DNA of 64,000 nucleotides. It comes from Macrotis lagotis. Lineage: Eukaryota > Chordata > Mammalia > Peramelemorphia > Peramelidae. Below are positions 1-64,000 of the stretch, piece after piece. Within the stretch, counting starts at the first letter, position 1. Every line of letters begins with the position of its first letter. Made by a program: the position numbers and the translations under genes. The notes under the pieces were generated by a model. That model saw only the letters and a list, made by a program, of their open reading frames with translations. It had not been told where the DNA came from and did not search any database. The DNA lies in assembly GCF_037893015.1 (NCBI RefSeq), contig NC_133660.1, forward strand, positions 287,653,078 to 287,717,077, in the 5' to 3' direction.

Positions 1-782
1 GGTGGGCACAGAGCCCAGGGCTGTGTCAGTTCTTGGGGTGTGCAGGGACATGCATCCCAAATTCTATGTACCCTCAGAACTGGGAGAAGCAGCATGCCCC
101 ATTTGAAAGCGCATTGGATTTGGACCAGATCTTGTCTGTCATGTATTACCTGTATGACCCTGGGGTGGGGTCTTGACATCTCTGAGCCTCATTTTCCTTC
201 TCTTTAAAGTAAGCAGGTTAGACTATAATCGAGTTGCTAGTGATCACTGGAATCCCCTTTAATAGACTTGGAAAGAAATCAGCATTGAACCAAATCCCTC
301 CCCAGATAAGACACTACAGTTCACCATATCCTTTCTTCCATTGATGTTAATGTTCTTCTTTGATTTCTAATTTGGTTAAATTTCTTTCTTGTCTGGCTGG
401 CAAGGCTGGAGTACAGATTTAATGATAACTAGTTCCATTAATAGTTTAATGAAACCTTTAACAATGTGAAGTTCTATGAAATGACTACTCCTAACTGTGT
501 GTCCCTGGGCAAGTCACTTTCTCAATGTCCTGCCCTCTCTAAGATTATAAATTACAGGTAAGTTGCTGATGTCCCTCAGTGAAAGGAACTTTCACACCAG
601 GAGCTGATTGCAAATTGATGAAATTGAAGGTCTGCCTACTCCTCTTCATATAGGTCCCCCCAGACCCAGAAGAAGGGAGATACACAACCCAATAGCATGC
701 AATTACAACCTGCCCCCTGCCCAATTTTCACTTTACTTATGAGGAAACAGACTCAGATGACCCTTCCCTCCACAATACTCAC
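1..782. other. MS4A10 intron: no exon seen
   Basis: Both strands were read for the 57-60 bp exon beginning F-I/L-I-S-G, which should follow the TM1-TM2 exon, and none was found. About 110-245 holds a plus-strand MIR/CORE-SINE remnant (GTAAGCAGGTTAGACT region after a TGACATCTCTGAGCCTCA core). The remainder is unremarkable AT-rich sequence. Confidence 0.5.
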
Positions 783-902
783 AAAAATTGCTCCCCAAAA
801 TGGATACCAAGACTTCATGGCAATGAGGTGAAGATTATTCACAGTAATTGCCAGATAGAGTCCTAAGAAGATATGGAGAAAGGCATTCACAATCTGAAAG
901 AC
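783..902 (-). CDS. MS4A10: MS4A10 TM1-TM2 exon
   Basis: 120 bp, phase 0 at both ends. The acceptor CCCCCCAG precedes GTCTTTCAGATTGTG; the donor is GTGAGT (G at 782). It encodes TM1 plus the family signature YPFWGA at the start of TM2. Confidence 0.92.
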
Positions 903-2586
903 CTGGGGGGCAAAGAGTAGAATGGTCAGCTTAGGGAAAAAAAGTCCATTTGCAAGGGGTGGGGGATACATCGCAACTCACATCTGAGCTCCTGAGAACA
1001 AACTGCAGTGGCATCTGATAGTAAGTGGTGGGGACACTGAGGTCCCAGGGACAAATTCTAGAGCCTCTCTCCCCATCCTCTCCCTACTGGTCCATTGAAC
1101 CAAGGTGCATTGGCTAGCAGTACCTAGGGCAGGTTGGATCTCTTGCTCATCCTCCAGGCCATATACCCCCTTCAATTCGTAGGATAGGAGCAGCTCCATG
1201 GAACCAAGAGCAAAGGACTCTGGGGCTGGAGACAGATAACTTGCTTTACAACTTAAGAGTCTTGGTGAGAAGTCTGGAGCATGGAGACGGTGATAAGTTA
1301 CCTAGGTGTCTGAGGTAGGACTTGAATTCAAGACTTTCTGACTTTGAGGTTACTTCTTTAACCACCACCCAGGACTGCCTCTCAGTGCATTACTGATGAG
1401 TAATGGCAATAATTATCATTTGATGGTATGATGGCCCAGAGGTTGTATAGTCAGTTTATTAATAACTCCAGGGGGAGAGGTAGGCTTTCAACTGAAGCTT
1501 CTCTGTTCCAACCTTGAACAGATTTCCCATTTTACCTTAGTGATAACATTCTGGTTTTGTTGGAAGACTTGGAAGATGCTGCCCACCATTCCTGAAGGTG
1601 CCCAACCTATTACTGTTCAACTCTTGTCAGGGAGCTTTCTTCCTTTCATGCCCCTCTCTGCCTCCTAGTATGGTTCTACTCTATGGGGCCAAGCAGATGA
1701 GGATACTTTCATATGACCTCTTAGAAGTTTGGGGAGATAACTCTCCTTTTCCCCTAAGCCAAGGGTTTTTAGTATTTTTTTTATTAATAGGGATCTTTTT
1801 GTTAGGATCTCTATTTCACTAGGGTGAAACCTACTGACCTCCTTTTCTAAAAAATATTTTTTTATTTTATTTTTCCAATTACATGTAAAGATAGTTTTCA
1901 ACTTAGATTTTTTTGTAAGATTTTGAGTCCCACATTTTTCTGCCTCTCTCCCTTCCTGCTCCTTTCCCTATGACAGCAAGGAATCTGATATAAATTATTT
2001 ATGTACAATCATGTTTAACATATTTTCATATTAGTAATGTTGTGAAAGAAGAATCAGAACAAAAGAAAAAAAACATGAGAAAGAAAAAACATAAACCAGT
2101 TTTTAAAAGGGGAAATAATATGCTTTGGTCTATATTCAGAATCCATAGTGACCTCTTCTAAGAATAATGTTAAATGCATAAAATCAAAGACATGGGATGA
2201 TTAAGAAAATCAACCATAGCAAAATACAGTGATTATTTTTTTAAAGCTAAGTTCATAGAGTCCAGGTTAAGAACTCTTAAACTTTCAGATTTCTAGGCTA
2301 AATACATGCTGCCTGTCCGTCCCTCAGTGGCTTTCCTATCTATGCCCCCCAGGAATGGCACAGTTCCTTCAGGAAACAATACCAGGAGAAACCAGAGCTT
2401 ACTCCTAGCTGTGTGAGAGGTCCTGATTTCCTCTGATTTCTTTCTTGATGGAAGAATTCAGAGCTCGAAGTCTCCACCATCCATCTCTGGCTTCTCTCTG
2501 TTGAATATATTATGGCAGCAGGTATTATCAGGCCCCCGACGTCACCAGTAGCGATGTAAAAGTTCTCTGCAGCAGCTGCCATTGTC
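783..2586 (-). CDS. MS4A10: MS4A10, 5' part of gene (first two coding exons; rest off left edge)
   Basis: Four-pass membrane protein of the MS4A family. Two coding exons are present: 2403-2582 (60 codons from the ATG) and 783-902 (40 codons), joined in phase 0. The second reads into TM1 (VFQIVNAFLHIFLGLYLAIT, about residues 61-80), then NNLHLIAMKSWYPFWGAIF, which closely matches the human MS4A10 segment KNLHLVVLKSWYPFWGA as I remember it; no other MS4A paralogue I know has this NLHL-KSWYPFWGA stretch. The N-terminal exon ends QERNQRKSGPLTQLG, like the basic stretch and Leu-Gly end of human MS4A10, and is nearly the same length. The remaining exons (TM2 end, TM3, TM4, C-terminus) must lie to the left; none is visible in 1-782. 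The position after MS4A15 agrees with human order. Known mammalian expression is mainly intestinal. No break is seen in the part present. Confidence 0.87.
1845..2145 (-). repeat. L1 LINE fragment
   Basis: The minus strand matches the end region of a marsupial L1 as I remember it: TTCCAATTACATGTAAAGATAG, a Y-rich CCCTCCC-type stretch, then GTTGTGAAAGAAGAATCAGA and an A-rich AAGAAAAAAAACATGAG run. It lies in the MS4A10 intron between the two coding exons. Confidence 0.7.
2145..2280. repeat. Old interspersed repeat, hAT-like (copy 1 of 3)
   Basis: Shares the signature AATAATGTTAAATGCATAAAAT ... AGTCCAGGTTAAGAACTC with stretches at about 24.3 kb and 54.3 kb. The ending ...GGTTAAGAACTC resembles the ends of old mammalian hAT-derived repeats. 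I cannot name the family for certain. Confidence 0.4.
2403..2586 (-). CDS. MS4A10: MS4A10 first coding exon
   Basis: The acceptor ...CACCAG lies just before GACAATGG, so only four untranslated bases precede the ATG at 2582-2580. The reading starts MAAAAENFYIATGDV and ends ...TQLG directly before the donor GTAAGC (minus strand, G at 2402). The exon is hydrophilic, with no signal peptide, as expected for a cytosolic MS4A N-terminus. The start is chosen because it is the first ATG after the acceptor, and the same layout is seen in MS4A15. Confidence 0.8.
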
Positions 2587-2768
2587 CTGGTGCCAAGGAT
2601 GTTGCCCTACCCCAAGGGAAGAAGTCTAGTTGGTACTGATTACTTTTTTAAGGTCCAGGTCTACATTTGGGATGTGGGGGAAACACTCTAGAGAATTGCT
2701 ATTGCAGTCGTGTCTTTTTAGATCAAGGAACCCCCAATTCTTGAAGCAGTTTGTGCCATGGCCTGCTC

Positions 2769-2810
2769 TGTGTGTGTGTTTATGTTTTGTCTGTGTGTGT
2801 GTGTGTGTAT
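2769..2810. repeat. (TG)n microsatellite
   Basis: Interrupted TG run just upstream of the first MS4A10 coding exon. Confidence 0.9.
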
Positions 2811-3334
2811 GATCACCTCCCAACTCAACATATTCTAATCTTGATCCTGGGGAACATCTGGCAGAACAGATCATTGGATGGCACTTTCAGCAGAAATAAT
2901 ACTTTATACAAATCACAGCCTCAAGGGGGCTTCTAGAAAACCTGCCCCTTATTCTAGGGGGAAGTGCATCAAGTGGGGCCTCTATACTGAGCAAGGGAAC
3001 AGCACACTGCCAAAACCAGTCTCATTCAGGTTTGTTGAGCTACACCAGCAGGACCACCTCCACACCCCCAATGACTTGGGCAATCTGTAACACTTCGTAA
3101 ATAATCTTTTACCCATCCCGTGGGCTAGAACTGCTGATGGTTTTCATTAGTTGGCTCTTCTGTGGGAGGGGGACTACAGCTGACAAAGCCTTATACTTTC
3201 CAGATGGGCTGATTTGGGATACTGCATTTTGAAGCTGCTGGCCATCCTACAACAAACTTGTTGACTGATGGTTTAGAGGTGGGAGAGAAAGTCCTCCTCC
3301 CCCAAGTCCCAGCTCTGTGCCGTGCCTGGTTTTT

Positions 3335-3564
3335 CAGTCATGTCTGACCCCATTAGGGGTTTTCTTAGCCAAGATCCTGGAAGAGTTTGCCATTTCCTTC
3401 TGTATAATGTATTTGACAGATGAGGAAACAGAAGCAAACAAGGTGAAGTGACTTGCTCAGATTCACACAGATAGGAAGTTTCTGAGGTCAGATTTGAACT
3501 CAAGAAGCGGAGGCTTTCCAATTTCAGACCCAGGGCTCTGCCTACTGTGACACCACCTAGCTCC
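3335..3564 (-). repeat. CORE-SINE with RTE-type tail (MAR1-like)
   Basis: On the minus strand the unit runs from AGGAGCTAGGTGGTGTC (tRNA-like head) through GAGTTCAAATCTGACCTCAG, GTCACTTCACCTTG and CTCATCTGTCAAATA to an end resembling GGGGTCAGACATGACTGA, the RTE-like tail seen in other copies of this family. Confidence 0.7.
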
Positions 3565-4157
3565 TGTGAAGAGAGTCTAAAACAAATAGGCTGCTTCCTT
3601 GCACCCCTTGGAGAATGCCTTTTGAGAAGCATCATGGAGCAGGCAGGTCTTGCAGTGAAGTCTTGGCTTCAAAATCCAGTTCTGATATATTATTCTATAG
3701 ATATGGACAAAAGAACTACCTTGCTGACTTGCAGTTTCCTTATCTGAAAAGGAAGATAATACTACCAGTGAGATACTATTTATTTCACAGGAACACAGAA
3801 TGAGGTTCAAGGATTAATCTTATAAACTATTTTGAAATCTTTAAGATACTTTAGAAACCTTTTTTGTTACTGCAGGTTTGAGAATAAGAATCCTAAAATT
3901 TCAACTGTTAGAGACTATAGAGATCAAGTCCAGCTCCTTCATTGAACAGATAAAGAAACGGAGGCCAGTAAGATGAGATGCTTGAGCCAAGGTCACGGCT
4001 AAGTGAATGTCTGAGCAAGGATTCGAATTCAGATCTCTTGAGACTCACATCTCTTCATTGTATCATACAGCAGATTGGTTTATCTGTGGCACAGGCCTTT
4101 TAGGAAAGACTGCTACAGACAGTGGGAGGGATGAAGAGGGATGGACAAAAGGATTTT

Positions 4158-4935
4158 CCTTTTTAAATTTTTTTTCTCCAATCACAAAAATTGTAGCATT
4201 AATTTTTACAGGATTTTGAGTTCCAAATTTTTCTCCTTCCCTCCCTCACCTCCGTTCTTCTTAAATGGTAGGTGGTTTGGTCTTACTTATAAATGTGTCA
4301 TCATGTAAAACATGTTTCCTTATTAGTCTCAGTTGTGGAAGAAGAAACATAAAAAAAATAACCAGGACAAAGAATGAAGTATTAGTGAAAGGTACCCTTC
4401 AATTCTTTATCTGGATGTGGGTGGCATTTTCCTTCCTGAGTCTTTGTACTTGTCTTGAATCATTGTGTTTCTGAGAAGAGCTGGGTCCCTGACTGGTGAT
4501 CATCACACAACGTTGCTGATCCTGTATCATTTGTTTTCCTTGTTCTGCTCATTTCCCTTTGCATCACTCCCTACAAGTCTTTCTAGGTTTTTCTGAACTC
4601 TGCCTGCTTATCATTTTTTATAGAACAATAGTATTCCATTACATTCATATACCTGTTTATTCAGCCATTCCCCTACTGATGGGCATTCTTTTAATTTCCA
4701 ATTCTTTGCCTTCACACAAAGAGTTGCTTTAACTATTTTTGTACATGTGGATCCTTTTCCCTCTTGTATGAACTCTTTGGGCACAGACTAACAATGGTAT
4801 TGCTGGATCCAAGTATATAAACTTGGCTTGCTCTTTGGGCATAGCTCCAAATCGGTCTCCAGAATGGTTGGATCAGTTCACAACTCCACCAACAATGCAA
4901 TAAATAATGTTCCTGTTTTCCTAGGACTTTTATCT
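4158..4935 (-). repeat. L1 LINE fragment
   Basis: Long match on the minus strand to marsupial L1. It includes the complement of TATAGAACAATAGTATTCCA, the complement of CCAGAATGGTTGGATCAG and the complement of TTCACAACTCCACCAACA, all diagnostic of the marsupial L1 body as I remember it. Confidence 0.85.
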
Positions 4936-5479
4936 TAAAGACATCTGCCATCAAGAGGAAGGAAGGAGAATGTCAGTAATGAGAGAAACCATCAAGGCCT
5001 AGGGAGGGATCCAGGGCAAGTGCATCCTCTGGGGGTTACCCCAGGTCTCAGCTTTGGGCAAGAGTGACATGCTCCATTGGGGAATCATGGAAAGAGCATC
5101 AGTCTGGGATCTGAGGCTAGGTTGATGGCCACTCTGGTTGGCTGTATGACCTGGGTCAAGTCACTTCTTCTCTGGAGTCTTGGCTCCTTTATCTGTAAAA
5201 GGTTCTGACAACCCAGGGCTTTGGTGAGGATCAAAGCCCTTTGCAAATCCAATGGGCCATACACCACAGCAACCATCCAGACAAACAGCTTCAAAGGGGC
5301 TCTTAGGCAAAGCCCCCTGCCCTCCCTCCCTCAGCCCCTCCATTCCTCAGATGGTCTTCTGGAAGCAGCAGGTACCTGGGACCTGGGAGCTCCCTCCCCA
5401 CTGGTCCCTTTGGTTTTGGGTGGGAAAGAGTGAGTCTCAGAGCATGAACAGCCAAGTGGGGATAGGAGCTGTGAAATCT

Positions 5480-6400
5480 GTTACATGGTCTCCCTCCCCT
5501 TCTTCCAACTTCCCTATTTCTATCCAGGGTTCACCCACTTATCCTCCCTGTCCCCCAGGTTTACCACTAGAATCTTCTTCAGTTCTTCTCTCTGACTTAT
5601 CCTTTCCTTCATCCCTTTGGTCAAATCTTGTTTCTACCTCTATCTGCTGTCTTCCTGAGTTCACTTTTGGCTTCAGACACTAACTCCATGGCCCTGAGCC
5701 AGTCACTTCACCCTATTTGTCTCAGTTTCATCATTTGTAAAATGAGCTGGGGAAGGAAATGGCAAAACCACTCCAGCATCTTTGCCGGGAACATCTCAAA
5801 TGGGGTTGTGGAGAGTTAGGGATGACCGAAGGACAAAAATATCTCTCACATCTGTCCTCTTCTCTCTATGAACACACCAACCAGTGAGGATAGACCTCAT
5901 TGCCTCTCATATGAACTACTGCAGTAATCTTTTATAAAATGCATTCATTGTCCATCTCACCCAGGTTGGAGGTGGAGAAGCTACTCACAGGCCTGGTCCC
6001 ACTTTGATCTGAAGATGAGATTAACTGACTGTCTCCAGCCTGGGTCAGTCCACCCCTCCTTAGACAACCTGGCTTCACCCCCACCCCACCTTCCCACCCC
6101 CACATTAATGGCTTATGTAATAGGCACCAATTGACTTAGTCTACTCTGGTTCAGAACTACAATTTTGGAGTCAAGAGATCCAGGTTCAGTCTCCCCAGTA
6201 GAGGAAGTATAGGCAAGGACTCTTACACCTGGCGCTATTGCCTTCTGATTGGCATCCATGTCTCAAATCCTTTCCCTCTAATCCATCCTTGACACAGATG
6301 CCAAGGTGATTTTTTTAAAGTACAGGCCTCTACCTATATTCAATAAAATCCAGCAGGCCCATTTTGTTGCTAGGAATAAATGGCATTTCATCTTTATCTC
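5480..6400 (+). repeat. L2 LINE fragment, split by a SINE
   Basis: The C/T-rich plus strand follows the L2 3' region: ACTTCCCTATTTCTATCCAGG, then after a SINE insertion CCTCATTGCCTCTCATATGA and ACTACTGCAGTAATC, then CTCTAATCCATCCTTGACAC. The interruption is the SINE at about 5650-5840. Confidence 0.6.
5650..5840 (+). repeat. CORE-SINE with RTE-type tail (MAR1-like)
   Basis: Contains GTAAAATGAGCTGGGGAAGG, AACCACTCCAGCATCTTTGC and the tail GGTTGTGGAGAGTTAGGGAT. Inserted in L2 sequence. Confidence 0.75.
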
Positions 6401-6570
6401 ATTCTTTTAAAATGAGGGTTTTTGCATAAATTTTATAATATACATATTTATTTGTAGTTGAATATCCATAAAATTTAAAATAAGTGTATGTACACTTATT
6501 GGAAAGGATTCAAACTTTAAATTTTTTTTGCTGACAGAAATGCATGTTCAAAAAAGTTTGGAGACCCCTA
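6400..6570. repeat. hAT-like DNA transposon remnant
   Basis: The right end read on the minus strand is AGTAGGGGTCTCCAAACTTT, like Charlie-type hAT terminal inverted repeats. The inner part is AT-rich. The left end is not clear. Confidence 0.35.
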
Positions 6571-7569
6571 CTATGGAAAACTTACTTGATGAATGAATGA
6601 CCTTGGACCAATCACCCTCTCTCTTCTGAAGGTTTGTATTTCTCTCTCTGTAAAATGAAAAGCTTTACCTAAATGACCCAAGACCTAGTTCTGACCTTCT
6701 GTGTTTAAAGGTCTCTGTGGGCTCTACCACTCTCTGTTCAAGGACCCTCTCTACCCTTGATGGATTATGAAACTATCCCTAGGAGATTTTGAAAGGGTTA
6801 CTCACTCTGTCCGGCAGACAGCTCTGCTCTCAACTGGTTTTCTGCTCCCTTCTCCTGCCTCCTGGAATCAAAACAAGTTCATGGCAGACTTTGGATCCTC
6901 ATCCACTTTGATTGTTGTTCCTGCTGCTCACCTGCTCTGTAATTGCAGGGCTTGTTTCAAAGTCCGCCACAGCATAAATTATGCCAATGGGATGCTCCAA
7001 TATCACTTCTCCCTGCCTCCTTACTTCTTACTTGGGCAATGTTTTTGCCCCAGAGTAGTACGGAAGGGTCGGGTCCCTTGGATTTTACATTCTTTGAGTA
7101 GGAATGAGGGTAGAAACTAAGCATGACAAGGACTGGTGATATTTTATTTCTTTTTATTTTCTTTTTCATTTTTAATTCCTTTGATTTCTTTTTCTTCTCC
7201 TGGGACAGATTGTGACGTTGGTTTTATATCCATGGAGAGGAGACCCTTAAATGAAGGAAGAGATAGATCTGAGACCTCCCAGTCCACTTCCCTCATTTTT
7301 CAGATGGGGAAATTGATGTTCTGAGAAAAGATGTCACAGTAGTATGAGGGAATCTGTTTTAAGTGTAATCAGTAAGGTAATATCTTGAAATAGTGTTCAT
7401 CTTCAAATTGGAGTGATTTTCAAGACCTTTTGATGCTTTTTTCCCCCTTTGTTTGCTTCTTTAGATGGTATGATTTTAAAAAGTTTTTTTCCTCCCTTCT
7501 GATTGGACATGTGAAAAGCACTCTTTTTTTCCACATATATTTTGTTGGTTTTAATGGCAGAAGTAAATT

Positions 7570-7805
7570 AATAATACTAGCTAATAGATAGTATTTGCTA
7601 TGGGTTAAGCATTTTATAAAGACTGTCTTATATGATCCTTGAAACATCCCTGGGAAGGAGGTGCTGTTTTTATTCCTGTTTTACAGAGGAGGAAACTGAG
7701 GCAGGCAGTGATTAAGTGACTTGCCCAGGGTCACACCTAACCAGAGAGTCTGAGTCTGGATTTAAGTGGCTGTAATTGGGTGATCTATTCATTGGACCAC
7801 CTTGA
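7570..7805 (-). repeat. MIR-family SINE, old copy
   Basis: Contains GAGGAGGAAACTGAGGCAGG, AGTGACTTGCCCAGGGTCAC and GTCTGAGTCTGGATTTAA, the complement of a MIR core and head. Confidence 0.65.
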
Positions 7806-8741
7806 TAGAACCCTTTCTAGAATCTAGCAAAACTAAAGACCACGACCAAAGACCAATCCACTGTTGTAGCAGCTGGCCAGTGAAGGAGGGCAATTGTCTT
7901 TTTATTGAGGTGGTCAGATGGCCCGGTGGATGGAGCCCCAGACTGGAGCGGGAAGGGGAGTTCAGATCTAACCTCTTGTCTCATCTGTAAAATGGGCCTA
8001 TTAACAAGTTACCTTCCGGGAGTTGTGAGGACCAAAGGAGATAATTGAAGCAATAAATGAATGCTATTTTTCTCCTTGCTAATACCATTATCGCTATTAA
8101 CTCATCAGCAGCTTTTCCAAAGAGACCCTTTCTCAATTCCGGTCTCCCAGGAATCTTTGTCCAAGCCATCAGTGCCACTCTGGATGATGGGAGGAGAGCG
8201 CCTAGAGCGCCCAGGTGGAGGAGGAGGCCTGGAGTGGCCGGCCTTATGGGCACAGAAGGCCACGGCCAATGGGGGCCGCCAGAGGGTTCTTCAGTGCCTT
8301 TATCCCTAAAATCAGGTATGGAACAAGATGGCTCTGAATCCCTCTGGCTCCCAGTCGGGCATCTTGTGGTCATCTGGAGGCTGCATGCCCTAGAGCTTCC
8401 GAAAGTGAGTTGGACCAGGTGGAGGGAAATCTCCGCCGTGTCCGCCCGGACACTAGACTGTTCTGGGTCCATCTTGGGAATCCGGATCTCTGCTCCCCCA
8501 GGATGCCCACTTTCTGCGATGGGGGAGGAAGGAGGGTCTGGGCTGGAACACAGATGCAGTCCGCGGGCAGAAGGTGGGTTCAAGGAGAAGGTTGGAAGGA
8601 GGAAGGGGGAAGGAAGGGCGAGAAGCTTCGGCTTAAGCCCCTTCGTTGGGACGCTTGCTCTGGGCCTGGGGGTCCCTCTCCCCGCACCCCATCATGTTTA
8701 GCTAAAGAATTCTAATCAGAAGCGGGAGTTGCAGCCCCACG

Positions 8742-8747
8742 TTTATT
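8742..8747 (-). promoter_or_regulatory. MS4A15 poly(A) signal AATAAA
   Basis: AATAAA on the minus strand, about 440 bases after the MS4A15 stop codon. It is the first such signal after the stop and gives a 3' UTR of about 460 bases (about 8722-9185). Confidence 0.7.
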
Positions 8748-9185
8748 TCCAGTCATTGATACAATCGCAGGCAGACACAGCCAGCCCCCCCCCCCGTTAT
8801 CTGATCGTCTCTGCCCTTCCAGGAGCCAGAGCCCCCCACAAGAGGCGCGGCCCCCAGCCCCCCTTTTCTCCATGGCCCCTCCCCACCCCGGGGTCTTGCT
8901 AGGAAGCCGAGGCGGGAGCTTCGTGGTCTGGGACCATGAAACTAAGCTGGGGGTGGCCCCTGGGGCGGCGGATCTCTCAGACCGGAGCTGTTGGGAGGGT
9001 CGGGTGGGGGGCACCCGTGCGGCGCCCGCTCTGGGGCCTGGCACCCAGAACACAAACGCGGGGCTCGTGCTCAGTTGGGGGGTCTGCGAGAAAGGAGGGG
9101 CTCGGTCAGCCCCCCTCCACGTGGCGGCATCTGTCCCAGGGGCGCCGCGGGGCGCCGGAAGCCCCCTGCCCCGCTGCCAGCCGCG

Positions 9186-9305
9186 CTACTCCGAGCTCTC
9201 CTTGGCACCGTAGGCCACGTTGTCGTAGGCGGGGGGCGGCGTGGCGGCCGGGCTGGGGATGTTGAAGTCGGCGCTGAAGGCGCTGGGCAGGAAGACCATG
9301 GAGCG
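9186..9305 (-). CDS. MS4A15: MS4A15 terminal coding exon
   Basis: The acceptor CCCCGCAG precedes CGCTCCATGG; 39 codons and TAG (9188-9186). It encodes RSMVFLPSAFSADFNIPSPA, then TPPPAYDNVAYGAKESSE. Extremely GC-rich third positions, unlike the upstream exons, because it lies in the CpG island. Confidence 0.96.
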   Translation of the reverse strand, partial: RSMVFLPSAFSADFNIPSPAATPPPAYDNVAYGAKESSE

Positions 9306-12300
9306 CTGCGGGGAGAGGAGACGAGCCGGAGCGGGAGGCGCAGGCGGCGGCCCCGCGCCCCCGACCCCCGCTCCCCGCCCTGGGGCCCGGGGCTCTGGAG
9401 GGGCACGAGAGGGGGAGGCCCGCGGGCCGGCATCCGGGGCCCGACCAGCCCCAACAGCCCGCGGTGCCACCCCGGGCCTCGGCCTCCCCCGGAGAGCAGC
9501 CGCGGCTGGAGGCTAAGCCTGAGCGCGGGGTGCCCGGGGCCGGGGCCGGGGCCGGGGCCGGGGCCGGGGCCGGGGCCGGGGCCGGGGCCGGGGCCGGGGC
9601 CGGGGCCGGGGCCGGGCGCGTGCTGCCCGGAGGCCACCGTGGAGCCACAGAGACAGACAGACAGACAGTGAGAGACAGACAGAGAGACAGAGACAGAGAC
9701 AGAGAGGGAGAGAGAGACATAGAGAGAGAGAGAGACAGAGAGAGAGACAGAGACAGAGACAGAGTCAGAGAGACAGAGAGAGAGACAGAGAGAGAGAGAG
9801 TCAGAGAGACACAGAGAGAGACAGAGAGAAAGAGAGACAGAAAGAGACAGAGGGAGAGAGAGAGACAGAGAGAGAGAGACAGACTGAGAGACAGACAGAG
9901 AGAGAAAGACAGAGAGGGAGAGACAGAGAGATGGAGAAAGACAGAGAGGGAGAGAGACAGAGACAGAGAGATAGAGACAGAGACACAGAGAGACAGAAAG
10001 AGACAGAGAGAAAGAGAGAGAGACAGAGAGAGAAGCAGACAGATAGACAGACAGAGGGAGACTGACAGAAACAGACACAGAGACAGACAGAGAGGGGGGA
10101 GAGACAGAGTGAGAGAGACAGAGAGAGTCCCTGTGGGCCGTGTCAGACTTGGAAAACCACAATGCACATCATCCGTGATGATTCAACCTTTCCCTGCGCC
10201 ACTTGCATACAGCTCAGGCTAAGCTGGGGGTGTTGTTGCCCCTGGTACCCCGGGGGAGAGAGGACAAGAGAGCCCAGGCCAGAGCCCGGCACCCATCACT
10301 AGTGGAGGTGACTCGGGACATCCCCCCCCCCCCCAAGAGATGAGCCCGATCAGAAAGAAGGAGAAGCCAGAGGGGCCGAGCACGGAGCAGGCACCCACTG
10401 GTGAGTGTGAAGCCTGCCCAGAGCTCAGGAAGGGCCTGGCTTGAGAAGAGGCCAGCAGACTTTCCAGTCTGGGTCCCTTGTTTGTCCTTTGTCCTGGAAG
10501 AGGACGTGACATCGGGAAGTGATGTCCGAACTTGGGAGCCACCTGGATTGAAGTGGACGGGGTGAGCACAGTCACCAGCCTCACTTTCTCCTCTGAAGCC
10601 GAGTGGCTCCAGAGGCCGGATATGGTCCAAGACCCCCGGAGAGGGCCCTGGATGCAGTGGGAAACCTCCAGCTTTTGTTTTTTGCCCTAAGTGAGAGTCA
10701 GAGAGTTTGGAGAAAAGGTTTTGGTCAAATAATGAAGCTGGAGGCCAGAGGTCTATCATGGAAGCAGAGGAGAGTATGAGAAGGTAGAGGCCGGCCTAGA
10801 TGGTCACCCAAGGGCTTTCCTAGTGACAGCCCTGTTCATAGATGAGCAAATAGACAAGAAGGAAGAAGGAGACTCCTCGGTGTAATAGGAAGAAAACTGG
10901 GTTTTGAGAAAGTGGGTTCGACTCCTGATTGGTTCTTTTTTTAAAAAATCACTTCTTTTCACAAGGCAGCGGGGTTAAGTGGCTTGCCTAAGGCCACACA
11001 GTTAGGTCATTATGAAGTGTCTTAGGAGCAGATTTGAACTCAGCTCCTCCTGACTCCAGGGCTGGTGCTCTATCCACTGCGCCACCTAGCTGCCCCCATT
11101 TTTGCCTGCCTGACCTCGGACATAGATCTTTGTTGAACCTCTGGGATTGTTCGTTGATTCCATATGATGAATGTGTGCATTATTGGACCATAGGGTCTCC
11201 AAGATCTCTGGTAGTTCTAGTCCCTAAAGAGCCAAGGGGAGCAGAGACAGCACGTGTAATTTTGAGGCCTCTTCTCTTGGTTCTCCTTTCTTTCTTGGAA
11301 CTGACTGAACCCTACTAATGACTGATAACTCTGTGGGGGTCTCATATACCAGGAGTAAGAAGCCTTCCTAGGATGCCTTCCACCCTCACCCCAAAAGTCC
11401 AACGGAAACCCTGGAAGACTTGGAAGCACTCACTGTATTTGTGTTGGAGCGAGTTGCCTGGCACCCAAAATAGGTGGCAATAACAGCGATGAAGAACTCC
11501 AGGATGGTGAAGATGGTGAGCACGGCCAGATAGCCCCGGCCCACATCCTGCAAACACAGAACCATACAGACCCTGAAATCATTTAACCCCAGATGATTCA
11601 GAGTTGTGGGAAATGCCAGAACACAGAATGTCAGACCTGGCAGGGACCTCAGCACATGGACCATAATGTGGCAGGACTAGTATCTCAGGATTGGTGGGGA
11701 CCTCAAAAAAGATCCCCCCCTACAACCCCCAATAAGTGGCTTCTAATGTCTCTCTGAAGATCTCCAGTCATGGTGCCACCTCACTGTCTCAAAAGATATA
11801 GACAATTACTTCCACAGTCCCTCCTACAGACAGTCACCTGAAGCCAGGAGGCAGTCCCCTAGTCTTAAGGCAGGAATAAGCTCAGGTGGAGATTCTGACC
11901 CCTTTCTCCCCAGCCTAAGCCTTTTTATATTTCAAGGGGCAAAATCCCCAAACAAAGCAACCAAAAATCCATGCCTTCTTAAGGAGCCTTCCTATTTGAA
12001 CAGAACACTGAATTTAGAGTCAGAAAGTCCTGAATTCAAATCCTGCCTCAGATACTACCTATATAACCCTAAGCAAGTCAGTTAACCTCTCTCTCTGCTT
12101 CAGTTTCTTCATCTGTAAAATGGAGATAGCAATTTACCTCCCTCCCTGGGTGGTTATGAGGTCACATGTGAAAAGTGTTTTATTATTATTAATAATGATA
12201 AAAATAATAATAATGTTATCTTATCTGTCGCTGCAGCCACTGCCTAGTAGGAATGTTGAGGAGAGACACAGCAGAGGAAAAGGAAGAGAAAGAAAGGGCA

Positions 12301-14654
12301 GGGAAAATTATTTGACAGTCATTCTTTGATGGTTTACTCACTGTCCCCATAAAACCCTCAAATAGAATAATATGAGAATGTCAAAGAGGAAGGCAAGAAC
12401 TTCTCTGGGTGAAATGGGGTTGAAGGCTTCACGGAAGAGGGAGTGGCGCAGGCTGGACCTTGGCCACCAACAAGGAGAAGGGGGAGCAGTCTTGACCTCC
12501 ATGAATGGAGGCGTGTGAGTGTGTGTGTAAGTGTATGAATGTGTATGTGAGTGTGTTTGTGAGAGTGTGTGTGTGTGAGTGTGAGAATGTGAACATGTGT
12601 GTGTGTGTGTGTGTATAAGAGTGTGAGTGTATGTGAGAGTATGTGTATGAGAATGTGAATGTATGGGAGCCATCTGGCTTCACATTGCCCCCAGGTTTCA
12701 GAATTTCCATCTCTTGGTTGTGCTTGACCCCACACTCACCCAGTTAGTCACCCCAAAGTCCATCAACAGGATTGCCGTAGCAGCGAAGGAAGCGATAATG
12801 TTGATGATGTTCATGCCCAGGCTGCTCTTGACCTGCAGAGGAGAGAAGTGATGAGGGACCTCGTTCTCCCTGGGACCAGGATCGGGCTCTTGTGACCCTC
12901 ACCGAACTCTCAAACCACCGGCCAGTGCAGAGGACCCAGAAAAGCACCCCCACTGCCTGGAATAACTTTGCTTTTTGGCTATCTTCCTCTTCCTAAGCTT
13001 TGGTGCTGCTGCCTCCTAGCCCAGTGCTGTGTCCACCCAGTAGTTGGGGTTGACCTGCCATCGTGGCTTTGGCTACCACTGCCAGGGCCATGAAGGTGAG
13101 GTGGGAGTTGGGGACTCCCTTCCTCTATATAATTGCTCTTAAATCGAGGCCTTCTCTACAGTTAAGAAAAATGAAACTGAATCGTATTTTCCATCCCTCC
13201 ACGAGAGTAGGCAGCCACAGGTTTCACTGTCTGTCCCTGGATCATTTGCTGTCTATACTCCCCCTATCGCCCATCTCCTTTTGCTGTTCTTTCTGGGCAG
13301 GAGGAAAGAGTTTGGATTTGGTTGACCGCCTGCATTGGTTTGACTATGATGATTCAATGAGTTTGGACTCACCAGACAATTGGTGTGATGCTTTTCTGCA
13401 GCCACCGAGAGGGATCCAGAGATGATGAACTGTGTGAGGAGGAGGGTGACACCAGTGACATGTCAGTAGACCGAGCCATCAGGCAGCCAAGATGGGCAAG
13501 TGAGAATATGGGCTCTTCTAGGTGTCGGAATGAGGGAGGCAGTTCCTTGATTCCCCCTCCCCCCAAGACCCCGAGGTCTGTGTGCTGTCTGACTCCAGGA
13601 TGGTGGACTTTGGGGAGTCAGGGGCACCTCTGCCACCAGGCTCCTTTATCTCATCATCTTCTCTTACTTTTCCCTCCAGTCACTCCTCCCCTGGGTGGTG
13701 GAGCTGAGGCCTGAAGCAATGACCTAAGGCTGGATGCTCCCCGCTCCCTTCTTGTCTTCTCAGAGGCTTGGCCCTCTCTGGGTCTGACTTCTGCTCTTCT
13801 ATGAGAAAAATAATGCCTAAGGAGGGCCTTAGATTTGCCCAAGGTCCCACAGCAAGTCAGAGTCAGAGCTGAGACCTGAACCCAGGTCTCCAGCTTACTA
13901 TAGGATTTTTCAGTATTTTTGTGGATCTGGGCAACACTGAAAGGGGGTGTGAGTCCAGATGGACTGGAGGGCCCAAGAAGGGGAGGGCCAGTGACTGTGG
14001 CCTAACTTTGTTCTCTTATCTCACTCAGGGTAGGTGAGGCTGGACAGCAACACCTGGGCTCTTGGAATGGTTTATGGGTAATTTGGTGATGGTGACTGGG
14101 AAGGGACAGGGACCTGAGGGGAACATGACCTTCTCCCTAGACTGGCTTCTTCTAAGCTCCCACCCCTCTCTAGTACTCACACACACTCCTCCCCAGAAGG
14201 GGATCCCTCCATCGATGAACAACATGCCGATGTAGCCCCTCCGAAACATCAGCAGGACGCTGCCAAAGCTGATGTAGATGAGGCCGATCAAAATCTGGAC
14301 CGTCTGCCGGGAGAAGCAAGAGGGAACACCAGAAATCGGGGTGCCCATCCTCCCTTCCCCTTGGTTTTATAGAACATTATGGCTGCAGCATGATCCTTAA
14401 TGCTCAAGGGTCTGTCCTGACAGGCATCCCTAGCTCCTTAATCCTTCTGGGGACATGATTCAATTCAACAGGTATATACTAGGCACTGGCCCTGGGCCAG
14501 GTGCTAGGGATGCAAAAACAAAAATGAAACCATTCCTACCTTCAGGGAGCTTACATTCTAATAGGGGCTCTCAGTGTAGACACAGACAAGTTAACTCAGT
14601 TTATATAAAGTAATTCAGAGAGAGAGAAAGAGGGAAAAAGCGGGAGGGAGGGGG

Positions 14655-14692
<38 letters not shown>

Positions 14693-16417
14693 CCAGTTGG
14701 TAGAAGATCCTAACTCTAAATGCCCACTGGCCTTGCAAGACAATAATACAAGGAATTCTAAGAGGCAAAGGGTCCTAGGTGTGTGACCATGGACAAGTCA
14801 CTTAACCCCATGGCCTTGCAAAAAAAAAAGAGGCAAAGGGAAAGTTGCTTTTTAGCAAGACAACAAACACCCCAAGTTTCTTATTTATAAACAAAGCTAC
14901 TCTGGGGAAATGGGCATGTAGAAAACTATTTTTACCAGTGATCCTTTATGAATATGGGTTGAACCTCACTTTCTGTGACTAGAGATATTGTCTAGCCCCA
15001 GACTTACTGTAGAGGTCAGGCTGACCTCAGAGACCTCCTGGGGAAGGGGATGCTTGGATCCCACCAGGGCCAGGGTCTATCCAAGGCTTCTGTTTTGGGT
15101 TCCCCCAATTTGAATGTTTTGGCTTGCTGATATGCCTCAATGCCGCTGCTCTGGGCCCTGCCCTCTCCACCATTTTGCTTAACTACATGTGTGAACATGT
15201 GGTTCATGCAGGTACCTTTGTCTCAGCTTTATTTAATACAAAACTCCAGAGAATGGACAAGGAACCATATCTTTTTTTCTGGCTCTCTTCTTTACCAAAT
15301 GACCAAGTACATTTCTTTCTAAAATGGTTTTAGATTTCGGGGTTTGTTCTCATGACTAACAGACACCAGAAGGAAAAGACAGAAGATCTCCCTTCTGGTT
15401 CTGACCACTTGCTGAATAACTTTGGACAAGATCCTTGTCTCTTTGGGCCTCTACCCTTTCAGACAAAAAATGGAGGAAGGAAGGGGAATGGGACGAAGTA
15501 CATTTTAAGGTCCATTCCAACTCCACATGTCTAAGATTGTAGGTACAGCTTCTATTTTTTTGTCTCAAACCTATCTCAACAAGGTTCATGATGTGTATGT
15601 GTGTGGGGGTGGGGGTAGATTGGGGTGCTGGAAGTGAGAGAGGTGGTCTGGTGTGGGATGGTTCCACTCATTATGTGCTTTCTGAATGGATAGAAAGAAC
15701 ACTATCAGCCTTGATTCCTTCGGGCTAAGGTCAGAGTGTGGAAGGGGAAGTTTGAGAAAAGGACACAGGGAATAGGTTATTGGGGTTGTTGGGAAGGGGG
15801 AGGCATGAGAGTTGACTTATATAGAAGGGTATTTTGAGGTTCAATGTTATTTGGCCCTAGGAGGAGGAACTAGCCCCAAAGAAAGGATGTTATAAGTGAG
15901 GCACAATAAGGCTTGATATGAGAAAAAAGGTCTCCTTCACCCATTATCTGCAATGGTAGTGAGCTTCCCATCATTGAAGGGCTTCAAGCAGAGCATGGGT
16001 TCCTACAGTGTCAAAGGTATTTGGGTGACGATTCTTGTTCAGATATAGGCTGGAATAACCAGACACTGGGGTTCTGGCCAGTTCTATGATCCTCTTTCTA
16101 TTCATAACCCCCTCAAACCCTGTCCTTGTCCTCAGGAAGCATCTCTCTTTGCCCCCAGCCCAGCCCAAAGCAGACTCCAAGGATGGGCTTACCCCTAAGG
16201 CCTTGGGCTCCCCGCTGAGGAATGTTTCTCCTGAAGGAAGTCTCTGATGGGGCACATTTCCAGAAGGTTGTGACCCTAGTGGTGGGTCCTCAAACTGCAA
16301 TGTCCCAGGAGATTGGCTCAGGGTCCTGGGCAGCATCGTGGGGCCTGGCCGGATACCGCTGGCATTATTTGGGGGGATGACCACAAACACCCCATTAGTG
16401 GCAGGTGTTGAGGTCAT
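9186..16417 (-). CDS. MS4A15: MS4A15, complete coding sequence in six exons
   Basis: Exons 16193-16417, 14181-14303, 13373-13429, 12740-12832, 11434-11547 and 9186-9305 join in phase 0 to give 243 codons plus stop (human about 240 as I recall). The N-terminus ATNGVFVVIPPNNASG is almost identical to human MS4A15, as is SAFSADFNIPSPAA near the C-terminus. TM1 is about residues 77-95, TM2 101-128 (PFWGG then CFIISGSLSVAA), TM3 142-163 and TM4 172-195. A PPAY motif (228-231) in the cytosolic tail fits the PPxY class bound by WW domains of NEDD4-type ligases (inference). MS4A15 is known from lung epithelium and is reported to sit in the ER, where it alters calcium and lipid handling and ferroptosis resistance. 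Every splice site is canonical and no lesion is seen. The last intron holds the GGGGCC tract. Confidence 0.96.
9536..9613 (+). repeat. (GGGGCC)13 hexanucleotide tract
   Basis: Thirteen uninterrupted GGGGCC units on the plus strand, followed by a partial unit. It lies in the last intron of MS4A15, 231 bases upstream (in transcription order) of the terminal exon acceptor. The unit is the same as that expanded in human C9orf72. Since MS4A15 is read from the minus strand, its own pre-mRNA would carry GGCCCC units, and only antisense RNA would carry GGGGCC. Confidence 0.97.
9648..10128 (+). repeat. AGACAG/AGAG purine-rich tandem repeat, about 480 bp
   Basis: Continuous AGACAG, AGAGAC and AGAG units with few interruptions, starting about 35 bases after the GGGGCC tract. 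It leaves several frames open on both strands (Arg/Glu/Thr/Asp-rich on plus, Ser/Leu-rich on minus), which explains long spurious reading frames here. Confidence 0.95.
10490..10720 (+). repeat. Composite SINE module (GAAGA...CATCAGG family), copy 1
   Basis: Shares the order TTTGTCCT...GAAGAGGACGTGACATCGGG, GGATTGAAGTGGA, CACCAGCCTCACTTTCTCCT, CCAGAGGCCGGATATGG and CCTGGATGCAGTGGGA with copies at 52.1, 58.8, 59.15 and 60.6 kb. The unusually GC-rich version sits in the MS4A15 last intron. Confidence 0.65.
10936..11096 (-). repeat. tRNA-headed marsupial SINE
   Basis: The minus strand begins GGGGCAGCTAGGTGGCGCAG and passes GAGTTCAAATCTGCTCC and TTAACCCCGCTGCCTTGTG into an A-rich end. Young family, well matched to other copies in the window. 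Confidence 0.9.
11434..11547 (-). CDS. MS4A15: MS4A15 TM4 exon
   Basis: 114 bp; acceptor GTTTGCAG, donor GTGAGT. Encodes DVGRGYLAVLTIFTILEFF then IAVIATYFGCQATRSNTNT. It has the same length and phase as the MS4A8 TM4 exon. Confidence 0.97.
12000..12190 (+). repeat. MIR/CORE-SINE
   Basis: Contains AGTCAGAAAGTCCTGAATTC, TGCCTCAGATACTACCTA, CAAGTCAGTTAACCTC and TTCATCTGTAAAATGGAGAT. In the intron between the MS4A15 TM3 and TM4 exons. Confidence 0.75.
12512..12664. repeat. TG-rich compound microsatellite
   Basis: About 150 bp of GTGTGA, GTGTGT and GTATGTGA units in the intron after the MS4A15 TM3 exon, starting 76 bases downstream of its donor. Confidence 0.93.
12740..12832 (-). CDS. MS4A15: MS4A15 TM3 exon
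   Basis: 93 bp (31 codons); acceptor CTCTGCAG, donor GTGAGT. Encodes VKSSLGMNIINIIASFAATA then ILLMDFGVTNW. Confidence 0.97.
13373..13429 (-). CDS. MS4A15: MS4A15 57-bp TM2 exon
   Basis: 57 bp; acceptor CACACAG, donor GTGAGT. Encodes FIISGSLSVAAEKHHTNCL, the strongest family signature; human reads AEKNHTSCL at its end. Confidence 0.98.
13830..13905 (-). repeat. MIR fragment
   Basis: GCCCAAGGTCCCACAGCAAG, then GAACCCAGGTCTCCAG: complement of a MIR head and core. Confidence 0.55.
14181..14303 (-). CDS. MS4A15: MS4A15 TM1-TM2 exon
   Basis: 123 bp (41 codons); acceptor CCGGCAG, donor GTGAGT. Encodes TVQILIGLIYISFGSVLLMF, then RRGYIGMLFIDGGIPFWGGV and C. Confidence 0.98.
14617..14690. repeat. 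(GA)n microsatellite
   Basis: Interrupted then perfect GA run in the first coding intron of MS4A15. The preceding 14460-14600 resembles an old interspersed repeat (GGAGCTTACATTCTAATAGG). Confidence 0.9.
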
Positions 16418-16431
16418 TGTGGCCAAAGAGA
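16193..16431 (-). CDS. MS4A15: MS4A15 first coding exon (14 bases of 5' UTR)
   Basis: The acceptor TTTTACAG (minus) gives an exon start at 16431; the ATG is at 16417-16415. The first 75 codons end GETFLSGEPKALG before donor GTAAGC. An upstream in-frame ATG at 16450 is inside the intron, so it is not the start. An untranslated first exon must lie further upstream. Confidence 0.95.
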
Positions 16432-16754
16432 CTGTAAAACAAAGGGTCATGGAACAGAGGAGTCTTTACCCTGGTGATGAGGCATAGCTGGCTTCCAGGG
16501 TGTTCTGGGCCCCTCAGTTTAGGACCAGAAGCCTGAAATTTGAATTCTTCTTCTGCTATTCCCCTCTCCCACCTTGACACTGATTGTTGGAAGGGTCCTA
16601 GGGCTCCATTAGGCTAACCCCTTCATTTTACAGAAAAGGAAACTGAGACTAAGTTATTAACTTGCTAAGAACACACTTAAGAATAGAATGCACAGAGACC
16701 ACAGAGTGCAGGGTGCATTGAGGGAGCATTTGGTTGTCTAGTTTTGAGAGAATA

Positions 16755-16935
16755 TAATGTGTGAAGGGAAGTAATGTTAAAAAACCAAAAGTAGACAAAA
16801 AACATAGGCTGGATCACATTGTAAAGGACAGTAGGTGTCCATCTGAGGAATTTTTCTCTTTCCCCCCAGAGGCAGTAGGGAGCTATTGAAGGATTGGGGG
16901 CACCTGGTCAGACCTGAAGCCTCCCAGGCTATTCT
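16755..16935 (+). repeat. Unnamed old interspersed repeat (copy 1 of 4)
   Basis: Shares GGATCACATTGTAAAGGAC, GGAGCTATTGAAGGATTGGG and CTGGTCAGACCTG with stretches at 28.9, 34.1 and 63.6 kb. The family is common in mammals but I cannot name it with confidence. Confidence 0.4.
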
Positions 16936-18204
16936 AATAAATACCAGCGGTAATAATGACTAACATCTCTTGCAAAGTGCTCCATCTGTAAAGCCTCATT
17001 TGTATGCATTCCCTTGATATGTGTGACCTTTCAGCAGCTCTGGATGTTGCTAATAACCAAGAGGACCTGAGAGATTCAGGGAAAAGCAGACTAGGTTTGG
17101 GGTTGGTTTTATTTGTTCCCCTGCTTGTTTGTTTGTGGCCTGACCTTGGGCAAATCCCCTTCCCTTTCTGGTCTCAAGTTCTCTCTTATACACAAAGAGG
17201 GGTGGTGACTTCCAAGTTTGCTCTCAGCTCTAAAACTATCATTCATTTACTGTAACAAACATATTGATGATAATGTTGGCCTCATTTCCCCTACCATCTT
17301 ACTTGGAGATCTACTGGGAAATGGCCCTTTCCTTACTCTTTTTTATTGAAAGATTTTTAACCCTTTCCTTACTTTTGAGGAAGACCCCTGAGCAGCTGAA
17401 TAAGGGTGGGCCATCCCAAAACCTAGGCCTGGCTCAACACTCTGCTTCCTGCCCCCGTTCAAGCTGATGAGTTTGACTAAACCCCCTGTTATTTCTGACC
17501 CTCGCCCAGCAACAATGCACATTGTAGCCAGTGAACTTTGTTTTTTATCTACTGCTCACTTTTCTACTCTGACTAACAATTTCCCACCTATTTTCTCTTG
17601 GTTTCCACCTGTTTTTCTCCCTATCCATGTGTTAATGAATCACTAGCGGGAAATTCATCCCCAGCTACCACATTCCATTCTCTCCTCCCTATCTTCTTTA
17701 ATTCTCCTCCTCCCAAGTCCCTCTCCAACTCTGACTTTTCACTTATCCATTGCGATTCCTATTCCATAATGAATAAGCTTTCCTTCATCCTGAACCTCCT
17801 CTCATATTTCTTCCACTACTAGCCCTCAGTGACCCTTGATGATGATACCACATCCCTGACCATCTCCATTACCACTGGCTGTTCCTTCACTCCTGTCTCC
17901 CCTTCCCCACTGGTCCACAAGGATTTCCACATGTATGCACCAATTCCCTAACCTCCCAATTTCTTAGCTTCCTTAAAACCCTTGATCTACTCCATCCCAC
18001 CCACAGGGATATTCACCCACTAGTTCTCACCAGTATCCACAAGAGTTGCATTTCTTAGATGTAAACTCTGACATTCCTTTATTTGACAATCACTGCCAAT
18101 TATTCTATCTATTCCTTTGATTTACCTTTGATCCCTTCATCCCTTAGTATTTTCTCAGGCCATTACCCTCCTGCTCTAACTTCCCTTCCCTTCTTGCATA
18201 AGTT

Positions 18205-18350
18205 TTTTTTTTTTTTATTTTTGCAAGGCAAATGGGGTTAAGTGGCTTGCCTAAGGCCACACAGCTAGGTAATTATTAAGTGTCTGGGTTCAGATTTGAA
18301 CTCAGGTATTCCTGTCTCCAGGGTCACTGTGCCACCTAGCTGCCCCCCTT
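18205..18350 (-). repeat. tRNA-headed marsupial SINE (left of tandem pair)
   Basis: Complement of GGGGGCAGCTAGGTGGCAC to the CTTGCAAAAATAAAAA tail. Flanked by CCTTCTTGCATAAG and CCTTCTTGTATAAT, a target-site duplication. Confidence 0.88.
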
Positions 18351-18360
18351 CTTGTATAAT

Positions 18361-18440
18361 CTTCTTCTTCTTCTTCTTCTTCTTCTTCTTCTTCTTCTTC
18401 TTCTTCTTCTTCTTCTTCTTCTTCTTCTTCTTCTTCTTCT
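18361..18440. repeat. (CTT)n trinucleotide tract, 80 bp
   Basis: Perfect CTT repeat between two SINE copies. It probably grew from the CTTCTTG target-site sequence (inference). Confidence 0.97.
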
Positions 18441-18593
18441 GTTTTAGGATTTTGCAAGGCAAATGGGGTTAAGTGGCTTGCCCAAAGCCACACAGCTAGG
18501 TAATTAGTAAGTATCTGAGACCGGATTTGAACCCAGGTACTCCTGACTCCAGGGCCGGTGCTCTATCCACTGCACCACCTAGCCACCCCCCTT
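18441..18593 (-). repeat. tRNA-headed marsupial SINE (right of tandem pair)
   Basis: Second minus-strand copy, ending TAGCCACCCCCC, followed again by CTTCTTGTATCATC. Confidence 0.88.
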
Positions 18594-18855
18594 CTTGTAT
18601 CATCTTAAACCCATGATTACCCAGGTCAACTCTACATTCTTCTTTTCCTACTAATCACTGATTATGCCATGTCAAACCTTAGTCCTGGTTTACAATTATT
18701 GTAGTTTTTATTTCTATTTATATACTACTGAATGGAACTGGAGGAAACCTCACCATTGTGCTGACTGAATGCATTATAAATTCACAGCATGCATCTTCAG
18801 TTGGGCTCTGGCCCTGGCAAGGCAATCCTTTTATTTTTCCCTAATTAATTCCTTA

Positions 18856-19085
18856 AGGGTGGCTAGATAGTGCATGAATAGAGTGTGGGGCATGATGTCC
18901 TGAGTTCTAATCTGATCTCAGACACTTACATGATTTGTGATCCTGAGCAAGTCACTTAACCCTGCTTACCATCTGTAAATGAACTGGAGAAGAGAATGAC
19001 AAACCACTCAGTTTCTTTGCCAAGAAAATCCCAAATAGGGTTGTGGAGAGTTAGACATGACTGAAAAAACTGAACAGTAACAAAA
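18856..19085 (+). repeat. CORE-SINE with RTE-type tail (MAR1-like)
   Basis: Head GGTGGCTAGATAGTGCATG, core ACCCTGCTTACCATCTGTAA, tail TTGTGGAGAGTTAGACATGA then CTGAAAAAACTGAACA. Confidence 0.8.
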
Positions 19086-19445
19086 ATTAATTCCTTATCT
19101 CACACCCCACAAAAACTTTTCCAAACCTCGCTTCAAAAGGTGCACACCCCCACCTCCCTTCTTCTTAGTTGATTTTTGCCTAGTGGAAGGGGGAGGGGAA
19201 GATGGGAAGGAGAGAAAATAAATGCTTGTGAATGTTTAAAAGCAAGATAAATTAAAATTACATTAAAAAATGAAGTCATACAACATGAGCTCCCTCTTCT
19301 CCCTTTTTCATTATCCTTGGAATCTGTTATCATCATCTCCAATTCTTCAATGAATTAGCCCTTCTTGCCAAATCCATTTTCTTTTCATTTGCCCTTAATA
19401 CCATCATGCCATCTCCTTTAATTTCTGGCAATCTTACAGTCTTAA

Positions 19446-19448
<3 letters not shown>

Positions 19449-19486
<38 letters not shown>
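19449..19486. repeat. (TC)n microsatellite
   Basis: Uninterrupted TC run inside the L2. Confidence 0.95.
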
Positions 19487-19488
<2 letters not shown>

Positions 19489-20096
19489 GTTCCCCAGGGT
19501 CAGAAGAGTAGGATACAACTGATTGGCCAAACAACAACAGTCACTCATACCCAGAACTATCAATCCATCTCTTCCTTGAGCTTCAGCCCTTTATTACCCC
19601 TTGAATCTTCCAGTTTCCATCTTCTGGAGATTCTTCAAACTAAATATGTTCAAAATAATACTTGTCATCTTTCCCCCACTACCCCCAACTCTCCCCCACT
19701 ACTAACTACCCCTCTTTAAAACTTCCCTATTTCTGTCAAAGACACAATCACCCTTCCAATAGCTCAGGTTCATAATCTCATGATCCCTTTCTCCTCATTC
19801 TCCTTCATCCTACATACCAAAACAAATATTGTGTCAAATATTGCTACTTTTTGCCTTGAGACAGGTGTAGCATTTAGCCCCTTCTCTCTACCATCTTCAT
19901 TTCTTCTTGTTTAGATTATTTTACCAATCTCTTCATTGTTCTCTGTGATTTAAGTCTCTCACCATTTCATACATCCTACACATAGCTATTTAAAATGATT
20001 TTCCTTAAATGTAGATCAAACTGCGCCACTCTCTTACTCAATAAACTCCAGTGGTTTTCTATTGCCCCAAGATAAGATATAAATTCCTCTGTTCAC

Positions 20097-20254
20097 TTTT
20101 TTTTTTTTAGATTTTTCCAAGGCAATGGGGTTAAGTGGCTTGCCCAAGGCCACATGGCTAGGTACTTATTAAGTGTCTGAGGCCGGATTTGAACTCAGGT
20201 ACTCCTGACTCCAAGGCCAGTGCTCTTATCCACTACACCACCTAGCCACCCCAC
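20097..20254 (-). repeat. tRNA-headed marsupial SINE inside L2
   Basis: Poly-T start on plus, TTTCCAAGGCAATGGGGTTA, ending ACCTAGCCACCCC. L2 sequence resumes on the other side. Confidence 0.88.
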
Positions 20255-21484
20255 TCTGTTTACTTTTAAACCCAGTCTCACTTCTCAAACTCATTGGCCA
20301 TTACTCCCATCCCATATTTTGTGATCTAACCAAAGTGCCCATCTCTGTTTCTCACTGACCAGACTTCATCTCCTTTTTCTTCTCCTTTGTTCTGCTTGTC
20401 CCAGATTTCTGGAATGCACTCCCTCCTCATCTCTACCTCAAAAATCCCTCTCTCCCTTTCAAGACACTACTCAAAAACCACGTTCCACAGGAGGCCTTTC
20501 TTGATTCCCCCACTTGTGAGTGTTATCTCTTCTGAACTATCTTGTACTAAATTATTTTGTCTTTAGTCTCTTTATATTTAGAGCCCTGTCATCTACCCTG
20601 GTAGGATGTAAGATCCTTGTGAGTTTGTTGTTGTCTCATTCTCCCCTGGCACACAGTAGGTGATTAGCGCTTGCTGATTGCTTGTGTGCAGTGTAAAAGT
20701 GTAAGAACTTTGGCTGAGTCCTTTGCTGGAAGCTGGGAAGGAGTTAGGAGTTCAATGGAGGTATTTGACCAAAGACAACTATGCAAATGTGAAGGGGTTG
20801 AAGCAGAGTGGTGGGAGAGGTAGCCTCTTCTCATTGGGAAAAGGAGGGGAGATGATCCCTGAATCCATCCATGAAGTCATAATGCAAGTGAAGGGAAGGC
20901 ACCAGCTGTGGCACTGCGGGAATGGACATTGACTTGAGAGTCAGATGAATGGAATTAGAATTCAAGGCTGCCATTTTCTATTTCCATGAGTCACTTTGTT
21001 TCTTCGAGACTCAATTTCTTCATCTATGAAATGGGGACAATAATGCCTTCATCCCTACCATTGAAGGGTGTGAGGACCAAGGACATCAATGTCTTTGCCC
21101 CTCTCCTTTCCCTCCTGGCCTTCCACAACCCCCAGATGGCTCTCAGCAATAGGCAGTTGCTAAGTCCCGAGCTCAACCCTCTGCAGTCATTCTGCTGTGG
21201 AGACCAGAGGACTCCTGGGTTTGAATCTTCCCTCATTGCAGGTGATTTAACATTTTCATATCTCAGTTCCTCTGTGAAGTGGCAATAATCATTATACCTA
21301 CTCAATGGGATTATTGTGATGATCAAATGAAATACGAAGCTCTTAGCAGCCCTTAAAATGCTCTAGCTACATTGACTATTATTTTTCATTTCTGATTGGA
21401 CCTGGTATTTCATTGCTATAGGCTCCTCAAGGGAGGAACTTTCCCTAGTAGCTAAGACTGGTATCAACTCTGTCATTATATAGT

Positions 21485-21622
21485 CTTTTTTTTTTTGAAG
21501 TGATCAATTTAGAGTGACCTGCTCAGGGTCACACAGCTAACAAGTGTCTGAGACTGGAGTTGAACTCAAGTCCTCCTGCTTCCAGGGTTAGTACTCTCTC
21601 CACTGTGGCACGTAACTGCCTG
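21485..21622 (-). repeat. tRNA-headed SINE, older copy
   Basis: Complement of the family: GGTCACACAGCTAACAAG, TGAACTCAAGTCCTCCTG, ending GGCACGTAACTGCC. Confidence 0.7.
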
Positions 21623-22424
21623 GTCATCATATAGTCTTAAATTATTGCCTGGGTCACTTAAAAGTTAAGAGACTTGCCGAGGGTAACACAGTCAGGAAGA
21701 CAAGACGAGTAGACACTGGGTCTTTCTGACTCTAAAAAGATGATATGCTATGCTGTAGCTCCTATTTATTAATATTATTGTTATTATTATTATCATTGTT
21801 TCTGGGTCAAATTACTTAAAAAATATAGGGAACCTGGTTTCAAATCCCAACTCTTCTTCCCTGTGCAGCCTTGGAAAAAACCTCTACTTTATATAATGTC
21901 AAAACATCAAAGCACCCTCCCCTCCCCTCCCCTCCCCATAAATAACAATGAAACAATAAGAAAACAAGCTACTTGCCCTCTCTGGGCTTCTTTTCTCTCA
22001 TTTTGTAAAATGAAAATGTGGGACTCAAGGGTCTGTAAAGCCCCTGCAGCTTTAAATTCCAATGTTCTGAGCAGATCACGAACCCACCAGATGAGAGCAG
22101 GAGCTCAGTGGGATTCATCTCACATCAACCACCCAACAAAGTGGAGGCATCAATAACAGGGTCTCAACTGGTTTTTACAGCATTTAAAATTTATCAAAGC
22201 TTTTCCATATGGGTCGTCTCCTTTGATTCCTCACTGGCCACCCTGTAAGGAGCCTGGACTGGACTACAATTCTTTTCTCCCTTGTTTTGTAAAATGGGAA
22301 GTGACTTACCTAAGGTCATCCAGTAAATTGTGTTAGAATCTGACTCCTTTCACAGAGTGTTTTAGGCTTTTGACAAACATTACCTTGATTTTCCAGTAGG
22401 AAATAGAGGAAGGAAGAACAAAGG

Positions 22425-22610
22425 AAAAAGTACTGACCTGGGAGCCAGAATGCTGAGCACTAAGTCAGAAGGACCTGAGTTCAAATGTGGCCTCAGACAC
22501 TTAGGGTGACCCTGGTCATATGGTTTTACTTCCCTGGGTCTCATCTCGAAAATGAGATTGCTGATCCAGATAACTGCTAATGTCCCTCCTAGCCCTAAAT
22601 CTTTGATCTA
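22425..22610 (+). repeat. MIR/CORE-SINE
   Basis: AGTCAGAAGGACCTGAGTTC, CCTCAGACACTTAGGG and GGTCTCATCTCGAAAATGAG; its 3' end grades into the tandem array that follows. Confidence 0.75.
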
Positions 22611-22950
22611 AATCCTAAGGTCTCTCCCTGTTCTAAGACCCCTTCCAACTTTGATGTTCCTCATTCTAAGATCCTGCTCAGCTTGAAGTTCCCTGTTCTA
22701 AGGTCTCTTCTAGCTGACGTACCATGTTGTAAGGTCCCTCCAAGCCCTGATGTTACGCAGTCTAAGGCCCTCTCAGCTTTGACCCTTTTCTGAGCTCGCT
22801 TCCAACTCCCACATGCTATGTTCTAAGCCCCCATCCTCAGGGCACCACCCCGATCCAACATTCCAAGTTCTAAGATTCCCTCCTACCTCTGGCTTTCTAT
22901 ATTCTGAGGTTCCTCCTATCTTCCATCTCTGTTATAAAATTGCTTCCAAG
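22605..22950 (+). repeat. Degenerate ~32-bp minisatellite built from a CORE-SINE tail
   Basis: About eleven units of the form TCTAAGGTCCCTTCCAACT-TGATGTTC, each opening with TTCTAAG, TTCTGAG or TGTAAGG. The unit is the usual 3' tail of the MIR/CORE-SINE directly upstream. Three looser units recur at 55.25-55.37 kb. Confidence 0.8.
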
Positions 22951-24295
22951 ATCTGGATCAAATGAAATAAAATATCCAGGCACTTTGCAAATTTTGAAGC
23001 GCTACAAAAGTTATTGCTTCCTGATATTCTGTATTCTAAGGCCCTCTCCACAAGAACAGAAGAACAATCTGTGTCCTTATGTCCTTACTGGCCCCAACAT
23101 TCTTTCTTCCCCCATTCCTCCCTAAGTTCTCCTCCAACTCTAGAATTTTGCTCTTGTGGGCAAAACAACCAGGCAACTCAAGGCGATGGTTGAAGGGCTA
23201 TCATGGGCAGCCTGTGGCAAGCACCCAGGAAGTGGCTTTGTGGGAAGTCTGGGCTAAATAGGTCTTATGGAGGCATAACCTTGCCCAGACTGGCTGTCTT
23301 AGAGAACATTCTTATTCACAAAGGAGGAGAGATCGCAATGCCCTAGTTCACAGGTTGTTACTAACTTGGGAGGTGTGAGCGGAGTAGGGAGAGAGGCCGT
23401 GAATCACAGCTTGCTTTGCTAATACATCTGCATGAGGAATCTTCAGAACCCAGGGAGCCTGGGGTGCATGAGGGTCCCACTTGAAGCTAGGGCCCTCCAA
23501 TTCCCCCATCTGTTAAGGGGCAAAAGAACATGGAGCCCAGAAGAGCTGTGCTATATTCCCTGAACTTGGATTCAAAAAAAATCAGAGTTGGAACCCTTCC
23601 TTCACTTCCTAGCTTCTCTGAGGTATACTTTCCTTCTCTGTAAAATGGACAATAGCTTTGACTAACCCAATTTACTGGATGACCTTAGGTAAGTCATTTC
23701 CCATTTTGCAAATGAGTAAACAGGACTGTGGAGATGTCCCAATGAAAGGATATATGTAGATATTGCCAAATCTCAAAGTCCAACATAAATATTAGGAGAT
23801 TAAACAGGAAATTAAAAGTCTTTTGAAGAATTCAAATCAATTCACCAAACCCTTATGAAGTGTCTACTATGTGAAGTATCTGTACTAGTGGCCTTAATTA
23901 AAGAGACCTTTGGACAAGATGTGAGATGTGAACACCATGAGGTATCTACCAGACCAGTGGTGCTGAGATCTCAGGTTCTAGATTTCAGTCCTTCCATAAT
24001 GTAGGTTCCTTGGTTAATTCAGTCCAGAGCTGTGGTTTTTTCCTCAGTAAGGGGGGGCAGCCTTACTCATGTCTTAGGGTGGTCTGAGTGAGGAAGGTGA
24101 AGTCCATCTCTTCTATATGCTTTATGGAGTTGGATTCCTTCCCCATCCCCCCCCCCCCCCACTATCTGATGGTCCTGGAGGAGGAGATCTCTTGTACATT
24201 TATTCCCATTCATTTACTGTACCGTATAGGATAAAGTAGTGGCCTTCCTTTGACCTCAGTTTTCCTATCCATAAAATGGGAAACATGGGCTAGGG

Positions 24296-24430
24296 CAGGG
24301 GTCTTGGAGTCATTGGACAGTCTGGAGAAATTTCTTGGTATCATCTTTTTAAATGTATAAAATAAAATATATGGGATTTTAATACCAATTGTATTGGAGT
24401 AAATATGTCATTTTTTTTGCCTCCATTTAA
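24296..24430. repeat. Old interspersed repeat, hAT-like (copy 2 of 3)
   Basis: GGCAGGGGTCTTGGAGTC, then AAATGTATAAAATAAAATAT and ATACCAATTGTATTGGAG; the family of 2.15 kb and 54.3 kb. Confidence 0.45.
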
Positions 24431-25367
24431 GTTCCTGGACTGGATGGTTCTTATGGGCTATATTATGTTCTAAGAAATCTTCCACTTCTGGAGTTCTGAG
24501 ATTCTAGGGAGTGAGGGGATCTTTCATTTTAATAGAGGAGTCTCAGGGTAGAGCTTTCCTTTCTTTGGTCTGTGAAGTGAGAGCCCCATCTTTGGGGCCT
24601 GTCCCCAAGAAGACTTTGCAGGCATCAAACAAACATAGGGAAGCATAGCTGGGGCAACTTTGGATCCTGGATTGTCATCAGCCCTTCAAGGGTCCTTAGA
24701 ACATAAACTAGCTGAGGAGGAAGGGCCTTGGGCGACAGAGTCTAATGGCAAGGGTTGGGTCTCAGGACATGGAATTTCAGAGTTGGAGGCACCTTCTTCA
24801 CTGAAGTGAGGAGAAGGGCAGCAACCACCTTGGGCAAGGTTGCACATGAGTTAATGGCAGCTGCCCCAAAGTCTCCTGACTCCTTGAGCATTGCTCTTTT
24901 CTCTGTGGTTTGCTGCTGCTTGACTGGTACTGTCAGCTGGCTTTTTCTGACACTATTTTCTATCCCCCACTCCCAGTGTGACCAGTCTCCATCCATTCAC
25001 CCCTAAGATGGTCCCTCAGAAAGAAGGCAGAACCCCCCCCCCCCAAGATCACTCATTGAGGCTATTATTAGCAGGGCTTCTTTGAGGTTTGGGATCCTTT
25101 CTAGGAGCCAGGCAAGTGTCCCCCAATCTCATTCTCTCCATGCCTTCCTCCCTAGCTTCCATAAACCTCTTTGTTCCCCACCAATATACAGAAGCACCTC
25201 TCTTCTAGCTAGATCCTCAGCCAACACTAACCTTCAGGATATTACATAACTCTGAGGAGGGTGGGGGCTTAACCTATTAACTGGACAAGGGTTCCCTATT
25301 TCTTATCATCCCTATTCCCCAATTAGCCCATCTCCCTAAAGAAATATTCAAGAAATTGGGTACTCAC

Positions 25368-25440
25368 AGGGCTCTTGGATGCTCCCACCTGGCCTGGCCG
25401 CTTCTTCTGCCTTCTTTCTACACTTCTACTCAGTCTCAGC
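25368..25440 (-). other. Candidate untranslated first exon of MS4A15
   Basis: On the minus strand a GC-richer stretch with GCGGCCAGGCCAGGTGGG ends ...AGAGCCCT at 25368, directly before a strong donor GTGAGTACC. It would splice to the MS4A15 exon starting at 16431, 8.9 kb downstream. No coding potential was seen. The 5' boundary is a guess. Confidence 0.25.
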
Positions 25441-26097
25441 TTAGAGTTCACACATATTCATGTGAAATGCTTTTTATTAGTGTGGAGCTTGAAAATTGGT
25501 TCAGGTTGTGAATCTTCCCACTTTTCTCCTTTCCCCCTGCTTCTGGGAAATTAAACAAACAAACAACTTTCTCGGTTCACTGGGGAGACAGTGAGGTACA
25601 GTGGATAGAGTTATGGATGAACCTGGTTCTGGACTCTGCCATTGACCCTACCTGTGAGACCCTAAAGAAGTATCTTCATCAGTTTGAGCCTTCATTTTCT
25701 CATTTGTAAAATGGCAATGTTGTCCATGGAACTTCTTAATGTTATCATGAAGCTCTAGTTAGGTGGGCAACAACCATTCACTAAGCTTACTGTGTGCTCT
25801 AGTCTAAGCTTCAGAGTTACAAATACAAAAGAAAAGAAGGAAGTCCCTGCCTTCAAGGAGCTTGAGGGGTGGGAAGGGTTTGGGGGGAGAATAGGACATA
25901 TCACAGGAGAGCTTAAAGTCCAGAGAGACAGAAACAGAGCTAGCACAACCAGGTTAGGCCATCCCCAAAATGGAAGGTTAAGAAAGAACTCATTAATGGA
26001 AAAAGGGATGTTCCAGGGTAAGAAGGACACTGAATCATGGTAGAGTCCAATGTAATAATATCTGTAAAGCATTTGTGACCCAGAAGGTGCTAAAGAT

Positions 26098-26163
26098 TAG
26101 TTATTACTATATTCTTATTATAATATATTATATGATATTATAATACTATATTATTATTATTAC
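26098..26163. repeat. AT-rich simple repeat
   Basis: ATTATTA/TATAATA units. Confidence 0.8.
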
Positions 26164-26594
26164 AATGCTGAACATGAGTCAGAGCAGAGAATCATAGAAC
26201 CTCAAGTCTGGAAGGATCTTTAAAGATAATTTTCCATTTGGAAATACCAGGCCCAACATCACATGAGAGTTAGGACTGTGGAGGGATTTCAGCTGCATCA
26301 TTCCCTTTCGACAAGGAAAATACTTGGTATAGACTGAATTCCTCTCTTGCTAGAAAACACCTTGACAAGGAGATTTGAGGAATGATTCCAGGTAGGATGA
26401 TTATAGAGAGGAACTTTCATGAGTATGGGGATATAAATGGAGAGTTCCTCTTTTTTTCTTATAACTAAATCTGCATGCAAAATACCTTTGAAATCTTTAT
26501 GCCTAGAGAAGGGCATCGACTTTGGCACATTGGATGGAGATGACAGGTGACATGCTTTGGAGGGATAGGTCCATGGCCAGTCCTTCACAAAGTT

Positions 26595-27765
26595 GTGAAG
26601 GGTACCAGTTCACAACTCCACCAACACTGTTTTAGTGTTCCAGGACTCCCAATTTTCTTCCAGCATTTATCATTTTCCTTTTCTGTCATATTAGCCATCT
26701 GATAGGTATAAAGTAGTACCTTAAGAGTTGTTTTTATTTGAATTTCTCTAACAGTGAGTTAGAGCATTTTTTTATGACTTATAGATAGCATTAATTTGTC
26801 TGAAAACTGCCTGTTCACATCCTTAACCATTTATCAATTGGGGAATGATTTGTAGTCTCATAAATTTCACTCAGTTCACCATATATTTGAGAAATAAGGC
26901 CTTTATCACGGCCCTTATTGGCTGTAATAAATTTTCCCTCAATTTTTGGTTTTCCTTCTAATTTTGGTTGCATTGATTTTGATGGAGCAAACCTTTTATA
27001 ATAATTTAATATAATCAAAATGATCATTTCATATTTTGTAATGCTCTCCCTGTCTTGTTGGGTCCTCAATTCTTCCTTTATTCATCGATCTAACAGGTAA
27101 GCTAATCTATGCTCTTCTAATTTGCTTATGGTAACACTCTTTATGTCAAAATCATGTACCTATTTTGATCTTACCTTGGTATACTGTGTGAGACATTGGT
27201 CTATACCTAGTTTCTGCAATGTTATTGTTTTCAGTTTTTGTCAAATAATGAGTTTTTGTCTCAAAAGCTTGAATACTTGGATTCATCAAACTCTAAATTA
27301 CTATGATGATTTACTACTGTGTATTGTATGCCTTCTCCATTCCATTGATTCACCATTCTACTTTTTAGCCAGTAATAGATCATTTTGATAATTAGAGTGT
27401 TGTAATACAGTTTGAGATCTGGTAAGGCTAGGCTTCTGTTCTTCACATTTTTTTCATTGATTCCTTTGATAATATTGGCTTAGTCTTTTCATAAGCAATT
27501 AATATTTTCAGTTGTTTAGGTATGACTTCACTTGTGAGGAAGGAGTTTTGTAATTGTGTTCATATAGTTTCTGGATTTGTCTTGGGAGGTAGACTCCCAA
27601 ATATTTTATGTTATCTACAGTTATTTCAAATGGAATTTTTCTTTCTATTTCTTGTTGCTGGACTTCATTGATAATATATATAGCAATGTTGATGATCTTT
27701 GTGGATTTATTTAATATCCTGCAACTTCACTAAAGTTGTTAATTATTTTAGCCAGTTTTAAGAGC
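26595..27765 (-). repeat. L1 LINE fragment, 1.2 kb
   Basis: Minus-strand L1 ORF2 region. On plus: CAGTTCACAACTCCACCAAC, AACTGCCTGTTCACATCCTT, CCATTTATCAATTGGGGAAT, AATCATGTACCTATTTTGAT, GGTAGACTCCCAAATATTTT and ATCCTGCAACTTCACTAAAG. Many differences from the consensus and no intact reading frame. Confidence 0.9.
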
Positions 27766-28884
27766 TTATATTCTAATGGAAGAAAGACACATAAAAGGGA
27801 ACTGGAAAAGATGGGGGGAAGGTATAAAGAGGTCCTGAAGAAGCTGCATGGAGGCTAAGTCTGGTTTGGAGATGAAGATGTTGGGAAGAACTTACCAGAT
27901 GGAGTGACAAAGATAGGAAATGGTTAAGATATGGTGGTGTTGACTTGATTCCGAGACCAACTCTTTATTCGCTATATCTCATGACATATAATGTACTGAC
28001 TGCAAGACCCTGGGAAAATCATTTAGCCTCTCCCTGTTCTAGTTATAAGTTTTAGACAAAGTGTTTCATAGACAAGGGCTGTCTGGAAGCTTAGGCCCTA
28101 GAGTGGAATGAATGAGACCTCACTAGGTCTTTTAAAAGGTATTCAGAAGAGTTTGAGTTAGCCCTTGGTATGATAGAGGAAGGATGTCCAGAGTAGGGAA
28201 AGGACAATGTTCATTGCTCCTCGATTCACCTGAGCACAGCTCTCCTGTGCTTGTGATGACTGGTCTTAGTCAGAATCTTGAAGGGGAACATCTCTTGGCC
28301 TGGCTATTTTAGGTGACCAGAAGGATCCATCACTAGTCAGACTCATAGTCCCCGAGTTGATTAAAACTCAAGGGCAGTTTCAATAATTCAGTAAAGGACT
28401 GGCCTAACCAGCTTGGGTGGGACACTGCTCCTACCACAAGGTTCCAGTCTGTCTTGGTCTTGAAAATGTCCTCGATACCAGAAAATCCCAGGCCAAGTAC
28501 CCCATCCTGGCCTTCTGTGTAGATTCATTTGAAATATGGGGTCTCCAAAGACAAGGATAATTTCATTTTTGATTTTTGTTTACCTGGTATTTAGTAAGTG
28601 GTTGGTGCATTGATTGAACTATATCTGACAAGGAATCCCTGGGTTCTGAAGCCTCCCCTTACCACTGTCATATCAGGGAGTCTACAAGTGAAGCCTCATC
28701 TGACCCCCTTCATTAGTGCCTCCCCAATCTTCCTTCTATCCTTGCTTGATCTTGGCTATTGGTATGCTGTCTGCCCCTTTGAGGGCAAGAGACTTTTATC
28801 GTTAATTTTTGGCCTTTCTTTGGGCCAGGGCTTACCATATAGTAGACCATTAATGAATGCTTGTCAGCTTGTCTACCTCCACAT

Positions 28885-29215
28885 CCACTCAATAAACATT
28901 TATTAGGCACCAATTTTGTACAGTGCCATATACTGATTGCTAAGAAGGATACACAGACATAGTCCCTGTCCTTACAGAGAAAATACTAACACACATAGTT
29001 ATAATAGACAACATTACATGATGCTTCCATCAGAGAGATGCAGAACAAAGTATGATGAGAGGGCAAGAGCGATGGACGTTGTCATCTGGAAGTAACCAGG
29101 CGAGGCTTTTGATTTGGACTTTAAAGGATAAGTGGAAATTTAGCAGGCAAAGAGGGGGAGGAATCACTGTGAAATGGCAGGAGAAAAAGCATGAAGACAG
29201 GAAGGTAGTACTTTT
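28885..29215 (+). repeat. Unnamed old interspersed repeat (copy 2 of 4)
   Basis: Starts CAATAAACATTTATTAGGCACC and continues ATACACAGACATAGTCCCTG; later GGAGGAATCACTGTGAAATG. The same broad family as at 16.8 and 63.6 kb. Confidence 0.4.
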
Positions 29216-29372
29216 TTTAAAAAATTTTATTTTTTGAAGGCAATGGGGTTAAGTGACTTGCAGAAGGTTACACTGCCAGGCAATTATTAAGTGTCTGGGG
29301 ACGAATTTAATCTTAGGTTCTCCTGACTCCAGGGCCGGTGCTTTATCTACTGCGCCACCTAGCTGTCCCCGA
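29215..29372 (-). repeat. tRNA-headed marsupial SINE
   Basis: GAAGGCAATGGGGTTAAGTG through CTGACTCCAGGGCCGGTG to CACCTAGCTGTCCCC. Confidence 0.85.
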
Positions 29373-30837
29373 AGGTAGGACTTGGTATGTTTAGCTTTCC
29401 AAGTCTCAACTGTGAAGACTTGGCAGGCTCCTTTGGAAAGTTGCTACTGTTGGCATGTAACTTAAGACCAGAGGAGGGAGCCAGTGTAAGTACCCCCTGA
29501 AGGACTTTCCTTCTTTGCAACTTATATTCCTAGAGTTGATTGATGAGCTGAAAGGGTAAGTAGGACCAAGGTGCCATCCCCTATATATATATATATATAT
29601 CACAGGTGGGACTTAGAATCCAGGTCTTTCTGACTCTGAAGCCATCACTCTTTCCACAGTGTCATGCTTCTACTGACAGCAATTCATTCCCCCTATATTT
29701 TCTCCATGCACAGCACTTCCTGGTTTATTCACACACATAGACAATTGTGGGTAGATTTTCAAAGGGGAATTGCATATTGGGTACAAACAGAATGGAACAA
29801 GTGACAAATGGGGACTCACAGAGAAATGATATGAGTGTCACCATCTGAGAGGTTTATGGCTGTTAAAAAAAATGGAACTGATTCAGTAGTAGGAGTAAGA
29901 GTTAACCAGTGGGTAGCCTGGACAGCAATAGTACTATCCCTGCCAGATCAATGACAAGAAATCTAGGCCGAAACTCCTTACCATAGGGGTGGGTCTCTTG
30001 GCGAACTTAGAAGAAGACATGGATGACGATCTCATAGGATGGGGGGGCATGAATGACTGTAGTTAGTAAAAGTCAAGGGAATATACACATGTATGAAATT
30101 ATGCATCTGTTGAGGAAAATGGAGCTAGCTGGAGACGGAGACTATCAGTTTACTGAAGAACAATCTTTATTATTATAATTATATAATATATATCATTTAT
30201 TATGATTTGATATATTAGATAGAACAATAACAGTTAGTAGCAGCAACAATCTTAGCTAACATTTCTTAATTTTTCTGATGAGGTTCCCATAGGAATAGTT
30301 TTAGGATGAGTTGAGATGATGCGGATATTAATGAACTGACCCTAAGGTGGCATAGACAAGAGTTAGTTCATCCCCCCCAATCCTATAAAAATGGAGGCAT
30401 TAGTCCCCCTTTTCCCTGCCTACTCCTCCATCTGTTACAGCTCCATGTTGCCCAAGGACACCTAACCCTAATCCATGATTATATAAGTAACTTTCTGTGC
30501 CTCTCCTACTCCCCATTCTCTTCCCCACACTGCCTACCACTGCCCACCACCCCATCTCCCATCCCCATGCCATAACTCTCTGTGCCCCTTCATGTCATCT
30601 GTGTCTGACCTTTTTGTGCCTGGTAAAAGTCATTGAAGCATTAATCCCTGCTTGTTTCCATTGTGGTCTGTCTATTCCCTAATTGAATCAGAGGGATCCC
30701 CTTGTGGCCATTCCCTTAGTCACAATTAATCATTCCATAAATTAATTAGTAATTTAGCCATCACTTTATAGGATTCATTATTCATACTAATTAACACTTC
30801 ACTGTAAGATTGTTTTTGGACATAAGTTCTTATAGAG

Positions 30838-30990
30838 CAGGGGTGGGGAGCCTCTGACCCCAATGGCCATATTAGTTTGGTATTGCCAAGGCAACCACAG
30901 GTGAGACTCGAAATTCAATAAATCTAGATTTGACCAATACTCATAACACTCCTGAGTGTGGACTGAGCCAGATTAACATGTAATTGAGAA
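30838..30990. repeat. hAT-like DNA transposon end
   Basis: Begins CAGGGGTGGGGAGCCTCTGA, a Charlie-type hAT terminal motif. The far end was not located. Non-autonomous remnant. Confidence 0.45.
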
Positions 30991-31386
30991 ATATTTAATA
31001 GAATAAATAAAACCACAGAAAACACTTTTCTAAATCAATATCTTTATGTATGATTTCCTCATCCCTGGATCCATTTGAATTTGACCTTAATGACTGAAAA
31101 TATCTTTAGGGCAATAATAGTGGGCTAACATTTAAATAGTTCTTTAAGATCTATGAAACACAATACATTTGCCTCATTTGATTTAATTTGTTAGTTCCAG
31201 TAGTAGGTAGTATAATGAGAATGATAAATATACATCAATAACAATGTCTGTCTGACTGACTGACTGATTTACTGTCTGTCTTAAAAGAAAGATCCATCAT
31301 CTACATCTATCTGTCTATCATCTATCCATATGATTTTTCTCTATTCCTACATAATTTTGATCAGTTCTAGGAGATGTACACACACA

Positions 31387-31536
31387 CACTTTTTTTTAAC
31401 AAGGCAGTTGGGTTAAGTGACTTGCCCAAGGTCACACAGATAGGTAATCATTAAGTGTCTGAGGTCAGATTTGAACTCAGGGACTCCTGACTCCACAGCT
31501 GGTGCTCTATCCATTGCACCACCTAGTGGCCCAAGG
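31387..31536 (-). repeat. tRNA-headed marsupial SINE
   Basis: CAAGGCAGTTGGGTTAAGTG, GTCAGATTTGAACTCAGGGA, ending CACCTAGTGGCCC. Confidence 0.85.
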
Positions 31537-32003
31537 TTTTTACATTTTTGAAAGCTTTTCAGTGATGTGATGTGGAGACAAGAAGTATTTGATTTGGTAA
31601 CATCTATTAAAAAGATTCTTCTCTTGTTTTTATGGATCAGTGGTATGAGTGACCATGGACAAAAAATTCAATCTAAAATGATTCTTCAGGTCAAAGATAA
31701 TTTATTTGCTGAATTGCCAAAAATAATTCAGAGAAACCCGGGAGGTTCTCATTGATTAATCTGGTTGTAATTTTGGGGAGAAAGGACAAAAACAATTTGC
31801 TAATTTTTCTGAGAGGCAGGAGAGAGTTAAGAGGCTGTGAGATGTTAATGAAAATACACTGACTTGGGTATCAGAAAGTTGTTCTCAGGTACTGTGGATG
31901 GGTGTGTTGTGTACTGTGGCAGAATTGGGACTAGAACCTACTTCGCTATCTCTAAGCTGTTAGTGGTTCACTTCTAAGAGACAAAATCATTATCAGTCTA
32001 ACG

Positions 32004-32216
32004 ATGGTGGTAGTGTTGGTGGTGGTGGTGGAGGTAGTAGTGGTAGTCAGAGTCAGAATTGGAGATAATAACAGAGCAAGAGCTTGGAGGAGAGAAAAAG
32101 GGAAGGAGAGACAAAGGGGAACAGAGAAAGTAGAGACGTGGTAGGAGGGAGAACAGAGAGACAGGGACAGACAGAGGGGGCAGAGAGAGAGAGACAGACA
32201 GACAGATTGAGAGGGG
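32004..32216. repeat. (GGT)n followed by purine-rich AGAG/GACAG repeat
   Basis: GGTGGTGGT units to about 32048, then interrupted AGAGAGA/GACAGACAG units from about 32085. Reading frames here are low-complexity artefacts. Confidence 0.85.
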
Positions 32217-33769
32217 GGAGGTGTTGTTTCTGGCATGACCATGTGAACTTATTCGCCTCTGCAATGTGGATGGCTCAAGAAGAAATGACCCTTGGAGTCC
32301 CTGGGGAAAAGAGCATATGGGGCCATGGCCCTTCTCGGGAGGAAAGTGGGGCCTGCTGAGTCAGCAGCAGCATCCTTATGCTCCCGGCTCCTCATGGCCA
32401 GGTATCTGGGGAGCCTTCTCTCCCTCTGAACAGAAAGACTCGGAGTGTTCCCCAGCAGGTGTGAAGCCTGCCTGCAGGTCTCTGGCCATGGCGCTGACCA
32501 TGGTGCTGCTAGTGGTAACCGTGTTTGGAAGGACTCTTGGACTCTGAAAAGCAAAGAACCGGAGGTCGCAGACACCCTTTTCCTCAGGTGCCATCCTGGT
32601 TGTGCCCAGTGGGTTGGGGTAGGGCCAAACGAGCTGAGGGGGAGAGAACGCTAAGCAGCATCCTAAAGCCGGAAGGCACCGGCTTTCAAGCTCACCTTGT
32701 AGTAAGGCAGATGGCATTTATCTCCACACTTGACAAATCTCTCTTCTGAACCTCACAACCCCTTCCCACCAGGGCAGCCTGCAGATATGCTTATTCTCCC
32801 CACTTTACAGATGAGACAACTGAGGTTCTGAAATGTTAAATGACTTGCTATTGTCAGAGGTGGGATTTGAACTTAGGGGAGACCCTTTCCGTGCTGGAAC
32901 TGATATGCCAGGCTGCTATTCTCCTTTTCTCTCTCCTCTGTGGTCCTATGACCAGAGAGCCTGCTCCTCCTCCCACCCCCATCTGCCTCTCTTCAGAAAG
33001 CCTCCCAACACTCACCCTATTGATCCACCTGGTGGCCTCACACCCAAAATGAGAAGCTGTACAAGTAATCAGACACTCCAGGAAACTGAAGATTAAGAGA
33101 ACACTGGAGACAAACTTAATGAACTAAATTCAGAGAGGAAAAGAAGTATTATCAGCCTCATTGTTTTGTAATACTTATAAAACTCATTTTACAGGAATCT
33201 AACCTTTTTGAGCCTCAGTTTCCCTAACTGTAAAATAAAGGAGCTGAATCAGATGACTTCTGTAGATCCTCCATAACTCTAAATAATATAATCCCAAGTA
33301 GTCCAACATTATAGATTCACATTTTACTATATGGCTAGTTCCTTGAGGTCAGATTGTGGCATTCAAATTTCACACTTTTCCCAAGTCTGTACATAATATT
33401 GTGCATATATCAAGTGCTTAATAGTTTTTTTCCCAAATTAAAAAAACTCCTGAAATGTCTATTAACCCTGTTCCTTTTTGTAGCACTTTCCTCATAATAA
33501 ATGCTGTAAGGTGTATGAGGGACACACATAATTGTTTTCATGTTATAGATGAAGACATTGAAATCCAGAGAAGGGAAATGACAACTCCAAGACCACACAG
33601 TGAGTAAATGGCAATGAAAAAGATCTATCTAGGGTCTTCTTGCTCTTTCTACTCTACTGTTCTCCTTCCTCCGGGGGATACTCCAGCTAGAATTTATTAG
33701 GCAGGTGTCTTGATAACAACTTTTTGCCTCCTCCTTGCTTTCCTTTCACTGTCCTCAAGATTTGAAAGC

Positions 33770-34005
33770 TTCTAATGTGCTAGACCAGTACAGTTATGTC
33801 AAGTGCTTCACATAAATTCTCTTATTTTTCATAATATCCCTGTGAAGAGGGTGCTGGCTTTTATCTCCATTTTACAGATGAGACTAAGAGAAGTTAGATG
33901 ACTTGTTCAAAGTCACCCAGCTGAGCTATGTTTGAGCAAAATTTGAACTCAGGTCTTCTGGATTCCAAGTCTAAGACTTCTTTCACTGTGTCAACTAGTT
34001 GAACA
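33770..34005 (-). repeat. MIR-family SINE
   Basis: AATATCCCTGTGAAGAGGGT, CCATTTTACAGATGAGACTA, AAAGTCACCCAGCTGAG. Confidence 0.7.
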
Positions 34006-34084
34006 TAAATTTGTACTAATGATTATGTATATAATAACAAAAAATTAAAATTCAAAAAGAATGAGATAAAGATGAAATAATTTA

Positions 34085-34290
34085 AGACTTGAGTCAATGG
34101 GGAGTCACTGGAACTTATTGGGTGACATGGTTAGACTTGCATTTTAGAAAAATTCCTTTGGAATTTGGGAGATGTATTCAAGCAAAGAGATATTTGAAGC
34201 AGGTAGACCAATTAGGAGGCATTGTAAGAGTATAGGTTAAAAAGGATGATGACCTCAACTGAAGGTAGCTTAGTGTGAGTCAGACAGAAG
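34085..34290 (+). repeat. Unnamed old interspersed repeat (copy 3 of 4)
   Basis: GGGGAGTCACTGGAACTTAT, GACATGGTTAGACTTGCAT, GTAGACCAATTAGGAGGCA. Confidence 0.45.
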
Positions 34291-34489
34291 GGGAGAGATT
34301 CAACAAATTTTTTGTGACTAGATTTGATAACTATCTGGTTATGTGGGAACAAGGAGAGTGGGGAGCTATGGATAATGCCAATATTGCAAACTTTCAGTTA
34401 TGGAAAAGATTGTGATACTATCACCAGAGACTGGGAAAAGAGTTGGTTTTTGGTTGAAAGGCAATGGATTTTGTTTTAGATATGTTAAT

Positions 34490-34760
34490 TTAGGGGAAGC
34501 TATGTGGCTCTGTAGATAGAGAGCACTAGGCCTAGAGTCCAGAAAACCTGAATTGAAGTCTGGCTTTAAATATGTACTAACTGGGTGGTCCTGGGCAAGT
34601 CCCTTAACCTCTGTTCACTCAATTTCCTTATCTGTAAAATGGGGATAATAATAGATTTATCTATTCAATTTGTTGTGAGGTCTAAATGAGATAATAATTA
34701 TAAAGTGCTTAAGACAATCTGTGGCATATAGTAAATATTCTACAAATGTTATTTGCTGTT
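34490..34760 (+). repeat. CORE-SINE/MIR
   Basis: AGAGTCCAGAAAACCTGAAT, GGGCAAGTCCCTTAACCTCT, TTATCTGTAAAATGGGGATA. Confidence 0.75.
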
Positions 34761-35079
34761 GTTGTGTGACTAAAGGACCACAAGTTCAAAAAGTTCAATC
34801 ACCAGTTGGTAATATTTTGGGTTAGGGCTGGACCAAAGAGTCATCTATATAGAGATAATAATTAAATATAGAGAAGTTGATAGGGTCACCAAATGAGGAA
34901 ATGTTCAGAAAAATGAGAAGAGAGAGAACAGAACTGGGGGGAGGACATCTATAGGAATTGCAGGGAGGAGGTGGAATGTGACCCATATTTCCATCCTTTG
35001 ATTAGTTGGTCACAAATTTCTGGGATCAATCCATAACACAAGGGGGTCTTCTTTGGAGATCATTGGAATAGACACTCAC

Positions 35080-35172
35080 CAAATTATCTAATATCAGACT
35101 ACTGATAAGAATTAATATTCCAAGAACAGAAAAGATGGCACTGACAATATTCATTCCAAGACTGCCTCTCAT
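35080..35172 (-). pseudogene. MS4A18: MS4A18-like TM3 exon (intact)
   Basis: 93 bp; acceptor TTCCAG, donor GTGAGT. Encodes MRGSLGMNIVSAIFSVLGIL then ILISSLILDNL. Same length and phase as in MS4A15. Confidence 0.85.
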
Positions 35173-36229
35173 CTGGAAGAGAAACAAAACCATTACCTTT
35201 TTGGGTGAGTAATACTCAACATTTATAAGGCATTATTGCAAGACATTTTTGATTGAAGCTTCATGAGAATTCTCATTTTTTAACTTGGAAGACCAAGACT
35301 TCAGGCAGTGAAATTACCTGCCCCAAATTCCATAACTAGTAAATAGTAGGATTTGAATATAGCTCTGTCTGACTTCAGGTCTCACTCTATAGTTGTCAAG
35401 ATAGTGTAGAGCTTGAGAGCACCTTAGAAAGAGTCAAGTTCAATTTCCTTATTCTCCTGGTTAGAAGAGGGATTTTTTAAAAACTAAGTGTCCAATAGCT
35501 ATGAACACTTGATTTTCAGACAGGCCTGCATGCTGCACAGTAAGGAGATGAGACTCCTAATTGATGGAGTGTTGAGCCCAAATGAGCATTGCGAGCCCAT
35601 GGGAGGAGTGGAGTTGGTGTTGGGAACAACTCTTGTTGAATAATTGGTTTCTCCTGAGTGAATATTGTTAATATGGAAATTTCTGGCTATGGCTATGGAA
35701 ATTTCAATAACTCAGAGGACACTGATTTCAAGATGTAACAGAGCAGAAAATTCCTGCTTTCTCAACTTCAAGCTTCCACTCAAACAACATCAATGATGGA
35801 AAGCACATCTGAAGGCCCTTGTTCCAGTTCCTTGTAAGGTCACTCATTATACCATGACTTGCTATGTCCTGAAGTTTGTCATAATTCACATATATGTGTG
35901 TGGAGTAGATTTGCTTCCCCTTTCCCCCACAGCTAATTAAAAACAGAAGATAAAAGATAAATAACAGTCAATGGTGAGGTATTAATATGCTAATGAATTG
36001 CAAAAACTATGTACATTCTTTTAACCCTTTATATCCCTTTTCTCAGATTAAATTTTAAGGGAAGGTTGGCCATTGACTAAGGAAAAAAATTCCCCTCAAT
36101 TATCAAGTCTTTGGGTCAGGCAGCAACTTTGGGGAATAGGCACAGTGATAATGGGGGAAGGGAAACCGGTCTTATCCCCATTCCAGTGTCATTGCATTGT
36201 GCAGTAGGAAACACACATTACTGAAGAAC

Positions 36230-36766
36230 AGTTGGACAAGGAACAGAGACACAGAGCCTCCAGTTAGACACAGACAGAGAAGTATTCAAGTCAGGAAATG
36301 GCTTCAAGGAATAAAACCTTTGTTGAAAGAGGGGCAAACTCAATATGGATTTAAAAGAGAATAAACTGTCCGTCAACTTTGAAGCTGTGGGGAGAAGCAG
36401 GCCCAGGGAGCCCAACAAAGTAGCCCACTTGTCAAAGACACTTCACCAAGGAGGGAAACAGTATAAAAATGTTATGAGAAGAGAAAGGACATCAGGACTG
36501 CAGCATGAATTTGCTATATGTGTGCCTCACTACTAGTTTCCCTTAAGTTTCTGCCTACTCTCCTTCCTGTTGCTGCATGTATTTTGAGGGAGAGCATCCC
36601 CATTTTTTAGTGGGGAATTTTTTGTTACTACTGCTCTTAATAAATTAGTAAATGGCTTTGCTTTGAGCTAATTATGTCTTCTGGCTGACTGTTGAGAGGT
36701 AGCTTATTGGTAGAGACTAGTGAGTTTTAGGATGGTGGGCTCACAGATTACCTCTCTAAAACAGAA
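36230..36766. repeat. Possible solo LTR fossil (endogenous retrovirus, ERVL/MaLR-like?)
   Basis: A TATA-like GTATAAAAATG, then about 180 bp later CTTAATAAATTAG followed by a GT-rich tail, are laid out as in an LTR (promoter, poly(A) signal, short U5). Lies in the intron between the MS4A18-like 57-bp and TM3 exons. Ends are uncertain; old; no internal retroviral genes seen. Confidence 0.3.
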
Positions 36767-37475
36767 ATCATAGTATTCCTATGGGGACACAATCTTCAAA
36801 CCCATGGTTATAAATTATGTTGTGGGAGTTTCCTAACCTGTGTTCCTTGTGATCTCAGTGAAACTCTTAACCACAATCATGTCTGTAAAACTGGGAATCA
36901 AAGAGTGAGGAGCCAGAAGAAGGGGGAAAAGCAATTTTCTTGTGCACAGTGGAAGACTGCTCCTTGATCAAAGCTGCAGCTCTTTGGGTTACAAATGGGG
37001 CTTTTATAGCATTTTAGGCCCACCACAATCCATGGAAAAAAATAGAAATAGGGAAATAGGTGAGCCTTGGAGTCACAAGAGTTGCTAAAAGTCTTCATGT
37101 TCCTGTAGGAAATGCATTTCTCTGTGGTTAAGTCCCCAGCTCTGACTCCTTTAAAATGGAATTATTCTTGTTCAACCTCTTGTTTACAATAAAGAGAGAG
37201 AAGTCAAGTACAAACCTCCAAATTCTGTTTTCTTAGTCTCAGAGGTTACTTTATCTGGGATGAAGATGTCTTCTCCAGATTTACAAAACACAGGTTCATC
37301 CACCTTCTCCACAGTAGCTCCCAGAGGGCAATTCAATGCAAATCCATTTTGGACACCATCAAAAGTTATCAAAAATACTTGAAAGAATGGATGATCTCAT
37401 CGAAAACACCACATGAATCCTAAGGAGGTTCTAACTTTCAATTTGAATTGTTTGGATGCAAAATTGATAACTTTC

Positions 37476-37532
37476 CATGCATAGATCTGGTTCTTTTGCA
37501 GCTAATATTGAGAGAGATCCAGAAACAATGAA
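37476..37532 (-). pseudogene. MS4A18: MS4A18-like 57-bp TM2 exon with a defective donor
   Basis: Acceptor ACCTACAG, then FIVSGSLSILAAKEPDLCM in 19 codons, exactly the family length. The next six bases are GAAAGT instead of GTAAGT or GTGAGT, so the donor GT is missing. Confidence 0.85.
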
Positions 37533-37639
37533 CTGTAGGTAAAAATGGATCATTTACTCCATGAAGAACTCCAAGTAATCTTAATTAGATACCCTTGTCA
37601 GGTTATACTTCTTTCCCAATACCTTAAGACAAGCTTCTT

Positions 37640-37800
37640 CATCTTCTTTTTTTTTAAGGTTTTTTGCAAGGCAAACGGGGTTAAGTGACTTGCCCAAGGC
37701 CACAAGCTAGGTAGTTATTAAGTGTCTGAGGCCGGATTTGAACCCAGGTACTCCTGACTCCAGGGCCGGTGCTTTATCCACTATGCCACCTAGCCGCCCC
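37640..37800 (-). repeat. tRNA-headed marsupial SINE (left arm of inverted pair)
   Basis: Flanked by perfect 15-bp target duplications TAAGACAAGCTTCTT (37625-37639 and 37801-37815). Confidence 0.95.
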
Positions 37801-37839
37801 TAAGACAAGCTTCTTAAGAGGCATTCAAGACATTCCCCA

Positions 37840-38000
37840 GGGGCAACAGGGTGGCACAGTGGATAAAGCACCGGCCCTGGAGTCAGGAGTACCTGGGTTC
37901 AAATCCGGCCTCAGACACTTAATCATTACTTAGCTGTGTGGCCTTGAGCAAGCCACTTAACCCCATTTGCCTTGCAAAAAAACCTAAAAAAAAAAAAAAG
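37840..38000 (+). repeat. tRNA-headed marsupial SINE (right arm of inverted pair)
   Basis: GGGGCAACAGGGTGGCACAG to a long A tail; flanked by AGACATTCCCCA and AGACACCCCCCA, a 12-bp target duplication with two differences. Confidence 0.93.
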
Positions 38001-38048
38001 ACACCCCCCAACGTGGTTCTTCTCTACCTTGCCAAGTTTACCTAGGGT

Positions 38049-38311
38049 TTCTAAATGGTACAGTGGATAGAGTGCTGGCCTTGGACTCAGAAAGACTCAT
38101 TTCCTGAGTTCCAATCTGACCTCAGGGGTATGACCTCAAGTGTATGATCCTGGGCAAGTCCCTTAACCCTTGTTTGTCTCAGTTTCCTCATGTCAAATGA
38201 GTTGAAGAAGGAAATGGCAGTATCTTTACCAGGATACTCCAGTATCTTTGCCAAGAAAACCCCAAAATGGAATTACAAAGAATTAGACGTGGCTAGAAAT
38301 GATTGAACAAG
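38049..38311 (+). repeat. CORE-SINE with RTE-type tail (MAR1-like)
   Basis: TACAGTGGATAGAGTGCTGG, TCCTGGGCAAGTCCCTTAAC, CCAGTATCTTTGCCAAGAAA, AATTAGACGTGGCTAGAAAT. Confidence 0.82.
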
Positions 38312-38827
38312 TTAATATTTTTGATGTTGATTTGTGATATCATTGGAATAGAGATCTCTTAGTGAGGAATCTCCTACTAATGCTAATTAGCAAATTATTC
38401 TGTAGTTTATAGTCTTGGAGAATTGCTAGGGTATAGAGAAAGAGAGACTTCCTAAGGATTCTACAACCAGTCTGTCAGAGGTGGACTTAAAATCAGATCT
38501 TGCTGACCCCAAAACTCGCCTTCTCTATCTATTAAAGCATATTTCCTGCATCATGATGATTAATATTATTAGGGTTATTTGATGACTAATGATCATGAGA
38601 GCTAGTTCTTAGGATTTCCATCTTCAAGGAGGAGAAGAAACAGAGGAACATGTAGAAATGAAATGATGGCCTTCTGTAGACATGTAATTTGATGCTATTC
38701 TCTCCTCTTTCTTTCCTTTATCTTCTTCCTCCTCCTCCTTGCCTTCCTCTTTGTCTTCCTCCTATTGATCCTTATCTTCCTTCTCCCAGACCATACTCCC
38801 CAAACCACAAGGTTTTGCTCTACCTAC

Positions 38828-38936
38828 AGACAATCCTCCCCAGAATGGATACCCTGAAAAGTTGAGCACGATTCCCGAAAAATCCAAGGACAGAACCGAG
38901 GAAGATATGCATCAGGCCAGTCATGATTTGTACAAC
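38828..38936 (-). pseudogene. MS4A18: MS4A18-like TM1-TM2 exon, 109 bp
   Basis: Acceptor CCCAACAG, then VVQIMTGLMHIFLGSVLGF; NFSGYPFWGGLS stands in another frame before donor GTAGGT. Family exons here are 120-123 bp and multiples of three. One base too many in the TTTTT run accounts for the shift. Confidence 0.85.
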
Positions 38937-39429
38937 CTGTTGGGACAGAAGAGGACATTAGATAAGATCAAAGTTACCTCTGGTCCAGTGAGTGACTAGA
39001 GAAATCTCTATTCTTTATAATGAAATCATGAGGAGTGGAGAGAGAAGCTCCCTTCTCCTAACAGTCATAGCCTTCACAGGACTGCTCAAACAGTGGGAAT
39101 TCCTTGTCATTAGAAGCTTGGTGGAGGGAGTGAATAAAAATTTTGGAGAGGACATAGGATCAGAGGACTTTTAGAGCTGGAAGGAATCTCAGATTTCATC
39201 CTGTCCTATCTTTTTATTTTGTAGAGAAGGAAACTGAGACAGCTCAGAAGTTAAATGACCTTGCAAAGTATTACATTTTTGTTGGATTAAGATTTGTTTT
39301 TGAGTTCTGGCTGAACCACTTACTACAGATATGTGACCTTGGGCAAGATTCTTATTCTCTGAACCTCAGTTTTCTTATGTGGAAAGTGGGGACAAATAAT
39401 ATTTACATTACCAATCACTTAGAGTTCCA

Positions 39430-40300
39430 TAATGAACAACATTCTTTTTTAAAAAATTAAAATGAACAAACATTCATTTTCTCTTTTTCCTACCTCACCC
39501 CTCACTGAGAAAGAAAAAGAAAACTCTTAACACACATGCATAATATATTAGCATAATATACAAAAGCAAATTCCCACATTGCCCATGTTCAAAAATATGT
39601 CTCATTCTACATCTTTAATTCATCATCTCTGGCGGGAGCAGGGTCACATTCTTTATCATCAGTTCTCTGGAATCTTTGTTAGTAATTTTTCTTTGTATTG
39701 TTTTTGTATAAATTATTCTCTTTATTCTACTTCACACCATATCAGATTTCTCTGAAACTGTCCTTTTACCACTTCTTAGGGTTGCAATAGTGTTCTATTA
39801 AATTATTCAGTGATTCTCCAAATGATGGGCATCTCCTTAGGTTCCAGTTATCTGCCACCACACTAGTGCTGTTGCATTTTTTGATGTATTGATTCTTTTC
39901 CTCTTTCTTTGGGCAAAGGGGACTTTTTATTGCAGATTAGAGTAGTTGCAGTTTATTGACTTTTGTCCAAATTGCTTTCCTGGATGGGTAGACCAATTCA
40001 CATCTCCATTAATAGTGCATCAATGGACCTTTTTTCCCCATAGCCCCTTTAACTTTTGTTAACATTGCCAATCTGATGGGTGAGAAGTGGAAACTCAGAG
40101 TTACTTTAATTTGCATTTTTAAAATTATTAGTGATCTGGGATATTATTCCCTTGGAATCTGTTATTCATATCAATTAGAGAATGGCTATTATTCTCACAA
40201 ATTTAAGTTAGTGCCTTGTATATCTTATAAATGATACCTTTCTCAGAGAAACATGTCACAAAAATATTTTCCTCATTAGCTGGGGGGAAAGTGCTTTGTA
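39430..40300 (-). repeat. L1 LINE fragment, divergent
   Basis: Same order of landmarks as the other L1 pieces but more diverged: ATAGTGTTCTATTAAATTAT, CCAAATGATGGGCATCTCC, TTGCCAATCTGATGGGTGAG, TAGAGAATGGCTATTATTCT. An older L1 subfamily. Confidence 0.7.
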
Positions 40301-41654
40301 AAATTAAAAGTATTAGAGTGATGGCTGTTACTATTGTTGTTGTCATTTCAAGGTACCTTCCAGGTGGCAAAGTGTAGCGGATAAAGGGTTCAAGTCCTGT
40401 TTCTGATGTCTATTGACTCTTTGACCCTATGCACGTCATTTGACTACTCCACTCCCCCATGTAACTCTCCAAAGATTTTTACCCATAAATTGTTGATTGC
40501 ATTGGTGAGAAAAATTTCCATGCTATGAGTTCTCCACATGGATGACGTCCTAAGCCTGGCCTCATCTTCCATCACACCCTCTAGTTAAATGAAGGCTTTA
40601 TGCTACTTTTACCCCAGTGGTTCTGGTTTGACTCCATTTGTTGAGGGAGAAAGAACCCTAGCCCCATGGTTATAGCATCTGAATGTCAATACTAGCTTTG
40701 CCACTTCTTATCGAAGCACTACCTCTCTCTGGGACTTGATTTCCTCCTCTTTCAAATGGGACAGTTAGCCTAACTGAGCCCTCAAATTCAATCCAGCTTT
40801 CAGTCTTCAACCTTCTGTTAATTCCTTTTACACAATCAATTCTTTTAGCTCGCTCTCTCTGGTTTTTTTTTCTCTGACTTCCTTTCTCCTGATCTCAATC
40901 CCATCTCTTCCCCCAGACCTCTGACTTCTTCTAAAACATCATTTTCCTAGTTCCAAGGAGCCATGAAATAAAAGTTTAGAAACTGTCTCATCAAAACATG
41001 AGATCTTTAAGAATAAATTTCATTGACATCGGTTAAATTTCTACCTCTGTCCCTTCTCTTCTCTCCCAGAGAGCTAGCTATCTCATATGACCAGGATATG
41101 CTGATTTATCATTTATCACTTGCTAATTTATTATGTTTAGTAACTGGGATTCTCCAAAAAATAAATATACTGAAGGCATATTCTTAAATTCAATCTATCT
41201 GTAAATCTAACCAATCAACAAAACAACAGATCAAGCCCTTATTTGTAGCATTTACCAATTTCTAGTGTCAATGTTCACCTGAAAATTTAACAGTCAGCTC
41301 CTTGACTCCAGCACACACTTGCATATTATAACTAAAGCTTTTTAAAATATAAAATAAAAAGAGATAAAATTGGCAAATGTATCAATAAGGCTAACATAAT
41401 CTGAAAATCTATGCAATATTCCATAGTCACAGATCTCTCATTTCTGCAAAGGAGTCAAAGACTGTGTCTTCCCATAGATTTTCTTTGGGGCCATGCTTAA
41501 AAAAAAGCTATCTTAAGAATATTCTCAGAGTAAAAACAACCACCACCTCCACCATCCAAACTGAACACTGTGAAATTATAGCAACCAAATTTGGCACTGG
41601 AAAAGAGATAAGAAAATGTAACTACTCCCTATCCTCTCTTTGCTGAGGTGAGAG

Positions 41655-42300
41655 AATATGAATGTTGAATTTTGTATATGTATTGTCAGACTTGAGTTAT
41701 ATGTTCGTTAATTGTATAGAATTAATTCCTCCCCAACCCTTTCTATTTAAAGCTTTGGGTGATCCGTATCTTAAAGCTTGTTGTAATAGGATTTTCTCTT
41801 TATTATTTGAGATGAATGCTCTGCCCTGCTTAATGGTGGGCAGAGTTGACAAGAGTCCAAAGAACTCCAACCTTCTCCAGTTCCCTTTGGGGACTTGTTG
41901 AGCTTCAAGTTTTCTTCAAGGGTCTCTTGGTTTTAAGGGCTTCTGGCTTCCAGTTTTGGGATAAAAGGTAGAAGAGGCCAACCCCACTAGAATCTGGAAA
42001 GACATGAGAGAAGTTGGCCATCTTCATCATGTCCCCATTTTCCAGTGATTACACTAAAGACATGGCAGCTTCCCTCTGTGTGAGAGTCAGGACTTTCTCT
42101 TGTGGCTGTACTGAATTCTTTTACTCTGAGCAGGAGAGTTCCTCTATGCTAAAGTGTTTGGCATATATTCGCCTATGCATACCTTTTCTGATATCTGTTG
42201 CTATGATTTTGATAAATAAGTTTCTTTGTTTTTCTTTCTGTGTGTTCACTGTGGAACTGGTATTTGGTTGTAAAGAGGTTAAGCCTTGGATATGGACCTT
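41655..42300 (+). repeat. Possible solo LTR fossil (endogenous retrovirus)
   Basis: GGGATAAAAGGTAGAAGAGG looks like an LTR core promoter, and GATAAATAAGTTTCTTTG about 250 bp on like its poly(A) signal, followed by a TGTG-rich tail. Ends uncertain; no internal genes seen; looks old and alone. Confidence 0.35.
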
Positions 42301-42839
42301 GTAGTCTCCCTTTCCCTTCAAAATATTAAACCAATCAAAAGTTAAATGGAACCTGATCATAACCCCTGGACAAACAATATTTAAGATAGATATGTTTCTA
42401 CCCTGGTGCACCCCTTTCTCTGGCCCCAACCTCCTGTTTCCCTTTCTGGAAGAAATGGAAATCTCCTTTGGAAATGGGTAGGGGGAGAATAGGCTAGAGA
42501 TGTCTCTTCTTTCTCCATCCTCCATCCTCCATCCTCCACACAATGGCAGTCCCCTCATCATTTGTGACCCCTTTGCCACACATGGGATTCACATTCCTTT
42601 TTCATTTGTTATAAGAGATAGCTTGTTATGGAAAGAATATAGTTTTAATCTTTTTCTTTAAAGAGTATATATCCTCCTTTTTAAAAAAAATTTTGCCTTG
42701 AGAATGAATAATCATGCTTTAAACCAGTCAAGAAAAGTGTTCCAAGAGCCACCGTCTGGTTCTTGAGTTTAGGAATGTATCCCATTGATTTCCAAAGCTC
42801 CCCAGCTCACACTTGAATGCTTTATCACCATTTACCTAG

Positions 42840-43260
42840 GGGAATCTGGATCATGGAATTTTGGGTTAGAAGGGCCCTTAGGGGCCATCTGAACCCAAAC
42901 CCTCATTTTACAATTGAGGAGATATGAATTTACTTGAGATTGGATTGAAATTGTGAGAGATTGAATCACTAGCTCAGGGCCACACAGCTAGTCAGTGGCA
43001 GAACTGGGAGGAGCTGGGACTCTGCCCCCCATTTCAGATACTGTCTTTTCTGGCAGGGTAGGGTATGAAATGTAGAAAAGGCAAGCAGGGATTTAATCAA
43101 GTTTCATAAAATCACAGACTTTGAACCTTAACATCACCAGACACCATTTAATCTGATCTTATTTTACAGAGGGGGAAACTGAAACCCAGAGAAGTAGGTG
43201 ACTTGTCCAAGTCACACAGCTAGTCAGTGGTGGAACTGGGAGATGACTTAGACTCCAGAG
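42840..43260 (-). repeat. Two MIR-family copies in tandem
   Basis: Each shows an AGGGGGAAACTGAAACCC- or AATTGAGGAGATATG-type tail complement and CACACAGCTAGTCAGTGG. Same orientation; boundary near 43095. Confidence 0.6.
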
Positions 43261-43519
43261 ACTGGGCTTTTTCCACGAACTTTCCAAAGCTTCTAGGGTG
43301 CCAGGGATGGGAGTTGTCCAGGCTTGGTTGCATTTCCTTATGGAAGGATCTCCTTATGCTTGTTGGGCATGTCCATGGACAATCTTGTGAGTGGACCAAG
43401 TGCATTTCATGGGCTTTTGGAAGACTCTCATTTGGCTATCAGTGGCCAGGATTCACTCCTTTTGTGCCATTCTATCAAATGGAGTCTTCAATTTTTGGGG
43501 TCCTCCTCAGCATCCACAA

Positions 43520-43590
43520 TGATTGACAGTGTCTGATACATGGCGGGGGGTGGTGCTTAATGAAAGCTCATTGACTGATTGATTGCCAAT
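43520..43590 (+). repeat. L2 3' end
   Basis: GTGCTTAATGAAAGCTCATT then GACTGATTGATTG: typical L2 terminus. Similar termini occur near 28.8, 57.05, 58.4 and 60.3 kb. Confidence 0.6.
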
Positions 43591-44634
43591 CACCCTTGCC
43601 TCCTTTCCCCTTTTTGAGGCACCATCAGAGATCAGACACCCGAGAAGTGGCCCTGCTGCCTGGGAGTACCAGTGCATAGGCACAGGGCCTCAGGACCAAT
43701 TGACCATACTCCCTCTCCCAAGCCAAAGAGATGGCAGGGGAGGGGGGGAGCTTTCTGAGTTCCTGGATGAAGTCCCTGGACTCAATGAAATCCTGTTGGG
43801 ACAGGTGTAAAGCCACATGTGATCTCATCAATATGAAGCAGGCTTGGGGAAGGGAACTCCATTGTTCAAGTGGGGAGTCTTCCTCAACCACCAGACTGAC
43901 TCCTGGACTGGGAGTTGACATTGCTAGACAATATCAGCTTGGGACTGATCCTTTCTTTTAGAAATACCAAATTCAAGAGGCCCAGGCCCTGTCTCTCACA
44001 GAAAGAGAGGAGGATGTGGCTTTTGGAGAGACTGAGATTCTCCTGGGAATGGAAGAGCAGGGGGAAAGCACTTGAACATTTTCAGCCTAATAAATGATAT
44101 CTATTCTTTATAAGGAGCATTGGGTTTCTCCTCCCTCAATCCTGTCTTACTACCAGGAAGCACAGTCCCTTTATATTTTATATTCTGTGAGTGAGATGAA
44201 AATCCCCTGTTTGCTGACTCAATGAAGTCATCCTAGAGGTGTCTACACTTCAGTCAGGCCAACCCCAGCCTCTGCCAAGTCCTGCCTTTTCTGAGGTCCT
44301 CTCAAATTCTTCTAGGAGGACAGCAGCTCCACTCCTATATTTCTGTTGCTCTCTTTGGTGGTCATTTTCTTCCTATGGAGGAAATCTAGACAGCTGGGAA
44401 ATTTCTGATCTATTCCACCATCTTCCCAGACTGCTTCCTTGCCTTCTTCCCCTAGTATTATGGTTTCTTGATATTAGGCCTTAAGGATTCATTTGGTAGC
44501 TCTTCAAAGGTCAGGTTCTCTTAGTATCAAATCTTTCCTTTAAGGGTTTGGTGTCCAAAATATAGATAAATAGCAAAATTGTAAGACTAATAGCTATTCC
44601 CTAATAAATAAATGGACAAAAGATATTGATTTTC

Positions 44635-44873
44635 AGTCATGCCCCACTCTTTGTGATCCCATTTAGAATTTTCTTGGCAAAGATACTGGAATGGTTTGTC
44701 ATTTTCTTCTCCAGTTCATTTTACAGATGAAAAAACTAAGCCAAACATGGTGAAGTAACTTGTCCAGTGTCACACAGCTGGGAAGTGTCTGAGGATGGAT
44801 TTGAACTCAGGAAGATGAGTCTTTTTCTGACTCCAGGGTCTGTGCCCTGTCCATTGAATCATATTGTTGCCCA
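44635..44873 (-). repeat. CORE-SINE with RTE-type tail (MAR1-like)
   Basis: AGTCATGCCCCACTCTTTGT, TTCTTGGCAAAGATACTGGA, CAGTGTCACACAGCTGGGAA. Confidence 0.82.
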
Positions 44874-45488
44874 AAGGATATTAGCAATTCTTTAAAAAAA
44901 GAATTGCAAAGTATTCACAACCATATGGAAGAATGCTCCAAAAGACAGTAATAAGAGATAGGCAAATGCAAAACTTTGAGGTTTTACTTCATACCCTATA
45001 AAATGACCAATATGATAAAAGAAATCATAAAAGTGTTGGAGGGATTATGGAATGATAGGCACACTAATACATTGTTGGTGGATCTGTGAAATGGTACAAC
45101 CATTTTGGAAAGTAATTTGAAATTATGCAAATAAAATGACTAGACTATCTATTCTCTTTGAACCAAGTTACTACTGACATGATTGTTTTAATTTGCATTT
45201 CACATGGATTATGCCTCCTACATGGGAGGGTAGGACAGGATAAGTTTGAATGTTTGTAATTTTACCTTCTAAAATAAATATTCCTTTGTAAAAAATAATG
45301 CTGGAGTATTATACTTAGAAAGGACTTCTCTGGAGTATTGGAATTCACATCACTAATGTCTAAGTGCTTCCTTTGAGTGGATATCCCCTCTTCTAATTCC
45401 CCCTTCGCCTTTATCCAAATTTGACTCTCAGCCCCTTCTAGGAGAATATATCAAGTGAAGAGAAAGAAAACTTCAGAACCATACTTAC

Positions 45489-45984
45489 CCCTAAAAACCT
45501 TGACCTCCTTATCCACGAATTTCTTCACATGAGATGTAGTGAAGTTGCTAAATGAAAAGGACCAATAGGATTGGTTCGCAGTGTGTGTAGTCCCTGGGTA
45601 AAGCACTGTGGGATTCTGGTTTGCCATGGGTGTGTTCTGAGGAGTATTTGTTCCAGTCACATTCAGAACCACCATGGATGGATTCTGGGAATTCACCATT
45701 CCAGTAGGATCCAGGATCACCATAGAAGGATTCTGAATCACTGGGGTTGCATTGGACAAGTCTGCCATTCCAAGTGGATTCTGGGGTACGATGGGTGCAT
45801 TGAGGGGATTTGGAGCTCCTCTAACAATCTTGCAGGAACCTGTAAGACTTTCATCCCTGGGAAGGGTCCAAAGCTTTCAAAAACCACCGATGGATTGGTC
45901 TGAAAAGTGGCCACATTGTCTGGGATGACCATCACAGGTGTTCCATTGGTTGTCAACTCTGAGGCTGCCATGTTTTACCAATTG
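45489..45984 (-). pseudogene. MS4A18: MS4A18-like N-terminal exon
   Basis: Acceptor ATCTTTCAG, 13 untranslated bases, ATG at 45971-45969, donor GTAAGT. It opens MAASELTTNGTPVMVIPD in one frame; NPLGMADLSNATPVIQNPSM and what follows lie in another. ATG to donor is 483 bp, a multiple of three, so the two frame changes cancel in total length. Repeated NPSVV, NPSMV, NPSMV and NPTVL blocks are spaced irregularly. Confidence 0.75.
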
Positions 45985-46331
45985 CTGAAAGATATAAATT
46001 AAGGAAACCTATTTTTCTCTGGGAGAAAATCATCTTTATCTTCCTTTTGATTTCTAGCATCTTCATTAAAAGTCTCAGATGCTCCTGACCAAAAGACCCC
46101 TGCAATTCAATTCAATTTGATTCAATTCTGTTCTACAAACGTTTATCAAATATCTAGGGAACCAATGCTGGACCTGGAGTCAGAAAGCCATGAATTCAAG
46201 TCTGGCCTTAGATACTTATTAGCTTCATGACCAAGAGAAAGTCATTTTAAGCTCTCCCAGCCTCAGTTTCTCCATCTGTAAATGGGAATAATTATAGCAT
46301 CTGTCATCCATATTTGTTGTAAGGATAGAAT

Positions 46332-46333
<2 letters not shown>

Positions 46334-46378
<45 letters not shown>
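46334..46378. repeat. (GT)n microsatellite
   Basis: About 22 uninterrupted GT units at the end of a MIR copy. Confidence 0.97.
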
Positions 46379-46380
<2 letters not shown>

Positions 46381-46523
46381 AAATGCTTTGCGAACTTCAA
46401 AGTGCCAAATAAATGAGTTACTATTGCTGTGATTATTTCTATGTTCTAATTGGTCCTAATCTTGTGAGGTTTCTATCAAATCAAATCAATTTAAACAAAT
46501 GTTTAATAAACATTTACATTTTG

Positions 46524-46745
46524 TGAGGGGTAGCTAGATGGCACAATGGATATATTTGGGGGCCTGGAGTCCAGAACACTCATCTTTATGAATTCAAATC
46601 CAGCATTACTAGCTGTGTAACTCTGGGCAATTCACTTTACCCTTTTTGACTCAAGTTTCTTAAGGGTAAAATGAGCCAGAGAAGGAAATGGTGAGCTGAA
46701 AACCCCAATGGGGTCCCAAAGTCAGACATGAATGAATAACAATAA
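46524..46745 (+). repeat. CORE-SINE with RTE-type tail (MAR1-like)
   Basis: GGGTAGCTAGATGGCACAAT, AAATGAGCCAGAGAAGGAAA, AAAGTCAGACATGAATGAAT. Confidence 0.8.
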
Positions 46746-47316
46746 TGATGATATAAATGCCTGAATAAGACCTTTCTAAAGTGTTCCATTTCCTACTCTC
46801 AATTCTACTTTTTCATAAACCATGGAGATAGAATAAAAAAAAAGAAGGAAGTTGATATAATGTGGTCTCTGGTTTTCAGGAAATGCTGAGATGACAATCA
46901 GAAAGAAGTCAATCTTATTTTATAGATATGAATGCCGGGCTCCTGAGGGGAAGGTGGCTTGCCCACAGAGAAGAAGATAAGAGCTAGGAATGAAGGGCAG
47001 GACTTCTGTTTTCCATTCTAGTACCTTTTCCCCACCCTTGCCGTGTACACTGGATCCATGCCAGAAACCTTCATTTCTCCTTTTAAAAAGGTGATGGAGG
47101 TGATCAGGGAAGCCACCGCCTCACTGTTGGGGCTATTACAAACAATACATTACATTGCCAGTCCACTCACACCCTGTATATTCCGCGAATTGTTTGCACA
47201 CCTGCTTTATCAGGGCCAATTAGGCTCTCATGGTCAAGGTCTAGAAGCAGTGGGCTACATTTTATTAAGCTTTTGTGGTAATTCCAAAGATACCACTTCC
47301 TAGAGCTTAGAAAAAG

Positions 47317-47344
<28 letters not shown>
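47317..47344. repeat. (GT)n microsatellite
   Basis: Fourteen uninterrupted GT units. Confidence 0.95.
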
Positions 47345-47348
<4 letters not shown>

Positions 47349-47879
47349 AGAAGTAGATATGTACGCTTTTATAGATGTCTATATGCAACCATTGGAGAGA
47401 TCCTACGCTCTAGTTCAAAATCCATGCAGTATTCTGCGACTATTTCCTGTCCAACTAGTGAATAGTGAAGAAGAACCTTTGATTTGCTACCGAGTGGGGA
47501 CTGAGTATACCCTGAGGTGAACCTGGCGACCTCTGGGTAAGATCACTTGCTCTATCAGTGAGGAAATTCTCCCCTACATCAAGCCAAAATCTGCTTCTCA
47601 GGAACTTCAATGCCTTGCCCCTAGTTCTACTTTTCCTTTGAGTACGGGGCTTGGAAAAGCAGCGCTCTCCCAATAGTTAATAAATAGGAATTCAGTGGGA
47701 AGTATTTCATCTCTATGATTGTTGTTCAGTTGTTGAGCCATAGCTGACTCTTTGTGACCCTGTTTAGGGGTCTCACACGGCTAATAAGTTTCTGATGCTA
47801 CACTTGAATTCAGGTTCTCCTGACTCTAGTGATCCATTTACGGTGCTGCTGAGCTGCCCATATCATCTCTACGGAAATA

Positions 47880-48500
47880 ATTCTCAATCTATTTGTTCAG
47901 CCTTCATCTCTCTCCCACCTCCAGTTGCCTATTAGGGATCTCAAAAATCCCATAGACACCTTAAATTCAACATGTCCAAAACTAAACTCATCTTCCTTCC
48001 AAACTTTTCTATTACTGTCAAGGGTACCGCCATCTTCCCAGTCACTTAAGCTCACAACCGAGATGTCATCCTTGACTCTTCCTTTTCTCTTTGGTCCAAT
48101 TCAAATTATCTTTTTTGCTTTTGGGACCAGCCACTGGTGCAAAGTTGACCCAATTGCAGACGTGCATCAGTTAGCATTGGTTTACTTTATGGTGGGGCTG
48201 CTTGCTGCCTTGGGATGCCAATAAACTCCTTTTGTCTAATCTTGAATTAACCTTAATTGGACAAAGCCCAACCCAAGATTTCTTTTAACATTCTTTCCCA
48301 GATGGCCTTTTCTCTGCTCTGACATAGCTACCATGTTGGTGCAGCCTTCATTAACTCATATTTGGAAAAGTGCAATAAGCTACTGGTGGGTCTCCCTCTT
48401 TCACATTTCTTCCTGTTCCAGTACCTCTTCCACCCATGTGTCAAAGCACTCTTCCTAAAGAAATCTGACCTTGTCACCTCACCAACTTAATGGGAACATT
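47880..48500 (+). repeat. L2 LINE fragment with an insertion
   Basis: CATGTCCAAAACTAAACTCA, CTATTACTGTCAAGGGTACC, GTCATCCTTGACTCTTCC; resumes after about 48290 with CATTAACTCATATTTGGAAA, GCAATAAGCTACTGGTGGGT and ACCTTGTCACCTCACC. Confidence 0.75.
48105..48290. repeat. Insertion within L2, possibly a short LTR fossil
   Basis: Non-L2 stretch with GGATGCCAATAAACTCCTTT, an LTR-like poly(A) signal followed by a T-rich tail. Too short and too old for a firm family. Confidence 0.25.
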
Positions 48501-48810
48501 ATCAAGCAATTACAGGCTTTGAGATAAGGATAGGGGACTCAAAGCAACGATGCTATGCCTAGAAGAGCTTCTGTAATTTCTGAACTGGAAATGCATCCTT
48601 GGACATGGGTGAGAAGCCAGAACTGTTCAATGATTCAGGTCCCCCCCAACTTAAAATCCCAGAATCCTATGTGTTCCTCATTTGTCTTCATGTCATTCAA
48701 GAGACTCATAGTTTGAGAAGCAGCACGAATGGAATTGGTCATTAAAGAGACCTAGTTTCAGATCTCACCAATGAATATTGGTGCTGCTGTGGTTAAGTTT
48801 TCAAACCTTG

Positions 48811-48965
48811 GGGTGTCTAGGTGGCACAGTGGATAGAGCACCGGCCCTGGAGTCAGGAGTACCTGAGTTCAAATCCAGTCTCAGACACTTAATAATGACC
48901 TAGCTGTGTGGCCTTGGGCAAGTCACTTAACCCAATTTGCCTTGCAAAAAAAAACCCTAAAAAAA
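48811..48965 (+). repeat. tRNA-headed marsupial SINE
   Basis: GGGTGTCTAGGTGGCACAGT to CCAATTTGCCTTGCAAAAAA. Confidence 0.92.
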
Positions 48966-51189
48966 GTTTTCAAACCTCTGACCCTTAGATTTCCTCATCT
49001 ATTAAATGATGGGAGGGGGGTTGGCTCTTCGGACTCTAAATCTGTGATGTGTGTCCTATCTCTTATCTTTACAAAAGGAGAAATCGAGGCCTAGAATTGG
49101 GAGGGGACTTGCCCAGGAAATCCGGGCTAGTAATTTAAACCCTGGAATTATATCCAGGTCATCTGACTCCGTAGTCAGAAATTTGTCCACTAAATAATTT
49201 TTGAAAAATCAAAAATCAAAAATCAATTTTAACAGAAATAAACATGTTTAAATAAATAATATGATGATCGTTACTGCTACTTGTTATTTTTTATTTTTCC
49301 ACCACGGAAGGTGAGGATCTCTCAAACAAAGCCTTTCCTTCTCAGAGCCTTCTAGGGATCATTTGGAGGACCTGCGTCATTGATTCCTACCTCCTCTCCC
49401 TGAGACTTAGAGCAGCCCCCCGTCCCCAATTTTCGAGCTATCATATGGTAGAATGATGTGATATAGACTTACCCCTCTGCCTGAGCTGTGGCTGCTCAGA
49501 TCTGGCACCCTTAGGGCTCTGGGGGCCTCTGAAGCCCTATCCCAGAAACTTCTAGTAATAGGGCAACAAAAATAAAATCTCCCCTGAAATTCCAAAGTTC
49601 TCTTTGTCAATAAACTCCTTATCAGAGTGCACACTTGACCTTCTTTCTCTTCCCAAGGTTTTGATAGACATAATTTGGGTGGGTTTGGGCCAATGGTCAG
49701 ATGATTAGAAGTGAAAAGTTCTCTCTGCAATAGAAATGGGGAGCTTTGAAGTTAGACCAAGGGTTATTGTTAGATTTTTTCTGACCATTATTTGTTATAA
49801 TAATTATTATTGCTAACCTCTATATAATATTTTAAAGTTTGCAAAACATTTTGCACATGTCATTTGATCTCCACAATATCCCTGGGAAGTAGATGCCATT
49901 ATTATTGCCCATCTTACAGAGGCAAACAGAGGTAAAGTGTAAAAGGAAAAAGGAAAAGAGGTAAAGGGAAGTACCCAGCGTCCCACAGCTAGTGAGTGTC
50001 TGAGGCTGGATTTGAACCCAGTCTTCCCGACTCTAGTTCTAGCATGCTGTACATTGTACCACCTATCTCTTGTTTCCCTAGAGTCTTCCCTTATTCTCTA
50101 GAGGAAAGAACATATTTAGAGCTGAATGGAATCTCAAAAGTTATTGAATCCAACCCCGTTCATTTTGCATATGAAGAAACTGAGGCTCCCAGAAGGTAAA
50201 AACTTACCCATGATCACACTAGTGGTAAGTAGAAGAGTCACAATTTGAACCCAGATGTGATTCTAAATTCAGCTTCATTCCCACTGTCCTATGCTATTTT
50301 TGAGTGTGGATTTGAAACCCAGCTCTTCAGTTGCTTCCCGGGGTGATGTTGGGAGTCACTCAATCTCTTATAGACTTGGTTTCCTCCTTTATAATATGAG
50401 GTTGAGAAGAGTATCTGAATTACTTGGCTAATGGCTAAAGGCCTTGGAATAATGTGTCGTGAAATGCTTTATGAACTGAAGATCATTACATAAACTTGAG
50501 CAATTATTATTAACCTTCATTTCCTAGGACCTTAAAGTTTACAAAATGCTTCCCTGGTCTCTGGGAGCTGGTAGCCAGTATTATCTCCATTCCTTGAGTC
50601 TCAGGGACAATTAGGTGGGGCAGCATCATGTAAGACTGAACAGGATAAATTAGATAGAATCAACCAACCAAAATGCTTGAGAAATGTCGGAACCAGAGTT
50701 CTATGTGCCTCACACAGGAACTAGAATGAGCTAAGGTACAGAGGGGCATGGTTGAGGGCTGGGTTCATAGGATGATGGACTTGAGTTTGAAGGACCCCAG
50801 AGGCATTCCTGTTCAACATCTTACCCACCCCCCACTTCAGATGATGGACTGAGATCCCAAGAGGCTACATGACTTCTCAAGGTCCCGCAGATAACAATTG
50901 ATAGAGCTGAGACCTGAATCAGGGTCATCTGACTCAGAATCTAGAACTTTTCCCACTGTATATACAAAGAACAGTGATTAGTCTGGTTTGGCAGAAGCAT
51001 TGAATGTAAGAAGGTGAGAAAGGAGTGTGAGACAATGCTGGGAGGCCTGGTTGAAGCCAGATTATGTTCTCTCTTGAATATGGACAGATTCATAGCTCAC
51101 ATTTCTTTGATTTTAGAATCTAGAACATTATCCTACCCATAACAGATGTTCAGTAAATGAAGATAATGACACAAAGAACATCAACTATT

Positions 51190-51430
51190 ATTGCTGTTCA
51201 ATCATTCCTTACTCTTTGTGGCCCCATTTGGACTTTTCTTGGCAAAGATACTGGAGGGGTTTGCCATTTCCTTCTCCAGCTCATTTTTACCGTTGAGGAA
51301 ACCGAGGCAAACAGAATGAAATGACTTGACCATCATCCCACAGCTAGGAAGTGTCCAAGACCAGATTTGAACACAGGAAGATGAGTCTTTCCTACTCCAG
51401 GCCCATTATACCACCTAGTTGATGCAATTC
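51190..51430 (-). repeat. CORE-SINE with RTE-type tail (MAR1-like)
   Basis: TTTCTTGGCAAAGATACTGG, GAGGAAACCGAGGCAAACAG, ending CACCTAGTTG. Confidence 0.82.
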
Positions 51431-52104
51431 CATTACAGTGAATACACATTAGGATCTTTGGTTATCCAATGGTTTGCCATTTGGTTATTCCATGGAATGT
51501 GACTTAAAACTCATCGATAATTGTTACTGACCTAAAGTTGTCATTTGACAAAGACCAGTCTCACCCAGCCTCTGTCAAGTAGGATCTCAATGAGGAGTGA
51601 GTCCTTAGGGTGTTAACCCTAAGAAGATGGAAGCACTTGTCACCTGGCAGTGTCTAAAGAAAGTAAGATATTTCTGGGGTTTATAGGTTATTGTTAGAGA
51701 TTTATGAAGAATGATGCTATCATTGCAAAGCTTGTCAAAACCTGTGGACATATGTATTCAAGAGACCAGGTGGGGGGCTATTGGCATGGACCACTATGTA
51801 TTATGTCAGACTTTTTTGATACATTGGTTTTGTCAAACTATTTTTTAAAATCAATTTTATTGCTACATTGTGTTTAGAATTACCCTCACTTCTCCCAGTA
51901 TTTCTTCCCTTAATGTCATTCCATTAACCAAGAATTTTTTTAAAAGAAAAAAGCACAAAAGAAAAGGAGAGGAAAACCCCAGCAAAAATTATCAATATAT
52001 TGAAAAAAATCTTGTGATGTTACACACCCATGATCCACCCCTTTTCCCTCATTTCTGCAAAGGGAAATTGTTTTTTCTTCCTTTTTCTTCTTTGTTACAA
52101 GGGA

Positions 52105-52320
52105 TTGTTCTTGTTGCTTGTTCTCGAAAAAGACCATGACATCAGGGAAGCGAGGCAATGACATGTAAGTCAGTTGGATTTAAGTGGGGGGGGGGGCTGT
52201 GAAAAGTCCCCAGCTTCACTTTCGTCTCCATTGGAGTTGTCTGGGTTCAGTGACCAGATATGGATCAAGACGACTGGGAATGATCCTGGATGCAGTGGGA
52301 GACCTTGACTTTTTAAGAGG
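52105..52320 (+). repeat. Composite SINE module, copy 2
   Basis: GACCATGACATCAGGGAAG, GGATTTAAGTGG, CAGCTTCACTTTCGTCTCC, CCAGATATGGATCAAGACGA, CCTGGATGCAGTGGGA. Confidence 0.7.
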
Positions 52321-52406
52321 ATAGGTTTCTGGGAGACAGATGAAGAAGGGAAAGGGGGGGAGGAACACATTGGGAAGTGTTATAATAATAAAATATATCC
52401 ATAATA

Positions 52407-52412
52407 TTTATT
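52407..52412 (-). promoter_or_regulatory. Candidate MS4A8 poly(A) signal AATAAA
   Basis: AATAAA on the minus strand, about 455 bases after the MS4A8 stop, giving a 3' UTR of about 475 bases that would include the composite SINE at 52.1-52.3 kb only if a later site is used. Confidence 0.45.
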
Positions 52413-52865
52413 TTTAAACCCAAATGAATATAATGAATGAGCTATTTTGAGCCAATCATAACATAAAACAAAACAAAACAAAAGAAGAAGAAATTTCCCA
52501 GAGACCATGTCTTAGGTCAGCATCCCCTACCCTTGGAATATGTCCACATGCAGATTGTAGAGACCTGGATAAGCATGCCCAGGACAGGTCAAGTTTGCTC
52601 AAAGTCGTTTTGAGTTTTTTCTCATTTTTACAGAGGAAGTAAGACATGGAGGATTTGTGTCAGTACTTAGTGGAAGAGGGGAGTGAAGGTGGGCTGCCCA
52701 TGACTTGGCTCATATTGGTCTTCGGCCTCAGGGACAAAATGAGGTTAGGACACTTTGGGGAGAGGACAGCTTGCATCATATCCCCAAGAAAGATGAAAAG
52801 TGATGAATGCAATTCAGGAGAGCTGGAGAGGGATCATTTCCCTCAAGGTTCCACCTTGTGCTGGA

Positions 52866-52970
52866 TTATTGTTGCTGATTAACGGCATTTGAATAGAGTG
52901 GGGGATTTTCAGTTTGTTGAGGGATGACCATTGGATTTGCTATGTGAGTTGGGAGAACAGCTACAGGCAC
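52866..52970 (-). CDS. MS4A8: MS4A8 terminal coding exon
   Basis: Acceptor CTATTTCAG; 34 codons then TAA (52868-52866). Encodes VPVAVLPTHIANPMVIPQQT, then ENPPLYSNAVNQQQ. Confidence 0.9.
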   Translation of the reverse strand: MPVAVLPTHIANPMVIPQQTENPPLYSNAVNQQQ

Positions 52971-55874
52971 CTGAAATAGAGAGAAAGGAAGGGATTCCAG
53001 ATGGTCTCCTCCACTGGTGGCTCTTTCTCTTGGATGCTTTATAAACCAAGAGAAGGAGAAGTCATTGATTCCCAGGACTCACCTGGTTGGTTTGTGAGCA
53101 GAACATTAGGCATCCAAAATGACTGTATGTGCAGGCAATGAAAAACTCCAAGAGGGAAAAGATGAGCAACACAGATGAGATCCCCAATCCTGGGGCCTGA
53201 AAGGAGAAAAGATTAGGGAGTATCCTCTTTGAAAGGACCTGATATGTGCAGCTTTCATCCTTAGAGAGACAAGCATTCCCCCCTTTAGCCTCTGTTATTT
53301 CTCCCCAAACTTAAGGACAATATGGCACCCCTGAAGAGTAGTGCAGAGAAGTAACACTGAATGTTTGGTTCAAAGTTTGGAAACACCTGTGGTTGAATAG
53401 CACCCCTTCCTCCTAGGGCTGTTCTGAGGCGCAGATAAGGTAATTATTCAAAGTTCTTAGCAAAGAATTGGGCCCAGAGTAATCACTCCATAAATCTTAG
53501 CTACTGCTAGCTCTGGGAGGAAACTGAGTTTAAGAAAGGTTAAGTGATTTACTCAAAGTCATAGCCCTGGTAGATGGCTGAATAGGACCTGGAACCCAGA
53601 TCATTTGGCTCCAACACCTTGTTCTATGATGATACAAAGACAGAAATAGTCATTTGGCCCATTCAGTGGGTTCATACCCCACCTCATACACAAACTATGT
53701 GACCCATAGCTTCCTCATCTATAAAGCAAAAGGGTTGGATTTGATGATACTAGTCAGTCACATTTCAACAGTTCTTTGGGGCTTGTATAAATTTAAGCTT
53801 ACCTGTGAGGCAGGTAAGTCTAGGATTCTATCATCTGCAAAGAGATCTCACCAGCTGTTTGGGTGCAGGTAGATGCTCTTCCCTTTATCTCCACTTGTAA
53901 GAAATCTACACTTCTTGCAAGGCCAGGTCAAGATCACTTCCTCCAGAAAGTCTTCCTTCAACCCTCCCCATTATTAACAAGTAATCTCTTCTTTGAATGT
54001 TGAATGGAACTTTGTCCCTCCCTTAGGTTCTTACTGAATTCTCTCTATCCTAGAATTACCGGATTCAGTGGCTTCGGGCCTCGGTTTCATAGGATCGTAA
54101 ATTTAAAGCTAGATGAAAAGATGGAGACCCAGAGAAAGGAAGGGACTAGCTCAGAGTCACACAAGTGGGCAACACAGCTAGTATTCACATCCAGGTCCTC
54201 TGCCACTGAAGTCAGGGCCCTTGTCAGGGGACCTCAGTTTCCTTATCTGTAATGGACCCCTTCTCAAGGTCAATATTCTAAATTCCCCAAATATCCAGGA
54301 TTACAAAGGAAACCAATATGTTGATATTAAACTATTAATTAATAAATATTTTAATGATGAATGAAATATTTTTAAAAACAAATTTATGGGTCCTAGGTTG
54401 AGAACTCCTGGTAAGAGTGAAGGGGAAGAGGATAAGTCTGGAGTCACATGGCTTGTGGGATTGAATCTGAGCTCTGTCATTTAGCACCTTGTGGTCATCT
54501 CTCCTTGGTCTGGGTCTCAAGTTTCTGGAGGATGAGGCATCTGGGTGGTCCAGGGTACTGGGTTTGGAGCTAGGGAGATCTGAGTTCAAATCCTATCTCA
54601 AGTCCTGACTGTGTGATCTTGGACAAGTCATTAAACTTCTCTGCATCTCAATTTCCTCAGCCGTAGAATGGTGTAAAAGCACTTATTTTGCAGGAGTGTT
54701 GTTGGGATCAAATGAGATCATATTGGTGAAGCACTTTGAAAATCTCTTGGTGCTAAGTAAAAGCTAAGGATTATGTTCATTAAAAGGGGGTTAGGCTGGC
54801 TCTCTTCTAAGTCCCCTCCAAAAATGAATCTGTATTCCTTAAATTATAAGAGAGAGAACCCTAGCAACCAGGGCTTTGGGGGCCCTTGGTCTTCCTCCCC
54901 CCCAAGGTCTTCTGTCTTTGAGAGCTTTCCTGGGAATCAACACTTGAATGCTGCCCCTTTTCGGGGTGGGGGTGGGGGGATGGCCCGGCTGGCCTTTGAG
55001 GAAGTCCCATTGTCCCAAGCTCCTCTCTCTCTTGAAAACAAGTCTCTCTCCTGCTCCCCAACAGAATCAAAAGAAAAACTTCTATCTCTGGAAAAATGAG
55101 AGGCAGTCCAAGAGTAGGCATCCTGTCTTACAGGTGGAAGTTAGACAGCAAGCTGTGGCTGTCCCTGGGCTCAGCCACATCAGCTTGGATAAGTCACTGC
55201 TCCTGGGAGGCAGTGTTGCCATCTACAAAATCAGGGGACTGCATTAGATGACTTCTCTCCCAGCCCTGACATTCCCTGTTCTAAGATACCTCCCCCAGCT
55301 TTAACACTCTGGGCTAAGGTGCCTCACACGCAGCCCCTTAGACTTTCTATTATTCTAAATCCAACTAGAAGAGAGGCCCAGGAAGTCACCATAGGAGGAT
55401 ATGGAAGGGGGAATCCACAAGTACCCCGAATAATACAATTTGGAAATTGTTCAGCGACTTAGTTGAGATTTTTGGAAAGAACACAGTTCAGCATTGGTTC
55501 CTGTTAGGTACTAGTTCACTTTGGGGGCCACAATGCAAGAAACTCATTCATCCTGTTGAATTGAAGACCCATCAGTTCCATCTGTGGCTCTAGGAGCTAA
55601 GGAATATCTTGTACTCACCACCCCACTGTTGCTGCACTGGTAGTTGGGATAATAGTCATAACATATATAACTGCCTGAAAAGATGCTCAGCTCTGTGATG
55701 AAGAGGATGATGCCCACCAGTGAGAAGATGGCGCTGACAATGTTCATTCCCACGCTTCCACTCCTCTGAGAAAGATACATGTAGGTCATGGGAAAGGGGA
55801 GTTAGGACACATGGAGGAAGAGGTGCAGTGACTGCCTTGGTGTTTGAGGGAATGTGTATATGTGAGTGTAATAA

Positions 55875-55917
<43 letters not shown>

Positions 55918-58900
55918 AGTGTATTTGAATGAGTATGTGTTTGTGTGTGAGTGTGTAGGTGTGTGTATGAGTGTGTATGTGTGTTTGTGTGGGAATGTGA
56001 GTGAGAATGTTATTTGTTTGAATGTGTGTTTATGTGTGTGAATGAGTATATGTGTTTGTGAATATATATTAATGGGTAGATGTGAGTGTGTGTCTGTGAC
56101 AATGGACTGGAGGAACTGAGCCTGGAGAAAAGAAGGCTTAGGTGGAACAGGGATGGATAGGACAGAAGAGATCACATGTGCCAGATTAATCTGTTCTGCC
56201 TGGCTCTTGAGGTCAGAGCTAGGAGGAACAGAGGCATCTGCATGGAATTCTGCCTTAGCTCAATTCAAAGAAAAATTTCCTAACAAGTGGAAATCTATCC
56301 CAGAAGAATGGATGACCTGAAAAGTAGAGGCTTGCTCCTCTCTCAGGACCTCCCAATGGAGGTTGCATATAATCCTTGTTGGGGAAGCTGGAGAGGAGAG
56401 AGTCTGGGTTGGACCAACTGACCCCTCAAAGTGCACTCAGTCCTGAGGTCCTGCCATTCTCCAGGGAAGAACACCATAGGATACTGCTCTGGCATCAGAG
56501 TAGGTATCTGCAATTGATGTAGCATTCCTGAGTGTGTGGATGTGACTTTGAGTGGGAAAGTTGGGTGTGCAGGTGTGCATGCATTTCCAAGTTAGGTCAT
56601 CTCTAGACAGGTGAGGACATGCTACCAGATAGCATATGCCAGTATGTATAAATGAATGTTTTATGAGAAAACATATAAGACGTGTGTGTATGTATATGTG
56701 TATGAGAGAGAATGTTTTCCTGGTCCTAGGACCTTACTTAGATGTTTGTTTGTTTGTTTGTTTTAGGTTCTTGCAAGGCAATGGGGTTAAGTGGCTTGCC
56801 CAAGGCCACACAGCTAGGTCATTATTAAGTGTCTAAGGCCGGATTTGAACTTAGGTACTCTTGACTCCAGGGCCAGTGCTCTATCCACTGTGCAACCTAG
56901 CCACCCCACTGAGTAGATGTTTTAACAAAATATTTATTGAATTGAACTGAATGGAAGGTCCCTTTCAAAAGAGAGAGTCTGGAGTTCTAGGCCTAGTGTG
57001 AGACATTTCTGAGTAGAATGGAAACTTCTTGAGGAAGGAACAATTATGTATTTGTCTTTATAGCCTTTAGTGCCTAGCACATGTGGTTTCTGGCACATTG
57101 TAGACACTTAAAAATCAAATAGGTTAATCCCTGTGTTTATATGTCTCATCATTTGTAAATATGTATTCACACGTACAAGTGTGTATGACCTTTAACACTC
57201 ACTGATTCACATATACACATGTGCACCACCACCCCATCCCCACCTCCCATACATCCTACACAGGGAATTGGTGGAATGAATAAAAAGTATTCATTAGACT
57301 CCATGGCCAGTGGATGGAAACAGGGCCTCTCTCCTCCCCAGAGCCCCCTTCCCGACCTCCGATCCCCAGGAGGGATCGCCGTAGGACTCACTTGGCAATC
57401 ATTGGCTGATTTCTTCTGGGCTGTCACACAAAGGGATCCAGAAATAAGAAACTAGAACAGAAGAAAGAGGGCATGTTATCAAGAGGCCAGAGAGCAGACC
57501 TCTCCCCCTCCTGAAAATCCCTCTGGGATGGAGGGGGCAGGAATGGAGGGGTCATCTCTGTTACAGTCCTCCCACCTAGGAAGATTCATTGTTGGAACGA
57601 TGCCAGACCCTTACAACACAGGATCAAGAAAGATGGACTGGCTGCTCCCCCTGACTCCAGTGAATAGCCCTCCTCCCCCCAACCCCCATTCCATTCCTTC
57701 TCCGGGGAATGGATTTGAATTCCTCTCTCATGTCACTGCCCATCCTTCGTTCTTCAGTTCTCTCTTTATCTCTGACTCTCCCCGCTTTTCCTTCTCTTTT
57801 TCCTTTTGCCCGTCTGATCCCCAAACATCTACATGACAGGGCAGTGGTGGCATTTTAGCTCACATTTTGTCTGTTTCGGTGTATTTGGAAACATCTGGAG
57901 GAATGACTGGCTTCTAGTTCATTTTTTTATTCAGATGGTCCTCTAGTCAACAGGGTAATCCCTTCAGGTACACATTGAAGCTCTATCCAGTCTGGGAATC
58001 TGAGAATCTCAGGTTGAATCCTGGGTCTGTTGCTTACTAACTGGGTGACTTTGGATAGCATTTAACCTCACTGAATCTCAGTTTCTTCAAAAAACTAATG
58101 GACTCTAAGAATCTTTCCAGCTCTAAGACTATTAACCATGACCTTTACCCCTGCTTCATGTTTCCTTTCCATTTACTCCTGGTCCTCTTTTCCCTGAGGT
58201 CATGGCTAATGGCATTGACAATTAGGCCTGGTGCTGTTGCACCTTGATTAGGAGGAGGCTTCAGGAGTCCCATTAGGAGAGGAGTGGGAGCAAATAGATT
58301 CAGCTCCCAAGGTCAGAGTGTGGTTGGAAGAGGTTCAATAGAAATTAGTGGTATTATTGGAACGTAAGCACCCCGAGAGTAGGCATTGGGTTCTTTCTTC
58401 TCTCTAGATCCTTGGCATCACATGCAGCACTAAGAGCTTCAAAATGTGTGTTGAATGAAATTCTGTCATGGGACAATAAGAAGAGGAAAGGTTGAGAATG
58501 AAAAAAAGAGAAGGAAAGGTGGGGGAGAGAGAGAGACAGAGACAGAGAAAGAACTGAAGAAGGAAGGATGGGCTATGACATGAGAGAGAATTCAAATCCA
58601 TTCAACAAGCATTCCTGGTGTTTTGTTGGCCCTGAGGATTCACAGATAATTATGCCTTCTTAAATATTTTCTTCATTGTTATATAGTCTAGCATGTGACT
58701 AGAATTCTCCCTCCCTCCACCCTTGTTAATGATTTCTGTACTGTCCAGCTTTTTTAGGAACACAATTCTCGCATACAACAATGATTTTTATTTACAAGAA
58801 TGCTTTGAATTTGTTGATGTTTGTTGATGTCTTTTGTCCTTCATTCTCAAAGAAGACCTTGGCATCAGGTGTGCATGCCACCCCAAGCAAGTAAATTAGA

Positions 58901-59604
58901 TTTAAGTGAGGGAGTGCGGTACAAAGTCTCCAATCTTACTTTCTCCTCTGGAACAATCTGGTTCAGTGGCCAAATATTTGTTAATATCAATATCAAGGCA
59001 GTTGGATGGTGCAGTGGATAGGGCACTGGCCTTGGAGTTGCAAAGACAGGAGTTTGAATCCAGCCTCAACACTTGATGCTTACTGTGTGACCTTGGGCAA
59101 GTCACTTAATCCTGATTGCCTTGCTTCCAGGGCCTTCTCTATTCATCCTGATTCATATCTGGCTACTGGACCTAAATGGCTCTGAAAGAGAAAGTGAGGT
59201 TGATGACTTAGCATAACCCCCCGCCACCTCACTCAAATCCAATTCATGTGCTTGTCATGGCATCACCTTTCTGATGGCATGGTCTTCTTCAAGAATGAAG
59301 GAAAAACATCAGCAGTAGCAATTAATATCAATAGCTGGGGCAGCTGAGTGGCACAGAGAAGTCAAGAGAACCTGAGTTCAAATCCGGTCTGAAGTGTGAC
59401 TTTGGGCAAGTCACTTAACCCCATTGCCTTGCAAAAAACAAAATAACAAAAAATTAATATCAATAGTAACAATTTACTCACTGAAATTCCTGCCCAGAAG
59501 GGATACCCTCCCATAAAAGAGATTGAGGTGTATCCTTTGAATAACACAGACCCTAGAACAGAGCCAAAGCCGATATGCAACAGTCCAATCAAGATCTGGA
59601 TGGC
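52866..59604 (-). CDS. MS4A8: MS4A8, all but the N-terminal coding exon
   Basis: Exons 59482-59604, 57392-57451, 55619-55765, 53083-53196 and 52866-52970 give 182 codons plus stop, all in phase 0. With an N-terminal exon of about 65-70 codons beyond the window this reaches the human length (about 250). Landmarks: AIQILIGLLHIGFGSVLGSV (TM1), SISFMGGYPFWAGIS and FLISGSLCV (TM2), MNIVSAIFSLVGIILFITE (TM3), GISSVLLIFSLLEFFIACTY (TM4). The TM3-TM4 loop SYICYDYYPNYQC carries paired cysteines and many tyrosines, like the YPDYYPY loop of human MS4A8, which decides the paralogue. The tail ends ENPPLYSNAVNQQQ, with a PPLY (PPxY) motif. MS4A8 is known from epithelial and some myeloid cells. No lesion is seen. 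Confidence 0.92.
53083..53196 (-). CDS. MS4A8: MS4A8 TM4 exon
   Basis: 114 bp; acceptor CTTTCAG, donor GTGAGT. Encodes APGLGISSVLLIFSLLEFF, then IACTYSHFGCLMFCSQTNQ. Confidence 0.96.
53880..54040 (+). repeat. L2 LINE fragment
   Basis: AGGCCAGGTCAAGATCACTT, CCTCCAGAAAGTCTTCCTTC. In the MS4A8 intron before the TM4 exon. Confidence 0.55.
54285..54416. repeat. Old interspersed repeat, hAT-like (copy 3 of 3)
   Basis: GGATTACAAAGGAAACCAAT and CCTAGGTTGAGAACTCCTGG; same family as at 2.15 and 24.3 kb. Confidence 0.5.
54538..54770 (+). repeat. CORE-SINE/MIR
   Basis: CATCTGGGTGGTCCAGGGTA, GATCTGAGTTCAAATCCTAT, CAAGTCATTAAACTTCTC, then GGTGAAGCACTTTGAAAATC. Confidence 0.75.
55619..55765 (-). CDS. MS4A8: MS4A8 TM3 exon with long loop
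   Basis: 147 bp (49 codons), longer than the 93 bp of MS4A15 because it carries the TM3-TM4 loop. Acceptor CTTTCTCAG, donor GTGAGT. RSGSVGMNIVSAIFSLVGII, then LFITELSIFSGSYICYDYYP and NYQCSNSGV. Confidence 0.95.
55876..56094. repeat. (TG)n compound microsatellite
   Basis: A pure TG run of about 40 bp, then GTGTGAGTGTATGT-type units for about 175 bp, starting 110 bases upstream of the TM3 exon acceptor. Confidence 0.95.
56764..56908 (-). repeat. tRNA-headed marsupial SINE
   Basis: TTCTTGCAAGGCAATGGGGT to CAACCTAGCCACCCC. Confidence 0.92.
57392..57451 (-). CDS. MS4A8: MS4A8 60-bp TM2 exon
   Basis: 60 bp; acceptor CTGTTCTAG, donor GTGAGT. Encodes FLISGSLCVTAQKKSANDCQ, one codon longer than the MS4A15 equivalent. 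Confidence 0.95.
58825..58980 (+). repeat. Composite SINE module, copy 3
   Basis: TTTTGTCCTTCATTCTCAAA, GAAGACCTTGGCATCAGG, TTAGATTTAAGTGAGGG, TACTTTCTCCTCTGGA; cut off at TTAATATCAATA, where another element begins. Confidence 0.7.
58993..59321 (-). repeat. Composite SINE, near full length (module plus tRNA-headed part)
   Basis: On the minus strand: CTTCATTCTTGAAGAAGACC, ATGCCATCAGAAAGGTGATG, TGAATTGGATTTGAGTGAGG, TCAACCTCACTTTCTCTTTC, CCAGATATGAATCAGGATGA, then AGTGACTTGCCCAAGGTCAC and the complement of the tRNA-like head. TTAATATCAATA at 58981 and 59322 is its target duplication. Confidence 0.8.
59335..59452 (+). repeat. tRNA-headed SINE at the MS4A8 donor
   Basis: CTGGGGCAGCTGAGTGGCAC to CATTGCCTTGCAAAAAACAA. 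Flanked by 14-bp ATTAATATCAATAG (59321-59334 and 59453-59466). Its right-hand duplication ends 15 bases from the donor G of the MS4A8 TM1 exon. The head is shortened inside. Confidence 0.93.
59482..59604 (-). CDS. MS4A8: MS4A8 TM1-TM2 exon
   Basis: 123 bp; acceptor CCCCTGACAG, donor GTGAGT. Encodes AIQILIGLLHIGFGSVLGSV, then LFKGYTSISFMGGYPFWAGI and S. Confidence 0.96.
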
Positions 59605-60574
59605 CTGTCAGGGGAAAACACAATGAAGACATGTCATTTAGATGAAGTTAACCTCTTGTGTCTTGGATGCTCCTCCCACCATTTTCAATATACATAGAAT
59701 TTTGCAGGGAAGGAATCTCTGAACTCTTGTATCCTTCAACTTCCCTTTCACTTTCCCATTGACTTTTAATGTGGGTTTAATTTGAGGGAGCTTGAGTGTA
59801 TTTAAGTACCACTTTATAACCTTTTTCATTCTTATTAATCCTTTTGTCTCTGAGAAGAGGCATTTCTTTCTGGAAACTAAAACCAATTTAATAAACATTA
59901 ATTTAGCACATATTTAGTCTAAATATCCCTCCAGGACTCCAGTCCTCTATTTCCAGTTTGTATCTGCTATTCTGTCTGGTTTCTATTCCATGGAACAAGA
60001 AGCCCCTCCCAAGACAAGCTCCTCTCTTTTAATATCAATGACGCTGCTAATTCAAAGTTGGCTACCGTTTTTCTTAATCTCGTTTACCCTCAGACCCTAG
60101 AGCCAGAAGGTGCAGAGTCAGAGTCCTCCCCAAATTTTCCTTTATAGGAGGCAGACATTGGACCTTCAGGTCATTCCATTTTGCATTCTGCACTTTGCTT
60201 CTGGTTTTAACTCCATAAAACAAGATGATCCCATTCCAGGAAGCCTCTCCTGTCTCCATCTTACTTCACTTTCTCCTTTTGTGTGTGCTCTTCTCCCATT
60301 GGATTGTAAGTTCTTTGAGGGCAGGAGACTTTTTCCTTATTTATAACTGGTTCTTAGTTAATGTTTATTGTTTTACCCTGGATCGCTACCTTGTTTTGTC
60401 TAAGATGGAGAGATCATAGTGAAGATTTCTGACAAAAAGTCATCCACTGGAGAAAGAAAAGGCAAACCACTCCAGTATCTTTGCTACCAAAAAACCCCAC
60501 AGACAGTACTAAAACAATAAGAGATGACATTGGAAGATGAACCCCTCAGGTTGGAAGATGTCCAATTGATTGAT

Positions 60575-60885
60575 GTTTGGCCTTTGTTCTTAAAGAAGAC
60601 CCTGAAATCAGGAGGTGATGCCTTGACAAGCACCCAGATTGAGTTTGAGTGAGGAGATGTTGTGCTAAGTCACCAGCCTCACTCTCTCCTTCCAGAGCCA
60701 TTTGAATCCAAAGGCTAGATATGAATCAGGATGACTGGAGATGACCTTGTATTTGACACAAGTTAAGTGACTCGCCCAAGGTCACACAACTAGTACGTAT
60801 CAAATGTCTGACACTGGATTCAAACTCCCATCCTCCTCATTCCAAGGCCAGCACTCTATTCACTGCACTACCTAGTTGCTAGTCC
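60575..60885 (+). repeat. Composite SINE, near full length (copy 5)
   Basis: CCTTTGTTCTTAAAGAAGAC, AGGAGGTGATGCCTTGACAA, CACCAGCCTCACTCTCTCCT, TAGATATGAATCAGGATGAC, then AAGTGACTCGCCCAAGGTCA and a complement of the tRNA-like head ending ACTACCTAGTTGC. Confidence 0.8.
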
Positions 60886-61209
60886 AGTACACTCCTCGGG
60901 AAGAGCAGAGGACAACTACAAGTAACTCCATTGCTAATGAAGCAGCTGAATCAAAATTGAAAGGAAGCTTAGTTATAGATGTGTCTGATGATAAAAGGAA
61001 AGTTGATAACTATCAAGATCAATATTTCATAGGAACTTGGCATGTAACATATATGAACCCACTTATGTGGGATGAGGTCAAACAGAACATGCAAAGATTA
61101 AATATCACCATCTTGGGTGTCAGTGAAATTAAGTGGATGGGATCTGGTGAATTTAATTCAGGTGATGACTACATATACTTGTGGGCAAGAATCCTTTAGA
61201 AGTGGAGTA
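60886..61209 (+). repeat. RTE LINE, 5' part with endonuclease start
   Basis: An open stretch encodes FIGTWHVTYMNPLMWDEVKQ, then NMQRLNITILGVSEIKWMGS and GEFNSGDDYIY. This is the N-terminal apurinic-type endonuclease of RTE elements (GTWNVRSMN, LNIDILGISELKW in intact relatives). It breaks off in the codons after YLW. Confidence 0.88.
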
Positions 61210-61708
61210 TCCTAAAATAACCCCTCAGAAATCCTCAACATTTCTATATATGACCAGCAAGATGCAGCAGAAAGTGCTAGAAAGAGAAATCTCATTCAAA
61301 GTAACCTTAGACAATATAAAATACTTGGGAATCTACCTGCCAAGGCAGATTCAGAAACTTTTTGAAAACAATTACAAAACACTTCTCACACAAATAGAAT
61401 CAGATTTAAATACCTGGGCAAAGATCAACTGCTCATGGTTAGGCTAAGCTAATATCATAAAAATGACAATTCTACCAAAACTCAACTACCCGTTTAATGC
61501 CCTACCAATCAAAATTCCAAAAAATTACTTTAATGAGTTAGAAAAAGTTGTAAGTAAGTTCATATGGAGAAATAAAAAGTCAAGAATTTCCAGGGATTTA
61601 GTGAAAAAAAAAAGTACAAAAGTAGGTGGCTTAGCCTTACCAGATCTAAAATTATATTATAAAGCATCAGTCATCAAAACTGTCTGGTATTGACTAAGAA
61701 ACAGAGTG
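61210..61708 (+). repeat. L1 LINE ORF2 C-terminal fragment inside the RTE
   Basis: Encodes [55 protein letters not shown] and [20 protein letters not shown], all classic L1 ORF2 C-terminal motifs. One in-frame stop separates two open parts, so it is dead. Neither L1 end is present. Confidence 0.92.
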
Positions 61709-61850
61709 GATGAATCAAAGTTGGAGTTAAGGTTGCAGGGAGAAATATTAACACTCAGACATGTAGACGATATCACTCTGATGGCAGAAAGTGAAGAAGA
61801 ATTTAGAAATCTCTCGAGGAGGGTGAAAGAGAAGAGTAACGACTTTATGC
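61709..61850 (+). repeat. RTE LINE, reverse-transcriptase fragment
   Basis: LRHVDDITLMAESEEEFRNL corresponds to the RTE catalytic box (LRYADDTTLMAESEEEL); here the Y-A of YADD is H-V, so it is inactive. Much of the RTE between endonuclease and this box is missing. Confidence 0.85.
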
Positions 61851-62213
61851 AAAAAGGCTCCTGAGAGCAGGACCCAAAGAGGGAAAGATGGGAGCCCCCT
61901 CCCCATGGAGAGGACTGGGGACATAGCCCAGGACTGAGGGGGTGGCAGCCATTCCCCTCCCTTCCCTCCCTCAAGGGGCTGGACTCAGGTTAGTTTGGGG
62001 TAGGGGTGGAGGATGGGGGGGGCTCCAGCACTTTGGCCCTAGGTTGGGGGGCAGGGCACATGCGCCCCTTTCCGCCTTACCTGCTCCCCCACCAGGCTGT
62101 ACTTTCTAAGAAGGCAATTCCCATCCCCCCCAACAATACATGTTGATCTTGTGCAATATTTTTTATTGTGCCAGGAAGCCTCAAAGACTGAGATTAAAGC
62201 TATTTTAACAAAA
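61851..62213. other. Unexplained GC-rich segment within the LINE mosaic
   Basis: About 360 bp, clearly GC-richer than the flanks (GGGACATAGCCCAGGACTGA, CATGCGCCCCTTTCCGCCTT), ending in AT-rich sequence with a poly(A)-like TTTTTTATTG. It is not RTE, L1 or any SINE seen here. No convincing reading frame on either strand. Confidence 0.6.
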
Positions 62214-62360
62214 GAAGGAGGAGGAGGAGGAGGAGGAGGAGGAGGAGGAGAAGGAAGAGGAGGAGGAGAAGAAGGAGGAGGAGGAGGAGGAAGAGAAGGA
62301 GGAGGAGAAGGAGGAAGAAGAAGGAGGAGAAGGAAGAAGAGGAAGGAGGAGAAGAAGGAG
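62214..62360 (+). repeat. (GGA)n/(GAAGGA)n tract
   Basis: About 147 bp of GGA and GAA units, purine only on plus. Gives a Gly/Glu/Arg-rich spurious frame. Confidence 0.96.
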
Positions 62361-62399
62361 TTAAAGGTGATTTTACATTAAAAAATCTGAGATCTTAAC

Positions 62400-62975
62400 A
62401 ACTGGTCTTCTGGTAACTCTAGGTGGACAAATAGGGAGAAAAGAAAAGGAAGCAGTGTCAGATTTTATATTCAAGGACTCAGAGAGTACTGCAGATGGTC
62501 ATTAGAGCCATGAAATTAAAAGATATTTTCTCCTTGGAAGGAAAGCTATGACAAATCTGGATAGGATACTAAAAAAGCAGAGACATGGCCTTGCCATCCA
62601 AGGTTCATAGAGTGAAAGCTATGGTTATTTCAGGAGTAATGTATGGCTGAGAGTTGGATGATAAGGAAAGCTGAGCACCATAGAATTGATGCTTTCAAAC
62701 TGTGGTGTTGGAGAAGACTTTTTGAGAGTCCCTTGGACCCCCTTGACCATAGAATGAGAAGACAGGACTCATTGGAAAAGACTCTCATATTGGGAAAGAT
62801 TGAAGATAAAAGGAAAAGGGAATGACAGAGGATGAGTTGGATGCCATGGAAACAAGGAACATGAATTTGGATAGGGATTTGGGCTGAAGGGCCGAAGGGC
62901 CTGGCATGCTATGGTCCTCAAGGTCATGAAGAGTTGGACACAACACAACAACATCAACAATAAATTGACTTTTAC
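62400..62975 (+). repeat. RTE LINE, 3' part and tail
   Basis: Translations in changing frames give HEIKRYFLLGRKAMTNLDRI-like text and RKAEHHRIDAFKLWCWRRLF, then DSLEKTLILGKIEDKRKRE; the end CATGAAGAGTTGGACACAAC plus ACAACAACATCAAC is the RTE terminus shared with the SINE tails. Several stops; dead copy. Confidence 0.88.
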
Positions 62976-63044
62976 CACTTTTCTGCCACACATGTCTTTC
63001 TCAAATTTTCAGCCAAGCAGCATTTATTAAGAACCTAGGAAGTA

Positions 63045-63195
63045 GGGCAGCTAGGTGGCACAGTGGATAGATCACTGGCCCTAGAGTCAGGAGGACCTGA
63101 GTTCAAATCCAGCCTCATACCTTTAGTAATTGCCTAATTGTGTGACCTTGGACTAATCTCTTAAAAAAAAACCCATTGCCTTGAATAAATATAAT
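63045..63195 (+). repeat. tRNA-headed marsupial SINE
   Basis: AGGGCAGCTAGGTGGCACAG to CCCATTGCCTTGAATAAA. Confidence 0.92.
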
Positions 63196-63371
63196 TTTTT
63201 TTAGAAAGAGAATATTAAGAATTGGGGACTCTCCTAGGCACTGGGAATTCAAAGACAAAAATTAAGCAATCTATATGCAAAGATAAAATGCATGTATATG
63301 AATGCATTCAAATATTTTTTAAAATATAAGGTAATTTTGTGAGTGAGAAACTAGACATTGGGAAGACCAAG

Positions 63372-63563
63372 GGCAGCTAGGTGGCATAGTAGATAGAGCA
63401 CTGGCCCTGGAATCAGGAGTACCTGAGTTCAAATCTGACCTGAGACACTTAATAATTACCTAGCTGTGTGGCCTTGGGCAAATCTAAATAAAAAAAAGAG
63501 AATGAAGAACAAACAAATATCACTATCCACTTAATCCCATTGCCTTGCAAAAAAAAAAAAAAA
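63372..63563 (+). repeat. tRNA-headed marsupial SINE with a 47-bp internal insertion
   Basis: GGGCAGCTAGGTGGCATAGT ... GGCCTTGGGCAA, then about 47 A-rich bases, then CACTTAATCCCATTGCCTTG and a long A tail. Confidence 0.9.
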
Positions 63564-63594
63564 GAAAGAAATTGGGAAGACCAGAAATGCCCTA

Positions 63595-64000
63595 GAAGGT
63601 AGAGCTTGGGCTGAACTTTGATAAAAATTAATGATTGTTAGAGATAGAAGTGAGGAGAGAATGTGTTCCAGACATGGGGACAGCCTGTACACAGGCTTGA
63701 AGATAGTACATTGAGTTTTATGTTAAGGATGGCAAGAAATCCAATTTAAGTCAACTGTACAGTATATGAAGGGAATGATACATTATAAACCTGGAAAGGT
63801 AGGGTGTAACCAGAACACGAAAAACTTTAAATGCCAAATGGAGCAGTCTGGTTTTGATCTTAGAGGTTTATTGAACAAGGGAGTGGTATGGCCAGCCCTT
63901 TACTTCAACAGTCATATGACTGATAGATAGATTGAAGAGGGTTGCAGACAGACACACTAGCTAGAAGGCTATTGCAACAGTTTGCATGAGAGATAATAGA
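63595..64000 (+). repeat. Unnamed old interspersed repeat (copy 4 of 4), runs off the edge
   Basis: GTGTTCCAGACATGGGGACA, CTGGAAAGGTAGGGTGTAAC, AAATGCCAAATGGAGCAGTC, AGAAGGCTATTGCAACAGTT. Longest copy in the window. Confidence 0.5.

Follow-up and report, generated by a model that had tools for sequence, protein, structure and literature searches.

Large expansion of the GGGGCC repeat in C9orf72 leads to ALS/FTD in humans. Normal human alleles of this repeat carry 2–25 units according to the excerpted text of PMC5574247, and the normal human range is given as 3–30 in that of PMC5822839. In the latter excerpt, one C9orf72 transcript has the human tract in its core promoter, and others have it in intron 1; among the introns compared there, that of the chimpanzee has one GGGGCC, that of the gorilla none and that of the mouse two non-tandem ones, and macaque, orangutan and marmoset carry GGGGCC sequence, tandem or otherwise. 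In addition, GC-only CGG repeats are described at FRA7A (ZNF713) and FRA2A (AFF3), the ordinary short alleles of which have 5–22 and 8–17 units, respectively (PMC5574247, in excerpt). A GGGGCC tract in MS4A15 or in any marsupial is not named in the literature titles and abstract openings that were covered.

In Macrotis lagotis, a GGGGCC tract is located in the last intron of MS4A15, in the window, that is, the whole stretch of 64,000 nucleotides that was analysed. As it stands, there is nothing remarkable about 13 units in an island this rich in GC. Replication slippage has probably built this pure 83-base microsatellite from two GGGGCC units that arose by chance in a segment of very high GC content, itself perhaps enriched by GC-biased gene conversion, and a required function of the tract is unlikely.

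The GGGGCC tract and its host gene

First of all, the initial annotation had placed 13 perfect GGGGCC units at 9536–9613, and they were found there on the plus strand. With partial units at both ends, the pure tract in the repeat scan extends over 9534–9616 (+), and Tandem Repeats Finder describes it as 83 bases, or 13.8 copies of CCGGGG with 100% matches. The unit count is that of one assembled allele. The tract contains 14 CpGs and gives 12 overlapping two-unit GGGGCC matches; 100 shuffles that preserved dinucleotides had 0.01 on average, and none of them had 12. When pure repeats with a unit of 1–12 bases, at least 24 bases and at least three units were scanned for, 9 were found in the window, of which the GGGGCC tract is the sole hexanucleotide; another long one, (TCT)27 at 18360–18440, has 81 bases and nearly reaches its length. 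An AGG-type array of 145 bp with 83% matches was also observed at 62216–62360, inside a T-free run of 154 bases. No RNA family was found in the window at the gathering threshold. GC-rich tandem repeats are in general difficult sequencing targets, and on this ground the tract might be an assembly artefact, collapsed or inflated; this is highly improbable, as there is one clean tract with distinct flanks and no Ns in the window, and while the mis-sizing of a repeat is conceivable, its outright invention hardly is.

MS4A15 is complete on the minus strand, where six coding exons joined at consensus splice sites encode a protein of 243 residues. Coding exon 1, with the ATG, is at 16193–16417, followed by exon 2 at 14181–14303, exon 3 at 13373–13429, exon 4 at 12740–12832, exon 5 at 11434–11547 and the terminal coding exon 6, with the stop codon, at 9186–9305; the predicted polyadenylation signal AATAAA is at 8742–8747, all on the minus strand. 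Intron 5, the last intron (9306–11433, minus strand, 2128 bases), bears the tract. The gene product shares 91% identity with Antechinus flavipes MS4A15 over 100% of its length and 80% with the Monodelphis entry, it matches the Pfam CD20 family with 84.1 bits against a cutoff of 27.9, and the solved structures matched by it are those of the IgE receptor beta chain and CD20. That is to say, the gene has what is expected of an MS4A15 orthologue: a full-length collinear protein, a CD20 domain and MS4A15 proteins as best relatives. Its residues 44, 49 and 63 are shared with Petaurus and differ from the other three marsupial entries, and position 52 agrees with the two opossums, against Petaurus. 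The six-exon model and the protein matches bear out the earlier assignment of the tract to the last intron of MS4A15, and the distance of 231 bases given to the terminal exon is exact, since that exon begins at 9305 on the minus strand and the units at 9536. By eye, a MIR-like stretch was observed at about 10940–11100 inside intron 5, and we take it to resemble the end of a marsupial MIR-type SINE.

Base composition and the origin of the tract

The CpG island reported around the tract does exist. It occupies 8751–9830 at the 3′ end of MS4A15, where it spans exon 6, the greater part of the 3′ UTR and the final portion of intron 5, and it is the only one in the window under the criteria used (GC of at least 0.55 and CpG observed/expected of at least 0.65 in 500-bp windows). 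As would be expected of a polymorphic CpG-island microsatellite, the tract is a pure tandem repeat of a GC-only unit of no more than 6 bases inside a CpG island. Between 8750 and 9640, with the tract excluded, GC is 0.74 and CpG observed/expected is 0.70, and the latter ratio is 0.14 over the whole window. Exon 6 has a GC of 0.69 and a GC3 of 0.97, and 20 of its 21 fourfold-degenerate sites are G or C, compared with 69 of 109 in exons 1–5 (Fisher p 0.0037).

The replacements private to this protein were also compared, a replacement being called private when the window departs from a residue on which all the marsupial orthologues covering the site (3 or 4 of 4) concur; sites with disagreeing relatives or with fewer than three covering ones (205, 237 and 241 in exon 6, and many in exons 1–5) were left out. 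All three in exon 6 (residues 212, 216 and 238) are AT-to-GC, and the six in exons 1–5 comprise one AT-to-GC, four GC-to-AT and one neutral change, with a one-sided Fisher p of 0.071 when the neutral change is excluded. The changes were polarised on the protein sequences, and not the DNA, of four marsupial entries, the shortest codon paths being assumed; at residue 216 human has the residue of the window and at residue 133 platypus has it, so that polarity there depends on the marsupials alone. The AT-to-GC replacement bias of exon 6 is suggestive only. GC-biased gene conversion, a process described in the excerpt of PMC10166821, is favoured as a putative cause of the GC inflation around exon 6, and the terminal exon at 9186–9305 is a possible spot of it. 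The same excerpt reports that synapsis in the Australian M. eugenii begins at interstitial and distal sites with a broad break signal, and that recombination is lower in marsupials than in placentals; the latter reduces the prior for gene conversion and counts against it.

In the proposed origin, GC-biased gene conversion would perhaps have raised the local GC content, a chance two-unit GGGGCC seed would have arisen in the GC-inflated DNA, and replication slippage would then likely have lengthened this seed to the 13-unit tract. When sequence was simulated from the island core with the tract removed, two-unit GGGGCC seeds occurred at 27 per Mb; a simulation of 2 Mb from the remainder of the window contained none. 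In addition, a scan of one-per-species prokaryote genomes, the records of which include some metagenome bins or contig-end positions, gave 86 stretches of (GGGGCC)8 or longer, the longest of 164 bases and 10 of them at least 83 bases. The median flank GC, measured over all 86, is 0.71, and one lies below 0.55. Such pure tracts in GC-rich prokaryote DNA mean that the motif grows repeatedly without a link to C9orf72. It has also been reported that STRs are common near CpG islands (PMC10027321, in excerpt).

With regard to age, the edges of the tract are sharp. Among 17 flanking in-register hexamers compared with CCGGGG (8 on the left and 9 on the right), one has at least 4 matches, namely the first on the right, which still overlaps the tract end; a decayed older array is therefore not visible. 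By composition alone, 17% of island hexamers reach 4 matches. If substitutions are assumed to occur at 2.5e-9 to 1e-8 per site per year, the mean wait for the first substitution in 83 bases is 4.8 to 1.2 million years, which gives no firm date, since slippage can renew purity. The recent growth proposed earlier agrees with the purity and the sharp edges of the tract, but its dating leans on assumed mutation rates. None of the 14 CpGs in the tract has decayed; this fits an island that is unmethylated in the germline, which would let the CpGs of the tract stay intact.

Transcription, splicing and translation around the tract

The strand relations had also been described correctly: the G-rich plus strand is the template of MS4A15, and the pre-mRNA would carry GGCCCC, which cannot form the GGGGCC quadruplex. 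The tract is inside the longest (98 bases) of the 67 G4Hunter regions in the window; its G4Hunter maximum is 2.08, and several regions peak higher, for example 3.04 at 24128–24175. Folded as RNA, the plus strand is predicted at −122.4 kcal/mol when quadruplexes are allowed, compared with −61.5 kcal/mol without them, and the minus strand at −49.9 kcal/mol both ways. It is predicted that the G-rich template strand could fold into several four-layer G-quadruplexes, which would hold back Pol II shortly before it reaches the terminal exon. Further four-layer quadruplex motifs were observed at 9382–9415 (+) and 9351–9376 (−), in the part of the island between the tract and the terminal exon.

GGGGCC RNA and favoured R-loops would require transcription in the opposite direction: R-loop formation is described as common on C-rich templates (PMC5574247, in excerpt), and this means that antisense transcription is needed at the MS4A15 tract. 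Such transcription would be supplied if the island were an active orphan promoter inside MS4A15 with the tract as part of its architecture, so that putative antisense transcription in the plus direction would produce GGGGCC RNA, accompanied by G-quadruplexes and by an R-loop that extends into the neighbouring purine array. The island is the only one of the window, the plus-strand GC skew is 0.425 over 9500–9999 (tract and array included), and an active promoter would likewise explain the intact CpGs, which counts against the slippage explanation. Moreover, roughly one in two CpG islands in human and mouse is an orphan, and many show transcription initiation (PMC2944787, in excerpt), and active intragenic islands have been linked to the choice of poly(A) site (PMC8873577, in excerpt). 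However, this island, located at the 3′ end of MS4A15, overlaps coding sequence, and codon GC can create an island by composition alone; an orphan promoter is therefore unlikely here, and slippage in a GC-rich segment is still preferred.

The purine array is of GAGACA type, has about 480 bp and is located at 9649–10127 (+), 32 bp from the tract; on the MS4A15 strand it is CU-rich, with 185 C and 232 T in 479 bases. Between it and the terminal exon, intron 5 has an unusual end. A 64-base run free of adenosine (9308–9371, minus strand) lies upstream of the terminal acceptor and leaves no usual branch-point A; in the last 66 bases of the intron there is no adenosine except that of the AG itself, and the nearest A is at −67. 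From −60 to −10, intron 5 contains 0 adenosines, compared with 8, 6, 11 and 12 in introns 1–4. This GC-rich terminal exon without an adenosine in the branch window is, besides the tract, a second oddity that can be tested. With the simple T-N-A rule used for matching branch motifs instead of a trained model, the nearest motifs are at −209 and −215, and candidate distant branch sites are predicted in the CU array at 9664–9805 (minus strand), namely UCUCACU with its A at 9669 (−364) and UCUGACU with its A at 9765 and at 9801 (−460 and −496).

In principle, then, the tract and the CU array could alter the splicing of the MS4A15 terminal exon, the array branch sites being used across a GGCCCC hairpin. 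The branch-point window without adenosine, unlike those of introns 1–4, and the UCUGACU and UCUCACU sites inside the array speak for it, and some human exons are known to have their branch points as far as 400 nt away (PMC1431707, in excerpt). According to the same excerpt, however, known exons of this kind have long AG-free zones, and here the nearest upstream AG is at −67 and more AGs lie between the array and the exon; two of the candidate sites lie more than 400 nt away, and T-N-A motifs are present also at −209 and −215. Altered splicing is thus very unlikely, and as there is no long AG-free zone in intron 5, the branch site is left unexplained.

As for translation, the dipeptide frames listed in the initial annotation hold: all six are open across the tract, reading PG, RG and GA on the plus strand and PG, PA and RP on the minus strand. 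In each of the six frames, the stretch between the nearest upstream stop and the tract was surveyed for start codons, with near-cognate starts counted only when both Kozak positions matched. The sole ATG is in the minus-strand poly-PA frame, 104 bases upstream, with 0 of 2 Kozak positions matched. The near-cognate starts are CTG at 139 and 154 bases in the plus-strand poly-GA frame, GTG at 21 and ACG at 525 bases in the minus-strand poly-PG frame, and ACG at 560 bases in the minus-strand poly-PA frame. On the plus strand, the GAGACA array was observed to read as an Arg-Asp/Glu/Gln-rich peptide continuing from the poly-GR and poly-GA frames. Intron retention was rejected as a route of translation, as the reading frame of exon 5 meets a stop after 15 intronic residues.

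It could also be supposed that the CU array, its UCUGACU and UCUCACU sites and the tract together make up an alternative terminal exon of MS4A15, entered at an acceptor at 9883 or 9622, so that ordinary translation from an AUG would give the protein a new poly-Pro-Gly C-terminus of about 14 units, with the unit number tuning its length in a natural, healthy genome. Two predicted acceptors on the minus strand, each given by its first exon base, would join exon 5 in the poly-Pro-Gly frame, which runs to a stop at 9071: a weak candidate just before the tract at 9622 (score −3.1) and a stronger one inside the array at 9883 (score 3.8). By the same scores, which use assumed and not fitted base frequencies, the true acceptors of exons 2 and 3 have 4.1 and 4.3, near the value of 9883, and those of exons 4–6 have 9.6, 5.2 and 5.9. 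The gene region contains 518 AGs, and the score of 9883 is at their 95th percentile, so that chance alone would be expected to yield such sites; an AG situated 89 bases upstream of exon 6 has 3.9, but its use would skip the tract. Residues 235–387 of the product from 9622, which follow the repeat, matched no protein at E ≤ 0.001 among 7979 candidates scored. An alternative terminal exon of this kind is extremely improbable.

Comparison with known repeat loci

Should the tract turn out to vary among animals, it would provide a GGGGCC repeat that occurs naturally outside C9orf72, in an orientation opposite to that of its host gene, and it could then be used to test what expands GGGGCC (sequence, orientation or CpG methylation) apart from the C9orf72 locus. 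The tract resembles that of C9orf72 in its identical tandem unit, its intronic position, its CpG-rich surroundings, its quadruplex-prone sequence and the same dipeptide frames on the two strands. However, its host is MS4A15 and not C9orf72; it is in the last intron, not the first, and in an island at the 3′ end of the gene, not in a first-intron or promoter CpG island; and the gene is on the minus strand and the tract on the plus strand, so GGGGCC is on the template strand and not in the sense RNA of the host. Its 13 full units, counted on one assembled allele, are inside the normal human range and below the pathogenic length of at least 25 units given in the excerpt of PMC5574247. The earlier name "C9orf72-type" therefore stands for the motif and not for orientation, island position or length, and it would be wrong to class the MS4A15 tract as a C9orf72-type locus.

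The CGG repeats of FRA7A and FRA2A are likewise intronic, GC-only and linked to CpG islands, but they are trinucleotide and not hexanucleotide repeats, and expanded methylated alleles are known there but not at the MS4A15 tract. The GGCCTG repeat of NOP56 (SCA36) is also an intronic GC-rich hexanucleotide, with a normal range of 3–14 units (PMC5574247, in excerpt), but differs in motif and gene. Finally, the 86 prokaryote stretches share the same pure unit and a similar length, but belong to unrelated genomes, and their likeness to the MS4A15 tract points to independent origin in GC-rich DNA, not to shared descent.
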